A DNA stretch of 64,000 nucleotides, taken from Desulfonatronovibrio magnus. GTDB taxonomy: Bacteria > Desulfobacterota > Desulfovibrionia > Desulfovibrionales > Desulfonatronovibrionaceae. Below, piece after piece: positions 1 through 64,000 of the stretch (its first letter is position 1; every line of letters begins with the position of its first letter). Under the pieces are notes generated by a model. The model was not told the origin of the DNA. It searched no databases and saw only the letters and a list, made by a program, of their open reading frames with translations. The position numbers were made by a program, and so were the translations under genes. The stretch spans positions 1-64,000 of the forward strand of contig NZ_JYNP01000030.1 of assembly GCF_000934755.1 (NCBI RefSeq). The letters run 5' to 3'.

Positions 1-93
1 CTGGCAAATGTGCATCAATCAAAGCAAAAATCGTCAAAATGTGAAAACTGTAAACATCTGATTTTATAAGCAAAGCGATTCCAGTTACTCATA
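1..93 (+). repeat. 3' fragment of dispersed repeat family A
   Basis: This stretch matches the last part of the longer copies at 17078-17461 and 23393-23848: the segment from GGCAAATGTGCAT through GTGAAAACTGTAAAC to TTCCAGTTACTCATAAG. The rest of the copy lies outside the window or is missing. It sits upstream of the first sensor kinase, and no ORF is seen in it. Positions 94-308 are AT-rich and hold no other feature I can support. Confidence 0.7.
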
Positions 94-308
94 AGATGTT
101 AAATAAAGAGAGTTTTTATCTTTTTACATTTTTGTCGCGTTATTTGTTTGAAATACTGTGTGATGTCTTATTTACAAGATAAAATGATTGATGTATTCAC
201 TGAGATGAATGAACTTTTAAAAAGTAATGTGTTCAATTTACTGAAAAGTACCAAAAAAACATTCTTCAGGTCAGGCTGATTCTGATCTTGTATGAGGTGA
301 ACAAGGTT

Positions 309-3300
309 TTGGCAAAGTTAAAAAAAATTCAATTCTGGATTCCACCTGCAGTTGTAGCCATTGCTGTACTACTTACCTGGTATTATTTTGAACGTTTTTC
401 CCTCAGGCAAGAGGTGGAAGATGCTCGTCTATCTGTACATTTTCAGTTGAGCACTTTACGTGCCGAACTGGAGAGAAATATTCACATTAATGCTTCCAGA
501 GTTGAGGGGATGGTCATTGCCATTAGTCTTGAACCGAACATGTCTCTTGAACGGTATGCTTCTCTCGCTGCTCCCTTGATTGAGAATTATCCTCAACTTA
601 GAAATATCGGTGCTGCTCCTGGTCTGGTCATGAAATACATGTATCCAGTTGAAGGAAATGAGGCAATTATCGGAGTAGATTTCCGGGACGTGCCAGCCCA
701 GGCAGATGCAGCACTCAGAGCCATAGGGGCGGGTGCCCTTGTGCTGGCAGGGCCTGTTAATCTTCTTCAGGGTGGGCAGGGACTTATCGGTCGTATACCA
801 GTGTTTATGGATAATGACGAAGGTAGAGAATTATGGGGACTTATTTCTGTAGTCATTGATTTGCATGATTTTTACCAGTCCAGTGGACTTTTTCTAAACG
901 ACATGCCTTTTCAGGTAGCCATCCGGGGAAAAGACGCCCTGGGTTCGGACGGTGATCTTTTTTTTGGCTCCCAGGAAGTTTTTGACTCTGATCCGGTCCT
1001 GGCAAGTGTGAACCTGCCATATGGATACTGGAAAATGGCAGCAATTCCCGAAAACGGATGGCCAAGCAAAGCTTCCAATGCCTGGCTTATTCGGCTTTTT
1101 TTCATTGTGGGTGGCGTGACAATTGTTTTACCAGTGGCTGCTACCTGTCGTTTGTTAGTTATCAGAAGGCAGAATATGCAGCAGCTGCAGCAAAGTTTTA
1201 AGCAACAGCAACTTGCTGCCAGAGAAGCTAATGCTGCCAGTAAGGCCAAGTCTGAATTTCTGGCCAATATGAGTCACGAAATTCGGACGCCAATGAACGG
1301 GGTAATAGGCATGAACGGCCTGCTCCTTGATACCAATCTTACGAGAGAGCAGCGTTATTATGCTGAAATAGTTCAATCCAGCGGCAAGGCCCTGCTTAAT
1401 CTAATCAATGATATTCTTGACTTTTCCAAGATCGAGGCTGGACGCTTGGAGCTTGAACTCCTTGATTTTGACCTGCAAAATCTGATGGATGATTTTATTG
1501 CCTCCATGTCTTTGCGTGTACACGAAAAAGGTCTGGAACTAATTTATTCCATAGACTCAGACGTTCCCCGGCTTCTTCGCGGGGACCCCGGACGTTTGCG
1601 CCAGATATTAATTAATCTGGCTGGCAACGCACTGAAGTTTACAGAGTGCGGAGAAGTGGAGATCAGAGTCAGTAAAGTCATGGATGATGAATCCAGAATG
1701 ACGACTGAAGATAATCAGGCAGGTCTATCCGCAATACATGATTCAGCACTGAACTCCTTTGAGCGTTGTACTCTTCTTTTTACTGTCCGTGATACCGGCA
1801 TTGGCATTCCTGATGGCAAAACTGACATGCTTTTTAACAAATTCAGTCAAGTGGATGCCTCCATCACCAGAAAGTTTGGCGGAACAGGACTGGGACTGGC
1901 CATTTGCAAGCAACTGGCTGAATTGATGGGTGGAAACGTCGGAGTTAACAGTGTTTTAGGACAGGGTTCTAAATTCTGGTTTACAGCACGATTTGTGGTT
2001 CAGGCGAACAGCAAAAATATCCGGCCTGTGCCACCAATTGACTTAATAGGATTGCATGTCCTGGTAGTGGACGATAATGCTGCCAACCTGAATGTTATTC
2101 TAAAACACTTAACTTTCCTGGGCATAAGAACCCATGGGGTAGAGAGCGGTGAATCAGCCTTGCGTGCATTATCCGAAGCCCATGGTAGAGGCGATAGGTT
2201 TGATTTGGCCATTTTGGATCTGCATATGCCGGGGATGGACGGCATGGAAGTCATTAAAAGACTCAAGGCAGATGCACGCTTTAAATCTTTGCCAACAATC
2301 ATGCTTGTTCCCTTAGGGCATTCAGACAAAAGTGTCTGTTCGCCCCAGACCATTTCTGCCTGCCTGAACAAACCAGTGAGTCAGTCAGGACTGTGTGACG
2401 CCCTGGTCACGGTTATGACTGGTACAGGAAACCAGGTATTCAGCAAATCCAGGATAAGATGCAATGTGACAGGTAAAGCTCAGCTGGAAGAGCCTGAGCA
2501 TCCTATATTTTCCGGACGAGTCCTTGTAGCTGAGGATAATCATACCAATCAGCAGGTAGTTCTGACCATGCTTAAAAAAATAGGTCTTCGTGCCGATGCC
2601 GTAGCCAATGGTCAGGAAGCAGTGCATGCCATACAACAATTGCCTTATGATCTTATACTCATGGATTTAATGATGCCGGAAATGGACGGGTTTGAGGCAG
2701 CAAAGCAGATCAGAAGCTTAGAAGAAAACAATGCTGGAATGCGAAAATCATGGAGTGCTGGAAAAAACAGGAAAGATGATGCAGGAGTTCCCATCATCGC
2801 ACTGACTGCGCATGCCTTGGCGGATGTCAGGGCGCAGTGCTTAGAGGCGGGTATGGATGACTATTTGACCAAGCCCATTGACCCGGAAAAGTTGTCGAGT
2901 GTATTGAAAAAATGGTTAAATAATGAAGCTGAACAGGAGGCCGAGGATTTTCAAAAGCCTGATAAAGCCATGATCCATCCATTCAATGCGACTGAGGGCT
3001 GGAAAGAACATGGAGCTGATTCTGGCTTGCCGGCTCTGGACCGGGATGAGCTGATGCATCGCTTCGTTGAACAGGATTTTGCAAAAAGCATTGTAGACAG
3101 CTTTATCTTGGAAACTTCTGAGAAGCTGACTGTTCTGAGTCTCGCTGTTCAATCACGGGATACTCAAGTAATCCATAAAGAAGGCCACTCGATGAAAGGA
3201 GCTGCTTTAACAATAAGTGCCAAAGCTCTGAGCCATGTTGCCATGCAAATTGAGAAAGCTGGCAGGGACTGTGATATTGCTGCTGCTGAAAGTCTGGTAC

Positions 3301-3362
3301 TAATGGCAGAAAATGAGCTTGAAAGACTTAAAAAGGCCTGGAAAAACAATCATCTCAAATGA
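309..3362 (+). CDS. CHASE-domain hybrid histidine kinase with two receivers and HPt
   Basis: Membrane-bound hybrid sensor kinase of about 1017 residues. A first membrane helix near residues 8-27 is followed by a CHASE-type extracytoplasmic domain (pattern around [20 protein letters not shown]) and a second helix near 258-280. The HisKA box [15 protein letters not shown] carries the phospho-His near residue 322, followed by HATPase ([16 protein letters not shown]). Two receiver domains follow, with phospho-Asp near 637 and 786, then a C-terminal HPt (HSMKGAA, His near 960). All phosphorelay parts are therefore in one chain. There is no ATG near the start; TTG at 309 is chosen because GAGGTG lies 9 bases upstream. 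In-frame TTG 288 and GTG 297 are alternatives. The CHASE ligand is unknown. The gene stands alone, so its output partner is not visible. Confidence 0.9.
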
Positions 3363-3423
3363 GCGTCAGATCTCGTGCCACATTTAAATGGCTGATATGG
3401 CTGGCACTGCAGACAGGAAGGAT

Positions 3424-3485
3424 TACATGTTTTTGAAAATTCAATGGGGGACAGTTCCCAAGCCAGGGGCAGCCCCCGTGCTGCA
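3424..3485 (+). repeat. Partial family B repeat
   Basis: The sequence around TTGAAAATTCAATGGGGGAC and GGGGCAGCCCCCGTGC resembles the flank of the family B elements at 28230 and 51950. Arms are incomplete and no AGTTTAGCC end is seen. It lies in the 570-bp gap between the two large sensor kinases. Confidence 0.5.
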
Positions 3486-3805
3486 TAAAAAGATCTGAAC
3501 TGATAAAATCCCTGCCTTGTGAGCTTAGAAATTCAGAGCTCTTTTTCCTTGCATTCACCATAAGTTAATGTTTACAAGATTCTGCGTTGTAACCTCATTA
3601 AATATGCTGAGCAATAAATAAATTTTAATCTTTATTAAAATTAGCAATGTCCAATGTCTTCAACCTTCAGTCTGAACTAAGAGTTTAACCCATTTTATGT
3701 TAAGCACAGGGCATGCATTCCGGGACCATCTTGAGCAATAACCAATGTTTTAAGCGTCTCACTTATCAGGCAAGTGGCTCCCGCAAGAATCATCATCTGT
3801 GCCAC

Positions 3806-3903
3806 ATCGATAACGAATAACGAATAACGAATAACAGATAACAGATAACGAATAACAATTACTAATAACAGATAGCTGGGTTGTGGGCACAGCCCGCATT
3901 AGA
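3806..3903 (+). repeat. (ATAACGA)n heptamer array joined to family C hairpin
   Basis: About eight 7-bp units of type ATAACGA or ATAACAG run from 3806 to 3866, then ATAGCTGGGTTGTGGGCACAGCCCGCATTAG follows (3873-3903). The GGGC-ACA-GCCC core is shared with 18434, 46078 and, inverted, 47224. The array and hairpin lie directly upstream of the next kinase gene. Between 3540 and 3806 there is only AT-rich sequence plus a short TTCAACCTTCAG trace. Confidence 0.75.
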
Positions 3904-3934
3904 TAAGAGCAATGCTCCCTTTTTTGGAGACTGT

Positions 3935-6900
3935 ATGGTAACTGAACATATCTACAAAGAGCTTTTTGAACTGTCCCCCGACGGTGTTGTTCTCATAGAT
4001 CCTGAAACTTCTCTGCCTATTGAATTCAATAAGGCAGCTCATGAAAACCTGGGTTATACCAGAGATGAGTTTTTCAGGCTTCGCATAAGCGATTATGAAG
4101 CAAAAGAAAGCTCAGAAGAGGTGCAGAAGCATATTCAGAAAATTATTAAAACAGGCATTGATAACTTTGAAACCCTGCATAGAACCAAAACAGGAGAATT
4201 ACGCAGCTTTCTGGTAACAGTAAAACGTGTCGAGTTTCAGGAAAAAATGGTTTTCTTATGTTACTTCAGAGATATTACAGAGACCAAACAGGCTCAAAAG
4301 CAGGCTGTGGAGTTTTATGAAAGGCTTGAGAAAATTGCATCACAGGTGCCGGGTGTAGTTTATCAATACAAGGTTGATGCTGACGGAAAAGGAAGCTTTC
4401 CTTACGCCAGCGCCGGCATGAAGGTGGTCTATGGGGTCGATCCTGAGCAGGTTAGAGAAGACGCATCAGCTGTAATGGAGGTCATTGACCCCCGGGATAC
4501 TCAAGGTGTTGTTGATTCCATTCAAGAGTCTGCAGGAACATTAAAACCCTGGAAAACTGAATACCGGGTTACCCATAAGGATGGAACCCGAAAGTGGCTT
4601 ATGGGCAGCGCCATACCTCAACGCGATGAGCATGGATCAACACTCTGGCATGGTTTTATTGCAGATATTTCCGAACAGAAAAAGGTGCAGGAGGAACTGG
4701 AGATCAAAACCGCAGAGCTGGAAGGTTTTTTCAATGTTTCTCTTGATCTCTTATGCATTGCAGATATGCAGGGCAAGTTTCACAAGCTGAACAAGTCATG
4801 GGAAGAAGTTCTGGGCTATGATCTGGATGAGATCAGACAAAAAAATTTTATGGACTTTATACACCCGGAAGACAAGAAAAAAACTATCCAGCAAATGGCT
4901 TTGCTGAAAGAAAATAAAAATGTTATTAACTTTGTAAATCGTTTCAGGAAAAAGGATGGCACATATTGCTATATTGAATGGCGTTCGCATCCTCAAGGTA
5001 ATTTGATATATGCTGCAGCCAGGGACATTACAGAGCGTATTGAAACTGAAGAAGCTCTAAGAATTAAAGAACAGCGATTTCGAGATATATCTCAGGCTGC
5101 AGGAGAGTATATTTGGGAGACCAATGTTGACGGAATTTACGTATTTGTCACTGAAAGGGCCAGTCAGGTTTTGAAACGACCTGTTGATGAAATCATAGGC
5201 AGTTCACCTTTTGATTTTATACCTGAAGAGGATTCTCAAAATGTAATGAATTTCTTTCTGGACAAGGCTGAAAAAGGTGAGTCTTTTTCAGGTCTTGAGC
5301 ATAGATCAATGTTGCCTGACGGGAGCTTCATCTGGCAAAGGGTGACCGGAGTGCCTGTTTTTGACAGTGAGGGATTGCTCATTGGATACAGGGGAGCAGC
5401 AATGGATATAACCCTGGAAAAAGAAGCCCGGCTCAGCCTGCTGGAAAATGAGCAAAAGTTCAGGGGGCTTTTTGAAATGTCTCCTGTAGGCATTGGTTTA
5501 AATGATTTTGCTACAGGTCAGTGGTTTGATTTCAATCAGTCACTTTTAGAGAGTACCGGCTATACAAAAGAAGAGTTCAGAGAGTTGAGCTATTGGGACT
5601 TGACTCCGAGGGAGTATGAGCAACAGGAGGCAAAACAGTTAGAGTCTTTGGAAAAGACCGGTTATTTTGGTCCTTATGAAAAGGAATACATCAGAAAGGA
5701 TGGTCAGCGTTATCCTGTATTGCTTAACGGGATGCTTATTACTGACAAGTCCGGCAAAAAGATGATCTGGTGTATAATACAGGACATTACAGAGCGTAAA
5801 GAGTTTGAAGAAGCCATTCTGCGCAAGGAAAAGGAAATTCGAAGTATGACTCAGGCTTCTCTTGATGCGCTTATTGTGATCGATTCAAAAGGAAGGGTGA
5901 CCTTCTGGAACAAGGCCGCACATAATCTTTTCGGTTATTCTGAAGAAGAAGCTATTGGTAAGGATATTCATGACCTGGTGGCCCTTGAAGCAGATCGAAT
6001 TAAGGCACAACAGGGTATTCGTGAGTTTGCAGGTAGTGGTCTTGGAAAGGTTGTAGACAATATTATGGAGTTTCAGGCCAGAACCAGGCAAGGAAAAATT
6101 ATTGACGTGGAAAGATCTGTGGCATCTTTTGAGTTGGATGGTGAGTGGCATGCAGTTGGCAGTGTACGGGATATCTCCGACAGGATAAGAGCAAGAGTTG
6201 CCATGGAGCAGGCCAGAACAGCGGCAGAAGATGCCAACAGGGCTAAAAGTGATTTTTTAGCCAATATGAGCCATGAAATACGTACCCCCATGAATGCTAT
6301 TATTGGTTTGAGCCAGCTTGCCCTGAATACTGAACTGAGTCCCAAACAAAGAGATTATCTGGAAAAGATTGAGACCTCCTCCAGGATGCTTCTCGGGGTT
6401 ATTAATGATGTTCTGGATTTTTCCAAGATTGAAGCAGGCAGGCTGGAGCTGGAACACCATGAATTCGATCTTGAAAGCTTGCTGGATCAGGTTGCTGTGC
6501 TCTTCATAAATTCTACCGAATCCAAGGGACTGGAACTATTTTTTCGCGTGCATCCGGATGTGCCCAGGGTGGTTGTTGGTGATTCATTGCGTATCAAGCA
6601 GGTTTTGACCAATTTGATGAGTAATGCTGTAAAATTTACCCATGAAGGTCAGATTGAAATCAAGGTAAATCTGGTCAGCAGAGACAATGAACAGGCAATA
6701 CTAAGGTTTGCAGTCTGTGATACTGGAATCGGTATCAGTTCAGAGGAGCAGCAGAAATTATTTAAGGCGTTTTCCCAGGCTGACACTTCAACTACCAGAA
6801 AATACGGAGGTACTGGACTGGGTCTTATTATCAGTCAGCGACTCGTGGAAATTATGGGGGGTAATATTGAAGTAAAAAGCGAGCCAGGGCAGGGAAGTGT

Positions 6901-8434
6901 ATTTTCCTTTAATGCTCTTTTCAGGGTTGGAAAGGAGGTTGAAGACAGGTTTGACTCTTGCAGTCTGGATGAGTGCAGAGCTTTGATTGTTGACAAAAAT
7001 GAAACTTCCCAGATTATTTTAAGAGAAATCCTTGAATCCTGGAATTTTTCTACAAAGGCTGCTGCAGATGGAAGACAAGCCTTAAAACTGGTCAGCGATG
7101 CTTTGAGTCAGGGAAGGGTTTTTGATGTCATTCTGGTAGATATGAATATTCAGGGTATAAGTGGTCCAGAGACCATCAGGCTGATCCGGGATAAAGAATT
7201 GTCCTGGGGAGTCAGACCTCAAGTCTGTATGTTGCTGGCACCATCCGGCAGAAAGGAAGAAGCAGAGAGTTATCTGAGTCTTAACAGGATTGATAATGTG
7301 CTTCTCAAGCCATTTACTTCCTCAACTCTTTTTGACGCCATTATGAGCGCAAGAGGAGAAGTGAAGGATGCACAGAAACCCAGCACCATATTTTTTCCTG
7401 ATTATTATTTGCAGGGCCTTAGTATACTTGTAGTGGAGGACAACGAGATTAATCAACAGGTGGCAAGAGAGATCCTTGAGCAGGCAGGTATTTCAGTACA
7501 GGTGGCTGAAAATGGAAAAGTAGCTGTGGACGCAGTTGATGATCACAATTTTGACATTGTGCTTATGGATATCCAGATGCCTGAAATGGATGGTTTTGAG
7601 GCTACAAAAATTATTAAAAGCAAATATCCTGATCTGCCTGTTGTAGCTATGACAGCTGCAGCCATGGAGAGTGACCGGCAGAAAAGTTTAGCTGCCGGTA
7701 TGGATGAGCATTTGGGCAAACCCATCAACCAGAAAATACTATTTCAAACTATCGAAAAATTTATCAGTTCAAAGATCCATGATGATAGGGCAGCTTCTTA
7801 TAATGCACAAAATCTAAAGGGAGGTTTTCCGATGCAGTTGCCAGGACTTGACGTCCAAAGTGGTCTAAGCAGACTTGGGGGTAACACTTCTCTTTATTCC
7901 AGGCTTCTTAAAGATACCGTACGCGACTTTGCTGGCACTCCTGAAAAACTGAAACACTATTTAGACTCTCACAACAAAAGTGATGCTGAAGCTCTCATTC
8001 ATACCCTGAAGGGTATAGCCGGCAATATCTCTGCAACCAAACTTTATGAGAGATGCAGTCGTATGGTTGAGGACATCAGACAAGATCGAAATATTACCGA
8101 AAATGATCTGAAATATTTACAGAGTGCTTTAGATGAGCTCAAAGAGAGTGTATTGCTGCTTAAAAGGCGAGAAAAGAATGATCGGTTAAAAGAATTTCTT
8201 CCAGTAGAAGAGCTTTTACCACGAATTGATGAATTTAGGCAGTTATTGATGAAAAACAGTCTGGATGCACAGGATTATGTGAAATATTTTAAAAACTATG
8301 CTGGATCAGAGTATTACGCGGAAATAGTGCAGGATCTTATGAAGTCCATGTCTGTTTTTGATTTTAGAGAGGCGGAAAAAATACTTGCCAGATTAGAGGT
8401 TCATCTTCAGCAAAACATGGATAATCAGGTTTAA
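3935..8434 (+). CDS. Soluble multi-PAS hybrid histidine kinase
   Basis: About 1499 residues with no membrane helix, so a cytoplasmic sensor. Six PAS/PAC-type units occupy roughly residues 5-755, each closing with a D-I-T-E/D-I-S-type PAC end. HisKA follows ([17 protein letters not shown], His near 780), then HATPase (GGTGLGLIISQ). A first receiver near 1013-1135 has an altered acidic pocket (VDKN for VDDN). A normal receiver near 1163-1285 has phospho-Asp near 1212. HPt-like HTLKG lies near 1356, with a further C-terminal segment of about 60 residues. An upstream in-frame start at 3881 lies inside the family C repeat, so ATG 3935 with GGAGA just upstream is preferred. The PP2C and STAS genes follow within 2 bp and 0 bp, which suggests this kinase feeds that switch. 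Confidence 0.92.
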   Translation: MVTEHIYKELFELSPDGVVLIDPETSLPIEFNKAAHENLGYTRDEFFRLRISDYEAKESSEEVQKHIQKIIKTGIDNFETLHRTKTGELRSFLVTVKRVEFQEKMVFLCYFRDITETKQAQKQAVEFYERLEKIASQVPGVVYQYKVDADGKGSFPYASAGMKVVYGVDPEQVREDASAVMEVIDPRDTQGVVDSIQESAGTLKPWKTEYRVTHKDGTRKWLMGSAIPQRDEHGSTLWHGFIADISEQKKVQEELEIKTAELEGFFNVSLDLLCIADMQGKFHKLNKSWEEVLGYDLDEIRQKNFMDFIHPEDKKKTIQQMALLKENKNVINFVNRFRKKDGTYCYIEWRSHPQGNLIYAAARDITERIETEEALRIKEQRFRDISQAAGEYIWETNVDGIYVFVTERASQVLKRPVDEIIGSSPFDFIPEEDSQNVMNFFLDKAEKGESFSGLEHRSMLPDGSFIWQRVTGVPVFDSEGLLIGYRGAAMDITLEKEARLSLLENEQKFRGLFEMSPVGIGLNDFATGQWFDFNQSLLESTGYTKEEFRELSYWDLTPREYEQQEAKQLESLEKTGYFGPYEKEYIRKDGQRYPVLLNGMLITDKSGKKMIWCIIQDITERKEFEEAILRKEKEIRSMTQASLDALIVIDSKGRVTFWNKAAHNLFGYSEEEAIGKDIHDLVALEADRIKAQQGIREFAGSGLGKVVDNIMEFQARTRQGKIIDVERSVASFELDGEWHAVGSVRDISDRIRARVAMEQARTAAEDANRAKSDFLANMSHEIRTPMNAIIGLSQLALNTELSPKQRDYLEKIETSSRMLLGVINDVLDFSKIEAGRLELEHHEFDLESLLDQVAVLFINSTESKGLELFFRVHPDVPRVVVGDSLRIKQVLTNLMSNAVKFTHEGQIEIKVNLVSRDNEQAILRFAVCDTGIGISSEEQQKLFKAFSQADTSTTRKYGGTGLGLIISQRLVEIMGGNIEVKSEPGQGSVFSFNALFRVGKEVEDRFDSCSLDECRALIVDKNETSQIILREILESWNFSTKAAADGRQALKLVSDALSQGRVFDVILVDMNIQGISGPETIRLIRDKELSWGVRPQVCMLLAPSGRKEEAESYLSLNRIDNVLLKPFTSSTLFDAIMSARGEVKDAQKPSTIFFPDYYLQGLSILVVEDNEINQQVAREILEQAGISVQVAENGKVAVDAVDDHNFDIVLMDIQMPEMDGFEATKIIKSKYPDLPVVAMTAAAMESDRQKSLAAGMDEHLGKPINQKILFQTIEKFISSKIHDDRAASYNAQNLKGGFPMQLPGLDVQSGLSRLGGNTSLYSRLLKDTVRDFAGTPEKLKHYLDSHNKSDAEALIHTLKGIAGNISATKLYERCSRMVEDIRQDRNITENDLKYLQSALDELKESVLLLKRREKNDRLKEFLPVEELLPRIDEFRQLLMKNSLDAQDYVKYFKNYAGSEYYAEIVQDLMKSMSVFDFREAEKILARLEVHLQQNMDNQV

Positions 8435-8436
8435 AA

Positions 8437-9573
8437 ATGTATAAAGACTGGCGTCCAAAAATTCTTATTGTAGATGATGCAGCACAAAATCTGACCATTC
8501 TGGGTACGATTCTGAAAAGGGATTATGATGTTGTGGCTGCCACGAGTGGCGAAGAGGCACTGCGTATAGCCTTTGGAAGAGAGCAGCCTGATCTTGTTCT
8601 GTTGGATATTCTCATGCCCGGTATGGATGGCTACGAGGTTTGCAGAAGGCTCAAAAATGACTCCAAGACTGAATCCACTCCCATTATTTTTGTTACAGCC
8701 AAAGCCACAAGTGAAGACGAAGCCAGGGGCTTGAGTCTTGGAGCTGTGGATTATATTACTAAACCTTATCAGGTTCATATAATAAGGGCCAGGGTCAAGA
8801 CTCAGATTGAGCTTTTCAAGACACGCAAGAAGTTACATCAGGCAAATGTCATGCTCACTACGGAATTGGAGTCCATGAATGAACTCCAGAAAAGTGTCCT
8901 GCCCGCGGAACCATTCAAGTCAAACCATATTTTCGCTCATGGTGTTTATCATCTGCCCGGAGTGGCTGGCGGGGACTATTTCGATTATGTACCCCTGGCT
9001 GATGGCGGCTTGAGGTGCGTTGTGGCGGATGTATCAGGACACGGGGCCAGAGCAGCATTTATCATGGCCATGGTCAGAACCACGTTTCGGCTTGATAATT
9101 GCTGTACTTTGTCCCTTGCAAAGTTAATTAACAGTCTAAACCGGCAACTCATTCACACTTTTGGAGATGAAGGGGATTTTGTGACTCTGTTTGCAGCTGA
9201 TTTTTTTCCACAGCAAAAGGAAATTGAGTACATTAATGCCGGTCATTGTCCAGCTTTTTTTATAGATGAAAATGGGTTTAATGAAGTAGATGCCACAGGA
9301 CCGCTGCTCGGTGTTAATGAGCATGATTACCAGATTAATGTTATAGACGGTTCAGGTTTATGGAGGATGTTGTTATATACTGATGGTCTGTATGAGTCTG
9401 AAGACATTGACCAGGGGATTATCGGTTATGAAGCCTTTAGAGATGTTTGTCAGGAGCTGTTAATAAGAGATGATTTCGATGTACTGGATCTTCCGAGAAA
9501 AATTGCGGACAGCTTTTCGGGCATTCTGAAAGTTAATGATGATCAGACAGCTTTATACATCAGGAGATTATAG
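8437..9573 (+). CDS. Response regulator with PP2C/SpoIIE phosphatase output (RsbU-type)
   Basis: An N-terminal receiver (residues 1-125; ILIVDDAAQN, phospho-Asp in LVLLDILMPGMDG, Lys in YITKPY) is joined by a short coiled linker to a PP2C/SpoIIE domain at about 170-378. Metal-binding patterns GGDYFDY, VADVSGHGARAAF, NAGHCPAF and LLYTDGLYE are intact. Known members dephosphorylate a STAS anti-anti-sigma factor once the receiver is phosphorylated. The gene begins 2 bp after the kinase stop and ends immediately before the STAS ATG, so the three genes form one unit. The kinase upstream is the probable phosphodonor (inference). Confidence 0.92.
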   Translation: MYKDWRPKILIVDDAAQNLTILGTILKRDYDVVAATSGEEALRIAFGREQPDLVLLDILMPGMDGYEVCRRLKNDSKTESTPIIFVTAKATSEDEARGLSLGAVDYITKPYQVHIIRARVKTQIELFKTRKKLHQANVMLTTELESMNELQKSVLPAEPFKSNHIFAHGVYHLPGVAGGDYFDYVPLADGGLRCVVADVSGHGARAAFIMAMVRTTFRLDNCCTLSLAKLINSLNRQLIHTFGDEGDFVTLFAADFFPQQKEIEYINAGHCPAFFIDENGFNEVDATGPLLGVNEHDYQINVIDGSGLWRMLLYTDGLYESEDIDQGIIGYEAFRDVCQELLIRDDFDVLDLPRKIADSFSGILKVNDDQTALYIRRL

Positions 9574-9930
9574 ATGGATTTTGAGGCCCGTGAACGCGAA
9601 GGTGTTTTGATTGTCAAACCATTGGCCAAAAGGATTGACTCGGGCAATGCCCCTGCATTTAAAAGCGGCATGGTGGACTATATAATCAAAGATGAGATCA
9701 AAGTGGCCATAGATCTTTCCGATGTTGAGTTTATGGACAGCTCTGGCTTGTCATCTCTGCTATCGACCTACAAAACCATAAGCAAAAAGGGCAAAATGGT
9801 GATTTTCGGTGTAAGGCAGAATGTTGGCCAGCTGTTTGCCATTACCAGGCTTGATAAAGGTATTTTTACCATAGCCCGGGATGAAGAGCATGCCCTTACA
9901 ATGTTTGTTTATGATGGGCTGCGGGCATAG
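9574..9930 (+). CDS. STAS-domain anti-sigma factor antagonist
   Basis: A 118-residue single STAS domain. The strand AIDLSDVEFMDSSGLSSLL contains the D-S-S-G motif whose Ser is the usual phosphorylation site in SpoIIAA/RsbV proteins. Start ATG directly follows the phosphatase stop, with AGGAGA upstream. The phosphatase next door should act on the phosphorylated form, freeing it to bind an anti-sigma kinase. No RsbW/SpoIIAB-type kinase or sigma factor is encoded in this window, so the remaining partners must be elsewhere. Confidence 0.93.
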   Translation: MDFEAREREGVLIVKPLAKRIDSGNAPAFKSGMVDYIIKDEIKVAIDLSDVEFMDSSGLSSLLSTYKTISKKGKMVIFGVRQNVGQLFAITRLDKGIFTIARDEEHALTMFVYDGLRA

Positions 9931-9936
9931 GCCGCC

Positions 9937-10329
9937 TTAGTTCAAATATTTTCTGATTTCGTCCCAAATCTGTCTTGAACGGTGTTCATCTCCGGTAACT
10001 CCAACCCTTATGGTGACTCTGGTAGTATTGGAAGCTATATACCTGGTTCCTATCCAGACATGAGTGCCATCAGGATATTTTGACTCAAAGCTTGCTGAGT
10101 CAACATCTACCTCGTCTTTGGTTAACGGAAGGGTAAGGCTGGATAAACCCTGGCGCACGGCCTGATTGGTTGTTTGGAAATCATAACTTATATTTTCCTG
10201 AAGGCGACCTTTAAAAAACAGAGCCGCACCACCTCCTGCCGCGCCTCCAAGAGCGAAAAGGCAGCCCGATAAACCAAAGCAAAAAAGTACGATCATTCCC
10301 ATACATATTTTTTGTTTTAAGTGATACAT
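9937..10329 (-). CDS. Small DUF3568-like lipoprotein
   Basis: About 130 residues beginning MYHLKQKICMGMIVLFCFGL with a lipobox ending in SGC, then a Gly/Ala-rich stretch (ALGGAAGGGAALF) and a compact beta-rich C-terminal part. It resembles DUF3568 lipoproteins of unknown role; the assignment rests on pattern only. The start is set at the ATG preceded by AAGGAGA; a longer frame would run into the protease gene upstream. With that start the protease stop lies 14 bp upstream, so the two are probably co-transcribed. It is convergent with the STAS gene. Confidence 0.75.
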   Translation of the reverse strand: MYHLKQKICMGMIVLFCFGLSGCLFALGGAAGGGAALFFKGRLQENISYDFQTTNQAVRQGLSSLTLPLTKDEVDVDSASFESKYPDGTHVWIGTRYIASNTTRVTIRVGVTGDEHRSRQIWDEIRKYLN

Positions 10330-10343
10330 TTTAATTCTCCTTA

Positions 10344-11684
10344 TTATTGCAGGTATCCCCATTCCTGAAGCCTTGAGTGGGCATGGGCGGCGTAATCACC
10401 CTGGTTAACCTGCTGCAGAAATTCATAATATTTTTGAGCAGAAGGCTCTCTTCTGCCCATGCCTTCATAAGAAAGACCTTGAAAAAAGATGGTATTCGGA
10501 TTGCCTGGAAGAGCTTCATGATAGCGATTAAATTCGTTAAGCGCATTTTCAAAATTCCCGGTATAAATACTGGTCATGCCCAGGATGTGTACAGCCTGAG
10601 GCTCATCTGGATAAACCTCAGCTGCCCTGGCAGCGTAACGCCTGGCCAGTTGATACTGTTCCATGCTTAACTGGCATTTAGCCATTTTCAAATTGCCGGC
10701 ATAATCATCAGGGGCAATGTTTAATGCCCGCTGGTACTGCTCTTTTGCCTTATCAGGGTTTCTCTGTGCCATATGGCTGTCTCCCTGCTGCAAAGCTTTG
10801 ACAGCCGGAGCAATTCTGCGAAGACCTGCAATATTGTCCATATATCTTTCTCTGAAAATGGGCTTGGTATGCTTTTGTGCCTGGTATCTTGTGCTGACCT
10901 CATTTAAAGCTGTCTCATAACGTTCGCTGCTCATGGGATGGGTGGAAAAAAGTACAGCCATGGAGTTTTCATTTTTTCCGGACATTTCATTAAGCATGTT
11001 CATTAAGCCAACGAATCCTTCAGGGTTGTATTCAGACCTGGCCATGTATTCCAAACCCAGTGAGTCTGCTTCCCTTTCCTGGTTGCGGCTGTAACCTGCA
11101 AGAAGAGCACCGGCACCAATTCCACCAAGACCGGAAACAAGATCTCCCAAATCTGGTCCCACGGCAGCCGTGACTCCTGAAAGTAATACAGCTGTAAGCA
11201 GCCCTCTGGTCATTCTCTGACTGGTATGCCTTGCCGCCACATGGCCGACTTCATGGCCCATAAGTGCTGCCAGTTCAGCCTCATTTTCCATGTCCAGAAG
11301 GATACCCCGAGTTACGCCGATGGTTCCGCCTGGAAAGGCATAAGCATTGACATACGGAGCATTCAGAGCATGAAAAGAGTAGGGCATGTCGGGCCGGTGG
11401 CTCTGGGCCGCTACATTGCGACCCACATACGATACATAGTCATTTAGAGTTTTATCCTGAACTCTGCCGTAATCGGCAGATATCTGATGGGGTGAATTCT
11501 GCTGATCAATGCTTATCTCCTGAGATTCAGACATCAGCATAAGCTCTTGCCTGCCGGTTACAGGATTGACAGCGCAGCCAGCCAGAACCCCCATACCTGC
11601 TATAGCTGACAGATAAAGGAAGTGTCTGCGGTTGATAACAGGCAGGTCCATGGCAGATTCCACAGTCTTGATAAGTTGTTTCAT
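10344..11684 (-). CDS. M48-family zinc metalloprotease with TPR domain (BepA-like), lipoprotein
   Basis: 446 residues. An Arg-Arg-containing signal ends in a lipobox (GVLAGC), so the protein is probably a lipoprotein. The peptidase domain carries HEVGHVAARH (HExxH zinc site) near residue 145 and a downstream EADSLGLEYM Glu ligand. TPR-like repeats fill the last 150 residues. The architecture matches BepA/YfgC proteases that handle outer-membrane protein assembly and quality control in the envelope. It is followed closely by a small lipoprotein gene. The upstream P-type ATPase gene on the same strand ends 19 bp before this start, so all three may form one transcript. Confidence 0.9.
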   Translation of the reverse strand: MKQLIKTVESAMDLPVINRRHFLYLSAIAGMGVLAGCAVNPVTGRQELMLMSESQEISIDQQNSPHQISADYGRVQDKTLNDYVSYVGRNVAAQSHRPDMPYSFHALNAPYVNAYAFPGGTIGVTRGILLDMENEAELAALMGHEVGHVAARHTSQRMTRGLLTAVLLSGVTAAVGPDLGDLVSGLGGIGAGALLAGYSRNQEREADSLGLEYMARSEYNPEGFVGLMNMLNEMSGKNENSMAVLFSTHPMSSERYETALNEVSTRYQAQKHTKPIFRERYMDNIAGLRRIAPAVKALQQGDSHMAQRNPDKAKEQYQRALNIAPDDYAGNLKMAKCQLSMEQYQLARRYAARAAEVYPDEPQAVHILGMTSIYTGNFENALNEFNRYHEALPGNPNTIFFQGLSYEGMGRREPSAQKYYEFLQQVNQGDYAAHAHSRLQEWGYLQ

Positions 11685-11703
11685 GATTAACCCCGATAAT
11701 TGT

Positions 11704-14457
11704 TCAGGTTTGGGTCTTTCTGAAAATTGCTTTTTCCAGTTCTACAAGAAAAAACAGAATAATACCAAAGATGAAAATCAAGATCCATGACGAAAAGGCA
11801 AGGGCTTCAGTCTGAAAAATAAATTGCATCGGCGGAAGATAGGTAAAGCTAAGCTGTAAAACAGCGAGAACAGCAATGGATAAAAGAACCGGGCGACTGC
11901 CGAATATTCCCTGAAAGTTCAATGAGGATTCATAGATATACCTGCTGTTGAATAAATAGAATACCTGACCCACCACAAGAGTATTGATGGCTGCTGTGCT
12001 TGCCAGGTCTTGAGAATATCCGCCTGCAAGAATAAGTTTGTAATGACCAAGAGCGCCTGTGACAAGGATCAGCGAAACAAAGGTTACTCGCCAGAGGAGA
12101 AAACCGGATACCAGGTTTTCATCAGGTGAGCGGGGTGGCCTGTTCATGACATTGGCTTCAGATGGTTCAAAGGCCAGGGCCAGGGCCAGGCTGACTGCTG
12201 TGACCATGTTGATCCATAAAATCTGAGGTGGTGTTACCGGCAGGGTGAAATGTCCTGTTGCGTCCATTACTCCGATTCCCATGAGAATGGATGCAATGAC
12301 CAGTAACGCCTGTCCACCATTGGTGGGTAAAATGAACAGTATAGCCTTTTTGAGATTGTCATAAACTGTTCGCCCCTCTTCCACTGCGTTGGCTATGGAA
12401 GCAAAGTTGTCATCAGCAAGAACCATGTCAGAGGCTTCCTTGGCTGCTTCAGTACCGTTTTTGCCCATGGCCACACCTACGTCTGCTCTTTTGAGGGCCG
12501 GGGCGTCATTGACTCCGTCTCCAGTCATTGCAACAATATGGTTGCGTGCCTGCAGGGCCTTGACCAGTCTAAGTTTATGTTCAGGGCTGGTACGGGCAAA
12601 GACATCAATATCAGGGGTTACCTTTTCCAGATCTTCATCGGATTTGTTTTCAAGTTCCTTTCCAGTCAAGGCGGTTTTGCCGTCACCAATACCAAGTTTT
12701 TCAGCTATGGATAAAGCAGTTAAGGCGTGATCTCCAGTGATCATCTTGACCCTGATGCCTGCTGAACGACATTCCTTTACAGAAACACAATCCCCGATGA
12801 GTTTGGCAGCAGCCTCAATGGCTTCCTCTCTAGGGGGGTCAATAATACCAAAGACGCCGAGAAGTGTGAATCCATCTTCTACATCCTTATCCTGTACACT
12901 TTGCAGATCACCAGCTTTTTTTACGGCAACAGCAAGAAGACGCTGGCCTTTGGAAGCAATTTCTTCCCCGCTTTTCTGCCAGAAATCAAGATCTAAAGGC
13001 TTGTCTTTACCTTGATGGCGTTGATGAGAGCAACGCTCCATAACCCTTTCAGGAGCTCCTTTCAGGATAACTACATTTTTACTGTCAACCCTGTTCAGGG
13101 TGGCCATGAATTTTTTTTCTGAACTGAAAGGCATGCTGTCCTGGCGTGGATTTTCCGCATTTATTTTTTCCTGGTCAAGTCCGGCTTTCATGGCTGCAGT
13201 AACTAAAGCACCTTCGGTGGGTGCTCCATCAAGCTTCCAATGTCCATCTGATTCCTTGATATCAGCATCATTGCATAAAAAGGCAGAGCGCAACATTTCC
13301 ATGAGCACCGGATAATTATTGAAATCTACTTCCTTATCATGGAGCTTGAAAACACCATCCGGAGAATAACCTGCCCCTGTAACCGTAAAGAGATTATCGC
13401 CTGTCTGAATATTTTGTACAGTCATCTCATTCTTGGTAAGTGTTCCTGTTTTGTCGGAACAGATAATGGTCACTGAGCCAAGGGTTTCAACAGCCGGCAA
13501 ACTGCGAATAATGGCGTTTCTTCTGGCCATTCTCTGTACTCCGATGGCCAGAGTGATGGTCATAATGGCTGGAAGGCCTTCAGGTATGGCAGCTACAGCA
13601 AGACCTACAGCAGCCAGAAACATGTCGCCGGCACTATAATCCCTGATCAATATACCGAAGAAGAAAGTAAGACCGGCAAGGACAAGTATGACTGCAGTGA
13701 GCATGTGTCCGAATCTGGCAATCTGTCTTAACAAAGGAGTAGTCAGGGTATCAACCTGGCTGAGCATGGAGCTGATGCGCCCGATCTGGGTATTTTCTCC
13801 AGTTGTAGATACAACCCCTCTGGCCTGGCCGTATGTGACCAGCGTTCCAGAAAAGGCCATACTCGTTCTGTCACCCAGGGAAGAATCCTCGTCAACCTCA
13901 TGGGTATTTTTACTCACAGCAACAGATTCTCCAGTCAGAGCCGACTCATCAATTTGAAGATCTCTGGATTCAAACAGTCTGATGTCAGCAGGGACTTTAT
14001 CCCCTGCCTTAAGCACCACAACGTCTCCGGGGACAAGGTCCTGGGCTGAAATTGTCTGTCTTTTACCATCTCTTATGACCACAGCCTGGGGTGCAAGCAT
14101 GTTTCTGATGCTGTCGAGAGATTTTTCAGCCTTGCCTTCCTGGATGAAACCTATCAGCGCATTGACTATGGTCACACCGAATATGACCATGGAATCCACC
14201 CATTCCTGCAATAGGGCGGTTATGACTGCCGCGACAAGAAGTACATAAATCAGAACATTGTGAAACTGGAGCAGAAATCTGGTTAGAGGACCCTTTCTTG
14301 CTGTCTGGGCCAGCATGTTAGGGCCAAAACTGTTCAGCCTGTCAGTGGCTTCCTTGATGGACAGGCCATCAGGGCCTGTCTCTAAAATATTCATGGCTTC
14401 ATCAGTGGGAACACTGTGCCATTTTCTTTTATCAGATATTCTGGGTTGATTATTCAC
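11704..14457 (-). CDS. P-type cation-transporting ATPase (P2A, Ca2+-type)
   Basis: 917 residues, inner membrane. All P-type signatures are present: actuator TGES, phosphorylation DKTGTLTKNE, nucleotide and hinge TGDGVNDAPALK. The PEGLP motif in helix M4 is typical of calcium-type P2A pumps, in contrast to the PEMLP found in MgtA. An N-terminal cation-ATPase domain and a C-terminal bundle of about six helices are present. The exact ion cannot be decided from sequence; calcium or manganese export fits the motif best. The start ATG has a weak Shine-Dalgarno, AAGGAGG-like, in the CTCCTT complement just upstream. Confidence 0.92.
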   Translation of the reverse strand: MNNQPRISDKRKWHSVPTDEAMNILETGPDGLSIKEATDRLNSFGPNMLAQTARKGPLTRFLLQFHNVLIYVLLVAAVITALLQEWVDSMVIFGVTIVNALIGFIQEGKAEKSLDSIRNMLAPQAVVIRDGKRQTISAQDLVPGDVVVLKAGDKVPADIRLFESRDLQIDESALTGESVAVSKNTHEVDEDSSLGDRTSMAFSGTLVTYGQARGVVSTTGENTQIGRISSMLSQVDTLTTPLLRQIARFGHMLTAVILVLAGLTFFFGILIRDYSAGDMFLAAVGLAVAAIPEGLPAIMTITLAIGVQRMARRNAIIRSLPAVETLGSVTIICSDKTGTLTKNEMTVQNIQTGDNLFTVTGAGYSPDGVFKLHDKEVDFNNYPVLMEMLRSAFLCNDADIKESDGHWKLDGAPTEGALVTAAMKAGLDQEKINAENPRQDSMPFSSEKKFMATLNRVDSKNVVILKGAPERVMERCSHQRHQGKDKPLDLDFWQKSGEEIASKGQRLLAVAVKKAGDLQSVQDKDVEDGFTLLGVFGIIDPPREEAIEAAAKLIGDCVSVKECRSAGIRVKMITGDHALTALSIAEKLGIGDGKTALTGKELENKSDEDLEKVTPDIDVFARTSPEHKLRLVKALQARNHIVAMTGDGVNDAPALKRADVGVAMGKNGTEAAKEASDMVLADDNFASIANAVEEGRTVYDNLKKAILFILPTNGGQALLVIASILMGIGVMDATGHFTLPVTPPQILWINMVTAVSLALALAFEPSEANVMNRPPRSPDENLVSGFLLWRVTFVSLILVTGALGHYKLILAGGYSQDLASTAAINTLVVGQVFYLFNSRYIYESSLNFQGIFGSRPVLLSIAVLAVLQLSFTYLPPMQFIFQTEALAFSSWILIFIFGIILFFLVELEKAIFRKTQT

Positions 14458-14930
14458 TTTATGCCTCCTTGAAATGAAATAAGCTTAACTTTGCTTTTGC
14501 CACAAATATGAAAATTTGTCCAATAGTAACAGTGCAAGGGAAAAGTATGTGCCGGACAGATAGGGTTTCACGTGCAGGTGTTTTCATTTGTGACTACTGT
14601 TATGGTGTAAGTGTTTACCATTTAGTATCCAAAAATAAAGAACACAAAAAACAAGATTGAGATAATTGAAGAAATTTGAAGAAAATCAAAAAGTATCTTG
14701 TTGAAAAAAAATTATGCAATGTCCAAAGCAGTTGTTAATGTCCCATGATCATTGGGGTTTGGGCTTGGAGAATTAAATTGTGGACAGCAGTTGGAGTAAA
14801 CCTGATTATCAAATAAAAAATGTTTATTATCAATATGTTAAGAGTTGAGTGCTCCATAGGTGACAACTGCTTAAAAGCACTGATTTTGAAGGTTGCCAGT
14901 TAAACGGGATTCCGGATAAAGATCGTCCTC
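14458..14930. other. Divergent intergenic region between P-type ATPase and dnaA-like gene
   Basis: 473 bp, AT-rich. It must hold the promoters of the two divergent genes. I looked for DnaA boxes (TTATCCACA or its complement) and found only one weak match, TGTGGACAG near 14778, so there is no support for an origin. Several A/T tracts lie at 14630-14720. Confidence 0.5.
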
Positions 14931-16274
14931 ATGATGAACGCGTGGGAAAGAATTCAACCAATCCTCGAAAAATCCCTGAAACCAGGGATTTTTCAGCTAT
15001 GGATCAAACCTCTCAAGGGTGAATATCATCAGGATTCCAACAGATTAGTGCTGGAAGCTCCCAATGACTTTATTGCTTCATGGGTCAAAGACAAACTGGA
15101 AGATGCAGTGTTAAGCTCTGGAATGGAGGTGCTTGGAAAAAAGCCGGAGTTGGCCATTACTTCACCTGACAATAACTGTAAAACCAGCCCTTTGAAGGTT
15201 GGACGTATGGTCAATCCTGAGGAAAAACCGGCTTTGCCATCTCGAAAAGCCTTGAAAATCGTCAGCGGATTCAAATTTTTCTTCAGGGACTTTGTTGTTG
15301 GTCCCTGCAATGAGCTGGCCTATGTGGCTTCCAAAAGCTTCTGCAGTGAACGTATTTCTTCTGATCAGCTTTTTCTGTGTTCCTCTACCGGTCTTGGCAA
15401 AACGCATCTGGCCCAGTCCATGGGCAACCACCTGGCTGAGATTTCCAATACTAAAAATATTCGCATGGCTTACCTGACTGCAGAAGAATTTGCCAGCCAA
15501 CTGGTTATGGCTCTGAAATCACGTCGTATGGATGAATTCAAGGCAAGATTCAGGGATCAGATTGATGTACTTATGTTAGAAGATATCCATTTTTTTCAAG
15601 GAAAGGAGAATATTCAGAATGAGTTTCTTTCCACAATAAATTCTCTGCAGTGTCAGGGCAAAAAAGTAGTTTTAACCAGCACTTTTCTCCCCAAAGAGCT
15701 TAAAGACATTGATTCCAATATTGTTTCGCGAATGTGCAGGGGGTTTCTCGCCGTTATTGAGAGACCTGATTTGCAAACCAGAAGAGAAATCATCAAAAAC
15801 AAGGCTGCTTCCATGCAGATTGATGTGCCCGACGAAGTGACGGATTTTCTTGCAGGCAAGATACAGCAAGATATCCGTCAGCTGGAAAGTTGTCTGCAAA
15901 ATCTTGTTTTTAAGGCCAGGATGCTTAAGGAAAAGATATCTCTTGAGCTGGCAAACCAGGTTATCAAGCACTTTGATGTTCAGGAGCACAGCCTGAGCAT
16001 GGATGATATCATTAATCAGGTGTGTAAGTTGTTTGATGTTTCTTTGGACAGCATCAGTTCCAAGAGTAGAAAAAAACAGTATGTTCTGGCGAGAAACGTG
16101 GCATTTTTTGTGGCTCGCAGACATACCGAAGCATCCCTGAAGGAAATCGGTTATAAACTTAACCGTCGACACTCCACTGTGATCAAGGGTATAACGAGTG
16201 TAGAAAAAGAGCTTTCCCGTCAAAGCCCTCTTGGCAGACAGCTGGAACAGACTATCAGCCAGATTGTAAGCTGA
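14931..16274 (+). CDS. dnaA: DnaA-type replication initiator, divergent DNA-binding domain
   Basis: 447 residues with DnaA layout: domain I (AWERIQPILEKSL...FQLWIKPL), AAA+ domain with Walker A STGLGKTH, Walker B-like MLEDIHFFQGKE and sensor II DIRQLESCLQNL, and a domain IV helix-turn-helix near residues 355-435. The domain IV signature is NRRHSTV, where classical DnaA has GGRDHTTV: one residue shorter and without the Asp that helps read the DnaA box. It is not next to dnaN, recF or gyrB and no DnaA-box cluster is seen upstream. It could be a lineage-specific main DnaA or a second copy. Confidence 0.85.
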   Translation: MMNAWERIQPILEKSLKPGIFQLWIKPLKGEYHQDSNRLVLEAPNDFIASWVKDKLEDAVLSSGMEVLGKKPELAITSPDNNCKTSPLKVGRMVNPEEKPALPSRKALKIVSGFKFFFRDFVVGPCNELAYVASKSFCSERISSDQLFLCSSTGLGKTHLAQSMGNHLAEISNTKNIRMAYLTAEEFASQLVMALKSRRMDEFKARFRDQIDVLMLEDIHFFQGKENIQNEFLSTINSLQCQGKKVVLTSTFLPKELKDIDSNIVSRMCRGFLAVIERPDLQTRREIIKNKAASMQIDVPDEVTDFLAGKIQQDIRQLESCLQNLVFKARMLKEKISLELANQVIKHFDVQEHSLSMDDIINQVCKLFDVSLDSISSKSRKKQYVLARNVAFFVARRHTEASLKEIGYKLNRRHSTVIKGITSVEKELSRQSPLGRQLEQTISQIVS

Positions 16275-16290
16275 AAATACAGATCCATTT

Positions 16291-17025
16291 TTACAACATT
16301 ACCAGTTCCATCTCTCCCCAGGCTGTCAGCTCTTCCCCGAGTTGGGCCAGTAGTCCAGTCACTCCCTTTTCCTCCAGTTCCTGCCTTTTTTTGTTCATGA
16401 TATGCAGTGATTTTCTGCTGTTTACCATATTGCACAAAGCAGTAGCTGCAGCATCGGCTACTGCTCCTGATTTTGCTTTGACAACAACCAGATCACCCTT
16501 GCCCAGGCTTATGGAATGTCCGATTGTAGCTGATGAAGAACAGACAGCGCAGGGAGTTTCGCAGGTCTTGACGCGAATGCCAAGGGTCAGTTCCTGACCA
16601 GGGTCAGCAAGCAGCCCTACTAACCTGTCTTGCGTCGAGTATATAAATATATCTCCTCCATTTTCAATTAGAGCCTCAGGGCTTAATTGATTAAGGTACT
16701 GTGCAATATCCTGAGCAACAGCACCGGCCACTGCGGCCATTGGGCCAACATTAAAAAGTGCTGCAGCCTTACACATGTTCTGGATTATTGTCGGAGCATG
16801 CCTGGGAATGGGTAATGGGGTCATTGCTGCAGCAAATTCAGGGTGAAACAGGATATGAGTTTTGATGCTCTGTCTTATTTTGTGCAGTCGGCTCAGAAGA
16901 TGCCCACTGTAGTCAGCTGTGCTTATGATGTATAGATCACTTTGCTCAACAACCAGTTGATAGCCGACTTCACCTTGAAAAGGGGTGCATGACTGACGAT
17001 AATTTCTCGAAGGATTGATATATTT
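16291..17025 (-). CDS. UPF0280 / ApbE-superfamily protein
   Basis: About 244 residues from the chosen ATG (an in-frame start at 17082 would add 19 residues). Conserved patterns ENGGDIFIYS, GIRVKTCETPCAVCSSSATIGHS and SGAVADAAATAL match the UPF0280 group, a relative of ApbE flavin transferases. The Cys pair in ETPCAVC is unusual for ApbE proper. The biochemical role is unknown; an FMN- or thiamine-related link is only by homology. It is convergent with the dnaA-like gene (16 bp apart). No clear ribosome binding site was found for either start. Confidence 0.8.
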   Translation of the reverse strand, partial: KYINPSRNYRQSCTPFQGEVGYQLVVEQSDLYIISTADYSGHLLSRLHKIRQSIKTHILFHPEFAAAMTPLPIPRHAPTIIQNMCKAAALFNVGPMAAVAGAVAQDIAQYLNQLSPEALIENGGDIFIYSTQDRLVGLLADPGQELTLGIRVKTCETPCAVCSSSATIGHSISLGKGDLVVVKAKSGAVADAAATALCNMVNSRKSLHIMNKKRQELEEKGVTGLLAQLGEELTAWGEMELVML

Positions 17026-17077
17026 CATAATTGTAATCAAAGTTGACTGTAGCTGGATTTTTACTAATCTGGTTTTA

Positions 17078-17461
17078 GTCACTTAGAAGCTCTCCACCCG
17101 GGCGGCCCGGGACCGAACTTGTGAGTAACTGTCTTTAAAGTGGAGCCTGCATCCTGCAGGCTATTTAATTCCAGGCGGCTGGAAGCTGCCTCCACCTTGA
17201 AGAACAGTCCCATATTTGGAAATTGGGACAGTCCCCGCGAGGTACTATAAAAAAATTTGATGCTGCATTGGTCCCTGGAAGAAATTGGCTTTAATGACAA
17301 AATTTACACAGCGCGGGACAGTCCCTGTGCCAGGCTCAAAGTTCCCATCTTTGACGGAACTTTTCTGGCAAATGTGCATGTATCATAGGGCAAAAATCGA
17401 AAAATGTGAAAACTGTAAACGTATGATTTTATTGGCAAAACTATTCCAGTTACTTAGAAGA
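17078..17461 (+). repeat. Family A dispersed repeat, long copy
   Basis: This copy begins with the palindromic module AGT(C)ACTTAGAAGCT...GTGAGTAACT (17078-17131), whose ends are inverted and whose centre is CCCGGGCGGCCCGGG. It continues through a GGAGCC...GGCGGCTGGAAGC stem, a GGGACAGTCCC motif and the GGCAAATGTGCAT segment, and ends in CCAGTTACTTAGAAG. It shares this order with 23393-23848 and, on the other strand, 33285-33629. It carries no transposase. Its end touches the ribosome binding site of the following glycosyltransferase. Confidence 0.85.
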
Positions 17462-17473
17462 AGGATACAGCTT

Positions 17474-18349
17474 ATGACGTCTCTGGTTTCAGTAATCATT
17501 CCAACATATAATAGAGCGTGGTGTCTAAATAGAGCCATATACTCTGTCCTGGCCCAAGATTATCGTCATTTTGAGCTGATCGTTGTTGATGACGGCTCCA
17601 CAGACACTACAGCCGGAATAACTGACAGTTTTCATGATAGAAGAATCAGATACATTTATCAAGACAACAAAGGTGTTGCTGCTGCAAGAAATACTGGCCT
17701 CAGTATTTCTAGGGGCAGGTATGCAGCCTTTTTAGACTCAGACGACACGTGGATGCCTGATAAACTTGGCAGACATTTAAACTTTATGTGTGAAAGCGGA
17801 TTCAAGATTTCACAGACTGAAGAAATCTGGTTTAGAAAAGGCAAAAGGGTAAATCCCATGATTAAGCATCATAAGCCTTCAGGCTGGATATTTGAACGTT
17901 CTTTAGAGTTGTGCCTGGTAAGTCCTTCCTGTACAATAATGAATATGGATCTGGTGGATCAGGGGTTTGTTTTCAATGAAGGGCTGCCTGCATGTGAGGA
18001 CTATGATCTGTGGCTCAGAATAAGTCTGCATTATCCCTTTGGATTGCTTCCGGTTCCCTTGACTGTTAGGAATGGAGGGCGCCCTGATCAGCTTTCGTCA
18101 AAAATTATTGGTCTTGATTTGTACCGAATTTATTCCCTGCTGGATATAAAAAAACATGGAGTTCTTGACTATGAAGCAGACCTGGCTCTCAACAGTATTC
18201 TGAAAAACAAGGTGAGGATATATTGTCAAGGGTGCCTGAAAAGGGGACGCGTGGAAGAAGCCATGCGAGTTCAGGAGCTTGTGCTGCAATATTTTAGTAA
18301 CTTACCGCCTCAATTCTGTAGCAAAAAACAAGAAGCTTTTTTACTTTGA
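17474..18349 (+). CDS. Family 2 glycosyltransferase
   Basis: 291 residues from ATG 17474, which has AGAAGGA 9-10 bases upstream; longer frames start inside the family A repeat. The GT-A fold is clear: VSVIIPTYNRAWCLNRAI at the N-terminus, LIVVDDGSTD for nucleotide-sugar binding, GVAAARNTGL, and the metal-binding DSDD near residue 94. A late ACEDYDLWLRI motif matches the usual catalytic Asp region. It transfers a sugar from a nucleotide donor to an unknown cell-surface acceptor. It stands alone between repeats, with no polysaccharide cluster around it. Confidence 0.9.
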   Translation: MTSLVSVIIPTYNRAWCLNRAIYSVLAQDYRHFELIVVDDGSTDTTAGITDSFHDRRIRYIYQDNKGVAAARNTGLSISRGRYAAFLDSDDTWMPDKLGRHLNFMCESGFKISQTEEIWFRKGKRVNPMIKHHKPSGWIFERSLELCLVSPSCTIMNMDLVDQGFVFNEGLPACEDYDLWLRISLHYPFGLLPVPLTVRNGGRPDQLSSKIIGLDLYRIYSLLDIKKHGVLDYEADLALNSILKNKVRIYCQGCLKRGRVEEAMRVQELVLQYFSNLPPQFCSKKQEAFLL

Positions 18350-18373
18350 TATGAGAAATAATGCCCAAGATCC

Positions 18374-18466
18374 TGATTCTTCAGCCTTCAGCCTGATAAA
18401 TCAGTCAACGCCTCAACTTAACTGTCCCTGTTCAAAATTGGGTTGTGGGCACAGCCCGCATTAATG
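18374..18466 (+). repeat. Family C element with two TTCAGCC units
   Basis: CTTCAGCCTTCAGCC is followed by about 45 bp and ATTGGGTTGTGGGCACAGCCCGCATTA. The same order is found on the opposite strand at 22866-23175, where the heptamer part is expanded to more than 30 units. Positions 18467-18636 contain no other supported element. Confidence 0.7.
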
Positions 18467-18636
18467 TGGGTAGATGTTTGCTTATTTTATGTATTTGGCA
18501 TTCCTTGCGCAGTGTTTCTTGACATAAGGTTTGAATAGTGAAAAATTTTAGTCAGGTAAGCTGTATGCAAAGGCCTGACTTCTGCAGTGATTTTTTTACG
18601 TATCTACATAACGGGCACGCCAGAGACCGTAAAGCT

Positions 18637-19467
18637 ATGAAAATTACCTTTTTTGCCATTTTGTTATTTGTCCCTCTCTGGACTGTTCAGGCCCATGCCG
18701 CCAGTCAGGATAATGTTGTCCTGGCTTATGTTGATTTTCCTCCTTATGAATACATGGAAAATAACGAGGCCCGGGGAATTCTCGTGGAAATTGTGCGTAC
18801 TGTATTTGACAGGGCTGACATAAACCTTGAACTGGTTTATTATCCATTCAACAGGGCCTATCAGGAAGCCATGCAGGGCAGTATAGCCGGTATTTTTAAT
18901 TTTTACAAAACTCCCCAAAGACTTGAGCATTTCGACTTTTCCGATCCTGTCATTCTCAATCCACTTTACTTGTTTGTTCGCCAGGAAAGTGAGCTTTCTT
19001 TCAATGGCGCCATTGAAGATCTATCCGGTCTGAATGTAGGTGTTATGTCAGGGTATACTTATGGGGCTGAATTTGACAATTGCAATTTGTTCAACCTCGA
19101 TAAAGCCAACTCTCATGAGTCCAACTTCAAAAAATTGATCATGGGACGCATTGATGTTTACCCGTGCGACTGGCTTGTGGGACATTACGTGCTCCAGAAT
19201 CATGGATTGCAGCACAATGTCAGGGCCTTGCCTGTTCCTTTAACCGTTATGGAGGGCCATATCGGTTTTGCCGGGGGCAGACACCATGATGTCCTTAAAA
19301 GAATTAATCCTGTTATCAGAACTATGCATGAATCCGGAGAGATACAGGCCATCATAGACATTTATATTCAAGGCTCAGACTACCTGCAGAGTCTGATAAC
19401 CGGGAATATGGAGTCAATGGGGGGTCAATACTCTCATAACCTTCAGCCCAAACCAGATGCGCAATGA
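18637..19467 (+). CDS. Periplasmic solute-binding protein (SBP family 3)
   Basis: About 276 residues from ATG 18637, which opens a clean signal peptide (MKITFFAILLFVPLWTVQA, cleavage near AHA/AS). A GTG at 18538 would add 33 residues ahead of it and is less likely. The mature part has the SBP_bac_3 pattern: YVDFPPYEYMENNEARGILVE, then a PFNRAYQEAMQGSIAG segment and FSDPVILNPLYLFV. Members bind amino acids or other small polar ligands. No ABC permease genes are adjacent. Instead its stop overlaps the start of a membrane sensor kinase by 4 bp (ATGA), so it probably delivers a ligand signal to that kinase rather than feeding a transporter. Confidence 0.85.
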   Translation: MKITFFAILLFVPLWTVQAHAASQDNVVLAYVDFPPYEYMENNEARGILVEIVRTVFDRADINLELVYYPFNRAYQEAMQGSIAGIFNFYKTPQRLEHFDFSDPVILNPLYLFVRQESELSFNGAIEDLSGLNVGVMSGYTYGAEFDNCNLFNLDKANSHESNFKKLIMGRIDVYPCDWLVGHYVLQNHGLQHNVRALPVPLTVMEGHIGFAGGRHHDVLKRINPVIRTMHESGEIQAIIDIYIQGSDYLQSLITGNMESMGGQYSHNLQPKPDAQ

Positions 19468-21737
19468 TTAAGCTTTTTGGCAGGCAAATTCAGAGAAGTT
19501 TGACTAAAGACCTCATTGTGGGGATTTCATTGTCCCTTGCCGTCTTACTGACTGCTCTCGGCGCAATCTTTTATTTTTATCTTACCGAGAGGTACAGTGC
19601 TGACATACAAAACAGATCTGAAATGCTGAGCGATGAAATAGCTCATGTTCTTTCCAGACCAGCTTGGAACCTGGACCATGATTTTGCCACCCATATTGCT
19701 TCGGCCTATTTACATAATGAAATAGTGAGCGGTATCAGACTGATTTTCAGTCCTGAGACTGTTGTTTTTGACCATATTCCAGACCATAACGGGCAGGATC
19801 TCTTTGGAAAGACCAGGGATATCTATTTTGAAAATGATTTTTTTGAACCACACGTTGTAGGCGAGGTGGAAATATGGTTTTCCAGACATCAAATTCATGA
19901 AATGCAGAATAATATAATCCGCATTGTAGGGGTGACGTTACTGAGTTCAATTGTGATTATTGTACTGGTTATTCAGATTCTAATGTCATTATTGCTCAAA
20001 AGGCCACTCTCAAGTTTGCATAAAAGTATCCGGTCCATAGCAGCAGGTAATTATAAAAGCTTTATAAGGCCGGTGCCGCAGGAGGATATAAATGCAATTA
20101 TTTCAGATGTTAATCTAATGGCAGAATGTATAGCCGATCATACCAGCCGTCTCAGTCTGGAAATTAATGACCGCAAGCAGGTGGAAAAGGACTTGCGGGA
20201 GAGAGGCAGACAATTACAGAGTTTGAGCGATAATTTGCCGGATGGATATGTGTATCAATGTATCATGAGTGATGATGAAAAACGTTTTACTTACATCAGT
20301 GCCGGGGCCCAGCGCCTGCATAAAGTGTCTGTAACTGATATCCTGGCCGATTACCGGGCATTTTATAACCTGTTTACTGAACAGGACAGAGAGCATATTC
20401 TGGAGCAGGAGAATAGAGCGACTGAAACCATGTCGCAATTCAATACGACAGCGAGATATATCTCACCTGATAATGAACTGCGGTGGATGTCTCTAACAGC
20501 TGCCCCAAGGCTGACTGCAGAGGGTGATCTTGTCTGGGAAGGTATTGCCATGGATATTACTGCTCAAAAAAACCTTGAAGAGCAGCTGCGTCAGTCCCAG
20601 AAAATGGAATCAGTGGGTATTCTGGCAGGAGGTATTGCTCATGATTTTAATAATATTCTCCAGGCCATGAGTGGGAATATTCAGCTGATCTTAATGCATA
20701 AATCCAAAAACGATCATGACACAAAACGGTTGGAGATCATAGCGGGATCAATAGATCGGGCAGCCAGGCTTGTAAGGCAGCTGCTTCTGTTCAGCCGCAA
20801 AGCTGATGTTATGCGCCAATGCCTTGATCTCAATACTATTGCGCGTGATTCTATTGTCATGCTGCAGAGAATTATTCCCAAAATGATCAGCGTACAGTTT
20901 GCTCCTGATGAAAATTTATGGACAATTGAAGCAGACCCGGTTCAAGTCGAACAGGTAATCTTAAATCTGGGTACCAATGCAGCTGATGCCATGCTTGAAG
21001 GTGGCAGATTGACCATTGAAACAAAAAATGTGGATCTTGATGATGACTACGTCTCAAGTCAGCTGGATATCCAGCCTGGACAATATGTTATGCTTTGCAT
21101 CTCTGATACCGGACATGGTATGGACACAGTTACTCTCGCCAGTATTTATGATCCTTTTTTTACTACCAAAGAAGTGGGTAAGGGAACAGGACTGGGGCTG
21201 GCTACGGTCTATGGAATAGTTAAAAGTCATGGTGGCAGTATTCATTGCTATAGCGAACCGGGACAGGGGACAACTTTCAGGATCTATTGGCCCCGGGCTG
21301 TGAATGAGCCTGCCCTAAAAGCGTTGGATCAGCCTGAAGTTGAATCTTCCTGGATTGTCAAGGGTAATGAGACAATACTGGTAGTGGACGATGACTTAGA
21401 TATTCTGGAATTGACTGCAGAAGCTCTCGAGGGCTATGGCTATCAGATTCTGACGGCTGCCAGCGGCGAAGAAGCCCTGTCAAAGTACTCGGAGCGAAAA
21501 GGTGAGATAGATATGGTGATCCTGGATTTAAACATGCCCGGTATGGGCGGCAGGCAATGTTTGGATCAGTTGCTGACAAAGGATGCAGCAGTCAAAGTGC
21601 TTGTGGCCAGTGGCTACTCCTTAACCGGGCAGGCTGCAGATGTACTCAAAAGTGGTGCTGCGGGATACATTGGCAAGCCTTTTCAATTTAGTGAACTGCT
21701 GATCAAAATCAGGGAAATATTGAGTAAAGGAGAATAA
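19464..21737 (+). CDS. Membrane hybrid histidine kinase (PAS, HATPase, C-terminal receiver)
   Basis: 757 residues. Membrane helices lie near 18-41 and 151-178 and enclose a periplasmic sensor loop of about 110 residues. HAMP follows at 179-230, a PAS unit near 258-370, and an NtrB-type HisKA with His near 393 (GGIAHDFNNILQ). HATPase follows (DTGHGMD, GTGLGLATVYG), then a receiver from about 638 with phospho-Asp near 688 (LDLNMPGMGG) and Lys in YIGKPF. The gene overlaps the upstream binding protein by 4 bp, so the pair should be translated together and probably forms one two-part sensor. No DNA-binding regulator is adjacent. Confidence 0.92.
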   Translation: MIKLFGRQIQRSLTKDLIVGISLSLAVLLTALGAIFYFYLTERYSADIQNRSEMLSDEIAHVLSRPAWNLDHDFATHIASAYLHNEIVSGIRLIFSPETVVFDHIPDHNGQDLFGKTRDIYFENDFFEPHVVGEVEIWFSRHQIHEMQNNIIRIVGVTLLSSIVIIVLVIQILMSLLLKRPLSSLHKSIRSIAAGNYKSFIRPVPQEDINAIISDVNLMAECIADHTSRLSLEINDRKQVEKDLRERGRQLQSLSDNLPDGYVYQCIMSDDEKRFTYISAGAQRLHKVSVTDILADYRAFYNLFTEQDREHILEQENRATETMSQFNTTARYISPDNELRWMSLTAAPRLTAEGDLVWEGIAMDITAQKNLEEQLRQSQKMESVGILAGGIAHDFNNILQAMSGNIQLILMHKSKNDHDTKRLEIIAGSIDRAARLVRQLLLFSRKADVMRQCLDLNTIARDSIVMLQRIIPKMISVQFAPDENLWTIEADPVQVEQVILNLGTNAADAMLEGGRLTIETKNVDLDDDYVSSQLDIQPGQYVMLCISDTGHGMDTVTLASIYDPFFTTKEVGKGTGLGLATVYGIVKSHGGSIHCYSEPGQGTTFRIYWPRAVNEPALKALDQPEVESSWIVKGNETILVVDDDLDILELTAEALEGYGYQILTAASGEEALSKYSERKGEIDMVILDLNMPGMGGRQCLDQLLTKDAAVKVLVASGYSLTGQAADVLKSGAAGYIGKPFQFSELLIKIREILSKGE

Positions 21738-21740
21738 TTT

Positions 21741-22865
21741 ATGAAATGGTTTTTTTTCGTACAAACCGGGATGACAGCCTTTATTGTTTTGGTTTTGCTT
21801 GTGGGATGTGGTGGGGGCACCAGCAAGGATGATGAAGAACTGAATCGTCAGATTGGACAGATGCTCATGATAGGTTTTCGTGGACTGGAAGTGGATGAAA
21901 ACCACTTTATTGTCAGAGATATCCAGGAAGGCCGTGTGGGTGGGGTAATACTGTTTGATCGAGACGTGGCTTTAAGCTCGGATATACGCAATATTGAATC
22001 TCCTGAGCAGTTGAAAAAACTGACAGCAAGCCTGCAGAGCCTGACTGACGATCCCCTTCTCATTGCAGTGGATCAGGAGGGGGGCAGAGTAGCAAGGCTT
22101 AAAGAAAAGCATGGATTTCCGCCTACTGTATCTCAAGGCTGGTTAGGCAAAGCAGATGACCTGCAGCTTACCTTTGACTATGCATCACAAACAGCCCAGT
22201 TACTGGCTGACATGGGAATCAATGTCAATCTTACTCCAGTAGTTGATGTTAATGTTAACCCTGACAACCCGGTTATTGGCAGACTTGAGCGGAGTTTCTC
22301 AGATGATCCTCAAAAGGTTGCACTGCATTCCGCACAAGTCATAGAAGCCCACCGCGAGCATAATATCATTACTGCCCTGAAACACTTTCCAGGACATGGC
22401 AGTTCCACACAGGACTCGCACCACGGTTTTACTGATGTTACTGATACATGGAAAGAATACGAACTGAAACCCTATACTTTGCTCTTTGACTCTACCGGGG
22501 TTGATATGGTCATGACTGCTCATGTTTTTAATGCCCGCTTAGATTCACAGTGGCCGGCAACCTTGTCTTACAGTATATTGCATGATCTTCTGCGTGTTGA
22601 AATGGGGTTTGACAAGGTTATTATATCCGATGACATGCAGATGGGGGCCATAAGGGATCAGTACGGCCTTAATACTGCTGTTGAAAGAACTATACTCTCT
22701 GGAGCTGATATAATAATTTTTGGTAATAATCTTGTATATGACGAAGAGATTGCCTCAAAAGTACGGGACATTATCATCAACAAGGTTTATCAGGGCAAGA
22801 TAAGCCGGGGGCGCATTCAGGAGTCTTATGACCGGATTATGAAGCTTAAAGAGGGTTTGTCTTAA
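21741..22865 (+). CDS. Family 3 glycoside hydrolase, NagZ-like beta-N-acetylhexosaminidase lipoprotein
   Basis: 374 residues with an N-terminal lipobox (LLVGCGG), so it is anchored in the envelope. The GH3 barrel shows DQEGGRVARL, NLTPVVDVN and the NagZ-type loop KHFPGHGSSTQDSHHG holding the catalytic His/Asp dyad. The nucleophile region VIISDDMQMGAI is intact. NagZ enzymes remove N-acetylglucosamine from anhydromuropeptides during peptidoglycan recycling; classical NagZ is cytoplasmic, so a lipoprotein form points to an envelope role. Start ATG has AAGGAGAA upstream and lies 3 bp after the kinase stop. Confidence 0.9.
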   Translation: MKWFFFVQTGMTAFIVLVLLVGCGGGTSKDDEELNRQIGQMLMIGFRGLEVDENHFIVRDIQEGRVGGVILFDRDVALSSDIRNIESPEQLKKLTASLQSLTDDPLLIAVDQEGGRVARLKEKHGFPPTVSQGWLGKADDLQLTFDYASQTAQLLADMGINVNLTPVVDVNVNPDNPVIGRLERSFSDDPQKVALHSAQVIEAHREHNIITALKHFPGHGSSTQDSHHGFTDVTDTWKEYELKPYTLLFDSTGVDMVMTAHVFNARLDSQWPATLSYSILHDLLRVEMGFDKVIISDDMQMGAIRDQYGLNTAVERTILSGADIIIFGNNLVYDEEIASKVRDIIINKVYQGKISRGRIQESYDRIMKLKEGLS

Positions 22866-23175
22866 CACTAATGCAGGTTGTACCCGTAACCCAATTTAAA
22901 CAAGGATCGTTAAGTTGGGGCGATAACTTTAATTTTAGGCTGAAGGCTGAAGGCTGAAGGCTGAAGGCTGAAGACTGAAGGCTGAAGACTGAAGGCTGAA
23001 GGCTGAAGGCTGAAGACTGAAGGTTTAAGGCTGAAGGTTGAAGGTTGAAGACTGAAGGTTTAAGGCTGAAGGCTGAAGGTTGAAGGCTGAAGGTTTAAGG
23101 CTGAAGGCTGAAGGCTGAAGGTTGAAGGCTGAAGGTTGAAGACTGAAGGTTTAAGGCTGAAGGTTGAAGGTTGAA
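22866..23175 (-). repeat. Family C element with expanded (TTCAGCC)n array
   Basis: On the + strand, about 33 consecutive 7-bp units of the form GGCTGAA, GACTGAA, GGTTGAA or GGTTTAA run from about 22938 to 23174 with no phase break. The flank (22866-22937) is the family C segment, read on the minus strand as AACTTAA...TTTAAATTGGGTTACGGGTAC. Apparent ORFs through this array are repeat artefacts. Confidence 0.85.
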
Positions 23176-23225
23176 GAATAAGGATTTTGGGTATTATTGC
23201 TCTTGTCAGGGTTAAAAATTTTCTT

Positions 23226-23392
23226 GTTACACCTCGTTCCCAGGCTCCAGCCTGGGGACGTTTAGTTCTTGCGGCTCCAGCCGCTTCTTCATACCAAAAC
23301 CTGGATTCCGGCTTTCGCCGGAATGACGGTAAAGAGTAAAAACTTGCTTTAACCGTCACCCCGGACTTGATCCGGGGTCCAGTTTTTTTTGA
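23226..23392. repeat. GGCTCCAGCC hairpin and CCGGAATGACGG-type repeats
   Basis: GTTCCCAGGCTCCAGCCTGGGGAC (23237-23260) is a near-perfect inverted repeat, followed by GCGGCTCCAGCCGC. Next come TTCCGGCTTTCGCCGGAA and ACCCCGGACTTGATCCGGGGT, hairpins of a type found in many proteobacterial genomes. The same GTTCCCAGGCT hairpin recurs at 23997, 24084, 35779 and 57996. Confidence 0.7.
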
Positions 23393-23848
23393 AGTTACTT
23401 GTAAGTTCCTCACCTGGGTGGACCGGGACCGAACTTGTGAGTAACTGTCTTTAAAGTGGAGCCTGCATCCTGCAGGCTATTAAATTCCAGGCGGCTGGAA
23501 GCCGCCTCCACCTTGAAGAGCTGTCCCATATTTGGAAACTGGGACAGTCCCCGCGAGGTGCTACAAACAAGACTGATGCTGCATTGGTTCCTGGAAGAAA
23601 TTTGCTTAAATGAAAAAATTTACACAGCGAGGGACAGCCCCCCTCCGGGCTGTAAGCCTCCGGGCAGGAAGCTGTGCCAGGCGCAAAGTTCCCATCTTTG
23701 ACGGAATTTTTCAGGCAAATGTGCATCATTCATAAGCAAAAATCGTAAAAACATGAAAATTGTAACCGTCTGATTTTATTGGCAAAAAGATTATAGTTGC
23801 TTGTAAGCTCCTCCCCCGGGCGGATCGGGACCGAACGTGTGAGTAACT
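23393..23848 (+). repeat. Family A dispersed repeat, full-length copy with a palindromic module at each end
   Basis: 456 bp. The 54-bp module AGTTACTTGTAAG...GTGAGTAACT occurs at 23393-23446 and again, in the same orientation, at 23795-23848. The body holds a GGAGCCTGC...GCCGCCTCC stem, GGGACAGTCCC, the CTCCGGGCTGTAAGCCTCCGGG hairpin and GGCAAATGTGCAT. This copy best defines the family. Each module is itself palindromic. No protein is encoded. Confidence 0.85.
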
Positions 23849-24190
23849 TGAAATAGCCTTAACACGTTAGAGATTGCCGCGCTCGAAGACTCGCTCGCAA
23901 TGACAACTTAGCTGTCAGGGATGTAGTTGCTGAAAACCTGTCACCCAAGAGGGAGCCTAAGCAACCGAAGCAATCTGTATGGTAAAACCACCCCTCGTTC
24001 CCAGGCTCCAGCCTGGGGACGTCTTGCTCTTGCGGCTCCAGCCGCCTCTTCAAAAAGTAGCTGGAGCCACAAAAAAAAGAGATGTTCCCAGGCTGGAGCC
24101 TGGGAACAAGAGCAAATATACTGATATTTGTAAGTGTTTAATTTTATTGTTAATATGATTCCAGTTACTTAGAAGCTATAAAATATCGAT
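23849..24190. repeat. Mixed short repeats before the diguanylate cyclase gene
   Basis: The stretch contains GATTGCCGCGCTCGAAGACT with GCTCGCAATGAC (a common dispersed repeat), two copies of the GTTCCCAGGCT hairpin (23997-24020 and 24084-24110), and a short family A end, GATTCCAGTTACTTAGAAGC, at 24158-24177. I see no gene here. Confidence 0.65.
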
Positions 24191-24262
24191 ACAAAGAGTA
24201 CACTCCAGTTTTCAGAATCGCTTTATGTTCGAGGTACATTGTAACAGCTCCGGAGGGCGAGT

Positions 24263-26692
24263 ATGCGTGGTGCGCCAAAAAAGAAAAAGATAAATGGCTG
24301 GGACAAAATTAGTAATTATCTGCTTAAAATTTTAAAACCTTATGATTGGACTCTTTCCTTTCGCTTCATAGTTATACCTGCTGTTTTCCTTTTTCTCGTT
24401 GTTTTGATTACTTCTCTTTTTTTTGCACGCAGTATTCACATGTCATCCCAGGAGCATCTTACCGAACGACTTCATCTTGGACATTCTTTACTGAATAACC
24501 AGTTCAGGGAGAACTTCAGATTTATTGACTTCAGCGCAGCCCGTATTGCAGAGAATCCAGATGTAATCCAGGCTTTTTCCTCACGGGATTTGTCTCTAAT
24601 CAATGACCTGCTTAAACAATCCACAGACCCCATCAGACAACTGCCAGGTTTCAACTCTCTTGATTTCTGTATTTACCTTGACTTGGACCATGAAGGCCCA
24701 TTGTCTGGATGGGAGTGTACTGTCAGAAATGAAGTGATTGCACCTTTTGTCGAAAAAACATGGAAGTCACGTGATGGGAACAGCGAGATTTATGTTGGAT
24801 CCATGGGTCTGAGCAGAATAACCTTAGTGCCTGTTATTCAAGATATGAAAACTGCAGGAGTGTTCGGGATACGCATTTCTCTGAACTCCATTCTGTTCAA
24901 TCTTGATCTGCCAAGAGGAATGACCATGGTTCCGGTGGTCAGTGATGAATTTGCAGCCAATCTCAACCCGGCGCTGATAAGCATGGATTATGCTGGCTGG
25001 ATTGCCTATGATTCCAGCCATGCCTTTACTTTACTGCCGTCTGCAAGTATTGACAGTAACTGTCGATTATCCCTTGAGCGCAACAACAGCTTTTTGCTTT
25101 ATCCCTTGATGAACTCTTCCGGAAATGAACTTGGAGGTGTTATTCTTGGAATAGACCACTCGCTCATCACCAGCCACAACCAGGCTTACTGGCGGTACAT
25201 CACCATAATAAGCTTGTGTTTCGGTCTGGCAATAATTCTTACTCTTTTCATCAATCTTCTCAAGATCAAGCAGTTTTTTCAGAAGCTTAAAAGGATGGTC
25301 ATTGCTTCGCACAGCAATGATTTTTCTGATCGTTTTGAAACTGATCCTGTGCATTGTCTGGAGGTTTTGAATTGTCATAATGAAGAGTGTCCTGTGTATG
25401 AAAATCCGGCCCTGGTATGTTATCTGGAAACAGGATCCGAGGCCATTTCTCCAAGGTGGCGGGACACATGCATTTTTTTAAACAAGTATGAAGATTGTAC
25501 CAACTGTCCTGTTTATGCCATGCGCCGGGGAGACGAACTCGATGAAATGCGTAATGTGATAAATACCATGATGCGCCTTTGGAGCATTTTTCTTGATAAA
25601 AGCGGACGCCTTTTGAGCAAGGTTTTGAGAACTGAAAGCACCACTTATCATATTCCTTCTCTTGATGATGTCGCCAATAGAATGGAACAGATGGCTAACC
25701 TGACTTCTTTCAGCCATGATATCAGGGGGGTTTATCAGAAGGAAGAAGTTTACGAACAATTAAAAATTGCTTTCAGCAAAACTTTCAAGATCGATCATTT
25801 TCTGCTTTTTGAGGTCAATTCAAGTCAGAACAGGATGTCTCCTGTTCTGGACAGCCATCCGGATGATGTATTGTGTAAAAAGGATATTATTTTAAATCCT
25901 GAAATATGCAGGGCCAAGCGAATGTCCGAAGAAGTCTCTTCCGCAGGCAATGAAGCCTTATGTCCGTATTTTAATTGTGATCATTCAAGACATATTCGAT
26001 ATTGTATTCCCCTGGTTATGGGCGGTCAGGTGGGAACGGTCTTCTCTTTCATGGTTCCTCGATCTGAATGGAATATGAGGCGTGAGCAGGTAGTAGTTCT
26101 ACGTAAATATATGGAGGAAACAGCACCTATTCTTACCACTTTGCGACTTCTTGAGGTGACCAGGGAACAATCCATGCGTGATCCTTTGACTCATTGCCAG
26201 AATCGCAGATTCCTGGATGAGTATATGCAACAGTATGAACCGTTGTGCATTAGAGAAAACAAGACCATAGGTTTTTTGATGGCTGACCTGGATTACTTTA
26301 AGCAGGTAAATGATCATCACGGCCATCAGGCAGGAGATATGATGCTCAAGCAGGTTGTGAGCATTATTAAGGAAGGAATTAGGTCATCTGACTTGCTGAT
26401 CAGGTACGGTGGAGAGGAATTTTTGATTCTCCTGCCACAGGTTGAGCCTGATATGAGTGAAGCAGTGGCTGAAAAAATCCGGGCAAAAATTGAGCAATAC
26501 GAGTTTGATATTGGTGATGGCAAAAGAATAAAGAAAACCATCAGTCTCGGAGTTGCTGAGTTTCCCCATGATGCAGACAGCATGTACAAGGCGATTAAGT
26601 TTTCTGATGTAGCTCTTTATGAGGCCAAGAAAAAAGGCAGGAACAGGGTAATCAGGTTTAAGCGGGAAATGTGGACGGATGAGGACTATTAA
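24263..26692 (+). CDS. Membrane diguanylate cyclase with cysteine cluster and GAF-like domain
   Basis: 809 residues. Helices near 33-55 and 310-334 flank a Cache-like periplasmic sensor. Just inside the membrane, residues about 366-418 hold a Cys-rich motif: CHNEECP, VCYLETG, RWRDTC and CTNCPVY, a spacing that suggests metal or iron-sulfur binding or redox sensing. A GAF-like region spans about 490-630 and a GGDEF domain the last 170 residues, with RYGGEEF near 713. The GGEEF active site is intact, so the protein should make cyclic di-GMP. The I-site RxxD pattern was not confirmed. ATG 24263 has CGGAGGG upstream. Surrounding genes are unrelated. Confidence 0.9.
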   Translation: MRGAPKKKKINGWDKISNYLLKILKPYDWTLSFRFIVIPAVFLFLVVLITSLFFARSIHMSSQEHLTERLHLGHSLLNNQFRENFRFIDFSAARIAENPDVIQAFSSRDLSLINDLLKQSTDPIRQLPGFNSLDFCIYLDLDHEGPLSGWECTVRNEVIAPFVEKTWKSRDGNSEIYVGSMGLSRITLVPVIQDMKTAGVFGIRISLNSILFNLDLPRGMTMVPVVSDEFAANLNPALISMDYAGWIAYDSSHAFTLLPSASIDSNCRLSLERNNSFLLYPLMNSSGNELGGVILGIDHSLITSHNQAYWRYITIISLCFGLAIILTLFINLLKIKQFFQKLKRMVIASHSNDFSDRFETDPVHCLEVLNCHNEECPVYENPALVCYLETGSEAISPRWRDTCIFLNKYEDCTNCPVYAMRRGDELDEMRNVINTMMRLWSIFLDKSGRLLSKVLRTESTTYHIPSLDDVANRMEQMANLTSFSHDIRGVYQKEEVYEQLKIAFSKTFKIDHFLLFEVNSSQNRMSPVLDSHPDDVLCKKDIILNPEICRAKRMSEEVSSAGNEALCPYFNCDHSRHIRYCIPLVMGGQVGTVFSFMVPRSEWNMRREQVVVLRKYMEETAPILTTLRLLEVTREQSMRDPLTHCQNRRFLDEYMQQYEPLCIRENKTIGFLMADLDYFKQVNDHHGHQAGDMMLKQVVSIIKEGIRSSDLLIRYGGEEFLILLPQVEPDMSEAVAEKIRAKIEQYEFDIGDGKRIKKTISLGVAEFPHDADSMYKAIKFSDVALYEAKKKGRNRVIRFKREMWTDEDY

Positions 26693-26739
26693 AGAGGGCT
26701 TTGTCGCAAGGTAACTGGTAATTGTGGTGCTCAAGTCTG

Positions 26740-26930
26740 TTAATAAAAAAACGTATCTGTATAGCGCCTTGTATGTGGCATGGCTTCCTGCCCGGACGCA
26801 TACAGCCTGGAGGGGGACGAGCTATTCCGGTACACACAGATTCAGAAAAATGAGTCATTTTGAGCACAAATTGATGCTCAAACGAGTCTCGGAGTAGCCT
26901 GTCCTTATGCTTTCCTGTAAGCCGATAGAC
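26740..26930 (-). repeat. Degenerate family B repeat
   Basis: GTGGCATGGCTTCCTGCCCGG and a CAGCCTGGAGGGGGAC segment match family B read on the minus strand. The core contains TTTGAGCACAAATTGATGCTCAAA, a perfect hairpin also seen in the 50466 copy. The outer ends have decayed. The element ends just before the ribosome binding site of the isocitrate dehydrogenase gene. Confidence 0.7.
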
Positions 26931-26963
26931 AGATACAAAAAAACATAAAGGAGAATAAGTATC

Positions 26964-28112
26964 GTGCAGAAAACAGTGTATTTTATCGAAGGAGATGGAA
27001 TTGGTCCAGAAGTATGGAATGCAGCCCGGCCGGTTTTGGATAAGGCCTTAGAAAAGGCATATTCAGGTGAACATGGAATTGAATGGAAGGAATTACCGGC
27101 CGGGGAAAAGTCTTTTAAAGACAATGGAGAATATTTGCCTCAGTCAACTATAGACACTCTGGCCAAAGCTTCTCTGGCCATGAAAGGACCTCTGGCTACC
27201 CCAGTGAGCGGTGGGTTCAGAAGCCTTAATGTGACCTTGCGTCAGGTTCTTGATTTATATGCATGCATACGACCGGTACGCTACTTTCAAGGTATTGAAT
27301 CACCTTTAAAAAGGCCTGATCTTGTAGACATGGTGGTTTTCAGAGAAAATACAGAAGATGTTTATGCCGGGATAGAGTGGGCTGCCGGGGCGTCAGAAGT
27401 TCAAAAGCTTATTTCCTTTTTGCGGGAAGAGATGAAAGTCAATGTTTCAGAAAACGCTGCTGTGGGGCTCAAACCTGTTACAAAAAATGGCTGCCAGCGT
27501 CTGGTAAGAAAAGCTGTACAGTTTGCCATTGATCAGAAAAGACCCGGTGTAACTCTGGTACACAAGGGCAATATCATGAAATTCACAGAAGGCGCATTCA
27601 GAACCTGGGGTTATGAACTGGCAGAAAGTGAGTTTGCTGACGTAACCATTTCAGAAGAAAAGGCCGCAGACAATGAGACCAGAGTGATAATTAATGACCG
27701 TATTGCAGACGCCATGTTTCAGGAAGTACTTATGCGCCCTGAGCAGTACAGCGTCATAGCCACCACCAACCTTAACGGAGATTATCTTTCTGATGCTCTT
27801 GCTGCCCAGGTAGGTGGTCTTGGTCTTGCGCCAGGAGTGAATATGAGCGATAAGCTGGCTTTTTTTGAGCCTACTCATGGAACCGCTCCCACAATAGCAG
27901 GAAAGGATATGGCTAACCCTGGCAGCCTCATACTTTCAGGCGCCATGCTCCTGGAACACGCTGGGTGGGGTGAAGCTGCGCGGCTTATTCATAATGCTGT
28001 GGAAAAGGTTATTGCCGGCAAGAAAGTTACTGTTGATCTGGCATCACAGATTCAAGGAGCTAATCAGGTTGGGTGCCGGGAGTTTGGAGAGCTTATTGGT
28101 ATGAATTTATAA
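26964..28112 (+). CDS. icd: Isocitrate dehydrogenase
   Basis: 382 residues, homodimeric Icd type. It oxidatively decarboxylates isocitrate to 2-oxoglutarate. The substrate loop PVSGGFRSLNVTLRQ (containing the Ser phosphorylated in E. coli), FRENTEDVYAGIEW, HKGNIMKFTEGAF and NLNGDYLSDALAAQVGG are all present. The cofactor pocket differs from NADP enzymes: HGTAPTIAG has Thr-Ile where E. coli has Lys-Tyr, followed by Ala for Val351 and Ser for Arg395, changes that favour NAD. It lacks the N-terminal extension of about 25 residues and an internal loop of E. coli Icd. GTG start with AAAGGAGAA 8 bases upstream. Confidence 0.92.
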   Translation: MQKTVYFIEGDGIGPEVWNAARPVLDKALEKAYSGEHGIEWKELPAGEKSFKDNGEYLPQSTIDTLAKASLAMKGPLATPVSGGFRSLNVTLRQVLDLYACIRPVRYFQGIESPLKRPDLVDMVVFRENTEDVYAGIEWAAGASEVQKLISFLREEMKVNVSENAAVGLKPVTKNGCQRLVRKAVQFAIDQKRPGVTLVHKGNIMKFTEGAFRTWGYELAESEFADVTISEEKAADNETRVIINDRIADAMFQEVLMRPEQYSVIATTNLNGDYLSDALAAQVGGLGLAPGVNMSDKLAFFEPTHGTAPTIAGKDMANPGSLILSGAMLLEHAGWGEAARLIHNAVEKVIAGKKVTVDLASQIQGANQVGCREFGELIGMNL

Positions 28113-28204
28113 GCATATTGCTTGTATTGGTCGGGGGCCGGCAGTCATTTGAGGGGGTTCAGTTAAGGCTTATGTCGGAAAGCTGCCTGTCAAATGTGCG
28201 CCGG

Positions 28205-28345
28205 ACCCAGCCTGGAGCATTACGCGTTTCTAAGAAATGTCAATTGGGGACAGTCCCGAAGCCCGGGACAGCCCCCTCTCCGGGCTGTAAGCCTCCTGGC
28301 AGGAAGCCGTGCCACATGCAAATGGCTAAACTATTACAAATTTTT
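28205..28345 (+). repeat. Family B repeat, variant copy
   Basis: GGAGCATTACGCGTTTCTAA and TTGGGGACAGTCCCGAAGCC are followed by CTCCGGGCTGTAAGCCTCC, GGAAGCCGTGCCACATGCAA and the terminal ATGGCTAAACTATTAC. The left part differs from the 50466 copy but is shared with 51940-51985. Positions 28113-28204 and 28346-28429 show nothing else. Confidence 0.7.
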
Positions 28346-28429
28346 TCAGTTTTCAAAAAAAGGGTAATGCTTCCATCCAGCCAAAACCGCTAAGTATTCA
28401 CCATTTTGCGAGGACAGCCCGCTTCAGTA

Positions 28430-29968
28430 TTACTTTCCGGCATATCTCTTGGGGTTTATATTGTATTTTTTTACCTTATAATTGATGATGCGGTAACTTA
28501 CCCGAAGATCACGAGCTGCCTGCAGCATATTGCCTGCAGCTTTTTTCAGGGCTTCAATAATCAGCTCCTGTTCAAATTTGGCCACAGTTTCCACAAAGGG
28601 CAGTTCATTATCGGTAGCTGTGCTTTCAGCAGTCTGCAGTGTGGGTGGGAGATGATAGGTTCTGATTACCTCTTCATTACACAAGAGAACCGATCTTTCA
28701 ATGCAGTTTTTCAGTTCCCTGACATTGCCCGGCCAATGATACTGACTCAGCAGATCCATGGCCGGAGTGGATATACGCTTTATCTGTTTTTCATATTCCT
28801 TGCTTGAAGACTCAAGAAAATGTTCAGCAATGGGCAGGATATCTTCCCTTCTTTCCCGCAGTGCTGGAATGAAAATGGGAAATACATTTATTCTATAATA
28901 TAGATCTTCCCTGAACCTACCTTCTTTGATCAAGTTTTCCAGCAATTGATGAGTAGCACAGACAATGCGCACATTAACCTGGGTGGTTTTTTCACTGCCC
29001 AGTCTTTGAAATTCTCCTTCCTGAATGGCCCGTAAAAGTTTGGCCTGGGCGTCCGCACTTAGTTCGCCGATTTCATCGAGAAATAATGTGCCTTGATGGG
29101 CCAGTTCAAACCTTCCTTTTTTATGGCTGACGGCTCCTGTAAAAGCCCCTTTTTCATATCCAAAAAGTTCGCTTTCTAACAGTTCTGAAGGCAGAGCAGC
29201 ACAATTAAGTTTGACAAAAGGTTTGCTTTTTCTCGGGCTCAAATTATGGATTGCTTCAGCCAGCAGTTCCTTACCTGTGCCGGATTCTCCCCTGACAAGC
29301 ACAGTTGCCTTACTGGGGGCTACCTGCATGATCTGGTTCATAATGGCCATCATGATCTTTGATGATGCAATCAGCTTATTCTTGGCCAGGTCCTGATAGG
29401 TAACGCAGTGATCAACAGGTAAGAAACCGGCAAATTCTTTTTGCCGGGTCATTTCTTCCTGAAGAAAAGATGCCTGTCTGGCGATGATTATGCCAAGGAT
29501 CTGGAGGAATCGGCAGTCTGTTTCCAGTTCTGAAATATTTTTCAACCCCATCTCAGCATTCAAAACGCCAAGGATTTCCATTTCATTGTCAGGGTTTATT
29601 CTCTTTATAGGTACGGAGATAAAAGAAAGGCTTGCCAGTTCTTCAGGAGATCGATCAAAAGCCAGGTTGAGGAAATTGGGATCGTCCTTCATTACGGGAA
29701 CTGTGATGGGCGATCTTTCCTTGACTACCAGTCCGGTTATTCCCTGACCGGGTGTGTATGAATATTTGGGTGTTTTTTTATGACCGTATGACAGGCTGAA
29801 TTCAATGCTTTGACTTTTGGGATCAAATATGGCCAGGGACATGCGCTTATATCCCATTTCCCTGGACGTAACTTTGAGCAGCTTTTCAAGCCCCTCACGG
29901 AGCGGGCCTTGCCAGCCCAACTCCATGAGGATCTTTTCCAGAATAATAAGTTGAGTGTTGTCACTCAT
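28430..29968 (-). CDS. Sigma-54-dependent transcriptional activator with GAF sensor
   Basis: 512 residues. A GAF domain (about 20-175) is followed by a linker and an AAA+ domain (about 200-435) with Walker A GESGTGKE, the sigma-54 contact loop GAFTGA and Walker B LFLDEIGEL. A Fis-type helix-turn-helix ends the protein (AARDLRVSYRIINYKVKKYN). It activates sigma-54 promoters in response to a small molecule or signal sensed by GAF. It begins 8 bp after iorB and ends the TPR-iorA-iorB row, so it probably controls the indolepyruvate oxidoreductase genes. I found no convincing -24/-12 promoter upstream of that row. Confidence 0.92.
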   Translation of the reverse strand: MSDNTQLIILEKILMELGWQGPLREGLEKLLKVTSREMGYKRMSLAIFDPKSQSIEFSLSYGHKKTPKYSYTPGQGITGLVVKERSPITVPVMKDDPNFLNLAFDRSPEELASLSFISVPIKRINPDNEMEILGVLNAEMGLKNISELETDCRFLQILGIIIARQASFLQEEMTRQKEFAGFLPVDHCVTYQDLAKNKLIASSKIMMAIMNQIMQVAPSKATVLVRGESGTGKELLAEAIHNLSPRKSKPFVKLNCAALPSELLESELFGYEKGAFTGAVSHKKGRFELAHQGTLFLDEIGELSADAQAKLLRAIQEGEFQRLGSEKTTQVNVRIVCATHQLLENLIKEGRFREDLYYRINVFPIFIPALRERREDILPIAEHFLESSSKEYEKQIKRISTPAMDLLSQYHWPGNVRELKNCIERSVLLCNEEVIRTYHLPPTLQTAESTATDNELPFVETVAKFEQELIIEALKKAAGNMLQAARDLRVSYRIINYKVKKYNINPKRYAGK

Positions 29969-29976
29969 TGAAAAGC

Positions 29977-30573
29977 CTATTTATCCCGGGTGATGTATTC
30001 AGCGCCAAGACGGGCCGCCTTCAGGTTAACATCAACCAGTTTGGGTTTCAGACGTTTTTCAATGGACTCAAGGAGGATATCAAGGCCAAAAGGAAGTACG
30101 CCCATGGAGAAAAAGGCTCCCATGAGAACAGTGTTGGCTGTTTGTACCACTCCTGTTTCTTTTGCCAGAGATAAGCAAGGCAAAAATTTTGCCCGGGGGG
30201 AACATTTAAGTGTTTCTGACTTGACTAAGTCTATGGAAGGGTATTCTTCCCTGCCTGTGGTGACTGAAATGGGCGGAACAGGATCTTCACTGCTAAGAAC
30301 AAGGCCGTCCTTAGCAATAAAGGGAAGCGCACGCAGGGTTTCCATAGGTTCAAAACCCAGAAGAACATGAGCTTCTCCAAGCGATATCTTTGGGCTGGCA
30401 TAACCCCCGAGAAGAACAAAAGAGTGAACCACCCCTCCTCGCTGAGCCATGCCGTGAATTTCTCCAGCATTTACTTCGACACCCTGGTCCAGGGCAGTTT
30501 CTGCCAGCAGTTTGGTGGCAGTAAGGGTTCCCTGGCCACCTACTCCAGTAAAAAATACTCTTAATGGTTTCAT
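29977..30573 (-). CDS. iorB: Indolepyruvate ferredoxin oxidoreductase beta subunit
   Basis: 198 residues from the ATG that follows AGGAG by 8 bases. A longer frame reading back into iorA is spurious. The gamma-type 2-oxoacid oxidoreductase domain shows VFFTGVGGQGTLTATKLLAE and GEIHGMAQRGGVVHSFV, the standard IorB signatures. With IorA it forms the enzyme that oxidises aryl pyruvates such as indolepyruvate to acyl-CoA with ferredoxin as acceptor, a step in aromatic amino acid breakdown that can run in reverse for synthesis. The start lies 4 bp after the iorA stop. Confidence 0.93.
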   Translation of the reverse strand: MKPLRVFFTGVGGQGTLTATKLLAETALDQGVEVNAGEIHGMAQRGGVVHSFVLLGGYASPKISLGEAHVLLGFEPMETLRALPFIAKDGLVLSSEDPVPPISVTTGREEYPSIDLVKSETLKCSPRAKFLPCLSLAKETGVVQTANTVLMGAFFSMGVLPFGLDILLESIEKRLKPKLVDVNLKAARLGAEYITRDK

Positions 30574-30577
30574 ATAA

Positions 30578-32410
30578 TCAGCTCCTGGAACCTGGTTTGA
30601 TTTCATCGCAAATCTGGACACAAACCATGCATCCAGCGCAAGCATCCTGGTTGACCCCAACAGTTTCGCCATCTTTGAAAAAAGCTGGACAGGCCAGAGT
30701 ATTAAGACATTCAAGGCTGGCAGGACCAGAAGTTTTGATGGTGGCGACCTTGGTACGCTTAATTCCCAGCACCTTCTTGGCATAAAGAGGGCAGGGATCT
30801 TCAGCAATAAGTACCCTGACACCTTTCATTTCCTTGAATTCCTCTAAGGCAGTTGATACAGCCTTTTGATTCAAAGCCTTGACCTTTTTTACATGTTGCA
30901 CGCCACTGGCTTTTACCAATGGCTCAATTTCAATATTGCCAGGTCTGAGTCCGTATAGGGCCTGATCAACTCCGGGGTGGGGCTGATGTCCTGTCATGGC
31001 CGTGGTTCTGTTGTCTAAAATAACAACAATAAGATCATAGTCATTGTATACTGCATTGATGAGTCCGGTCACTCCGGAGTGAAAAAAAGTTGAGTCACCG
31101 ATAAATGCAATTACCGGATTATCAACCACCCTGGACATTCCGCACCCGCTGGATACCGAAGAACCCATGCACAGCAGAAAGTCCGCTGATCTGAGAGGGG
31201 GAAGAATGCCAAGAGTATAACATCCAATATCTGAAGAGTAAATGGCGTCATCACCAAAAATCTTTCTGGTATTAACGTACACAGATCTGTGAGAGCATCC
31301 TGCACACAGGTTGGGCGGGCGGCTGGGCAGAGCTGCAAGATCCGGATTGCAAAGTTCCTGGGTTTTTATTTCTATACCTGTTGCTTTGGCCAGTGCCTGC
31401 TCAACACACAGAGTCGAGTATTCATCCCATAAAGGAAGTTCTTCTCCTTTACCTGTAACTTCAAGGGTCAGCCCGTTTTTCTGACACAGAACACGAACAT
31501 CATTTTCCAGAATAGGTTCGAGTTCTTCCAGGATTACCACTTTATCAAGACCTTTCAGAAAGTTTTTAATGGTGTTTTCCGGAAGAGGCCAGGCAATTCC
31601 AAGCTCAAGAACTTTAACCTTGATTGCTGGATTGGATTTAAGAACATCTTTAAGATATGACCGTGATACTCCTGAGGCAATGACTCCTACTTTTCCCTCA
31701 CCCCAGGATTTATTCCATGAACAGTTTTCAATTTCAGAGCGAATGTTTTCTAAGTTTGAAGTCAAAACTTTATGTCTGATTCTTGCTACAGCAGGAATGG
31801 GTACAAAGCGGCCAGGATCTTTTTTAAACTCACCCCTGGTTTTGGCGGGTTTCATGGGACCGAAGTCAACCGGACCTCTGAGGTGGTTGATTCTGGTTGT
31901 AGTTCTGAGAAGAACCGGCTGCTGCCACTTTGCGGAAAGCTCCATGGCTTCCTTAGCCATATCCTTACATTCCTGGGCAGAAGATGGCTCAAAGCAGGGC
32001 AAACCTGCCAACCGGGCATAATATCGGTTGTCCTGTTCATTCTGACTGGAATGACATCCCGGGTCATCAGCCGAGAGAATGACCAATCCTCCGGGGGTGC
32101 CAATATAGGCCAGAGTCATCATGGGATCTGCAGCGACATTCACTCCCACATGTTTCATGGTCACTAAGGTGGGTACACCTCCAAGGGCGGCAGCTCCTGC
32201 GGTTTCCATGGCTACTTTTTCATTGGGAGCATACTCAAAATAATAACTGCCCCTGGCAGACAATCGGAAGAAGGTGTCTGGAACTTCAGATGATGGAGTT
32301 CCAGGATAGCAGGATATAAATCCAACACCCGCTTCTAATGCCCCTCTAACAATGGCTTCGTTGCCGAGAAGCAATTCTCTAACCTCGCCTTTGGGATCTA
32401 AAAGATTCAT
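30578..32410 (-). CDS. iorA: Indolepyruvate ferredoxin oxidoreductase alpha subunit
   Basis: 610 residues. The N-terminal pyrimidine-binding half shows ISCYPGTPSSEVPDTF and NEKVAMETAGAAALGG; the TPP-binding half shows NLCAGCSHRSVY and GCYTLG, with IAFIGDSTFFHSGVTGLINA for the Mg-TPP site. The C-terminus has two cysteine groups, CLNTLACP and CAGCMVCVQIC. This is slightly leaner than the two full ferredoxin motifs of some IorA proteins but allows iron-sulfur clusters. Start ATG has AAGGAAG upstream. It follows the TPR gene by 39 bp and is followed by iorB and the sigma-54 activator. Confidence 0.94.
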   Translation of the reverse strand: MNLLDPKGEVRELLLGNEAIVRGALEAGVGFISCYPGTPSSEVPDTFFRLSARGSYYFEYAPNEKVAMETAGAAALGGVPTLVTMKHVGVNVAADPMMTLAYIGTPGGLVILSADDPGCHSSQNEQDNRYYARLAGLPCFEPSSAQECKDMAKEAMELSAKWQQPVLLRTTTRINHLRGPVDFGPMKPAKTRGEFKKDPGRFVPIPAVARIRHKVLTSNLENIRSEIENCSWNKSWGEGKVGVIASGVSRSYLKDVLKSNPAIKVKVLELGIAWPLPENTIKNFLKGLDKVVILEELEPILENDVRVLCQKNGLTLEVTGKGEELPLWDEYSTLCVEQALAKATGIEIKTQELCNPDLAALPSRPPNLCAGCSHRSVYVNTRKIFGDDAIYSSDIGCYTLGILPPLRSADFLLCMGSSVSSGCGMSRVVDNPVIAFIGDSTFFHSGVTGLINAVYNDYDLIVVILDNRTTAMTGHQPHPGVDQALYGLRPGNIEIEPLVKASGVQHVKKVKALNQKAVSTALEEFKEMKGVRVLIAEDPCPLYAKKVLGIKRTKVATIKTSGPASLECLNTLACPAFFKDGETVGVNQDACAGCMVCVQICDEIKPGSRS

Positions 32411-32449
32411 AGCTGGCTTCCTTCTAAAGGTATTATGTTTTAAATTAAT

Positions 32450-33100
32450 TTATGATTGAATTTTTTGCTGAAGCTGTTCGATTTTAAACTCAATAAATCC
32501 TGTATCCATGTCCTGGGAATGTTCCATGAGCTTTTGATAGGCATCCAGAGCAGCTGCATAATCCCCTGACTGTTCGGCGTTAAAAGACAGAAGGCTTAAG
32601 TATTGATGCTGGAAATCACCTGGAAGTGAGCTGTTTTTCAGTATCTCCAATGCCTGTTGATGATCGCCGGAGAGTTCATGGGCTTTAGCCTGACCCAGAA
32701 CTGCTACCGGATGCATATCAGGATCAATTTGTCCCAGTTGTTTAAAATCAGCTGCAGCACTGGCAAAGTTTTCCATGTTCATATGTATGCGGGCTTTTTC
32801 AAGCAAAATAGCTCCATGGAGGCGTTTTGGGGCATGATTAGAGAATTCCTGTAACATGGACAATCTTGCGGATGAACTATCCTGACTCAGGATATTTTCC
32901 AACTCATTGTTTGCCCTGGTAACTTTTCTGTCTTCCCAGAAAGTATAAGATGAATAAACCACGGCCACAAGAAGAACCGTCCCAACAACAAGGACAATGG
33001 TTCTGATATGTTCCTGGATTTTTTCTAAAAAAGGGTGAGCTGATGAGTCAGCTTCACTCATTATTCTGTCCAGAAATCCTTTTTTCTCAGATTCGCTCAT
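32450..33100 (-). CDS. Membrane-anchored TPR protein (YfgM-like)
   Basis: 216 residues: a short cytoplasmic tail, one membrane helix near 34-54 (TIVLVVGTVLLVAVVYSSYTF), then TPR-like repeats to the end. Topology and length resemble YfgM/DUF2133-type ancillary proteins of the Sec translocon, but the sequence match is by pattern only. It is the first gene of a row with iorA, iorB and the sigma-54 activator. A link with IorAB activity is not obvious. ATG has GGAG at 6 bases. Confidence 0.8.
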   Translation of the reverse strand: MSESEKKGFLDRIMSEADSSAHPFLEKIQEHIRTIVLVVGTVLLVAVVYSSYTFWEDRKVTRANNELENILSQDSSSARLSMLQEFSNHAPKRLHGAILLEKARIHMNMENFASAAADFKQLGQIDPDMHPVAVLGQAKAHELSGDHQQALEILKNSSLPGDFQHQYLSLLSFNAEQSGDYAAALDAYQKLMEHSQDMDTGFIEFKIEQLQQKIQS

Positions 33101-33231
33101 AATTGCTCCATTCTATCTATATTGAGAGTTAGAAGTTCTCAGTTCATTGTTAGTGGTTGAATAAAAAAATATGATTTCAAGTGGTTAGACATTAAATACG
33201 TCTAAACATTTTTAAGTATTGAAAAATGATA

Positions 33232-33720
33232 GCAGTTTAGCCCTTTGGACGCGACACTGGGACTGGGTCTTCCGGGATCCCCGTGCTTCTAAGTAACTAC
33301 AATCGTTTTGACAATAAAATTAGACGGTTACATTTTTCACATTTTACGATTTTTGTCTATGATACATGAACATTTGCCTGAAAATTTCCGTCAAAGATGA
33401 GAGCTTTGCGCCTGGCACAGCTTCCTGCCCGGAGGCTTACAGCCCGGAGGGGGACTGTCCCTCGCTGTGTAAATTTTTATCATTAAGGCAAATTTCTACC
33501 AGGAACCTATGCAACATCAATCTTTTTTATAGTACCTCGCGGGGACTGTCCCAATTTTCAGAAAAGTGACAGTATCCTAAAGTTACTCACAAGTTTGGTC
33601 CCGGTCCGCCCGGGTGAGGAGCTTCTAACTTGACACATCTAAAGCATCGGTTGAGGCTCGAGTTGGCCCGGGAGTGCCAGTTTCCTGCTTTGCTTAAAAT
33701 GGGGTTAGACTGTTACGTAA
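33232..33720 (-). repeat. Family B repeat interrupted by a family A copy
   Basis: The left part (33232-33284; GTTTAGCCCTTTGG, GGGACTGGGTCTTCCGGGA) and right part (33630-33720; CATCGGTTGAGGCTCGAG, GGAGTGCCAG, TTAGACTGTTAC) match the two halves of the uninterrupted family B copy at 54283-54458. The break is filled exactly by the family A element at 33285-33629. Confidence 0.75.
33285..33629 (-). repeat. Family A dispersed repeat, inserted in a family B element
   Basis: Read on the minus strand this copy has the family A order: palindromic module (33581-33629), GGGACAGTCCCCGCGAGGTACTA, the CTCCGGGCTGTAAGCCTCCGGG hairpin, TTGACGGAAATTTTCAGGCAAATG, and the end AGTTACTTAGAAG (33285-33297). The GGAGCC...GGCGGC stem of the other long copies is missing. 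There is no ORF of its own. Confidence 0.85.
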
Positions 33721-33748
33721 AATTCAATAAATCCAAATATGGGTAATA

Positions 33749-34600
33749 TCACCCTTTATGTGATGCTGAGATCTGTTCTGCCAGCTTGAGAAGAGCTTGA
33801 GCTGCAGGGCTTTCAGGATGAGTCTTAACGTAGATATATCCTTCATCACCGGAACGGACTACCTCAGGATCTAATGGTATCCTGCCCAGAAAAGGCACAT
33901 CCATTTCAGATGAAAGTCCTTCCCCTCCACCGGAATTAAAAATATTTAGTATTTCATTGCATTTAGGGCATGTGTAGCCACCCATATTTTCAAGAATGCC
34001 AAGTATGGGTGCATCCAGTTCCCGGCAGAATGTTACTGAGCGGCGGACATCATCAATGGCCACTGCCTGTGGTGTGGTAACAATAATAGCTTCAGCGTCA
34101 TTGCCCATGAGCTGCAGGGCAGACATGGGCTCGTCCCCAGTGCCGGGAGGGCAGTCAACAATGAGATAATCAAGATCTCCCCAGGCCACATCCTGCAGAA
34201 ACTGGCGTATAAGTCCCATTTTGACAGGACCCCTCCATATTACTGCTTCTCTGTTGTCCGGCAACATAAAACCGAGAGACATTACCCACAAATTTCTGCC
34301 CCAGGGGACAGGTTCAATATAATCTTTTTCAATGTGAGGTCTTTCTGTTGACAGGCTCAACAGTCGAGGAATTGACGGGCCGTGAACATCAACATCCAGA
34401 AGACCAACTTTCAATCCCTGCATGGAAAGCGCAGCGGCCAGGTTGGCGGCAACTGTGCTTTTTCCAACACCTCCCTTTCCACTCATAACTACAATTTTAT
34501 TTTTAATGCGGCCAAGTTTATTTTTGAGTTTAGCTTCTTTGTCTTGCTGGTCTTTGTCCGGACCGCAAGCACATGATGAAGCCATTTTAAGATCCTGCAT
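33749..34600 (-). CDS. mrp: Mrp/NBP35-type P-loop ATPase, iron-sulfur carrier
   Basis: About 283 residues. A deviant Walker A (MSGKGGVGKSTVAANLA), DVDVHGPSIPRLL, and DYLIVDCPPGTGDEP place it in the ApbC/Mrp/NBP35 group. GYTCPKCNEILNIF has the C-x2-C that bridges a 4Fe-4S cluster between subunits. Members carry iron-sulfur clusters to apoproteins. Start chosen at the ATG with GGAGG five bases upstream; an in-frame TTG at 34636 would overlap the hypB stop by 4 bp and is also possible. Following hypA and hypB, it may help mature hydrogenases. Confidence 0.9.
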   Translation of the reverse strand: MQDLKMASSCACGPDKDQQDKEAKLKNKLGRIKNKIVVMSGKGGVGKSTVAANLAAALSMQGLKVGLLDVDVHGPSIPRLLSLSTERPHIEKDYIEPVPWGRNLWVMSLGFMLPDNREAVIWRGPVKMGLIRQFLQDVAWGDLDYLIVDCPPGTGDEPMSALQLMGNDAEAIIVTTPQAVAIDDVRRSVTFCRELDAPILGILENMGGYTCPKCNEILNIFNSGGGEGLSSEMDVPFLGRIPLDPEVVRSGDEGYIYVKTHPESPAAQALLKLAEQISASHKG

Positions 34601-34632
34601 ATATTCCTCCGGTATAATTACATCCTTGATTT

Positions 34633-35292
34633 TCAAGCCTGTTTTTTATTTTTCACTTCTGTCCTCAGCCATTCATACCAGGCATCAATGCCTTCCCTGG
34701 TTTTTGCTGATACAGGGTAAATATTGATGTCTTTGTTCAGGCTTCTGGCAAAGTTTGAGGCCTTTTCCAGGCTAAAATCAACATAGGGCAAGAGATCAGT
34801 TTTGTTTAAAAGCATTACTCTGGATTCAGCAAAGATAAGCGGATACTTTTCAGGCTTGTCGTCACCTTCAACAACGCTTAGAATTGTAACCTTATAGTCT
34901 TCTCCTACTGAAAACTCAGCCGGACATACAAGATTGCCGACATTTTCAACAAATAAGATATCTACATTGTCAAGATTTAACTCGCTGGCGGCATCCAGGA
35001 CCATTGAACCGTCAAGATGACATCCGCCTTCAGTATTAATCTGGATTGCTTGAGCACCTGTTGCAGCTACCCGTTCGGCATCATTGCTGGTCTGAAGGTC
35101 GCCCTCAATAACAGCCATGTTGAACTCTTCCTTAAGATCAGTGAGAGTTGCTTCCAGCAGGGTTGTTTTCCCTGCACCCGGAGAGCTCATGAGGTTGAGA
35201 ACCAGGATTTGTTTTTCCTGAAACATCTTACGCAATTGATCTGATATTCGATCATTGGCTTCAAGAATCTTGCGCACTACTTTTATTTGCAT
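34633..35292 (-). CDS. hypB: Hydrogenase/urease nickel incorporation GTPase HypB
   Basis: 219 residues, the GTPase that helps load nickel into NiFe hydrogenase. The G domain is intact: SSPGAGKTTLLEATL, EGDLQTSNDAERVA, GGCHLDG (metal-binding Cys and His), ENVGNLVCPA, NKTDLLPYVDF. The N-terminal CxxCGC motif and His-rich nickel-storage stretch of some HypB proteins are absent. ATG has CGGAG upstream. It lies 31 bp after hypA and overlaps or abuts mrp. Confidence 0.95.
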   Translation of the reverse strand: MQIKVVRKILEANDRISDQLRKMFQEKQILVLNLMSSPGAGKTTLLEATLTDLKEEFNMAVIEGDLQTSNDAERVAATGAQAIQINTEGGCHLDGSMVLDAASELNLDNVDILFVENVGNLVCPAEFSVGEDYKVTILSVVEGDDKPEKYPLIFAESRVMLLNKTDLLPYVDFSLEKASNFARSLNKDINIYPVSAKTREGIDAWYEWLRTEVKNKKQA

Positions 35293-35323
35293 AATTTTTA
35301 CTCCGATAAATATTTCACCTGAT

Positions 35324-35674
35324 TTATTCTGCTTCTAATTCATCTATGTACAGGTCTTTTCCGGAAATGATTTCGTGTCCAAATTCAGCCCGGCAATGGG
35401 GGCAGGTCATGATGAGCAGGTCTCCTTCAGGCGCAAACTCTTTTCTGCATTCCCTGCATCTGGCTTGAAGGGGCACTTCTTCAATTTCCAGTATGGCCCC
35501 CTGAAGATCTGTATCCATGGTCATGGCTTCAAAGGCGGTCTGCAGAGCTTCCGGTACTATGGCGGATATTCGGCCGTACTTGACTTTGACTCTGATGAGT
35601 CTGGTTACACCGTGTTTAGCCATCTCCTGTTTGATAATTTCCACCAGGCTGTGGGCGATGGACATTTCATGCAT
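35324..35674 (-). CDS. hypA: Hydrogenase nickel metallochaperone HypA
   Basis: 116 residues. MHEMSIAHSLVEII has the N-terminal Met-His nickel site, and RCRECRKEF plus MTCPHCRAEFG give the two C-x2-C pairs of the structural zinc site. HypA delivers nickel to the hydrogenase large subunit together with HypB. It is the first gene of the hypA-hypB-mrp row. No hydrogenase structural genes are in the window. Confidence 0.95.
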   Translation of the reverse strand: MHEMSIAHSLVEIIKQEMAKHGVTRLIRVKVKYGRISAIVPEALQTAFEAMTMDTDLQGAILEIEEVPLQARCRECRKEFAPEGDLLIMTCPHCRAEFGHEIISGKDLYIDELEAE

Positions 35675-35734
35675 AATATTTCACTTTGCTGTATTTTTTT
35701 CCTGCTATATGCAGAGATTTCTAATGAGTTTAAC

Positions 35735-35804
35735 CTGGTCGGCCCGGGACAAAATGTGTGAGTAACTTATACCACTTGTTCCCAGGCTGGAGCCTGGGAA
35801 CAAG
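35735..35804. repeat. Family A end fragment and perfect 30-bp palindrome
   Basis: GGTCGGCCCGGGACAAAATG with TGTGAGTAACTT is half of a family A palindromic module. CTTGTTCCCAGGCT and its exact complement AGCCTGGGAACAAG (35775-35804) form a palindrome with 14-bp arms. The A-run lies on the wrong side for a terminator of the malic enzyme gene. Confidence 0.7.
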
Positions 35805-35826
35805 AAAAAAATATTATTTAAAGAGA

Positions 35827-37146
35827 TTACAGATTCAGGTTATAACTGCTGATGAAATCCTTGATTCTTATTCTGGACTGTTCCATACGAACCTTCAGTG
35901 ATTGTCTGTATTCAGAGAGATCAACCTTTGAGCGGGCTACCCCGGAAGTCATGGCAGCCTCTGCCACAGCAGTAGATTCCCATTCTATGATTCTTGAATC
36001 AAGGGGTTTGGGAATGACATAGTCAGGTCCAAAGGAAAGTTCCTTGAGGCCGTAAGCATCAAGCATATCCTGAGGTACCGGCTCTTTGGCCAGGTCTGCC
36101 AGGGCACTGGCTGCTGCAATCTTCATTTCTTCATTGATTTTACGCGCATTGACATCAAGGGCACCACGGAAAATAAATGGAAAACCTGACACATTATTAA
36201 CCTGGTTGGGATAGTCTGAACGTCCAGTACCCATTATGCAGTCCGGACTGACTTCCTTGGCATCAGGATATGAAATTTCAGGATCTGGATTGGCCATAGC
36301 AAAAATGATGGGTGATTTGGCCATGGTTTTGACCATGTCCTTTGACAAAAGTCCTTTGACCGAAAGGCCGATGAAAACATCCGCGCCCTTTATGGTTTCA
36401 GTCATGGCCCCGAAGTCTTTAGACTGGGCAAACTCCAGTTTATACTTGTTCAGGTCTTTTCTGTCTTTATGCAGCAGGCCCCTGGAGTCATACATGAATA
36501 TGTTTTCAGCAGGCAGGCCGAGGCTTACATAAAACTTGCAGCAGGCAATGGAAGCAGCTCCTGCTCCGGATACCACCATCTTCATGTCTTCAATTTTTTT
36601 GCCTGTGATTTCTAAGGCGTTGAGAAGACCGGCTCCGGAAATGATGGCTGTGCCGTGCTGGTCATCATGGAAGACAGGTATGTCCATTTCTTCTATAAGG
36701 GTTTCTTCAATTTTGAAACACTCAGGAGCTTTTATGTCTTCGAGGTTGATTCCGCCAAATGTGGGTTCCAGCATTTTAACGAATTCAATGATTTTTTCCG
36801 GATCTTTCTGGTTGATATTGATATCATAGACATCAATGTCGGCAAAGGCCTTGAAAAGAACCCCCTTGCCCTCCATGACTGGTTTACCCGCCATGGGCCC
36901 TATATCTCCAAGTCCCAGCACCGCTGTGCCGTTGGAGATGACCGCCACAAGGTTGGCCCTGTTGGTATAATCAAAAACCTTGGCCGGATTATCAGCAATT
37001 TCAAGGCATGCTTCAGCAACGCCCGGGCTGTAGGCCATGGACAGATGTTTCTGATTGGCGCACGGTTTTACAGGCAAAACTTCAAGTTTGCCCTTCCTGC
37101 CCATGCTGTGATATTCAAGCGCTTCTTCTCTGGTAAATAAAGACAT
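35827..37146 (-). CDS. NAD(P)-dependent malic enzyme
   Basis: 439 residues, short bacterial form without the phosphotransacetylase domain found in Mae[14 protein letters not shown] with the catalytic Tyr, [20 protein letters not shown] with the catalytic Lys, and [13 protein letters not shown] plus [11 protein letters not shown] for the metal site are all intact. The Rossmann segment [16 protein letters not shown] (GAGAA form) binds the nicotinamide cofactor. It converts malate to pyruvate and CO2, joining the C4 pool to pyruvate. ATG has GGAGG just upstream. It is transcribed alone, divergently from folC. Confidence 0.93.
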
Positions 37147-37262
37147 TTGCTCCTCCGAGGTGGTTATCTTAAATGTTTTTTTCAGCTACTGTCGAGATTC
37201 AAGCCGGCATATGTACATAGGTCAGATGGCTCTGGTTTTCAAGCAAATATTTTGAGGTACAT

Positions 37263-38534
37263 TTGGATAAGTTTAATAATTTCCAGTCACTTGAGACTTT
37301 TCTAAAGACATTAGGGCAGTTCCGGATGGATCTGGGCCTGGAGCGAATGCACGCTGGTATAGAGTTGCTGGGAGGGCAGCCTCATTATCCTGCTGTCCAG
37401 ATTGTAGGCACTAACGGTAAAGGCTCTACAGCCTGCTTTCTGGAAAGTTTAGCAAGGTGCAGCAGACTTAAAACCGGACTGTTCACTTCGCCGCATCTTG
37501 TTCATTTCAGGGAAAGAATCAGAATTGATTCAGAGCTTCTTTCTGAGGAAGCATGGGTTGTTGCGGCCAACAAGGTTTATGGCCTGTGCAGAGAGTTGAA
37601 TCTTACTTATTTTGAGCTTTTGACCATTATTGGACTTGAAATTTTCAGGGAACAGCAAATTGATCTGGCTGTTTTGGAAGCCGGGCTGGGAGGGCGGTTT
37701 GATGCTACCAGCGCCATTACTCCGGCACTGAATATTTTTACCCGCATCGGCCTTGATCATATTTCTGTTCTGGGAAGCAATCTTGAAGAAATTGCCAGGG
37801 ACAAATCCATGGCCATGAAGAAAGGTCCGGTGATTATTGCCAGGCAGGATGGCCAAGCCCTTAATGTTTTGCTGAACCGGGCAGAACAGGTCGGAGCTGA
37901 TGTTTTTCTGGTGGATGAATTTTTTGAGTTTGTCGGCACTGAGGCAGTATTAAGAGATTTTCCTGAAATCATGATTATCAGCCGGGAACTGGGGCTTAAA
38001 GGAAGGCATCAGCTGGATAATGCTGCCACGGCTATACTTGCGTGGAAAGTGCTGTGTTCAGAATATGGTTATGTTTTTGATCTCCAGAACTGTCTTGCCG
38101 GGTTGAAAAAGGCATTCTGGCCTGGGAGGATGCATATTGTCAGAAACGAACCAGTAGTTATTCTTGATGGTGCTCATAATTGCCAGGCCTTTGAAGCTTT
38201 AAAGGATTCTCTTGAGGACATGAAAATCAGGCCTGAGACAATTATTTTTTCCTGCATGAAAGACAAAGACTTAAGCAATCTGGTTAAAGCTGTAAAAGAG
38301 ATGGGGGCCTTAGAAATCCTGGTGCCGGACATTAAGGATAACCCAAGGGCAATGTCTAAGTGCGATCTGGCTGCCATGATTGGCAATAAAGCTAAGCCAC
38401 TGGATAATATTGTAGAATTTTTAAAAAATATTGACAATGACCAGGGCCCGGTGCTGGTCTGCGGATCTTTATATCTGATTGGGGAAGTATACGCTGCCTT
38501 TCCTGAGTGGATGGAATCCAGGCAGACGGGCTGA
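37263..38534 (+). CDS. folC: Folylpolyglutamate synthase / dihydrofolate synthase
   Basis: 423 residues, Mur-ligase fold. GTNGKGSTACFLES is the ATP P-loop, FTSPHLVHFRERI the folate loop, EAGLGGRFDATSA and ILDGAHN the later FolC signatures. It adds glutamate to dihydropteroate and extends the tail of folates. TTG start with GAGGTAC upstream is the only reasonable choice. No other folate genes are adjacent. Confidence 0.93.
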   Translation: MDKFNNFQSLETFLKTLGQFRMDLGLERMHAGIELLGGQPHYPAVQIVGTNGKGSTACFLESLARCSRLKTGLFTSPHLVHFRERIRIDSELLSEEAWVVAANKVYGLCRELNLTYFELLTIIGLEIFREQQIDLAVLEAGLGGRFDATSAITPALNIFTRIGLDHISVLGSNLEEIARDKSMAMKKGPVIIARQDGQALNVLLNRAEQVGADVFLVDEFFEFVGTEAVLRDFPEIMIISRELGLKGRHQLDNAATAILAWKVLCSEYGYVFDLQNCLAGLKKAFWPGRMHIVRNEPVVILDGAHNCQAFEALKDSLEDMKIRPETIIFSCMKDKDLSNLVKAVKEMGALEILVPDIKDNPRAMSKCDLAAMIGNKAKPLDNIVEFLKNIDNDQGPVLVCGSLYLIGEVYAAFPEWMESRQTG

Positions 38535-38692
38535 GGGGAAATACTTGAAGAAAAACAGGTATTGGGATAGTTTAGGAGTTTGTTTGGTTGTCATTAACCT
38601 GAAAGTCACTGCTTACATGGGTAAACCTGCAGGTACACAGATTTGAGCAGGTTTATTTCTGTTTGCGGGTGCAAATGGCTGGGAGTCCTGGC

Positions 38693-38974
38693 ATGAGCAT
38701 TGTGGTTAGGGAGTCAGATCCAAGAGCAATGGAAGTGTCTGTTTCAGAAGATGAGATTTCTGTATTTCTTTCTGATGGTCGAAGGATCAGCGTTCCTTTG
38801 GCATGGTCCTGGCGTCTGTCCAATGCCAGTCACCAGGAGAGACAAAACTATCAGCTCATTGGCGATGGTTTGGGGATTAGCTGGCCGGATATTGATGAAG
38901 ATATAAGTGTTGAAGGAATGCTTCGGGGGATACCGGCTAAAAGGCCTGGCACTGGCAAGCCTGCCAGTAATTGA
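38693..38974 (+). CDS. DUF2442-like small protein
   Basis: About 93 residues from the ATG with GGGAGT 7 bases upstream; other in-frame starts are at 38663 and 38675. VSVSEDEISVFLSDGRRISVPLAWSWRL and GISWPDIDEDISVEGML follow the DUF2442 pattern, a small fold often found beside toxin-antitoxin-like partners such as DUF4160. The next small gene, 73 bp downstream, looks like a ribbon-helix-helix protein. No toxin can be named. Function unknown. Confidence 0.75.
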   Translation: MSIVVRESDPRAMEVSVSEDEISVFLSDGRRISVPLAWSWRLSNASHQERQNYQLIGDGLGISWPDIDEDISVEGMLRGIPAKRPGTGKPASN

Positions 38975-39047
38975 AAGATGCTGTCACCTTTCTGGATACT
39001 GTGATATTCTTTGTAACCTGCCAGGTGTAGAACAAGAGGAGGAAGGC

Positions 39048-39299
39048 ATGGCGAATATTAATATCTTCGGAGTGGATGAACGGGTTAAAGAGTTATTGGA
39101 AAAAGAAGCAACAAGTTCAGGGATAAGCATTAATTCTCTTGTGTTGCGGTACATATATAATGCAGTCGGGTATTGTCCAGGTCAAGATGAAAGCCATGTT
39201 CAGGATCATCTGGCAGGAACCTGGTCGCAATCAGAATATGATCAATTAATGGATGAGATTAAACATTTTAATGAAGTTGATGCATCTCTTTGGAAATGA
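39048..39299 (+). CDS. Small ribbon-helix-helix-like protein, antitoxin-type
   Basis: 83 residues. The N-terminal INIFGVDERVKELLEKEA and the following ISINSLVLRYIYNAV look like a ribbon-helix-helix DNA-binding unit, followed by an acidic tail. The start is set by GGAGGAAGG right before ATG 39048; the same frame is open farther upstream but overlaps the DUF2442 gene. It may be an antitoxin or orphan regulator; the partner is uncertain. Confidence 0.65.
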   Translation: MANINIFGVDERVKELLEKEATSSGISINSLVLRYIYNAVGYCPGQDESHVQDHLAGTWSQSEYDQLMDEIKHFNEVDASLWK

Positions 39300-39393
39300 A
39301 GAATATTGATGTCTATGGTCTTTTGGTCAGTCACTGCTTTTACTAATTTATGCTTTTTGCATTTTATTTTTAGTTTAATTTCAGGAGTTATTC

Positions 39394-40797
39394 TTGTCCT
39401 CTTTATTTAGATTGTTACCTTCAGTTGATTCGGTTTTGAGCGGGCTGGCTGATAAGAAATGCTACAGCAATTATCCCAGAGCTTTTATTCGTGACCTGGT
39501 GAATGACTTTCTGGAGCTTTGCAGGCAGGAAATCAAGGCTGGAACCATATCCGGCGATGACGAACTTAGTCCGGAAAGATTCAGCTCCCGCCTGGAAGCC
39601 TACCTTAAGGTCCATACCAGGCCGCATTTCAGAAGGGTTATCAATGCCACCGGGGTGGTCATTCATACCAATCTGGGGCGTTCTATTCTGAACAGGCAGG
39701 CAGCCCAGGCTGTGTGGGAAGCATGTCTGCATTATTCTAACCTCGAGTTTTCTCTAAATACAGGGAAAAGAGGCAGCCGCTACAGCCATGTGGAAGAGCT
39801 TCTGTGCAGGATTACCGGAGCAGAAGCAGGCCTTGTGGTCAACAACAATGCTTCGGCTGTACTGATTATTCTTGATACTCTTGCCAAAGGCAGGGAAGTG
39901 GTGGTCTCCAGAGGTCAGCTTGTGGAAATAGGCGGATCTTTCAGAATACCTGATGTCATGGCCAAGTCAGGGGCTTTTCTAAAGGAGGTGGGAGCAACCA
40001 ATCGCACCCACCTTAAAGATTATGAATCAGTTATTAATGAAAATACCGGAGCTCTGCTTAAGGTTCACACTTCAAACTACCGAATCATCGGCTTTCACAA
40101 GGAAGTTACCTTGAAAGAGCTGGTTCAGCTGGGCGACAAGCATGGCCTCCCTGTGATTGAGGACATGGGAAGCGGTAATTTTTTTGATTTTCCCGGGCAT
40201 GGGTATCATTTCATGCCTGAGCCTACAGTGCAGCAGGTGGTCAAAGATGGAGTATCAGTAGTTTCCTTCAGCGGGGATAAGTTACTGGGAGGACCACAGG
40301 CCGGTATAATAGTGGGCAGGGAAAAAATAATCAGCAAAATCAAAAAAAATCCCATGAACAGGGCTATTCGCATAGATAAAATGACTCTGGCCGCTCTTGA
40401 GTCAACTCTCAGATTTTATCTCGACTCTCAAGTTGCCATGCGTGAAGTTCCTACCTTGCGCATGATAACCATGAAGCAGGAAGAACTGAAAAAAGCTGCT
40501 CAGAAACTCATGAACAGGATCAGGAGAAGCTTCGGAAATGAATTGAAATGCAGCATATTTCCAGCCAACTCCAGGGTTGGTGGAGGTTCATTTCCAGAGC
40601 AGGACCTGCCCACATATCTGGTGGGCGTAAAATCAGACAGAATGAATTGTGAGCAGTTGAAGGAAAAGCTGCTGCGCACTGATCCACCATTAATCGGAAT
40701 GATTGTACATGATCTTTTCTGTTTAGACCCCAGAACACTGGATGTGGATGAGTTTGGCCTGGTGGTGGAAGTACTTGGGCAGGCTTTGGAGGTGTAA
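39394..40797 (+). CDS. selA: L-seryl-tRNA(Sec) selenium transferase
   Basis: 467 residues, PLP enzyme. It converts Ser-tRNA(Sec) to Sec-tRNA(Sec) with selenophosphate. VINATGVVIHTNLGRS, SNLEFSLNTGKRGSRY, NNASAVLIILDTLAKG, and the PLP-Lys loop SFSGDKLLGGPQAGIIVG match SelA throughout. Start TTG with CAGGAG 7 bases upstream. A long heptamer array begins directly after the TAA. selB lies 2 kb downstream, separated by an aminopeptidase gene, so the window codes for both protein-specific parts of selenocysteine insertion. tRNA(Sec) and selD were not seen here. Confidence 0.95.
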   Translation: MSSLFRLLPSVDSVLSGLADKKCYSNYPRAFIRDLVNDFLELCRQEIKAGTISGDDELSPERFSSRLEAYLKVHTRPHFRRVINATGVVIHTNLGRSILNRQAAQAVWEACLHYSNLEFSLNTGKRGSRYSHVEELLCRITGAEAGLVVNNNASAVLIILDTLAKGREVVVSRGQLVEIGGSFRIPDVMAKSGAFLKEVGATNRTHLKDYESVINENTGALLKVHTSNYRIIGFHKEVTLKELVQLGDKHGLPVIEDMGSGNFFDFPGHGYHFMPEPTVQQVVKDGVSVVSFSGDKLLGGPQAGIIVGREKIISKIKKNPMNRAIRIDKMTLAALESTLRFYLDSQVAMREVPTLRMITMKQEELKKAAQKLMNRIRRSFGNELKCSIFPANSRVGGGSFPEQDLPTYLVGVKSDRMNCEQLKEKLLRTDPPLIGMIVHDLFCLDPRTLDVDEFGLVVEVLGQALEV

Positions 40798-41125
40798 GAA
40801 GTCAGAAGTCAGGGGTCAGGAGTCAGAAATCAGGAGTCAGAAGTCAGGAGTCAGGAGTCAGGAGTCAGGGGTCAGGGGTCAGAAGTCAGGAGTCAGGGGT
40901 CAGGAGTCAGAAATCAGGAGTCAGGAGTCAGAAATCAGGAGTCAGAAGTCAGGAGTCAGGAGTCAGAAGTCAGGAGTCAGAAGTCAGGAGTCAGGAGTCA
41001 GAAGTCAGGAGTCAGGAGTCAGAAGTCAGGGGTCAGGAGTCAGAAGTCAGAAGTCAGGGGTCAGAAGTCAGAAGTCAGGAGTCAGGGGTCAGGGATCAGG
41101 GATCAGGGGGCAGGGATCAGGGATC
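40798..41125 (+). repeat. (GRRRTCA)n heptamer array
   Basis: About 47 consecutive 7-bp units, mainly GGAGTCA, GAAGTCA, GGGGTCA and GAAATCA, start at the base after the selA stop and keep phase to the end. Positions 2-4 vary only between A and G, while TCA is nearly constant until the last few units (GGGATCA, GGGGGCA). Confidence 0.9.
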
Positions 41126-41134
41126 CGGGTGAAA

Positions 41135-41303
41135 TATAGTACCTCGCGGTGACTGTCCCAATTTCCAGAAAAGTGACAGACTCATTAAAGTTACTCACAG
41201 GCTCGGTCCCAGGCCGCCCGGGTGAGGAGCTTAAAACTTAACACTTAAAACTTAAAACTTAACACTTAAAACTTTAAACTTAACACTTAAAACTTTAAAA
41301 AAA
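41135..41303 (-). repeat. Partial family A copy followed by (ACTTAAA)n heptamers
   Basis: ATATAGTACCTCGCGGTGAC, TTCCAGAAAAGTGACAG and the palindromic module AGTTACTCACAGGCTCGGTC...GGTGAGGAGCTT (about 41184-41231) are the left end of family A read on the minus strand. The module runs into about ten ACTTAAA, ACTTAAC or ACTTTAA units (41232-41303). Confidence 0.8.
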
Positions 41304-41317
41304 TCCACGGAGCGCCA

Positions 41318-42685
41318 ATGGAATTCAAAACAAAAAACTGCTGGGAAGTATATAAAAGTAAAAAGCATGTCAGCGCCATGGACAGGCTGGCTCAGGATTA
41401 TATTGAATTTTTAAGTAAATGTAAGACAGAGCGGGAAACAGTGGAATTTCTGGCTGAAAAGGCCATGAATGCTGGTTTTGAAAGAGGTATAAGTTCTGAC
41501 AGATTCATGAAGACTCATAAGGGAAAAAGCCTGATCCTGGTTAGAAAAGGCAGAAAGAAGCTCAGTGAAGGCCTCAGGATTCTCGGGGCGCATGCAGACA
41601 CTCCCAGGCTGGATCTCAAACAGAGGCCACTTTATGAAGAATGTCAGGTCAGCCTGGCCAAGACTCATTACTATGGTGGCATCCGCAAGCATCAATGGCT
41701 GGCCAGGCCGTTAGCCCTACATGGGGTAGTAATTAAGACTGACGGTACAAAGATCAATGTATGTATTGGAGAAGATCAGGATGATCCGGTGTTTACCATT
41801 GCTGATCTATTACCCCATCTGGCCTACAAGCAGGTTGAAAAAAAGTTGTCTGAAGCTTTTGAGGCAGAAAAACTTAATGTTGTTCTGGGACATGTTCCTG
41901 TTGCGCCCTCAAAAGAAAAAAATGAAAAAGAAAAAAATCCTGTTAAGCTCGGAGTGCTGGGTATTCTTAACCAGCGATTCGGCATTATAGAGGAAGATTT
42001 ATACAGTGCTGAACTGCAGGCTGTGCCTGCAGGGCCTGCGAGATATGTGGGCCTGGATAAGGGATTGATCGGAGGATATGGTCATGATGACCGGGTTTGC
42101 ACTTTTGCCGGATTCAGAGCTTTTGTAACCCAGGAAGATCCGGAATTCACCCAGTTGCTCATTATCTGGGACAAGGAAGAGATCGGCTCTGAAGGTTCCA
42201 GCGGAGCCAAGTCTCTTTTTATGGAATACTGCATAGAAGATATGCTTGATGCCTGGGAACCTGAAACCAGAATCAGAACAGTTTTTGAAAATTCCAGGGC
42301 TTTGTCAGCAGACGTGCACGCGGCCATGGACCCTGATTATCAGGATGTGCATGAAAAACTCAATGCTTCTTTGTTGGGTCATGGACCTGTATTCTGCAAG
42401 TTTACAGGACACAGGGGAAAGGTTGGAGCCAATGATGCCCACCCGGAATATGTTGCCTGGCTAAGGGGGATACTCAACCAAGCCGGAATACCATGGCAGA
42501 TGGCTGAAACTGGTAAGGTGGATCTTGGAGGAGGTGGTACAGTGGCTAAATTTCTGGCAGTTTATGGAATGGATATTATTGATTTTGGTCCAGGCGTCCT
42601 CGGAATGCACAGTCCTTTTGAGATCTGCAGTAAGGCAGATTTGTATGCTTCTGTTCTGGCCTTTGAACAGTTTTTCAAGAGTTGA
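41318..42685 (+). CDS. M18-family aminopeptidase
   Basis: 455 residues, the size of the M18 tetrahedral aminopeptidases. Zinc ligands are in place: GAHADTPRL, DKEEIGSEGSSGA with the catalytic Glu pair, DVHAAMDPDY, and GMHSPFEICSKADL at the end. These enzymes remove N-terminal acidic or neutral residues from peptides in the cytoplasm. ATG has ACGGAG upstream. It lies between selA and selB without an evident link. Confidence 0.92.
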   Translation: MEFKTKNCWEVYKSKKHVSAMDRLAQDYIEFLSKCKTERETVEFLAEKAMNAGFERGISSDRFMKTHKGKSLILVRKGRKKLSEGLRILGAHADTPRLDLKQRPLYEECQVSLAKTHYYGGIRKHQWLARPLALHGVVIKTDGTKINVCIGEDQDDPVFTIADLLPHLAYKQVEKKLSEAFEAEKLNVVLGHVPVAPSKEKNEKEKNPVKLGVLGILNQRFGIIEEDLYSAELQAVPAGPARYVGLDKGLIGGYGHDDRVCTFAGFRAFVTQEDPEFTQLLIIWDKEEIGSEGSSGAKSLFMEYCIEDMLDAWEPETRIRTVFENSRALSADVHAAMDPDYQDVHEKLNASLLGHGPVFCKFTGHRGKVGANDAHPEYVAWLRGILNQAGIPWQMAETGKVDLGGGGTVAKFLAVYGMDIIDFGPGVLGMHSPFEICSKADLYASVLAFEQFFKS

Positions 42686-42866
42686 AGATGGGCAGGCCTG
42701 TGGTGAATTCGACACTTTCCACCTTTTTTATCACCACTGAGTGCCGGGTGTTTACCTCTGTTTCCTTAGAAAAGGGCTGAACTGTTAAAATTATTTGAAA
42801 TGTACCACGGGTCTGTTTAATGCTTAAGTTGCAGATAGACAAAGGCAAGTATTTTAAGGAGAAAAA

Positions 42867-44774
42867 ATGCCTGTAATTATGGGCACTGCCGGACATATTG
42901 ATCATGGTAAAACAACTTTGATCAAAGCCCTCACCGGAATAGAGTGTGATCGTCTAATTGAGGAGAAAAAAAGGGGCATCACCATTGAGCTGGGGTTCGC
43001 CTTTCTGGATCTGGATGATAATTTCAGGCTGGGCATTATTGATGTTCCCGGCCATGAAAGGTTTGTCAAAAATATGGTTTCCGGAGCTTCAGGGATTGAC
43101 TTTGTCCTTCTGGTTATTGCTGCAGATGAGGGAGTAATGCCCCAAACCAGAGAGCATCTCGACATCTGCACCCTTCTGGGCATTGAAAAGGGTCTTGTGG
43201 CTATGACTAAGACAGACATGGTGGATGAAGAGTGGATGGAACTTGTTCAGGAAGATGTGGGAGAATACCTGCAAAATACTTTTCTTGCTGAGGCCCCCAT
43301 TATTCCGGTATCAGCCCATACAGGCAAGGGGATTGATGAACTCAGGTCCAGACTTAAGGAAATTTCAGCTTCATTCAAGCCACATCGCAGGTCTGATCTT
43401 TTTCGTCTTCCAGTGGATAGAATATTCACTATGAAGGGGCATGGAACAGTCATAACCGGTACTACTGTCTCGGGAAAAATTTCTGTAGGCGAAGATATAA
43501 TGATTTATCCCCTGGAAATAACTTCCAAGGTAAGATCCCTTCAGGTTCATGGTGAACAGCGCCCTGATAGTGAGGCTGGAATGCGTACCGCTGTCAACCT
43601 GCATGGTTTAGAAAAAGAGGATCTTGAGCGAGGGTTTGTTCTTGGCCGTCCAGGAACCTTATTCCCCAGTGCAGTATGGGATCTGGAGCTGAACTATCTT
43701 GAGTCTGCTCCAAGGCCTCTGAAGCACAGGACTCAAATCCATTTCCATCATGGTTCCAAGGAAATTCTGGCCAGGATCTACCTTTTGGATCGCGATAAGA
43801 TTGAACCGGGAGAGAAATGTGTTTGCCAGGTTCGTTTTGAGGACCCCATGGCCGGAGTTTACGGAGATCGATGTGTACTACGTTCTTTTTCTCCTCTACG
43901 GACCATTGCTGGAGGCAAAATAATCAATCCAGTGGGCGGCAAAATAAAGCGTTTCTCAAAAGATGTTTCGGTTCTGGAAAAGCTTGCTCAAGCCAGAGAA
44001 GAAGAGGTTATTCTTCTGCAGTTAGAGCTTGCCGGTGCCTCCGGGCTTTCCTTGTCTCAGCTTGTGATCATGACTGACATGGAAAACAAGGAATTGGAAA
44101 AAAAACTACAGGTCATGGGGGGCAGGCAGGAAGTATTTCTTTTTGACAAGGACAAGAGGATCTATGCCAGCGGTGACATGGTCAGAGATACTGAGTCCGT
44201 GATGCTGGAAAAGCTTGAAGCCTTTCATGCAAAAAACCCCATCAAGGAAGGCATGTTCAGGGGTGAGCTTTCAGGCAAATGGGCCAGGGATATTCCGGAA
44301 AAGCTTTTTTTCTTTGTTCTGGAGAGAATGGTCCGCAAGGAGCGGATTGTTTCTGAGCAGGAATATTTGCGATTGCCTGGACATAAAGTTTCTCTTGCAG
44401 CTGATCAGGAAGAACTCAAGAAAAAGATCATGGCCATTTACAATTCTGCCTGGATTCAGCCTCCTACTGTCAAGAAACTGCTGGAAGACCTTGATCTTCA
44501 AATGAAGGAAGCAGCTCCAGTTCTAAAGCTTTTGCAGGGTCAGGGCGGGCTGATAAAGATCAATGAGGAATTTTATTTTACCCAGAAGGCCATCGATGAT
44601 CTAAAGGGCAAAATATTTACTTTTTTCAAATCCAATGAGGAGATGGGGCCAGTGGAATTCAAGGAAATTACAGGGCTTTCCAGAAAATTTGCCATACCTT
44701 TGCTGGAGTTTATGGATAAGGAAAAGTTGACTATCAGGGTGGGAGATAAAAGAAAACTGCGCGGCCGCGGTTGA
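42867..44774 (+). CDS. selB: Selenocysteine-specific elongation factor
   Basis: 635 residues. G motifs GTAGHIDHGKTTLIKALTG, DVPGHERFVKNM and MTKTDMVDEEW (TKTD for the usual NKxD) define the EF-Tu-like GTPase. Two beta-barrel domains follow and the last 250 residues are winged-helix units that bind the SECIS element. SelB brings Sec-tRNA to UGA codons. ATG is preceded by AAGGAGAAAAA. No in-frame-TGA selenoprotein was recognised in the window. Confidence 0.95.
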   Translation: MPVIMGTAGHIDHGKTTLIKALTGIECDRLIEEKKRGITIELGFAFLDLDDNFRLGIIDVPGHERFVKNMVSGASGIDFVLLVIAADEGVMPQTREHLDICTLLGIEKGLVAMTKTDMVDEEWMELVQEDVGEYLQNTFLAEAPIIPVSAHTGKGIDELRSRLKEISASFKPHRRSDLFRLPVDRIFTMKGHGTVITGTTVSGKISVGEDIMIYPLEITSKVRSLQVHGEQRPDSEAGMRTAVNLHGLEKEDLERGFVLGRPGTLFPSAVWDLELNYLESAPRPLKHRTQIHFHHGSKEILARIYLLDRDKIEPGEKCVCQVRFEDPMAGVYGDRCVLRSFSPLRTIAGGKIINPVGGKIKRFSKDVSVLEKLAQAREEEVILLQLELAGASGLSLSQLVIMTDMENKELEKKLQVMGGRQEVFLFDKDKRIYASGDMVRDTESVMLEKLEAFHAKNPIKEGMFRGELSGKWARDIPEKLFFFVLERMVRKERIVSEQEYLRLPGHKVSLAADQEELKKKIMAIYNSAWIQPPTVKKLLEDLDLQMKEAAPVLKLLQGQGGLIKINEEFYFTQKAIDDLKGKIFTFFKSNEEMGPVEFKEITGLSRKFAIPLLEFMDKEKLTIRVGDKRKLRGRG

Positions 44775-44790
44775 TTTTTAAAGGCTGAAA

Positions 44791-45807
44791 ATGCGCATAT
44801 TAAATATCAGCGGCTCAGCTTTTGTGCCCACATTCAGATCATTGGGACATCAGGTATTGAGTGTCGGATCATCACCAAGTTGTGATGTTCATCTGAAAAA
44901 TCCAATGGGAATAAAAGAATTATGGGATATTCTCAAAGCCAGATCCTTTTATCCGGACCTTGTTTTCTGGAATGACACCTGCCGACCTCCAGAAGTTTTC
45001 GGGATTGAGAAGTTGCCGGGAGTTACCATTGGTTTTACCATAGATCAATACTGCAACCCCTGGCATGTCCCATACAGTTGGGCCTTTGATCTGCTGCTGG
45101 TGGCCCAGAAGGATTATCTTCCTTTTTTTGTCCAGAAAAAATTGCCCAGAAATTGCCAGTGGTTTCCTCTTTTTTGCAATGAGGACAAGGATTTTGATTT
45201 TGGGCTGGATAAAGATATCCCTGTCAGCTTTGTTGGTACCCTTAATCCTCCTCTCAACAGGCAAAGACCTCTTCTTCTAAAAAACTTTAAAAAACTTTCC
45301 CCTTTATATACTCATCAGGGACAATACGCTGAAGTTTTTTCCAGAAGCATGATTGTATTAAATCAGAGTGCGGCAGGAGAATTGAATTTCAGGTTGTTCC
45401 AGGCAGCTTGTTGTGGCGCTGCTGTACTGACTGAGGACGTTGAGAATGGCCTTAGAGACATATTCAGGCCTGGTGAGGATATTCTTCCTTTTTATAAGCG
45501 CGGCAACCATGAAAGTGCGGTCAGCATAGCAAAAAAGGCATTATCCAATCCGGAAAAAACCTTAGAGATAGCAAAAGCCGGACAAAACAAGGTACGAAAG
45601 GAACATAGCGTAAGGGTTCGGGCCAAAAGGATAATCAGCATGGCAGAAAGGCTGATTTATAACAAGGCAAGTCAGTGGAGAAGGGATAATCTCAAGCTTA
45701 TAGAAAATGAGCTCAGGAAAAGTTTTCTTTTTCTTGCTGCTGATCGGGAGTTGCCTTTAACCAAATCAATTAGAGACTTTTACATGCATCTTGGAATCAA
45801 GAACTGA
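44791..45807 (+). CDS. CgeB-like family 1 glycosyltransferase
   Basis: 338 residues. The sequence shows VFWNDTCRPPEVFGIEKLPG and WAFDLLLVAQKDYLP in the N-terminal half. In the C-terminal half it shows SFVGTLNPPLNRQRPLLLKN and ELNFRLFQAACCGAAVLTEDVENGL with RPGEDILPF, the pattern of DUF3880/CgeB glycosyltransferases. Substrate unknown. It starts 16 bp after selB and may share its transcript. Confidence 0.82.
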   Translation: MRILNISGSAFVPTFRSLGHQVLSVGSSPSCDVHLKNPMGIKELWDILKARSFYPDLVFWNDTCRPPEVFGIEKLPGVTIGFTIDQYCNPWHVPYSWAFDLLLVAQKDYLPFFVQKKLPRNCQWFPLFCNEDKDFDFGLDKDIPVSFVGTLNPPLNRQRPLLLKNFKKLSPLYTHQGQYAEVFSRSMIVLNQSAAGELNFRLFQAACCGAAVLTEDVENGLRDIFRPGEDILPFYKRGNHESAVSIAKKALSNPEKTLEIAKAGQNKVRKEHSVRVRAKRIISMAERLIYNKASQWRRDNLKLIENELRKSFLFLAADRELPLTKSIRDFYMHLGIKN

Positions 45808-45899
45808 TGCAAGAAAAAAAAGCGTAAAGTTCCCAGCAGATATTTGTTAAATATTAGTAACTTACCGTTTTAATCCTGTAGAAAAAAACAAGAAATTTT

Positions 45900-46107
45900 G
45901 TAATTGTTTAGCCCTTTTCTAAGGAAAGCAGGGGACAGGCACCCCAACCCTTGTTTTTTGTTGATGTAAAACACAGACTTAATAAAACAAGGGCTGGGAG
46001 AGCCAGTCCCCCTCCGGGCTGTATGCCTCCGGGCCACATGCAAATGGCTAAACTATTACAATTATTCTTGTTTAAATTGAGTTGTGGGCACAGCCCGCAT
46101 TAGACTT
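45900..46107 (+). repeat. Family B copy followed by family C hairpin
   Basis: Family B: GTTTAGCCCTTTTC, GGGGACAGGCACCCC, then the core CCCTTGTTTT...AAAACAAGGG (inverted repeat), then GAGCCAGTCCCCCTCCGG, ATGCCTCCGGG and ATGGCTAAACTATTAC. The family C unit TTGTTTAAATTGAGTTGTGG with GCACAGCCCGCATTAG follows (46068-46104). The remainder up to the next gene shows no element. Confidence 0.8.
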
Positions 46108-46312
46108 ACCGACCTCTTGGGACGCTGCAAAAGCAGTTGAAAATTCGGGAAAACTGTTTATTCTTTTTTGCTTTACATAGTGCATTACGCTGGGGTATAT
46201 TGGCAAAAATATTGCTACTTATTAATGTAGCACTACAGCGATGCTCTGGTGTTGAGGTAGTGTAAAGTGGTTTTACCTGGATTAACTTAAAATAGTGAGG
46301 GTTTTACAATCC

Positions 46313-47191
46313 ATGTCATTTTTCAGCTCACAATCTCTTAGTTTAAGAAAATCTGCCCCTTTAACTGATAAGGAATTCGATGACCTCAGCACCTATATTT
46401 ATGAATTAGCCGGCATAGAGATCCCTAAGCAGAGGAAATATCTCTTAGAAAACAGGTTACGTTCCAGGTTGGGCGAGCTCAAGCTAAATTCTTTTTCAGA
46501 TTATTATAAATATTTGAAATTTGGGCCCAACAAGCAAAAAGAGGTGGAAATTTTCTGTGAAAAGATGACCACCAATGAGACAAGTTTTTTCAGAGATGCC
46601 AAGCAGCTTGGCGTTTTTCGCATGGCAGTGCTTGCTCCCATGCTGCAGAAGTTAAAACAGTCAGGAAAAAAGCAGATACATATCTGGTCGGCTGGCTGCT
46701 CGTCAGGTGAAGAGCCATACACTTTGAGTATTATGCTGCATGAAATGCTTAAAATGTCCATTATGGGCTGGCGAATTCGCATCACAGCCAATGATATTTC
46801 TTCAGCCATGATCGCTAAAGCGAAAAAGGGTCTTTATAGTGAACATTCCCTGAGAAATACCTCCAAAGACATCATAAACAGATACTTCACCAAAGAACCA
46901 GGTGGATATCTGGTCCATCCCAAAATAAAAAAGAATATTGTATTCGAAAAGATAAATCTTAATGATACAGCTGCCCTGAAAAAGATCCCCAAATCTCAGA
47001 TAGTATTCTGTCGCAATGTTATAATTTATTTTGATCCGCCCATGAAGAAAAAGGTTATTAATTCTTTTTATGACAACCTTGTGCCTCAGGGCTATCTTGT
47101 CCTTGGACATTCAGAATCTTTACACAGTATAACCAATATTTTCCAACCCATGCGAAAGCCCGGTGGAATAATGTATCAGAAGATGGATTAG
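46313..47191 (+). CDS. cheR: CheR-type chemoreceptor methyltransferase
   Basis: About 292 residues. The N-terminal CheR helical domain is followed by the SAM-binding domain: NETSFFRDAKQLG, IHIWSAGCSSGEEPYTLSI, ITANDISSAMIAKAKKG, IVFCRNVIIYFDPP and GYLVLGHSESL. It methylates glutamates of chemoreceptors. ATG 46313 with GAGGG upstream is preferred; GTG 46295 is an in-frame alternative. No other classical chemotaxis gene is adjacent, though a CheX-like gene lies 1.5 kb downstream. Confidence 0.92.
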   Translation: MSFFSSQSLSLRKSAPLTDKEFDDLSTYIYELAGIEIPKQRKYLLENRLRSRLGELKLNSFSDYYKYLKFGPNKQKEVEIFCEKMTTNETSFFRDAKQLGVFRMAVLAPMLQKLKQSGKKQIHIWSAGCSSGEEPYTLSIMLHEMLKMSIMGWRIRITANDISSAMIAKAKKGLYSEHSLRNTSKDIINRYFTKEPGGYLVHPKIKKNIVFEKINLNDTAALKKIPKSQIVFCRNVIIYFDPPMKKKVINSFYDNLVPQGYLVLGHSESLHSITNIFQPMRKPGGIMYQKMD

Positions 47192-47214
47192 GGTGCAGGT
47201 ATCGCTTAGCGTTT

Positions 47215-47272
47215 TCAATGACTAACGCGGGCCATGCCCGCAACCAGTTATCAGTTATTTGTTATATTTCAG
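47215..47272 (-). repeat. Family C hairpin with heptamer remnant, inverted
   Basis: ACGCGGGCCATGCCCGCAACC (47225-47245) is the reverse-strand form of the family C hairpin with compensating changes. It is joined to AGTTATCAGTTATTTGTTAT, three degenerate 7-bp units, the same pairing seen at 3806-3903. Confidence 0.65.
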
Positions 47273-47309
47273 TAAACAGATACCTTCTTTTAACTATGGA
47301 GGCTTAAGG

Positions 47310-48533
47310 GTGAAAAAAGTTTGTACTGAACATCTCCAACCGGGCATGAAGCTGGCCAAGGATGTAGCTGGAGCGGATCAAAGTGTTTTTCTAACCAAAG
47401 GGACTGAACTGACTCCCGACGATATAGAGGGGTTGATGGACCTCGGTGTCAGCTTCATCAACATAGCTTCTGAGGGAAAAGAACAGGACCTGGCTGATCT
47501 AGCTCGACGATGTGAAGAGTATGTCAGGCCTTTTTTTTATTATGTTGATCCCGGTAGTTCCATTTTCAACGATCTTTACAGGGAAACCCTGGAAAGCACG
47601 ATGAGTCGGTTAGTGAAAGAGGGAGTCTGGAATTTGCCATGCGAACAGGAACTCAAGGCCATGAGCCATCAGGCCAAACGCGATCTTTTCTTTCATGGCG
47701 AGGGTGGACCTGAAGATATTGTAAGCCATGAAATGGAATTGATTTCATTTCCAGACACATATTTTAAGCTGCAGGAGATTCTCAAGGCCCCTGACAGCAC
47801 CGCCAGTCATGTAGCGGATGTAGTTCGTTTGGATTTAAATCTTGTGGCTAAGCTGCTTCGACTGGTTAACAGTCCTGCATACGGTATGCCCGGAAAAATT
47901 GAGTCCATAGAGCGGGCAGTGGCTATCATTGGGGTAGAAGGCGTCTCCAACCTTGCCCTCGGTATAACCGCAATGCCCATGTTCAAGGATATTCCGCCTG
48001 ATCTGATGGACGTAACTACTTTTTGGAGGCATTCTATCAGTTGCGCCATATTTGCCAAGGATATTGCCTCAGCTGCGGGGTTAGAAGCTGAGTCCTTTTT
48101 TACTGCCGGATTGCTGCACGATGTAGGCCGACTCCTCTTATTGAAAAACCTTCCTGACGCCTATTTGCAGGTACTTCTTTATGCCAGAGGCAGCTTTATA
48201 CCTTTAATGGAGGCCGAACAGGCTATCTTGGGTTACAATCATTCAGAGCTTGGAAAGGTTCTGCTTAATTCTTGGGGATGTCCAGGAAAACTTGTAAATC
48301 TGGTGGGTACTCATCATTCACCGGAATACCATAATCAGGGTAGAGATGCCGCCATCATTCAACTTGGTGACAACCTTGCCCACGCTTTTGCCATAAGTGG
48401 GGGTTGGAAGTATGTTTTGCCCGGTATGCAGGAAGAAGCCTGGGAATCAATAGATGTCAAGCCCAGTGTTGTTATCAGCAGCTTTAAGAATCATGGCCAG
48501 GCACTTGAGGATATTTCGCAGACCCTTATGTAA
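47310..48533 (+). CDS. HDOD-domain signalling protein
   Basis: About 407 residues from GTG 47310, preceded by GGAGG at 7 bases; an upstream TTG frame start at 47259 lies in the repeat. A small N-terminal unit (CTEHLQPGMKLAKDVAG) leads to an HDOD domain from about 150: SFPDTYFKLQEILKAPDSTA, VKLLRLVNSPAYG-like AKLLRLVNSPAYGMPGKI, GLLHDVGRLLL with an HD pair, and GTHHSPEY. HDOD proteins usually act as signalling scaffolds rather than hydrolases. It heads a row with CheX-like and EAL-HDOD genes. Confidence 0.88.
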   Translation: MKKVCTEHLQPGMKLAKDVAGADQSVFLTKGTELTPDDIEGLMDLGVSFINIASEGKEQDLADLARRCEEYVRPFFYYVDPGSSIFNDLYRETLESTMSRLVKEGVWNLPCEQELKAMSHQAKRDLFFHGEGGPEDIVSHEMELISFPDTYFKLQEILKAPDSTASHVADVVRLDLNLVAKLLRLVNSPAYGMPGKIESIERAVAIIGVEGVSNLALGITAMPMFKDIPPDLMDVTTFWRHSISCAIFAKDIASAAGLEAESFFTAGLLHDVGRLLLLKNLPDAYLQVLLYARGSFIPLMEAEQAILGYNHSELGKVLLNSWGCPGKLVNLVGTHHSPEYHNQGRDAAIIQLGDNLAHAFAISGGWKYVLPGMQEEAWESIDVKPSVVISSFKNHGQALEDISQTLM

Positions 48534-48550
48534 CTTGAGAGTTCGGGCAA

Positions 48551-48603
48551 CTGTTACTGTCCAGCTACTCGCAAGCCTGCTCCCGGGCCGCCCGGATGAA
48601 GCG
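48551..48603 (+). repeat. Isolated family A palindromic module
   Basis: CAGCTACTCGCAAGCCTGCT and CCGGGCCGCCCGGATGAAGC match the roughly 54-bp module that ends family A elements, here without the body. It lies between the HDOD and CheX-like genes. Confidence 0.6.
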
Positions 48604-48670
48604 ATTTTAATTTTCAAGATAACAAGCAAGGACTTGTTTTTGATACATATTCAAGAGCGTTTATAGTTTC

Positions 48671-49141
48671 ATGAAAGGACAATATAGTGTACAGTTTATT
48701 AATCCTGTCTTGAGCGCTGTTCTGAATGTTTTATCCACCATGGCGAATATAGAAGCCAGGCCTGGCAAACCTTATGTGAACAAAAAGGGCACTGCCTGTG
48801 GAGATATAACAGGCAGTATAGAAATCAGCGGTTTTACAAATGGTATAATATCTTTAACTCTAGAAGAAAAAGTTATATTAACCATTGTAAATAATATGTT
48901 ATATGAAAATTTTACTGAAATTAATGATGAAATTATTGATGCCGTCGGAGAACTGACTAACATGATATCAGGCCAGGCCAGAAGTGAACTGTCCAAGGAA
49001 GGGATAAGCTTTAAGGCTGGAACACCCAAGGTGGTACTTGGATTCGGGGAAAAAATTGGGCATATTGAATCTGCACCAATTCTTGCGGTACCTTTCCAAT
49101 GTGATGGGGGCAAACTTGTTGTGGAAATCAGTATTTCCTGA
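48671..49141 (+). CDS. cheX: CheX-like CheY-P phosphatase
   Basis: 156 residues. DAVGELTNMISGQARSEL contains the E-x2-N catalytic pair of CheC/CheX phosphatases. The protein has one such motif, as in CheX. The rest, including GSIEISGFTNGIISLTLEEK and PFQCDGGKLVVEISIS, follows the CheX sheet pattern. It should dephosphorylate a CheY-like receiver. It sits between an HDOD and an EAL-HDOD gene, so the target may be a receiver of that pathway. Confidence 0.88.
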   Translation: MKGQYSVQFINPVLSAVLNVLSTMANIEARPGKPYVNKKGTACGDITGSIEISGFTNGIISLTLEEKVILTIVNNMLYENFTEINDEIIDAVGELTNMISGQARSELSKEGISFKAGTPKVVLGFGEKIGHIESAPILAVPFQCDGGKLVVEISIS

Positions 49142-49159
49142 ATATAAGGTATATTTACC

Positions 49160-50422
49160 ATGGTTAACATCAACTCAGACTTAATCAGCAATGAAAACCT
49201 TGAGCCTGTCTATGTAGCGAGGCAGCCGGTTTTTGACACCGACATGGAGATTTGGGGTTATGAATTGTTGTTTCGCAGTGGTACTGAAAGCAATCTGGCC
49301 AGTTTTGAAGACGGTGATATGGCAACTTCCAGGGTGGTTGTAGATGGTTTTTCAATGGCTGTGGATATGCTGACCCCGGGGCAGAAAGTGCTAATTAACT
49401 ATCCTTCGTCAATGCTGCTCAAAAAGGTTCCCTGGGCCTTGCCATCAGAAACTGCTGTAGTTGAAATTCTGGAAACGGTTGAGCCTGATCAGGATATCCT
49501 TAAAATATGCAAACAGTTAAAAAGTGATGGTTATGTCCTTGCTCTTGATGATTTTGTAGGCAGTCCAGGTTATGAACCTTTTTTGGAAATTGCTGATATT
49601 GTCAAAGTGGATGTTTTGGACTTGGGACCACAAAAACTTGTGGATGTGGCTAAGAACCTCCAGAATTATCCCTGCATCATGCTGGCTGAAAAAGTTGAGT
49701 TTCTCGAAACTTTTGATTTCTGCCGTAAAATCGGATTCAAACTGTTTCAAGGCTATTTTTTCAGTAAACCTCAGATTGTGTCCGGGAAAAAGCTGGCTGC
49801 AAATCAGCTGTCCAAGCTTGATATCATGAGAGAATTAGGTGCTGCAGACATTGATATGAAAAAGATATCTCATATTATTCAAGCTGATGTGTCACTCAGT
49901 TACAGGCTGCTCAGGTACATCAACTCTGCAGGGATGGGATTAACCCATAAAATCAAATCCATATCACAGGCAGTCAATATGCTGGGGCAAAGGAAGATTG
50001 CCACCTGGCTCCAAGTAATTGTAATGGCTGAGATGAACTCTACAGCCCGGGCAGGGGAGCTGCTGCAACTTTCTCTGCAGCGGGCCAGATTTCTTGAAAT
50101 TATCTGTAAGCATACCAGAACAACCCCTCTGCCACCTGATTCCATGTTTATCCTTGGTCTTTTTTCCTACCTTGACGCTTTATTATCTCAGCCTATGGAA
50201 GAAATTATTGAGAAAATCAGCCTTGAACCGAGGATGTCCGAAGCTTTATTGGGGCATGATAAGGAGCTTGGTGTATGGTTGAGTCTTGTGAAGGCTTGCG
50301 AAAGGGGTGACTGGGAAAGTGCAGCTGCAGCACTTAAACTTACTGGGCTTAACTCCAGTGTTGCGGCTATTTCCATGAATGCTGCAGGGATATGGGCCAG
50401 GAAATTTCTTGATATGGCGTAA
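49160..50422 (+). CDS. EAL-HDOD protein with degenerate EAL domain
   Basis: 420 residues. The N-terminal EAL domain (about 15-220) begins YVARQPVFDTDMEIWGYELL: the signature EAL is replaced by ELL. Later ALDDFVGSPGYEPFLEIADI and GFKLFQGYFFSKP remain. This matches the YuxH/CdgJ group, in which the EAL fold is usually inactive. HDOD follows from about 215 (LSYRLLRYINSAGMGLTHKI). It is a likely c-di-GMP-linked or motility regulator without phosphodiesterase activity (inference). It starts 18 bp after the CheX-like gene. Confidence 0.88.
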   Translation: MVNINSDLISNENLEPVYVARQPVFDTDMEIWGYELLFRSGTESNLASFEDGDMATSRVVVDGFSMAVDMLTPGQKVLINYPSSMLLKKVPWALPSETAVVEILETVEPDQDILKICKQLKSDGYVLALDDFVGSPGYEPFLEIADIVKVDVLDLGPQKLVDVAKNLQNYPCIMLAEKVEFLETFDFCRKIGFKLFQGYFFSKPQIVSGKKLAANQLSKLDIMRELGAADIDMKKISHIIQADVSLSYRLLRYINSAGMGLTHKIKSISQAVNMLGQRKIATWLQVIVMAEMNSTARAGELLQLSLQRARFLEIICKHTRTTPLPPDSMFILGLFSYLDALLSQPMEEIIEKISLEPRMSEALLGHDKELGVWLSLVKACERGDWESAAAALKLTGLNSSVAAISMNAAGIWARKFLDMA

Positions 50423-50465
50423 GGCATCTTGAGAGTTATCAGTAAAGTGTGTCTTTTTTGTATCT

Positions 50466-50634
50466 CTTTAGCGTTTTTAGGAAAAGGGGACAGGCACTCC
50501 GCGACCCATTTGAGCATCAATTTGTGCTCAAAATGAATCATTTTATGGGACAAGTGGGTCCCGGAAGAGCCAGTCCCCCTCCGGGCTGTATGCCTCCGGG
50601 CAGGAAGCCATGCCACATTCAAAGCCCTAAACAG
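50466..50634 (+). repeat. Family B repeat
   Basis: GCGTTTTTAGGAAAAGGGGA, CAGGCACTCCGCGACCCA, a core hairpin TTTGAGCA...TGCTCAAA, TGGGTCCCGGAAGAGCCAGT, CCCCCTCCGGGCTGTATGCC, GGAAGCCATGCCACATTC and AAAGCCCTAAAC. Outer and inner arms pair, giving a long hairpin. It lies just before the M29 aminopeptidase gene. Confidence 0.8.
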
Positions 50635-50673
50635 GTACTGTCTTTTTAATATTGTGTCTTAAAGGAGTTTGTT

Positions 50674-51882
50674 TTGTTTACAACAGATGAATTGGATAAA
50701 TACGCGCAGGTAATGATATGGGCTATGAAAAAAGCAAGAAAAGAGATGTTCATCAAGGGTGATATAGTTCTTATCAGGGCTGACAAATCAACAATTCCCC
50801 TGGCAGATGTGATATATAAGCATCTGCTGAAAATGCAGCTAAATCCTGTGATTCGCATCAACCTGCCTGAACAGATGGAAAAAACTTTTTTTTCTCTGGC
50901 AGACGATGGGCAACTTGCATTCAAAATTCCTGGAGACCAGGAGCTTTATTCATCTTTAAATGGTCTGATATCACTTCTTGGGCCTGAATCTTTAACACAT
51001 CTCAAAGAAATTGATCCTTCCAGGATAGGTAAATACGCAGTTACTAAAAAGTATTTACGTGATATACTGGAAGAAAGAGAAGGTAAGGGCAATTTTGGCT
51101 GGAGTCTTTGTCTGTACCCGACAGAAGAGCTTGCTAAGAGAGCAGGCCTTGGCATCCATGAATACAAAGAACAGATTGTAAAGGCTGTATATCTTGACCG
51201 TAACGATCCAGGCGTAATCTGGCAAAGCATTTTTGAAACTTCTCAACAGGTAAAGAAATGGTTGAACAGCATGGATGTTGAATACTTCCATGTCCAGTCA
51301 AAAAATACTGATCTAAAAGTCTTCCCGGGAGAAAAACGTCGCTGGCTTGGTGTATCGGGTCACAATATTCCCAGCTTTGAACTCTTTCTGTCTCCAGACA
51401 GACGTTTGACACAAGGCGTCTATTTTGCTGATCAACCATCATATCGCAGTGGTAACTATGTCAAGGGAGTGCGTTTAGAATTTGAAAATGGTAAGGTTGT
51501 ACACTCTTCTGCTGAAGAGGGTGGAGATTTTCTTAAAAACCAGCTGGAAATGGATGATGGTGCCTCATATCTTGGTGAATTTTCGCTGACAGATAAGCGT
51601 TTTTCCAGAATAGACAGGTTTATGGCTCATACTCTGTATGATGAAAACTTTGGTGGCGCAAGTGGTAATTGCCATGTTGCCATTGGAGCTTCTTATGCTG
51701 ACACCTATTCCTCGGACTCTAAAGAACTGACCCGGGAACTTAAGAAAGAACTGGGTTTTAATGACTCTGCTCTGCACTGGGATCTGGTTAACACAGAGCA
51801 GAAAACTGTACATGCAGTTTTAAAAAAAGGTGCAAAACAAGTTATTTACGACAATGGTCAGTTTACCATGCAAGGTCTGTAA
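50674..51882 (+). CDS. M29-family aminopeptidase
   Basis: 402 residues. The C-terminal metal-binding half has EFENGKVVHSSAEEGGDFL, FMAHTLYDENFGGASGNCHV, AIGASYADTY and NDSALHWDLV, matching the dinuclear-metal ligands of thermophilic aminopeptidase T/AmpS. It removes N-terminal residues from peptides in the cytoplasm. TTG start is set by AAAGGAG 6-7 bases upstream. It is flanked by repeats on both sides. Confidence 0.92.
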   Translation: MFTTDELDKYAQVMIWAMKKARKEMFIKGDIVLIRADKSTIPLADVIYKHLLKMQLNPVIRINLPEQMEKTFFSLADDGQLAFKIPGDQELYSSLNGLISLLGPESLTHLKEIDPSRIGKYAVTKKYLRDILEEREGKGNFGWSLCLYPTEELAKRAGLGIHEYKEQIVKAVYLDRNDPGVIWQSIFETSQQVKKWLNSMDVEYFHVQSKNTDLKVFPGEKRRWLGVSGHNIPSFELFLSPDRRLTQGVYFADQPSYRSGNYVKGVRLEFENGKVVHSSAEEGGDFLKNQLEMDDGASYLGEFSLTDKRFSRIDRFMAHTLYDENFGGASGNCHVAIGASYADTYSSDSKELTRELKKELGFNDSALHWDLVNTEQKTVHAVLKKGAKQVIYDNGQFTMQGL

Positions 51883-51934
51883 CCTACCCAGCCCCTCCTT
51901 AGTTAGTTTCCATACGGAAAGTCTTTCTTTCCGG

Positions 51935-51990
51935 ATGTTGGGGAGCATTACGCGTTTCTGAAAATTCAATTGGGGACAGTCCCGAATTCT
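51935..51990 (+). repeat. Partial family B repeat
   Basis: GGGGAGCATTACGCGTTTCT and AAAATTCAATTGGGGACAGT match the left half of the copy at 28205-28345. A TTGACAT motif follows at about 51996, close to the next gene start. Confidence 0.55.
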
Positions 51991-52010
51991 AAAATAATTG
52001 ACATAAAATT

Positions 52011-53996
52011 ATGCTTAAATCATTACGCTCCAAACTCCTGGCAATGGTGGCTCTCATTCTCCTTCTCACCGCTGTTACGATCCTCTATTTTACTCACAGG
52101 GATGTGGGACGGGAAGTTATGCGTATTGAGCAGAACAATGCCGTGAATATCCTGGATTCTGTTTTTCTCAATATCCAGGGGGTTTATCGCGGGCTTATCT
52201 CTGACAGGGTGATGAGCATTGAGATGAGCAAGGAACGGCTCAAAAGAGAATCAGGTTTTGTCCTGTCCATGCTTGAGCTGTACATGGGAGGGCATGATGA
52301 AGTTTTGGCCCGGAACAGGGAAGACCAGCAGGAAAGATTTCTGAACTGGCTCTGGGATCTGGATCTTGGTTCAACCGGTTTTTTTATTGCCGACAATCAG
52401 GGTAATATTATTTTTGATACACAAGTGAGTCTGGTGGGACTGGCCCTTGATGATGTTTCAGATATTAAGGGTCAGTCACTTAGTCAGGTGGTAAACAGGC
52501 CCGGTGCCGGTTATGAGCAGTTTGTTGTTTTTTCAGCAGAAGGTGCTTCCCGTGATGCTCAGCAGGACCAGCGTCTGGGATACCTGGTCTTTTTTCCCGG
52601 ATGGGAATGGGTGCTGGGCTCTTCTGTGGATATTTCATATATTCAGGCTGCAGAAACCGCCAGACTGGCAGAGCTTGTTCAGGGGCTTGAAACCCAGTTC
52701 AGGCAGATGCGCATTGCTGAAACCGGTTCTTTGATGATGTTTGACAGTGAGGGTGAAATTCTTATTGCAGCCACTGCCTTTCAAGACAGGGACAGTATGG
52801 AAGAACACCTGTCTGACCTGGCTGGGTCAGGGAGGAACAGGGAATCTCTGATCATATCTGCAGATGGTCAGAACATCATTGCCTTAACCCGCTATTTTCG
52901 CCCCCTGGAGTGGTATCTGAGCGCCCTGATTCCAGAGGATGAACTCAGTGCTCCGGCCCAGAACCTGGTCCGCAGTCAGTCCGTAATTATTGGGCTCATA
53001 TTTGTTCTGGGCGCCTTGGCAGCAGTCTTTTTTGTGCGTCAAATATCCGGGCCGCTGGTTATACTGGCAGGACAGTCTAAGGAAATGGCAGTCAGAGACA
53101 TTACGTCCCATGAATTTGACGCCAGACCCCTGCAGCGTCTTGTAGATAAATACCGTGACGAAGTAGGGGAGCTGGCTGGTTCTTTCATGCATATGCAGCA
53201 GGAACTGCGGAAGAATGTTCTAAAGCTGGTGGATGCTACTGCTGCCCGGGAAAGATATGAAAGTGAACTTAACATGGCCAGGGAAATTCAGATGAGTATC
53301 CTGCCTAAAAAGTTTCCTCCCTTTCCTGAGATAAAGGAATTTGATCTGTATGCTTACCTTGAGCCGGCTCGTGAAGTCGGCGGGGATTTATACGACTATT
53401 TTCTGCTGGATGAAGATCACCTTTGCTTTACTGTGGGTGATGTGTCCGACAAGGGCATGCCTGCATCGCTGTATATGGCCATTACCAGAACCCTGGTCCA
53501 GAGTCATTCAGGCAAGGACAAGTCTCCAGCTGCCATAATGTCCAGAGTGAATGACGATTTGAGCAGAGATAATACCAAAAGCATGTTTGTTACAATGATT
53601 CTCGGTATTTTGAATATCAGGACCGGACAGGTCAGGTATGCCAATGCTGGTCATAACCTGCCCATAGTTTTCAAAAGCAGGGGAGAATGTGCTTTTGTGC
53701 CCGGTATCAGCGGACCTGTGGCCGGGGCCATGGAAGGCATGAATTATAAGGAGCTGAGTCTTGATCTTGAACCTGGAGATGGTTTGTTTATCTATACCGA
53801 TGGGGTAACCGAAGCCATGAATCCGCAAAAAGAGCTTTTTTCCGATGAAAAGCTGCTTCAGGATGTAGCAGTACTGGAAAATGCCGGGGTTGAAGAGGTG
53901 ATCCAGGCTGTCCGACAGAGGGTTGTGGAATTTGCTGACAGCGCACCGCAGTCTGATGATATCACTATGCTCATGCTTAGGTATAATGGCCGGTAA
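52011..53996 (+). CDS. Membrane PP2C/SpoIIE phosphatase with Cache and HAMP domains
   Basis: 661 residues. Membrane helices lie near 9-28 and 325-345 with a large periplasmic Cache sensor between (FFIADNQGNIIFDT, GYLVFFPGWEWVLGSSVDIS). HAMP follows, then a coiled segment with AREIQMSILPKKFPP and a PP2C domain (REVGGDLYDYFLLD, TVGDVSDKGMPASLYMA, YANAGHNLPI, LFIYTDGVTEAM, SDDITMLML). All metal ligands are present. It is likely to dephosphorylate a STAS anti-anti-sigma factor in response to an external ligand. The only STAS gene in the window is 42 kb away. No clear ribosome binding site before the ATG. Confidence 0.92.
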   Translation: MLKSLRSKLLAMVALILLLTAVTILYFTHRDVGREVMRIEQNNAVNILDSVFLNIQGVYRGLISDRVMSIEMSKERLKRESGFVLSMLELYMGGHDEVLARNREDQQERFLNWLWDLDLGSTGFFIADNQGNIIFDTQVSLVGLALDDVSDIKGQSLSQVVNRPGAGYEQFVVFSAEGASRDAQQDQRLGYLVFFPGWEWVLGSSVDISYIQAAETARLAELVQGLETQFRQMRIAETGSLMMFDSEGEILIAATAFQDRDSMEEHLSDLAGSGRNRESLIISADGQNIIALTRYFRPLEWYLSALIPEDELSAPAQNLVRSQSVIIGLIFVLGALAAVFFVRQISGPLVILAGQSKEMAVRDITSHEFDARPLQRLVDKYRDEVGELAGSFMHMQQELRKNVLKLVDATAARERYESELNMAREIQMSILPKKFPPFPEIKEFDLYAYLEPAREVGGDLYDYFLLDEDHLCFTVGDVSDKGMPASLYMAITRTLVQSHSGKDKSPAAIMSRVNDDLSRDNTKSMFVTMILGILNIRTGQVRYANAGHNLPIVFKSRGECAFVPGISGPVAGAMEGMNYKELSLDLEPGDGLFIYTDGVTEAMNPQKELFSDEKLLQDVAVLENAGVEEVIQAVRQRVVEFADSAPQSDDITMLMLRYNGR

Positions 53997-54282
53997 CAGG
54001 TGTTTAAAATCCTAACGGGGTCATACCAAGAGAGCTTGAGCAGGTCTGGGTCGCACCCCCAAAATAGCAGTCAATCTCAATGTAAAAAAATGACAATCAA
54101 AATTTGGTACTGGTATAATGCCTGAAAACACAAACATATCAAATAGGCCCTTGGAGCAGGCTGGATGCATCCCTGGTCAGCCGGATGCAGAAACACCGGA
54201 CATTTATGCTTGATCATTAAGGCAGATTTATGCTTCTCACAGGATAAGTTCACAGGCTTTTTTTTAGTAATAGGTAATAGTT

Positions 54283-54458
54283 TAGCCATTTGCATGTGGC
54301 AGGGCTTCCTGCCCGGAGGCATACAGCCCGGAGGGGGACTGGCTCTTCCGGGACTCACTTGTCTCAAAAGTGAGACGTTTAAATCATCGGTTGACCCTCA
54401 AGTGGGGCCCGGAGTGCCTGTCCCCTGCTTTTCTTAAAAAAGGGCTAAACTATTACAA
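54283..54458 (-). repeat. Family B repeat, best-preserved copy
   Basis: The ends are inverted: AGTTTAGCCATTTGCATG and AAAAAAGGGCTAAACT. Inside are GGCTTCCTGCCCGGAGGCAT, GGAGGGGGACTGGCTCTTCC, a core with GTCTCA-AAAG-TGAGAC, and GGGCCCGGAGTGCCTGTCCC. Between 53997 and 54282 no element or gene is supported. Confidence 0.85.
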
Positions 54459-54464
54459 TAATAG

Positions 54465-54800
54465 TTATTCGCCGTACATATCAGTAATAAGTTTCCGTAA
54501 TTGGGCTGCTTTTTCCTCTGATAAATTATCAATTTTTTTTCTCAACCTTTGCTTGCTGATGGTCCGAATCTTGTCAGCATCAATTTCAGCATTTCTGTTT
54601 GCACATTTTGTCTGTATACGCGTTCTCCATAAAGGATGCAGCTTAGAAGTTAATGGGCAGACAACAACAGTATCTAAATATTTGTTCATTTCATCTTGAC
54701 TTACTATGACGACGGGGCGCACTTTTTTGATTTCGCTTCCCAAGGTGGGGTTAAGGTCAGCAACAAATATGTCATATCTTTTAATATTCAAAGTCCTCAT
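54465..54800 (-). CDS. MazF/PemK-type endoribonuclease toxin
   Basis: About 111 residues. YDIFVADLNPTLGSEIKKVR, PVVIVSQDEMNKYLDTVVVC and PLTSKLHPLWRT follow the MazF/PemK fold, and the C-terminus has IDADKIRTISKQRL. Such toxins cut mRNA at short motifs. The partner antitoxin frame (stop at 54781) overlaps the start by about 20 bp but is broken upstream, so the toxin may be silent or held by another antitoxin. The start is uncertain: ATG 54800 has GGAGG directly adjacent, and 54812/54815 are alternatives. Confidence 0.82.
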   Translation of the reverse strand: MRTLNIKRYDIFVADLNPTLGSEIKKVRPVVIVSQDEMNKYLDTVVVCPLTSKLHPLWRTRIQTKCANRNAEIDADKIRTISKQRLRKKIDNLSEEKAAQLRKLITDMYGE

Positions 54801-54918
54801 CCTCCAGGCCATCAAGAAGTGCTATATTAAAATCGTCCCAGTTTTCATTTTCATCAGCCATGCTTTTGTAGGTATCTTCCCAGGAAAGCGTCTTTTCTTC
54901 TTTATTACGAAGAAGTAG
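54781..54918 (-). pseudogene. Truncated MazE-type antitoxin (C-terminal fragment)
   Basis: The tail SWEDTYKSMADENENWDDFN with a following ALLDGLEDEDFEY is typical of the toxin-wrapping acidic end of MazE antitoxins. The AbrB-like DNA-binding half is missing. Upstream of about 54918 the sequence is the reverse complement of a higB fragment, so an open frame reading further (to 55050) is a chimera. No start or promoter of its own is seen. Confidence 0.72.
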
Positions 54919-54921
54919 CTT

Positions 54922-55137
54922 CCTGCGGATGTTGCACCGAGAGCTGATAGAAAGCTTGAATACGTGGATCTGTCCGAACAGCTTGAGGATTTGAAAGTGC
55001 CGCCTGGCAATCTCCTTCATCCACTGTCGGGAAACAGGCAGGGACAGCATGCAATTTCAATCAATGATCAGTGGCGTATCTGTTTTCGTTTTGAAGGTGG
55101 CGATGCGTATGAAGTCGAAGTGTGTGACTACCACTGA
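54922..55137 (+). pseudogene. Truncated HigB-type toxin (5' end missing)
   Basis: Reading without a start codon from 54922, the frame gives LPADVAPRADRKLEYVDL, LEDLKVPPGNLLHPLSGN and ISINDQWRICFRF, ending in VEVCDYH. This is the RelE/HigB pattern from about residue 23 onward. A TAG at 54916 closes the frame. The stop lies 13 bp before the intact higA. The first 20 or so residues are replaced by the mazE fragment on the other strand, so no functional toxin is expected. Confidence 0.8.
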
Positions 55138-55150
55138 GTGAGGTGATGAT

Positions 55151-55465
55151 ATGTCTATTCTTAATACGACCGGTATGCAACGCAAACCCACGCATCCTGG
55201 CGAAATGCTGAGGGAAGATTATCTTCCGGATTATGGACTGACGGTTTCGGGGTTGGCCGAATCTTTGGGTGTCTCTCGTCAGTCAGTTAACGAATTATTA
55301 TGCGAACGTCGTGCTGTTAGCCCTGAAATGGCGCTCCGGCTTGCTCGCTTGTTTGGTAACTCGCCCGAATTCTGGCTGAATGCGCAGCGGTCTGTTGATC
55401 TCTGGAATGCTGCGAAGTCGGTGAAGGAAGAAGTGGATCGAATCAAGCCGCTACATGCTGCATAA
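55151..55465 (+). CDS. higA: HigA-type antitoxin (XRE family)
   Basis: 104 residues. KPTHPGEMLREDYLPDYGLT followed by the helix-turn-helix VSGLAESLGVSRQSVNELLC and the close FGNSPEFWLNAQ define the HigA/VapI group. ATG has GAGGTGAT upstream. It normally binds HigB and represses its own operon. Here the higB partner is truncated, so the gene is an orphan antitoxin. An attC-like site overlaps the stop codon, as expected for an integron cassette. Confidence 0.9.
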   Translation: MSILNTTGMQRKPTHPGEMLREDYLPDYGLTVSGLAESLGVSRQSVNELLCERRAVSPEMALRLARLFGNSPEFWLNAQRSVDLWNAAKSVKEEVDRIKPLHAA

Positions 55466-55537
55466 CCAAGCCGTACACCGGATGCCAAAACCTCCGCTTC
55501 GCGGCTCCAAACCGGCGCGTGAGCCTGGCGTTATAAG
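55459..55537 (+). repeat. attC-like recombination site after higA
   Basis: GCATAACCAAGCCG at the left and GCCTGGCGTTATAA at the right form the outer inverted arms. Inner arms ACACCGG/CCGGCGCGT and a central CCGCTTCGCGG hairpin complete the layout of an integron attC site of about 79 bp. It overlaps the end of higA. The match to the GTTRRRY core is imperfect (GTTATAA). Confidence 0.6.
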
Positions 55538-55548
55538 AAGAGAGAAAC

Positions 55549-55620
55549 GTGCAAAAAGCAATTGTAGTCGGTGCCAGTTCCGGTATAGGACAAGAGTTGG
55601 CCAGAATATTAGCCGCATGA
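55549..55620 (+). pseudogene. N-terminal fragment of a short-chain dehydrogenase
   Basis: From GTG 55549 the frame reads MQKAIVVGASSGIGQELARI and stops 23 residues in. GASSGIG is the cofactor-binding motif of SDR enzymes. The frame runs directly into the next fragment (a PIN-domain start) and ends there. It begins soon after an attC-like site, consistent with the start of a cassette cut short. Confidence 0.7.
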
Positions 55621-55784
55621 AAATCTATCTGGACAATTGCTGCTTCAATAGGCCGTTCGACGACCAATCCAATATCCGAATTCGTCTTGAGGCGGAAGCG
55701 AAATTACGAGTTCAGGAGGAGATTCGTTCTGGTTCATTTAAGAAATTAGGGCTGGGCTACTCTGCCGCACAGCGGCTTACTTGA
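55617..55784 (+). pseudogene. N-terminal fragment of a PIN-domain protein
   Basis: ATG 55617 begins MKIYLDNCCFNRPFDDQSNI, the N-terminal motif with the first catalytic Asp of a common PIN-domain family, and continues for about 42 matching residues (LEAEAKLRVQEEI). It then changes to unrelated sequence and stops. The remaining acidic residues of the nuclease site are missing. A TTGAACAATGCGCTC segment after the stop (55782-55796) may be half of another attC-like site. Confidence 0.65.
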
Positions 55785-55840
55785 ACAATGCGCTCACTTC
55801 GTTCGGCACGATTATGGAACAAAAAAGCCATATTTTTATA

Positions 55841-55869
55841 TTGACACATTTTCTTCCCCTATCTATTCA
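55841..55869 (+). promoter_or_regulatory. Sigma-70-type promoter of BrnT-like gene, possibly leaderless
   Basis: TTGACA at 55841-55846 and TATTCA at 55864-55869 are separated by 17 bp. The expected transcription start coincides with the ATG at 55876. No ribosome binding site precedes this ATG. Confidence 0.55.
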
Positions 55870-55875
55870 AACCTA

Positions 55876-56187
55876 ATGAGCAAACTTTCTGACTTCGAGT
55901 GGGATTCGAAAAAAAACAAGCAGAACCAGGAAAAACATGGAGTTTCTTTTGCCCTGGCACAGCTTGCTTTTCTGGACACTGATCGTGTTATCCTTGAAGA
56001 CCTTGAACATAGTGAAAATGAAAAACGGTTTTACTGTCTTGGCAGGGTCTCAGACGCGATAATGACGGTTCGGTTTACATACAGAAAGAACAAAATCAGA
56101 ATAATCGGCGCCGGATATTGGCGAAAAGGAAAGAAAATCTATGAAAGAGAAAATCAAATACACAGACGAACCAATGGGGAAAGTTAA
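55876..56187 (+). CDS. BrnT-family toxin
   Basis: 103 residues. FEWDSKKNKQNQEKHGVSFA and RFYCLGRVSDAIMTVRFTYR, then RIIGAGYWRKGKKIYE, match BrnT, a RelE-like ribonuclease toxin (the usual RIISAR is RIIGAG here). The last residues overlap the following antitoxin gene by 47 bp. The pair lies on the + strand in the cassette region. Confidence 0.85.
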   Translation: MSKLSDFEWDSKKNKQNQEKHGVSFALAQLAFLDTDRVILEDLEHSENEKRFYCLGRVSDAIMTVRFTYRKNKIRIIGAGYWRKGKKIYERENQIHRRTNGES

Positions 56188-56440
56188 GGTTATCTCTGAC
56201 TTTCTTCCATCTCCGGAAGAACTTGCTTTAAAAGATGAAACCGTTAAGGTTACAATTGCGCTAAGTAAAACGAGTGTGGACTTTTTTAAGAAAGAGGCAA
56301 AAAAATATAATACACAATATCAAAAAATGATTCGCAGGCTCCTGGATGAGTATACACTGTCCAGCAATAACCATGAAGCCTTAACCAATAAGGATAGAGT
56401 CGACCAGGAAGCCGTGAATATTGGCTCTGGACAGAAATGA
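56141..56440 (+). CDS. BrnA/CopG-like antitoxin
   Basis: 99 residues. The central VKVTIALSKTSVDFFKKEAK with NTQYQKMIRRLLDEYTL is a ribbon-helix-helix unit as in BrnA/CopG antitoxins. It is coupled to the upstream toxin by a 47-bp overlap; AAAGGAAAG precedes the ATG. A structured repeat overlaps its 3' end. Confidence 0.8.
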   Translation: MKEKIKYTDEPMGKVKVISDFLPSPEELALKDETVKVTIALSKTSVDFFKKEAKKYNTQYQKMIRRLLDEYTLSSNNHEALTNKDRVDQEAVNIGSGQK

Positions 56441-56461
56441 GCATGGTCGAGCTCTATCCAT
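56383..56461 (+). repeat. Structured repeat, copy 1 (second copy at 59324)
   Basis: GGATAGAGTCGACCA pairs with TGGTCGAGCTCTATCC across the element (one bulge), and AGCC/GGCT pairs inside. The second copy at 59324-59403 shares most bases. Both lie at or just after the 3' end of a cassette-type toxin-antitoxin gene. The core does not fit a normal attC. Confidence 0.65.
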
Positions 56462-56536
56462 AAGTTCATAAAGCCCGGTGTGCCTGGCAGAGAGTAGGGG
56501 GGGAAGCTTTTTTGAGGATTGTTGCTGGAGGGAGTA

Positions 56537-56755
56537 ATTGAATCAATTATAGAAAAAACCAAAAAAAATAAAGCAATTAGTATGAGGATGTCAGCCTTTG
56601 ACCTTGAATTGCTAAAACAAAAAGCACAGCGAGAAGGAATGCCGTACCAGACTTTATTGAACACTATAGTTCATAAGTATGTCACCAATCAATTAGTAGA
56701 TAAGAACGAAGTAATAAAAACAATCACAATGATGAAGGAAAATGAGGCAATTTAA
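56537..56755 (+). pseudogene. 5'-truncated copy of a small antitoxin gene (full copy at 63547)
   Basis: From ATTGAATCAATTATAG onward the sequence is nearly identical to 63634-63852 and encodes the same MRMSAFDLELLKQKAQREGM and following YQTLLNTIVHKYV. The first 29 or so residues of the full copy are replaced by unrelated sequence, and no toxin gene precedes it. An in-frame ATG-less start (TTG 56522) could still express the helix-turn-helix part. Confidence 0.75.
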
Positions 56756-56811
56756 CAATGGGCTCCAAGGGACGCTCCGCTTCGCTACGCCCCTGAGCTC
56801 AGGCGTTAGTG
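56750..56811 (+). repeat. attC-like recombination site
   Basis: ATTTAACAATGGGCTCCAAG at the left pairs with CTGAGCTCAGGCGTTAGTG at the right, around a central CGCTCCGCTTCGCTACGC. The left arm overlaps the stop codon of the truncated antitoxin. This is the clearest attC-like site here: TTTAAC and GCGTTAG outer boxes with extra bases in one arm. Confidence 0.7.
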
Positions 56812-56868
56812 ATGAGCGACAATTATAATCCCCCCCTGACGACAATAATTTTTTTCTCTGCTGATGAA

Positions 56869-56897
56869 TCGTGGCACCCACTTCGTTCGTGCCACGA
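56869..56897. other. Perfect 9-bp-arm hairpin
   Basis: TCGTGGCAC and GTGCCACGA flank CCACTTCGTTC. There is no T-run after it, so a terminator is not well supported; it may be the remnant of an attC centre. Confidence 0.5.
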
Positions 56898-56921
56898 GTA
56901 TCTGAGAAGTGCGAATTGGAC

Positions 56922-56969
56922 TTGACTAATCACATGCAGTGACGTATATTTAGAATAGATACGTCACTG
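56922..56969 (+). promoter_or_regulatory. Promoter with overlapping palindromic operator
   Basis: TTGACT (56922-56927) and TATATT (56945-56950) are 17 bp apart. Over the -10 region lies a perfect inverted repeat, CAGTGACGTAT (56937-56947) and ATACGTCACTG (56959-56969), with an 11-bp spacer. This fits an operator for the antitoxin encoded 11 bp downstream, whose ribosome binding site GGAGGG begins at the last operator base. Confidence 0.75.
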
Positions 56970-56979
56970 GAGGGCCGAT

Positions 56980-57234
56980 ATGGATACAAAGCTTACGCTT
57001 AGGCTGGACAAGGAAACAATTGAGAGAGTGAAAATTTACGCTTCAAAGCAGAAAAAGTCTCTAAGTAAGTTAACTGAAGAGCTGTATAAGTCATTCCTGA
57101 TGAGGAGTAATGATGATTGTCAATCAGAAATTCGCTCACCAATTGCAAAAAAGTATAAAGGTATTATTAGCAATACTGATTTTGATGCTGAATTCCATAA
57201 ATTGACTTACTTAAGGGATAAGCACCTACCATGA
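56980..57234 (+). CDS. DUF6364/ribbon-helix-helix antitoxin
   Basis: 84 residues. DTKLTLRLDKETIERVKIYA and KQKKSLSKLTEELYKSFL are the DNA-binding unit of DUF6364-type antitoxins that pair with PIN toxins. The C-terminal 35 residues probably cover the toxin. Start codon overlaps nothing; GGAGGG precedes it. The stop overlaps the PIN gene start by 4 bp. A palindromic operator lies over its promoter. Confidence 0.85.
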   Translation: MDTKLTLRLDKETIERVKIYASKQKKSLSKLTEELYKSFLMRSNDDCQSEIRSPIAKKYKGIISNTDFDAEFHKLTYLRDKHLP

Positions 57235-57650
57235 TCAAAGCATACATTGATTGCAATATCCTGCTTGATTGGCTTCTAGACAGGGAGCCGTTCTCATCTT
57301 ATTCTGCGAAAATTATTGAATTAATCGAAACTCGAAAGATCATTGGTCTTGTTTCACCGCTTACATTGGCGAATACATATTATGTAATTTCGAAAGATTT
57401 GAACAAAAAGATAGCCAATGAATTTATCCATGATAGTTTACGTATCTTTTCAGTGCCGGGGGTATCTCTAAAAAATGTTAAAGAAGCGATTGCAAATAAG
57501 TTTAAAGATTTCGAGGATGATATACATAGTTCCATTGCTGCTGAAAATAATGTGGATTTTCTCATAACCAGGAATAAAAAAGACTTTAAGACCGATAAAT
57601 TCAAAATATTGGATGCAGAAGAGTTTCTGCGAATAATTGAAACAAAATAG
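57231..57650 (+). CDS. PIN-domain (VapC-like) toxin
   Basis: 139 residues. The acidic active site of a PIN nuclease is present: IDCNILLDWLLDREPF at the N-terminus, a middle acidic residue near DFEDDIHSSIA, and FLITRNKKDF near the end, the pattern of PF13470-type PIN proteins. It overlaps the antitoxin by 4 bp and should be an RNase held in check by it. Both genes appear complete. Confidence 0.85.
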   Translation: MIKAYIDCNILLDWLLDREPFSSYSAKIIELIETRKIIGLVSPLTLANTYYVISKDLNKKIANEFIHDSLRIFSVPGVSLKNVKEAIANKFKDFEDDIHSSIAAENNVDFLITRNKKDFKTDKFKILDAEEFLRIIETK

Positions 57651-57657
57651 TATGAAG

Positions 57658-58068
57658 AATTAAAAGTTTCTGGATCAGCGTAAATCAGCGCAATCAGCGT
57701 CAAAAAATTCTTATTCTTTGTCTTTTCTTTGCCTTTAATGCTTAAGAATGAAGCCATAAGAATCTTTGACGCTGATCTCGCAGATAGACGCAGATAAAGG
57801 TTTTTGTGTCATTGTGTCATGGGGTGTCATGTGTCATGGGGTCGGACCTAACCAAGTTATTGAACTAATTGAGTAAAGGGTCTCTACAGGGCCAAAAAAT
57901 TACCTTAGGATGCCTTTTTTGGGGCCAAAAACATAGATGTAAGCGTATATACCCGGGCGTCCCGGGACCAAACTGATAAGTAACTTAAATCCCTCGTTCC
58001 CAGGCTGGTGCCTGGGAACAAGAGCAAATGAAGCATCGAACCCGCGATGCCAAAAGAAAGGAAACGAG
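57658..58068. repeat. Repeat-rich gap, including a segment duplicated at the window end
   Basis: CAGCGTAAATCAGCGCAATC and GACGCTGATCTCGCAGATAG form a loose inverted pair (57676-57795). From 57831 to 57942 the sequence GTGTCATGGGGTCGGACC...ACATAGATGTAA is nearly identical to 63884-63995. Next come a family A module fragment (57951-57986) and a GTTCCCAGGCTGGTGCCTGG hairpin (57996-58019). No gene is seen. Confidence 0.75.
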
Positions 58069-58467
58069 ATGATCGCGAACACACTGCCCCCCTGCATTGT
58101 AACCGAGAAGGTTGAGGAATCTCGCGAGTTCTACGTGAAGCACTTTGGCGCCAAGGTGACGTTTGACTGCGGCTGGTACGTGAACATGCAGATCGGGAAG
58201 GAGACATCCGAGCTTCAGTTCATGGCGCCGCGGGCGCCTGGTCCCCCGACGTGCAACCCGGCCGGGCTGATGTACAACTTCTCGGTCGATGACGTGGATG
58301 CTGAGCATGTCCGCCTTACGGCAGCCGGTCTCTCCCCGATTATGCCGCTGGAAGACCATCCTTGGGGAGATCGTGGCTTCGCGATTCTCGACCCGAACGG
58401 AGTTATACTGTCCATCTTCTCTCCCCGTGAACCAGCGGAGGAATTCAAGCAATACGTCAGGGACTGA
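58069..58467 (+). CDS. VOC (glyoxalase/bleomycin resistance) family protein
   Basis: 132 residues, one VOC domain. CIVTEKVEESREFYVKHFGA, YNFSVDDVDAEHVRLTAAGL and WGDRGFAILDPNGVILSIF follow the paired beta-alpha-beta pattern. Members bind a metal and act on small electrophiles or sequester antibiotics; the substrate is unknown. Base composition is clearly richer in G+C than in neighbouring genes. The stop codon opens an attC-like palindrome, so this looks like a foreign integron cassette. ATG has AAAGGAAA upstream. Confidence 0.87.
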   Translation: MIANTLPPCIVTEKVEESREFYVKHFGAKVTFDCGWYVNMQIGKETSELQFMAPRAPGPPTCNPAGLMYNFSVDDVDAEHVRLTAAGLSPIMPLEDHPWGDRGFAILDPNGVILSIFSPREPAEEFKQYVRD

Positions 58468-58534
58468 GGAACCGCACAAGAGGCTGGTGGGTACGCTCGC
58501 AAGCTCGCGCCTCACAGCCCCGACGTTAACACTA
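58466..58534 (+). repeat. attC-like palindrome after the VOC gene
   Basis: GAGGCTGGTGGG and CCTCACAGCCCC are inverted arms around CGCTCGCAAGCTCGCG, and CGACGTTAAC closes the right side. It overlaps the TGA. The layout matches an attC; the GTTRRRY box is imperfect. From 58535 to 58670 nothing else is supported. Confidence 0.55.
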
Positions 58535-58670
58535 ACATACCCATTTTATGGAATGGAAAAGGTAATAGAGGAAGTAAACGCAAGCTGCGGGGGCTAATTC
58601 TATCAGCTGAATGTTTGAGATCAGATCGAAACTAAGAAGATGGTTTTAATCCGAAAAATAGGAGGCTCAA

Positions 58671-58910
58671 ATGTCAACCATATTAACTTTAGAAATTCCA
58701 GATCAAATTTATCGACCTTTACTAAAAAAGGCTGATAAATGTGGAAAAACTATCGACCAGTTATTGATTGAATGGATGGAAGATGTAGTAAAGGATGAGT
58801 TGGATGATCCTTTATTAAAAATGGCAGGGGCTTTTTCTTCTGATATCAAAGATATCAGCTCAAATCATGACTTTTATGTCGGACAAGAATTGAGGAATGC
58901 CCATGAATGA
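58671..58910 (+). CDS. Small antitoxin of a VapBC-like pair
   Basis: 79 residues. STILTLEIPDQIYRPLLKKA with KTIDQLLIEWMEDVV looks like a small helix-rich DNA-binding antitoxin, followed by an acidic tail. Its stop overlaps the PIN gene start by 8 bp. AGGAGG lies 6-7 bases before the ATG. Family not named with certainty. Confidence 0.75.
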   Translation: MSTILTLEIPDQIYRPLLKKADKCGKTIDQLLIEWMEDVVKDELDDPLLKMAGAFSSDIKDISSNHDFYVGQELRNAHE

Positions 58911-59319
58911 GGTTTTCGCTGATACCTCTGGTTGGGCCAATTATTTTGTCCAAACTGAGTCGTTTCATAAAGATGCCAAAGGGTTGATGCAGCAATGGTA
59001 CAAAGATCAAACCCGTGTCATAACAACAAATTATATCCTTTCGGAGCTTGTCGCCTTGTTCATAAGTCCGCTCAGAATACCGCGTCCGCAGCAAATCCAG
59101 GCGATTGAGACAATCAAGACTGTTGGTTGGATCGAAATCATCCATATTGACAAGCAGTTAAATGATAAAACTTGGCAATTTATTAAGGAACGAGATGATA
59201 AAATGTGGAGTTTGGTTGACTGCTCAAGCTTTGTTGTCATGAAAGAGCGTCAACTCAGTCATGGATTTACGACGGATCATCATTTTGAGCAAGCTGGATT
59301 TGTAAGATTATTGAAGTAG
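58903..59319 (+). CDS. PIN-domain (VapC-like) toxin
   Basis: 138 residues. EVFADTSGWANYFVQTE carries the first catalytic Asp, YILSELVALFI the Glu, and DKMWSLVDCSSFVVMKE with GFTTDHHFEQAGF the later acidic residues. The motif set is intact, so an active RNase toxin is likely. It overlaps its antitoxin by 8 bp; ATG 58897 is an alternative start. Confidence 0.87.
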   Translation: MNEVFADTSGWANYFVQTESFHKDAKGLMQQWYKDQTRVITTNYILSELVALFISPLRIPRPQQIQAIETIKTVGWIEIIHIDKQLNDKTWQFIKERDDKMWSLVDCSSFVVMKERQLSHGFTTDHHFEQAGFVRLLK

Positions 59320-59323
59320 TAAT

Positions 59324-59403
59324 CAACCAAAAAGGATAGAGTCGACCAGAATAGCCGTGAATGGTGGCTGATAGCAAGAGATGAGCATGGTCTATTTCTA
59401 TCC
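59324..59403 (+). repeat. Structured repeat, copy 2
   Basis: AACCAAAAAGGATAGAGTCG, ACCAGAATAGCCGTGAATGG and ATGAGCATGGTCTATTTC match the element at 56383-56461. It follows the PIN gene stop by 5 bp. Positions 59404-59489 show no gene. Confidence 0.65.
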
Positions 59404-59489
59404 ACTGTTTCCATTTTTGAAACAGTTCAACAGGAAGCTTCTCGTCAGCAGCGGCAGGAATGAGTTGAATCTGTACAGCAGGAGAGATT

Positions 59490-59913
59490 ATGCAAAGAAG
59501 AGTTTTTATCAGCATGATCGGCGCTTTTTTTTGGGGCGCTGGTATTTGGAGGGAAAGTTCCAGAGGTAAAAGCCAGGGTTATTCCCAAGCCTGTATCTCT
59601 AGTCCAATGCCATGTGGCAGGATTTCAGTACTATCAGGGGCCTATGGTATTTTCTGATCTTCAATCCGGCCAAAAATTAAAATTATTACGCGAGCCTAAC
59701 AACCCCCACGACAGCAAAGCCATTGCCGTATTCACCTCAAACGGCCACAAGCTGGGATATGTGCCCAGGACTCACAACCCGCTTCCTGCTGATCTCATGG
59801 ATAATGGACACAAGCTCACAGCCAGTTTGCTTTCAGTTTCTTCGGATATGGGAGAATTTAGCTGCCTGAAGATGGGGGTTTTTGTGAATGGCGGTGGCTG
59901 GCAGGGGTTGTGA
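59490..59913 (+). pseudogene. HIRAN-domain protein, frameshifted in its signal region
   Basis: ATG 59490 opens MQRRVFISMIGAFF, which looks like a signal peptide. A T8G4 run at 59525-59536 then puts the frame out by one base. In the shifted frame it continues ALVFGGKVPEVKARVIPKPV and CHVAGFQYYQG, LKLLREPNNPHDSKAIAVF, GHKLGYVPRTHNPLPADL to 59913, a complete HIRAN domain. HIRAN domains bind DNA ends in other proteins; exported stand-alone forms have unknown function. One base less in the T-run would restore the gene, so sequencing error or slippage are both possible. Confidence 0.72.
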
Positions 59914-60190
59914 TTTTTCGGGGTCGATTGTTAAATTTTGTAGGCAGGAAAAAAGGGAAACCTTCCATGAAAAAACTTTCCAAAACACCGGCACTGGGGT
60001 CCAAAGTTGTTTTTGCGGCATTTACTGGTCGGAAACAAAAGTGGACGGCTCAACTATAAATGGCCTGATTAATGGAAAAAATTACTTAGATATGATTTTT
60101 GAAAAGGTGAACATTACATTATAGCTGAACTGTCCATAAAATATTCGTTAAGAATCTGGTAACCATGGTCCATCTGGGAGAGCAGGGTAA
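59914..60190 (+). other. Unassigned stretch after the HIRAN gene
   Basis: A short frame from ATG 59967 (about 30 residues, MKKLSKTPALGSKVVFAAFT) is the only candidate and has no recognisable match. The rest shows no element that I can support. Confidence 0.3.
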
Positions 60191-60379
60191 ACGCTCATCA
60201 CGTCCAATAACCAGCCCATAGCTGACGAGATCGAAATCCCGGTGGACAGGATCATTGATATGAAGAAAAACAGCCAGGATACCTCAGACCTGGAAAACCG
60301 CATCGACCAGCTCGTTTACCAGCTCTATTCTCTGACCCCGGAAGAAATTGAGGTGGTGGAAGGTTCAGATCAAAATTGA
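60191..60379 (+). pseudogene. C-terminal tail of a restriction-modification protein
   Basis: The frame without a start codon reads ADEIEIPVDRIIDMKKNSQD and LENRIDQLVYQLYSLTPEEI, ending VVEGSDQN. This is the helical tail that ends many type II/IIG methylase-specificity proteins (DxLVYxLYxLTxEEIxxVEG). Nothing else of such a gene remains. A second copy of the very end lies at 62565-62621. Confidence 0.7.
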
Positions 60380-60633
60380 TACGAAAGCATAAAAAACATC
60401 CTTTATCCAGTCTGGGTTATAGTATTGAGGATGAAATATGACATCCCGCACGTTTCCGGCTGATTTAGGGAATAATCAGGAACCAAGACGTTTTTTTGAT
60501 CTTTTCTTGCTTGTGTTTCAGGTAAGAAAGTGGTTATCTGCCCCGAAAGCGAAGCCATTATCGGTTATTGCTACTCAATTTTATTTTAATTTTGCACAGT
60601 ACATGATTCAAAAACAATCTTCCATTAAGTTGA

Positions 60634-61152
60634 GTTAAAGCCGCTAATCTCCGGAAAGTATTCGATTTTATAGAAAGCGGTACTTGGATCGTTCTTTTTG
60701 ATGAGTTCGACATCATCGGCAAGAACCGGGACGACAGCCACGAACATGGGGAGATAAAAAGAGTCGTCAACAATTTCCTCCAGATGCTGGACAACATCAA
60801 GGGTGACAGTCTTATCCTGGCGGCAACCAATCACCAGTACATGCTTGATCCGGCGATCTGGCGGCGCTTTGACGATGTTATTTACTACGAACTTCCTGAT
60901 GACGATATCAGAAAAGCATTGTTTGAACTCTACCTGAGGCCGATCAAAACAGATCCTGATATCGACTTCCTAAAAGCCGTGACTTTGACACAAGGGCTCT
61001 CGCCTGCTGATATAAAAATGATAACCGAAGAAGCCATGAAATTGTCTATTCTTGATTCAAGGCCTTGTCTTTCACAAGGCGACATCGAGGCAGCCATCCA
61101 TAAATTCATCCGCCGTGAAAAGGTCAAGAATAACCAGATGGGAGATCGATAA
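60634..61152 (+). pseudogene. AAA ATPase, 5'-truncated (IetA-like)
   Basis: The open frame from just after TGA 60631 gives LRKVFDFIESGTWIVLFDEF (Walker B), EIKRVVNNFLQML, LILAATNHQYMLDPAIWRRF (sensor 1 and arginine finger) and the C-terminal lid. The Walker A half is absent and the sequence before 60634 is unrelated. ATG 60784 would give a shorter, inactive piece. The stop overlaps the following protease start by one base (TAATG), as in AAA-subtilase pairs. Confidence 0.8.
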
Positions 61153-62486
61153 TGGACAAACATGACCATCTGCGACTGCCAGTATACAGCGATAATGTTG
61201 AACGTCAGAAAAAAGGCGGTTTCGGCGTTTACAGTTTACCGGAGGGGAGGGGAAAATCGGCGTTTTCTCAAGCAGCCAGGAAAAAAGCGGAAACAATCTC
61301 TCAATCATTTGCCGCATTAAAGAAAAAATTCGCCGGTCGGATTACCCCGTCCTTAATCTATGAAATCGAAATCAACCAGAGTGTGTCGCCGGATGCTTTT
61401 GAGAATACACTAGCATCCATGGGAATCCATGTCCTTTCTGTCGCGGAAAACAGAAAAGGCTTCTGGGTTGTTTTCAGCGATGACGAGACACTGGCGGAAT
61501 TTAAAATAAAGCTCGCAACATACGGTAGTGAAGATGGCCCCAAATATGACTTTTTTAATGCTATCGACTCCTTTCAGGACATTCCCAGAGAGAAAAAAAT
61601 CGGCAAGGGATTGTATGATAGCCATGGAACGATAACTGAGGACAGAGGAGGCAAAATCCCCCTTCTCAATAATCGGACAACAGAAGACATCATCCAATAC
61701 GATTGCGGTACCAGCTTTGCCGCTCCCAAGGTCGCATATCTTGCCGGGAAGATAGCCAATCACTTTCCACAAGGGTCTGGTAACTTTATTAAAAACATGT
61801 TGCTCATCGGGGCGGACTATCCAGCCAAGCCAAGCAAGGACTTTTATCAGACCGACAAACCTCGAGACGCCGACAAAGCCCACCTGGCAGTTTGCGGTTA
61901 TGGCGTGAGCAGCTTCGAAAGAGCCGTGAATTCATTTGGCAACAGAGTAGTGCTTTGGGATGAAGGGTGGATTGGGCTGAACCATGTGCGGGTTTATTCC
62001 TTGAATCTGCCCGATATTTTCTTTTCCGAGCCAGGCAGGAAGAGAATAATCGTTACCCTCACCTTTAATCCTGAGACACGGCTGACCCGTGGTGACAGCT
62101 ATCTGGGAAATCGAATGGAATTTCATGTGTTCCATTCAATCAACCCGCAATCACTGATTGAAAAATACGGCGTTATTAACGAACAGGCGGAACAGGCAGG
62201 GGTTCCTGAGGGTTTGAGGAAGTATAAAATTGACTTCTTTCCCGGCAGCAACACAAGAAAAGCCGGTTGTCATCAAAAGGCGTGGAAGGAGTATAAGCGA
62301 GAACCCAAAGATAGACCAGCGCCTCCGGTTTCACTTGTTCTTCTGAATTTCAACAAGTGGATTACAGATGAAACAAGGTTGCAGGACTACTGCATTTCTG
62401 TAACTTTTGAACATGAGAAAGAAAATCGTTTATACGCCCAAATAAGAAATTGTATACAAGCACGGGTTCGTATTGAGACTGTATAG
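61152..62486 (+). CDS. Subtilisin-like (S8) protease, internally deleted (IetS-like)
   Basis: 444 residues, far below the 650-750 usual for AAA-associated S8 proteases. An N-terminal domain runs to about residue 155 (DFFNAIDSFQDIPREKKIGK). The frame then jumps to TEDRGGKIPLLNNRTTEDII and CGTSFAAPKVAYLAGKIANH, which carries the catalytic Ser region, and a normal C-terminal domain. The part that should hold the catalytic Asp and His (the HGTxVAG box) is missing, so proteolysis is not expected. Together with the truncated ATPase it is a decayed IetAS-type module, a pair linked to phage defence and plasmid stability. Confidence 0.78.
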   Translation: MDKHDHLRLPVYSDNVERQKKGGFGVYSLPEGRGKSAFSQAARKKAETISQSFAALKKKFAGRITPSLIYEIEINQSVSPDAFENTLASMGIHVLSVAENRKGFWVVFSDDETLAEFKIKLATYGSEDGPKYDFFNAIDSFQDIPREKKIGKGLYDSHGTITEDRGGKIPLLNNRTTEDIIQYDCGTSFAAPKVAYLAGKIANHFPQGSGNFIKNMLLIGADYPAKPSKDFYQTDKPRDADKAHLAVCGYGVSSFERAVNSFGNRVVLWDEGWIGLNHVRVYSLNLPDIFFSEPGRKRIIVTLTFNPETRLTRGDSYLGNRMEFHVFHSINPQSLIEKYGVINEQAEQAGVPEGLRKYKIDFFPGSNTRKAGCHQKAWKEYKREPKDRPAPPVSLVLLNFNKWITDETRLQDYCISVTFEHEKENRLYAQIRNCIQARVRIETV

Positions 62487-62564
62487 TGTCAACGAACATA
62501 TGGACAAAATCATCTAATCCGCTATTGATAGCAGAAATAGGCTCCTATTGAGTTTTCTCTTTGT

Positions 62565-62621
62565 GTACCGGCCTACGACCTGACTCCGGAAGAAATTGAG
62601 GTGGTGGAAGGACAAAAATGA
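62565..62621 (+). pseudogene. Second copy of restriction-modification tail
   Basis: The frame reads YDLTPEEIEVVEGQK and stops. CCGGAAGAAATTGAGGTGGT is identical to the region at 60338-60357, and the match covers about 30 bp. The two tails flank the AAA-protease pair in the same orientation. Confidence 0.65.
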
Positions 62622-62698
62622 AAATTTTCAGAGCTATTTCATTACAAACCACTTAAAAAAGGTTGATTGACCTGAATTTGATTCAAAAATGCCATCCA

Positions 62699-63190
62699 TC
62701 AGAAATCCAGGGGGCTCCTGGCCTCCTTTCTGGTTTGGCTCTTGACGGTATGGGTGTAAATCATTGTCGATCTGACATCGCTGTGCCCTAAAAGTTCCTG
62801 GATGGTGCAATGTCGTAGTTGGCCTGGAGCAGGTGGCTGGCAAATGAATGGTGGAAGGTATGCGAGGTAATGCGCTTGGGGATCTGAGACTTTTTTACCG
62901 ATTCCCGAATGGCCTTCTGCACATGGGATTCATGAAGGTGGTACCGCTTGCGCTGTCCGGTTTCAGGAACATGGGTCAGATAGGTTGACGGGAAAAACCA
63001 CTGCCAGACTAATTCCCTGGCGCTGTTTTTGTATTTTTTCTCAATACTGTCGAACATGAATACTCCGTCATAGCCAGCCTCCAGATCTCTGGCATTTAAA
63101 GCCTTGACCTGTTCCAATTGTGAATGCAGCCTGGGCATAATATTCTGGGGCAAGGGAACAGTCCGGTCTTTTTTGCCCTTACCGTCGTGG
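62699..63190 (-). pseudogene. intI: Integron integrase IntI, truncated, frameshifted, active-site mutant
   Basis: The minus-strand frame reads HDGKGKKDRTVPLPQNIMPR, YKNSARELVWQWFFPSTYLT and RYHLHESHVQKAIRESVKKS, which include the extra helix region specific to integron integrases. HTFHHSFASHLLQANYDI follows, where the conserved HTLRHSFATHLL Arg is His. A one-base loss near 62806 then shifts the frame; the restored frame gives TIQELLGHSDVRSTMIYTHT with the catalytic Tyr and ends at 62699. The N-terminal half is missing beyond 63190. The enzyme must be inactive. Confidence 0.88.
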
Positions 63191-63245
63191 TTAAATTGAC
63201 AAAAAATAATCAGTCAACGTTCGTCAAAATGTGTTGGCCCATTGA

Positions 63246-63275
63246 TTGACAATGTATATACAGAGGGTTATCATT
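63246..63275 (+). promoter_or_regulatory. Sigma-70-type promoter before BrnT-like gene, possibly leaderless
   Basis: TTGACA (63246-63251) and TATCAT (63270-63275) are 18 bp apart. The expected transcription start falls on the ATG at 63281. The layout repeats that of the promoter at 55841-55869. The site lies where an attI or cassette promoter of the adjacent integrase would be expected. Confidence 0.5.
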
Positions 63276-63280
63276 TACAT

Positions 63281-63550
63281 ATGAATATCTTCTGGGACGA
63301 AGACAAGAATAATTGGTTGAAAGCTGAACGCGGGATATCATTCGAAGAAATTGCTGACCAAATTATTCAGAAGCATTACCTCGACATTATTGAAAACCCT
63401 ACTCGGCCTGATCAATTGTATTTTGTGATGCTAATACGTGATTACACGTGGATTATACCATTTCTGTTGAACGAGGAAGACCAAATAATTTTGAAGACAG
63501 CTTTTAAAAGTCTTAAGTACCATAAGTTGTATGCGGAGGATAAAAAATGA
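63281..63550 (+). CDS. BrnT-like toxin
   Basis: 89 residues from ATG 63281 (an in-frame TTG/ATT region at 63242 would add 13). MNIFWDEDKNNWLKAERGIS with FEEIADQIIQKHYLDI and IILKTAFKSLKYHKLY resembles small BrnT/RelE-like toxins. It overlaps the following antitoxin by 4 bp. It is the first complete cassette-like gene beyond the intI remnant, divergent from it. Confidence 0.75.
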   Translation: MNIFWDEDKNNWLKAERGISFEEIADQIIQKHYLDIIENPTRPDQLYFVMLIRDYTWIIPFLLNEEDQIILKTAFKSLKYHKLYAEDKK

Positions 63551-63852
63551 ATCATAAATTAACTAGCGAAGAGCAAATCATAGAAGATAATCTCGACAAT
63601 TTTAAAAGTGTATCTGATGAAAAGCGCAGCCACATTGAATCAATTATAGAAACAACCAAAAAAAATAAAGCAATTAGTATGAGGATGTCAGCCTTTGACC
63701 TTGAATTGCTAAAACAAAAAGCACAGCGAGAAGGAATGCCGTACCAGACTTTATTGAACACTATAGTTCATAAGTATGTCACCAATCAATTAGTAGATAA
63801 GAACGAAGTAATAAAAACAATCACAATGATGAAGGAAAATGAGGCAATTTAA
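63547..63852 (+). CDS. Ribbon-helix-helix antitoxin, full-length copy
   Basis: 101 residues. An acidic N-terminal arm (about 30 residues) leads to SMRMSAFDLELLKQKAQREG and MPYQTLLNTIVHKYV, a CopG/BrnA-like DNA-binding unit. ATGA overlap couples it to the toxin. The last 73 residues are repeated almost exactly at 56537-56755. Confidence 0.82.
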   Translation: MNHKLTSEEQIIEDNLDNFKSVSDEKRSHIESIIETTKKNKAISMRMSAFDLELLKQKAQREGMPYQTLLNTIVHKYVTNQLVDKNEVIKTITMMKENEAI

Positions 63853-64000
63853 CGCTTGGGCTCCAAGGGTGTCATGGGGTAGGGTGTCATGGGGTCGGAC
63901 CTAACCAAGTTATTGAACTAATTGAGTAAAGGGTCTCTACAGGGCCAAAAAATTACCTTAGGATGCCTTTTTTGGGGCCAAAAACATAGATGTAACCATA
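63845..64000 (+). repeat. Half attC-like site joined to a duplicated segment
   Basis: ATTTAACGCTTGGGCTCCAA (63847-63866) is the left arm of the attC-like site found after the other antitoxin copy. After AAGGG the sequence changes to GTGTCATGGGGT repeats and then (63884-63995) to the segment also present at 57831-57942. The right attC arm is missing. Confidence 0.75.

Follow-up and report, generated by a model that had tools for sequence, protein, structure and literature searches.

The region of contig C8 between ~54.9 and 68.6 kb is an integrase-dead, toxin-antitoxin-rich cluster of attC sites, an ordinary example of the CALIN type, and we consider it probable that the cluster is a decayed chromosomal integron eroded by an IS91-type element whose insertion point is the R'' core of attC. 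The cluster runs beyond the end of the window (the whole stretch of 64,000 nucleotides that was analysed), and the final attC match stops at contig C8 68559. The term CALIN applies where at least two attC lie within about 4 kb and intI is absent. To our knowledge such integrase-dead clusters are common, and we know of little on how they decay. What is left here would be plus-strand cassettes, mostly toxin-antitoxin pairs, with few attC and the C-terminal half of one intI. As no intact intI was found, the cassettes are probably retained by their own promoters and by toxin-antitoxin addiction, as established knowledge suggests, while they erode. One agent of that erosion would be the IS91-type element, entering attC at its R'' core, RYYYAAC, and oriented opposite to the cassettes. 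Its Y2 transposase would copy it by a rolling-circle mechanism, and attC would be a target that it prefers.

The attC sites were located with a covariance model (R1) built from 17 training sites, all taken from the integrons of other genomes and chosen by eye from two scans (a regular expression and a folding version) for their layout, their strand and a place next to a full intI. Our own regular-expression scan found no more matches in C8 than in shuffled sequence; it and the folding version gave way to the covariance model. The cassette genes, attC sites and intI remnant are as follows.

54964..55465, plus strand: cassette of a 5'-truncated higB (PF05015 positions 36-91) and higA (PF01381; named from its partner)
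55460..55536, plus strand: attC overlapping the higA stop (R1 37 bits, E 2.4e-6 in 81 kb)
55876..56440, plus strand: BrnT/BrnA no. 1 (PF04365 E 5e-23)
56750..56811, plus strand: attC overlapping the stop of a truncated brnA (R1 35.1 bits, E 6.5e-6 in 81 kb)
56980..57650, plus strand: DUF6364/PIN toxin-antitoxin pair (PF19891, PF13470)
58471..58531, plus strand: decayed attC, 3 nt past the stop of a VOC (glyoxalase-fold) gene (R1 9.2 bits, E 1 in 9.6 kb, filters off)
58671..59319, plus strand: antitoxin-like ORF and PIN pair (PF01850 at the cut-off; partner ORF with no family match)
62698..63189, minus strand: intI remnant, C-terminal half in two frames, N-terminus missing
63190..63196, plus strand: GTTAAAT (GTTRRRY)
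63242..63852, plus strand: BrnT/BrnA no. 2, whole (PF04365 E 3e-4, below cut-off; PF12441 E 6e-7)
63847..63869, plus strand: 5' attC half behind BrnTA no. 2, truncated by a REP-transposase element (direct reading)
67671-67751 of contig C8, outside the window, plus strand: strong attC (R1 43.8 bits)
68436-68559 of contig C8, outside the window, plus strand: weak attC (R1)

As the list shows, attC lies directly 3' of a gene and on the same strand behind higA and the truncated brnA, as does the decayed site behind the VOC gene; at 55460 and 56750 the 5' end of the attC overlaps the stop codon. By the covariance model these two sites are separated by 1.2 kb, with no intI over the cut-off. In 54400-64000 R1 with filters off yields just two sites with E<1 plus the decayed one, and the left flank does not form a clean array. 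Several L''/L' pairs are broken at 55460..55536, and the half-site at 63847..63869, which on direct reading looks like the beginning of the attC at 56750, is without an R1 match. Folded as single-stranded DNA, the sites at 55460 and 56750 and the decayed one at 58471 are no better than shuffles (z -0.30, -0.75 and 0.63, respectively), and the poor folding of the first two counts against function. The same model gives no match at E<=10 in positions 1-54000 of the window and none at E<=1 in 113,701 bases from 13 other control loci. No Rfam model exceeds its gathering score in the window, and an unrelated sub-threshold match is the only one in C8 63.9-71.9 kb.

The first-pass annotation had proposed a decayed integron with toxin-antitoxin cassettes, and the intI remnant, the attC matches and the plus-strand cassettes bear this out. 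The small plus-strand genes that it named are indeed present (HigBA, BrnTA, DUF6364/PIN, VOC, the antitoxin-like ORF, which has no family match, with its PIN, and HIRAN), as is the BrnT-like cassette after the intI remnant, now recognizable as BrnT/BrnA. Its expectation that a covariance model would find attC in 54400-64000 and beyond, and that the array would carry on past 64000, held as well, with matches inside the interval and at contig C8 67671 and, weakly, 68436. The layout needs revision in one respect; attC and cassettes are real, but the intI remnant sits within the cluster, with attC on both sides.

The remnant, placed on the minus strand by that annotation, is confirmed by TIGR02249, which matches at model positions 153-280 with 135 bits and then at 281-313 in another frame with 33 bits. 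It shares 78% DNA identity over 493 bp with the full intI of an order-level relative. The homology stops at 63189, and the GTTAAAT at 63190..63196 lies exactly at its end, possibly marking a junction made by IntI. The 5' half of the gene is missing from contig C8. A TIGR02249 search of the draft genome returned 28 matches, none above the family cut-off and all of them remnants, and an intact intI with the IntI patch, as a complete integron needs, was not found there. Other attC occur in the same genome on contigs C73, C72, C34, C1 and C126, a lower bound given that 150 of 892 candidates were scored and that the sites on C1 and C126 were found separately. The MazEF cassette on C72 (PF02452, PF04014) shares 97% identity over 831 bp with DNA of a genus-mate that carries a full intI.

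The scrambling of the array is due in part to the IS91-type element, to REP-type (Y1) transposase elements (at 57836, 63889 and contig C8 68726) and to duplications and truncations; transposase remnants are numerous. Four features belong to the IS91-type element.

55749..55783, plus strand: remnant of the element start (far end), then AACAATGCGC
56386..56537, plus strand: end hairpin and arm, after CCTTAAC (R2 104 bits, copy in model; single-stranded DNA fold z -4.25)
59328..59409, plus strand: end hairpin, after AATCAAC, 5 nt past the PIN stop (R2 89 bits, copy in model; z -1.29)
65222-67674 of contig C8, outside the window: intact element with a Y2 transposase and an IntI-like tyrosine recombinase

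The attC-like palindromes overlapping stop codons that had been noted earlier are of two kinds: those at 55460 and 56750 are real attC by R1, but those at 56383-56466 and 59325-59409 are not, being absent from the R1 matches at E<=10 with filters off. Judged by their sequence, the latter two are end hairpins of the IS91-type element that look like attC to the eye. R2, the end-hairpin model, was built from 12 seeds with flanks included, and both window copies are among its sequences. The outer stem shows covariation at two pairs, and none is seen in the f1 hairpins. The brnA of BrnT/BrnA no. 1 runs into one of the hairpins. The far-end remnant at 55749..55783 has AGCGGCTTACTTGAACAA exactly in common with contig C8 67662-67679; an attC partner was looked for and none was found. 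Three other identities for the palindromes were rejected: attC, our first idea, on the lack of an R1 match even with filters off; an ordinary dispersed repeat, our second, on position and neighbours; and ends of the REP-type elements, which have other ends. Whole elements, internally deleted ones and bare end hairpins would all end up behind stop codons, where readers may mistake them for attC.

The transposase of the intact element scores 362 bits with NF033538, against a cut-off of 125, which places it in the IS91 family, and carries Y2_Tnp and Zn_Tnp_IS91 domains. The recombinase is not an IntI; it lacks the IntI patch, scores 182 bits against the integron-integrase cut-off of 265, and falls in a clade separate from IntI (support 97/94). 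The gene pair with a readable end was found in 14 named-contig loci (two-gene loci). The element start, GTTCAAGTAAGCC, is exact in 11 of them, has one mismatch in L146 and was not found in L137 and L147. GTT directly follows the element end in 14/14, the GTT being our own choice of end, and a 3-bp target duplication is possible because GTT also begins the element. Members of the IS91 family undergo one-ended rolling-circle transposition at a fixed tetramer, without target duplication. The pair of genes was also found in plasmids of Rhizobium, Dinoroseobacter and Herpetosiphon, where R1 has no match, and therefore attC is not the sole target of the element. An IS91 transposase at E<=1e-60 is present in 2 of 247 class-level genomes, the second of which also has a recombinase-like gene upstream (by eye). 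No phage record matches the recombinase at E<=1e-40.

The host junction is RYYYAAC-like, as is the R'' box of attC. Among the two-gene loci, 11/14 elements follow a same-strand ORF stop, against a background of 16% (binomial 5e-7), and 6/14 follow an exact RYYYAAC, against 5% (binomial 3e-5). When 40 distinct junctions are considered, a same-strand frame of 75 or more codons stops within -27 to +57 nt at 28 (background, 16.5% of 3,713 AACs), and RYYY is matched at three or more of four positions in 26 of the 33 junctions having AAC, against 25.8%. The AAC counts are partly circular, since the flanks of the 12 seeds are part of R2 and, in the two-gene loci, the element-ending GTT was chosen by us; the ORF-stop test is not. 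R1 finds 14 matches (12 distinct) around 26 hairpin loci, in 12 of the loci and always on the hairpin's strand, compared with none in the 113,701 control bases. At 21 transposase loci, 17/19 R1 matches are oriented opposite to the transposase (10 loci vs 2). The rest of an attC follows the far end of the C8 element (the 43.8-bit site), and also that of the element in G035, where the stem was read directly, 0.8% of background is as good, and R1 gives no match. In L139, a Desulfobacterales MAG, an array with a full-length intI (417.7 bits) has the element behind the stop of its second cassette.

It is conceivable, and we put it forward tentatively, that the element is a transposon with the format of a gene cassette. 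In this scheme a single-stranded ring, copied out by the Y2 transposase, would be pasted into the R'' core of host attC by the IntI-like recombinase, which does not have the patch reading attC polarity; IntI does the reverse, at R'. The hairpin foot and the element start, GTTCAAG, are reverse complements, so that the ring would carry a four-box attC-like site. The foot is CTTGAAC in 5/5 loci (L135, L136, L138-L140) and CATGAAC or similar elsewhere.

The same data bear on the possibility, in our view an unlikely one, that the element has no preference for attC and enters at any GTT, attC arrays being a passive hot spot (single-stranded, non-essential and tolerant at gene ends). IS91 elements do insert next to GTTC/CTTG-like tetramers, members occur outside known integrons, and 13 of 21 far-end junctions, as chosen by us, have no significant attC body, including 55783 in the window and L139. 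A passive hot spot sits poorly, however, with the enrichment of exact RYYYAAC and ORF stops in the two-gene loci, with the shared strand of all 12 distinct attC near hairpins, and with the opposed orientation of attC and transposase.

We also considered whether the hairpins are a divergent class of attC that the IS91-type body merely adjoins. They do occupy attC-like positions and have AAC/GTT feet, and one arm often has an extra base; in G012 an R1 match, not a hairpin, precedes the element arm, and the complementarity of GTTCAAG to the CTTGAAC foot would fit as well. Yet R1 fails to recognise them with filters off, hairpin and R1 match stand in tandem at L092 and L112, such a hairpin ends most of the 14 two-gene loci, and the extra base is not constant, all of which makes a divergent class quite improbable. 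Finally, a toxin-antitoxin island built by transposition, with attC-like hairpins arising by chance, would suit the few attC, the poor folding of two of them and the many transposase remnants, but is very improbable given that a model trained on outside sites matches here and not in control DNA, that an intI remnant is present, and that an attC-bearing cassette is common to a genus-mate with intI.

The decayed integron with its invading element has partial counterparts in the literature. Loot et al. reportedly described attG insertions of cassettes in 2024, which likewise leave cassettes dispersed across a genome; the attC scattered over C34, C1 and C126 might have arisen in that way. The CALIN described for Halorhodospira halochloris is an attC cluster with no intI in the genome, five toxin-antitoxin systems (three BrnT/A) and an adjoining IS (PMC7923331); ours resembles it but has an intI remnant within the cluster and an IS91-type element inside attC. 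The IS1111-attC group, named in PMC11187229, has a DEDD transposase, which the present element lacks, having a Y2 (HUH) transposase and a tyrosine recombinase instead. Closer is ISShvi3, an IS91-like element adjoining attC in a Shewanella integron and described as giving a new gene cassette structure (PMC9229058); the likeness is by description, and that paper has a single case with no target rule and reports no IS interrupting attC. Class C-attC group II introns also sit in attC, usually opposite to the cassettes (PMC9229058), as the IS91-type element does, which differs in being a protein-coding DNA element; no Rfam match to a group II intron was obtained in the window or in C8 63.9-71.9 kb. 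In the literature searched, targeting of attC by IS91 elements was not found reported, and one remark on ISShvi3 comes nearest.

By entering attC, an element of this kind would leave cassette arrays frozen or dismantled, and its attC-mimicking ends could blur cassette counts. If the recombinase does paste, attC would be a substrate for an IntI-like enzyme that has no IntI patch, a point relevant to the reading of attC polarity and to the origin of the patch, and a rolling-circle transposon would be using integron-type recombination as its paste step, in integrons that range from Desulfobacterota to Kiritimatiellota. At least four copies occur in Pontiella sulfatireligans F21, a named strain in which the element could be tested.

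Contig C8 (77,158 nt), from a 4.81 Mb draft genome in 134 contigs that is 97.5% complete, bears out the decayed integron proposed in the first-pass annotation, as one of an ordinary kind. Less ordinary is an element of IS91 type, equipped with an IntI-like recombinase, that occupies attC sites in more than one phylum. The intI remnant is confirmed: two parts match the integron integrase model TIGR02249, and the N-terminal half is absent.

62806-63189, intI remnant, first part; TIGR02249 positions 153-280, 135 bits
62705-62806, intI remnant, second part; TIGR02249 positions 281-313, different frame

The family cut-off of TIGR02249 is reached by none of 28 matches in this genome. A full intI in G018, a relative of the same order, is 78% identical to the remnant over 493 bp, and on contigs C72 and C73 of the present genome there are intI N-terminal fragments inside a 639-bp stretch that is present in two copies (98% identical). 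The intI homology ends at 63189, and the following seven bases, GTTAAAT (AATGGTC at the matching position of G018), fit the GTTRRRY core of a cassette start, a fit spotted post hoc that a given 7-mer has with a chance of about 1 in 1,000. A deletion made by IntI may possibly have taken away the 5' half of intI itself along with attI.

Since an Rfam search for attC gave no match, we trained a covariance model, R1, on 17 attC sites chosen by eye in five other genomes with complete intI; its training sites come from one order, and distant attC are missed. In the window and locus L009 of the same contig, R1 at E ≤ 10 matched only the four plus-strand sites listed first below, the fifth being seen with filters off, and 113,701 bases of control DNA gave no match at E ≤ 1. 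The window is the first 64,000 bases of C8, and coordinates above 64,000 are those of the contig.

55460-55536 (+), attC, 37.0 bits
56750-56811 (+), attC, 35.1 bits
67671-67751 (+), attC, 43.8 bits
68436-68559 (+), weak attC, 15.4 bits, E 0.3
58471-58531 (+), decayed attC 3' of the VOC gene, 9.2 bits, E 1

Folded as single-stranded DNA, the three sites in the window do not surpass shuffled sequences (z -0.30, -0.75 and 0.63), and they are therefore probably weak or dead; the two right-hand sites, 67671 and 68436, do so mildly (z -1.92 and -1.94). From left to right, the cluster contains:

MazF-like gene (-)
HigB (5'-truncated)/HigA
BrnTA no. 1
brnA fragment, within 220 nt that recur unchanged at the end of BrnTA no. 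2
DUF6364/PIN
VOC gene
antitoxin-like ORF/PIN
HIRAN gene
broken IetAS-like pair
BrnTA no. 2, right of the intI remnant
REP-type (Y1) transposase
DUF4258/MqsA-like, the MqsA-like part under its cut-off
IS91-type element
ribbon-helix-helix/MazF-like
HTH (HigA-like) gene
second HIRAN gene
antitoxin-like ORF/PIN pair

At the right end stands a type III restriction-modification pair (mod and res, 71916-76814; L009:11916-16814), directly right of the cassettes. The remains of the IetAS anti-phage pair (60784-62486) are the C-terminal parts of an AAA ATPase and a subtilase, with PADLOC E values of 2e-25 for IetA and 3e-30 for IetS. The leaders of the two HIRAN genes (59490-59913 and 69564-69986) are alike by eye, and the former gene resembles the C-terminal part of PADLOC PDC-M03B (E 4e-16). 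Repeated 5' parts of the REP-type element occur at 57836-57954, 63889-64000 and 68726-68903, and one of them interrupts an attC behind BrnTA no. 2. Long dispersed repeats around GGGGACTGGCTCTTCC (45887-46072, 50485-50632 and 54274-54469) are mutually inverted and up to 97% alike, and contigs C2 and C4 carry pieces like them.

The palindromes at 56383-56466 and 59325-59409, gene-end hairpins that had been called attC-like, share the sequence GGATAGAGTCGACCAG and are not matched by R1, so that by this model they are not attC. Related hairpins are present in the genus and family, and hairpins whose stems differ in sequence occur in two other families of that order, with matches in 13 of 297 sampled genomes. 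Compensatory change supports none of 18 pairs in the f1 hairpins; in a set of 12 sequences drawn from order-level relatives and from records of Nitrospirae and deltaproteobacteria, the seven outer-stem pairs include two that vary at both partners, and 98.8% of cells are paired. R1 attC accompany 12 of 26 hairpin loci (14 matches, 12 distinct sites, all on the hairpin's strand) and were not found in the other 14.

The IS91-type element of C8 is laid out as follows.

65222-67674, whole element, ended by the hairpin; its first GTT may belong to either host or element
65569-66666 (-), IS91 transposase, NF033538, 362 bits
66670-67542 (-), tyrosine recombinase of 290 aa, preceding the transposase

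The recombinase scores 182 bits against the integron-integrase model (cut-off 265), is without the IntI patch and falls in a clade separate from IntI (support 97/94). At E ≤ 1e-60 the transposase occurs in this genome only, among it and 60 relatives, with fragments in some others. Scanning genome contigs turned up 21 transposase loci, 14 of them with both genes and a readable end, in Desulfobacterota and other proteobacterial MAGs, Nitrospirae, Kiritimatiellae (Pontiella sulfatireligans supplies four loci), Planctomycetota and Ca. Argoarchaeum; in L140 and L150 the element genes are broken. Read in transposase orientation, 11 of these 14 elements begin exactly with GTTCAAGTAAGCC; L146 departs from it by one mismatch, and in L137 and L147 this start was not found. 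The typical end is CTTGAACAATGGATT-hairpin-AATCCTTATTG followed by host GTT, with other hairpins in Pontiella and L147. A further IS91 transposase is encoded at locus L156 (G068:C72), where inspection by eye shows a recombinase-like gene upstream; the long inverted repeats in its flanks resemble attC and have no R1 match.

The host GTT is AAC on the cassette strand, and the preceding four bases resemble RYYY, the attC R'' box. AAC is present at 33 of 40 distinct junctions, a count that is partly circular, as the end-hairpin model R2 includes the flank of its 12 seeds and the 14 two-gene ends were fixed at GTT. RYYY is matched at three or more positions at 26 of these 33 (25.8% of 3,713 background AACs) and at all four at 11 (background 4.9%). 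Free of that circularity is the position of reading frames: a same-strand open frame of at least 75 codons stops within -27 to +57 nt of 28 of 40 junctions, versus 16.5% of background. The 14 two-gene loci alone give 11 such stops (binomial 5e-7) and six exact RYYYAAC (3e-5).

Insertion in an attC would be expected to leave the remainder of the site beyond the element's far end. On C8 such a remainder is present, the 43.8-bit match at 67671-67751. In G035 it reads as a stem in which GCCTCAATGCAGCCGAC pairs with its complement, equalled by only 0.8% of background, with no R1 match at the site; in the short forms at L101 and L112, R1 matches immediately after the element. Among 21 far-end junctions that we compiled, eight have a stem that surpasses those at 95% of 4,273 background AACs (binomial 4e-6), and 13, including 55783 in the window, are below that level. 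The 21 transposase loci give 19 R1 matches at E ≤ 3, six from a single array (L143) and several weak or distant from the element; 17 are opposite to the transposase (10 loci versus 2). At L139, where an array carries a full-length intI (417.7 bits), the element lies behind the stop codon of the second cassette, and its far end showed no attC body. Plasmids of Rhizobium johnstonii, Dinoroseobacter and Herpetosiphon carry the same transposase and recombinase gene pair with no R1 match at these loci, so the attC association is at most the habit of one element branch.

In excerpts of the literature, toxin-antitoxin-rich CALINs, clusters of attC sites lacking an integron integrase, are already known (PMC7923331), as are IS1111 elements that target attC (PMC11187229); in Shewanella, no IS is described as interrupting attC, and one IS91-like element, ISShvi3, adjoins an attC (PMC9229058). 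Among the open-licence papers that searches on this point returned, no title or abstract opening describes an IS91 element that targets attC, and passages on IS91 in PMC8876359, PMC9229058 and PMC9345347 are likewise silent.

Elsewhere in the genome, R1 matches of 20 bits or more number at least three on C73, one on C72, two on C34, two on C1 and one on C126, a lower bound, as the scan scored 150 of 892 candidates. Over 831 bp the C72 MazEF cassette matches, at 97% identity, DNA of G001, a member of the same genus that has a full intI and supplied five of the R1 training sites, so at least one cassette is common to this genome and a genus-mate with a complete integron. On C34, locus L052 (9517-11193) has two attC and two cassettes, which encode a DNA-alkylation-repair enzyme (PF08713) and an HNH endonuclease (PF01844); that contig gave no IntI match. 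Finally, on C73 (L051, 2738-3625) an arsenite methyltransferase (NF008823, 380 bits) is a gene cassette with a strong attC of 57.2 bits, adjoined by a truncated intI.
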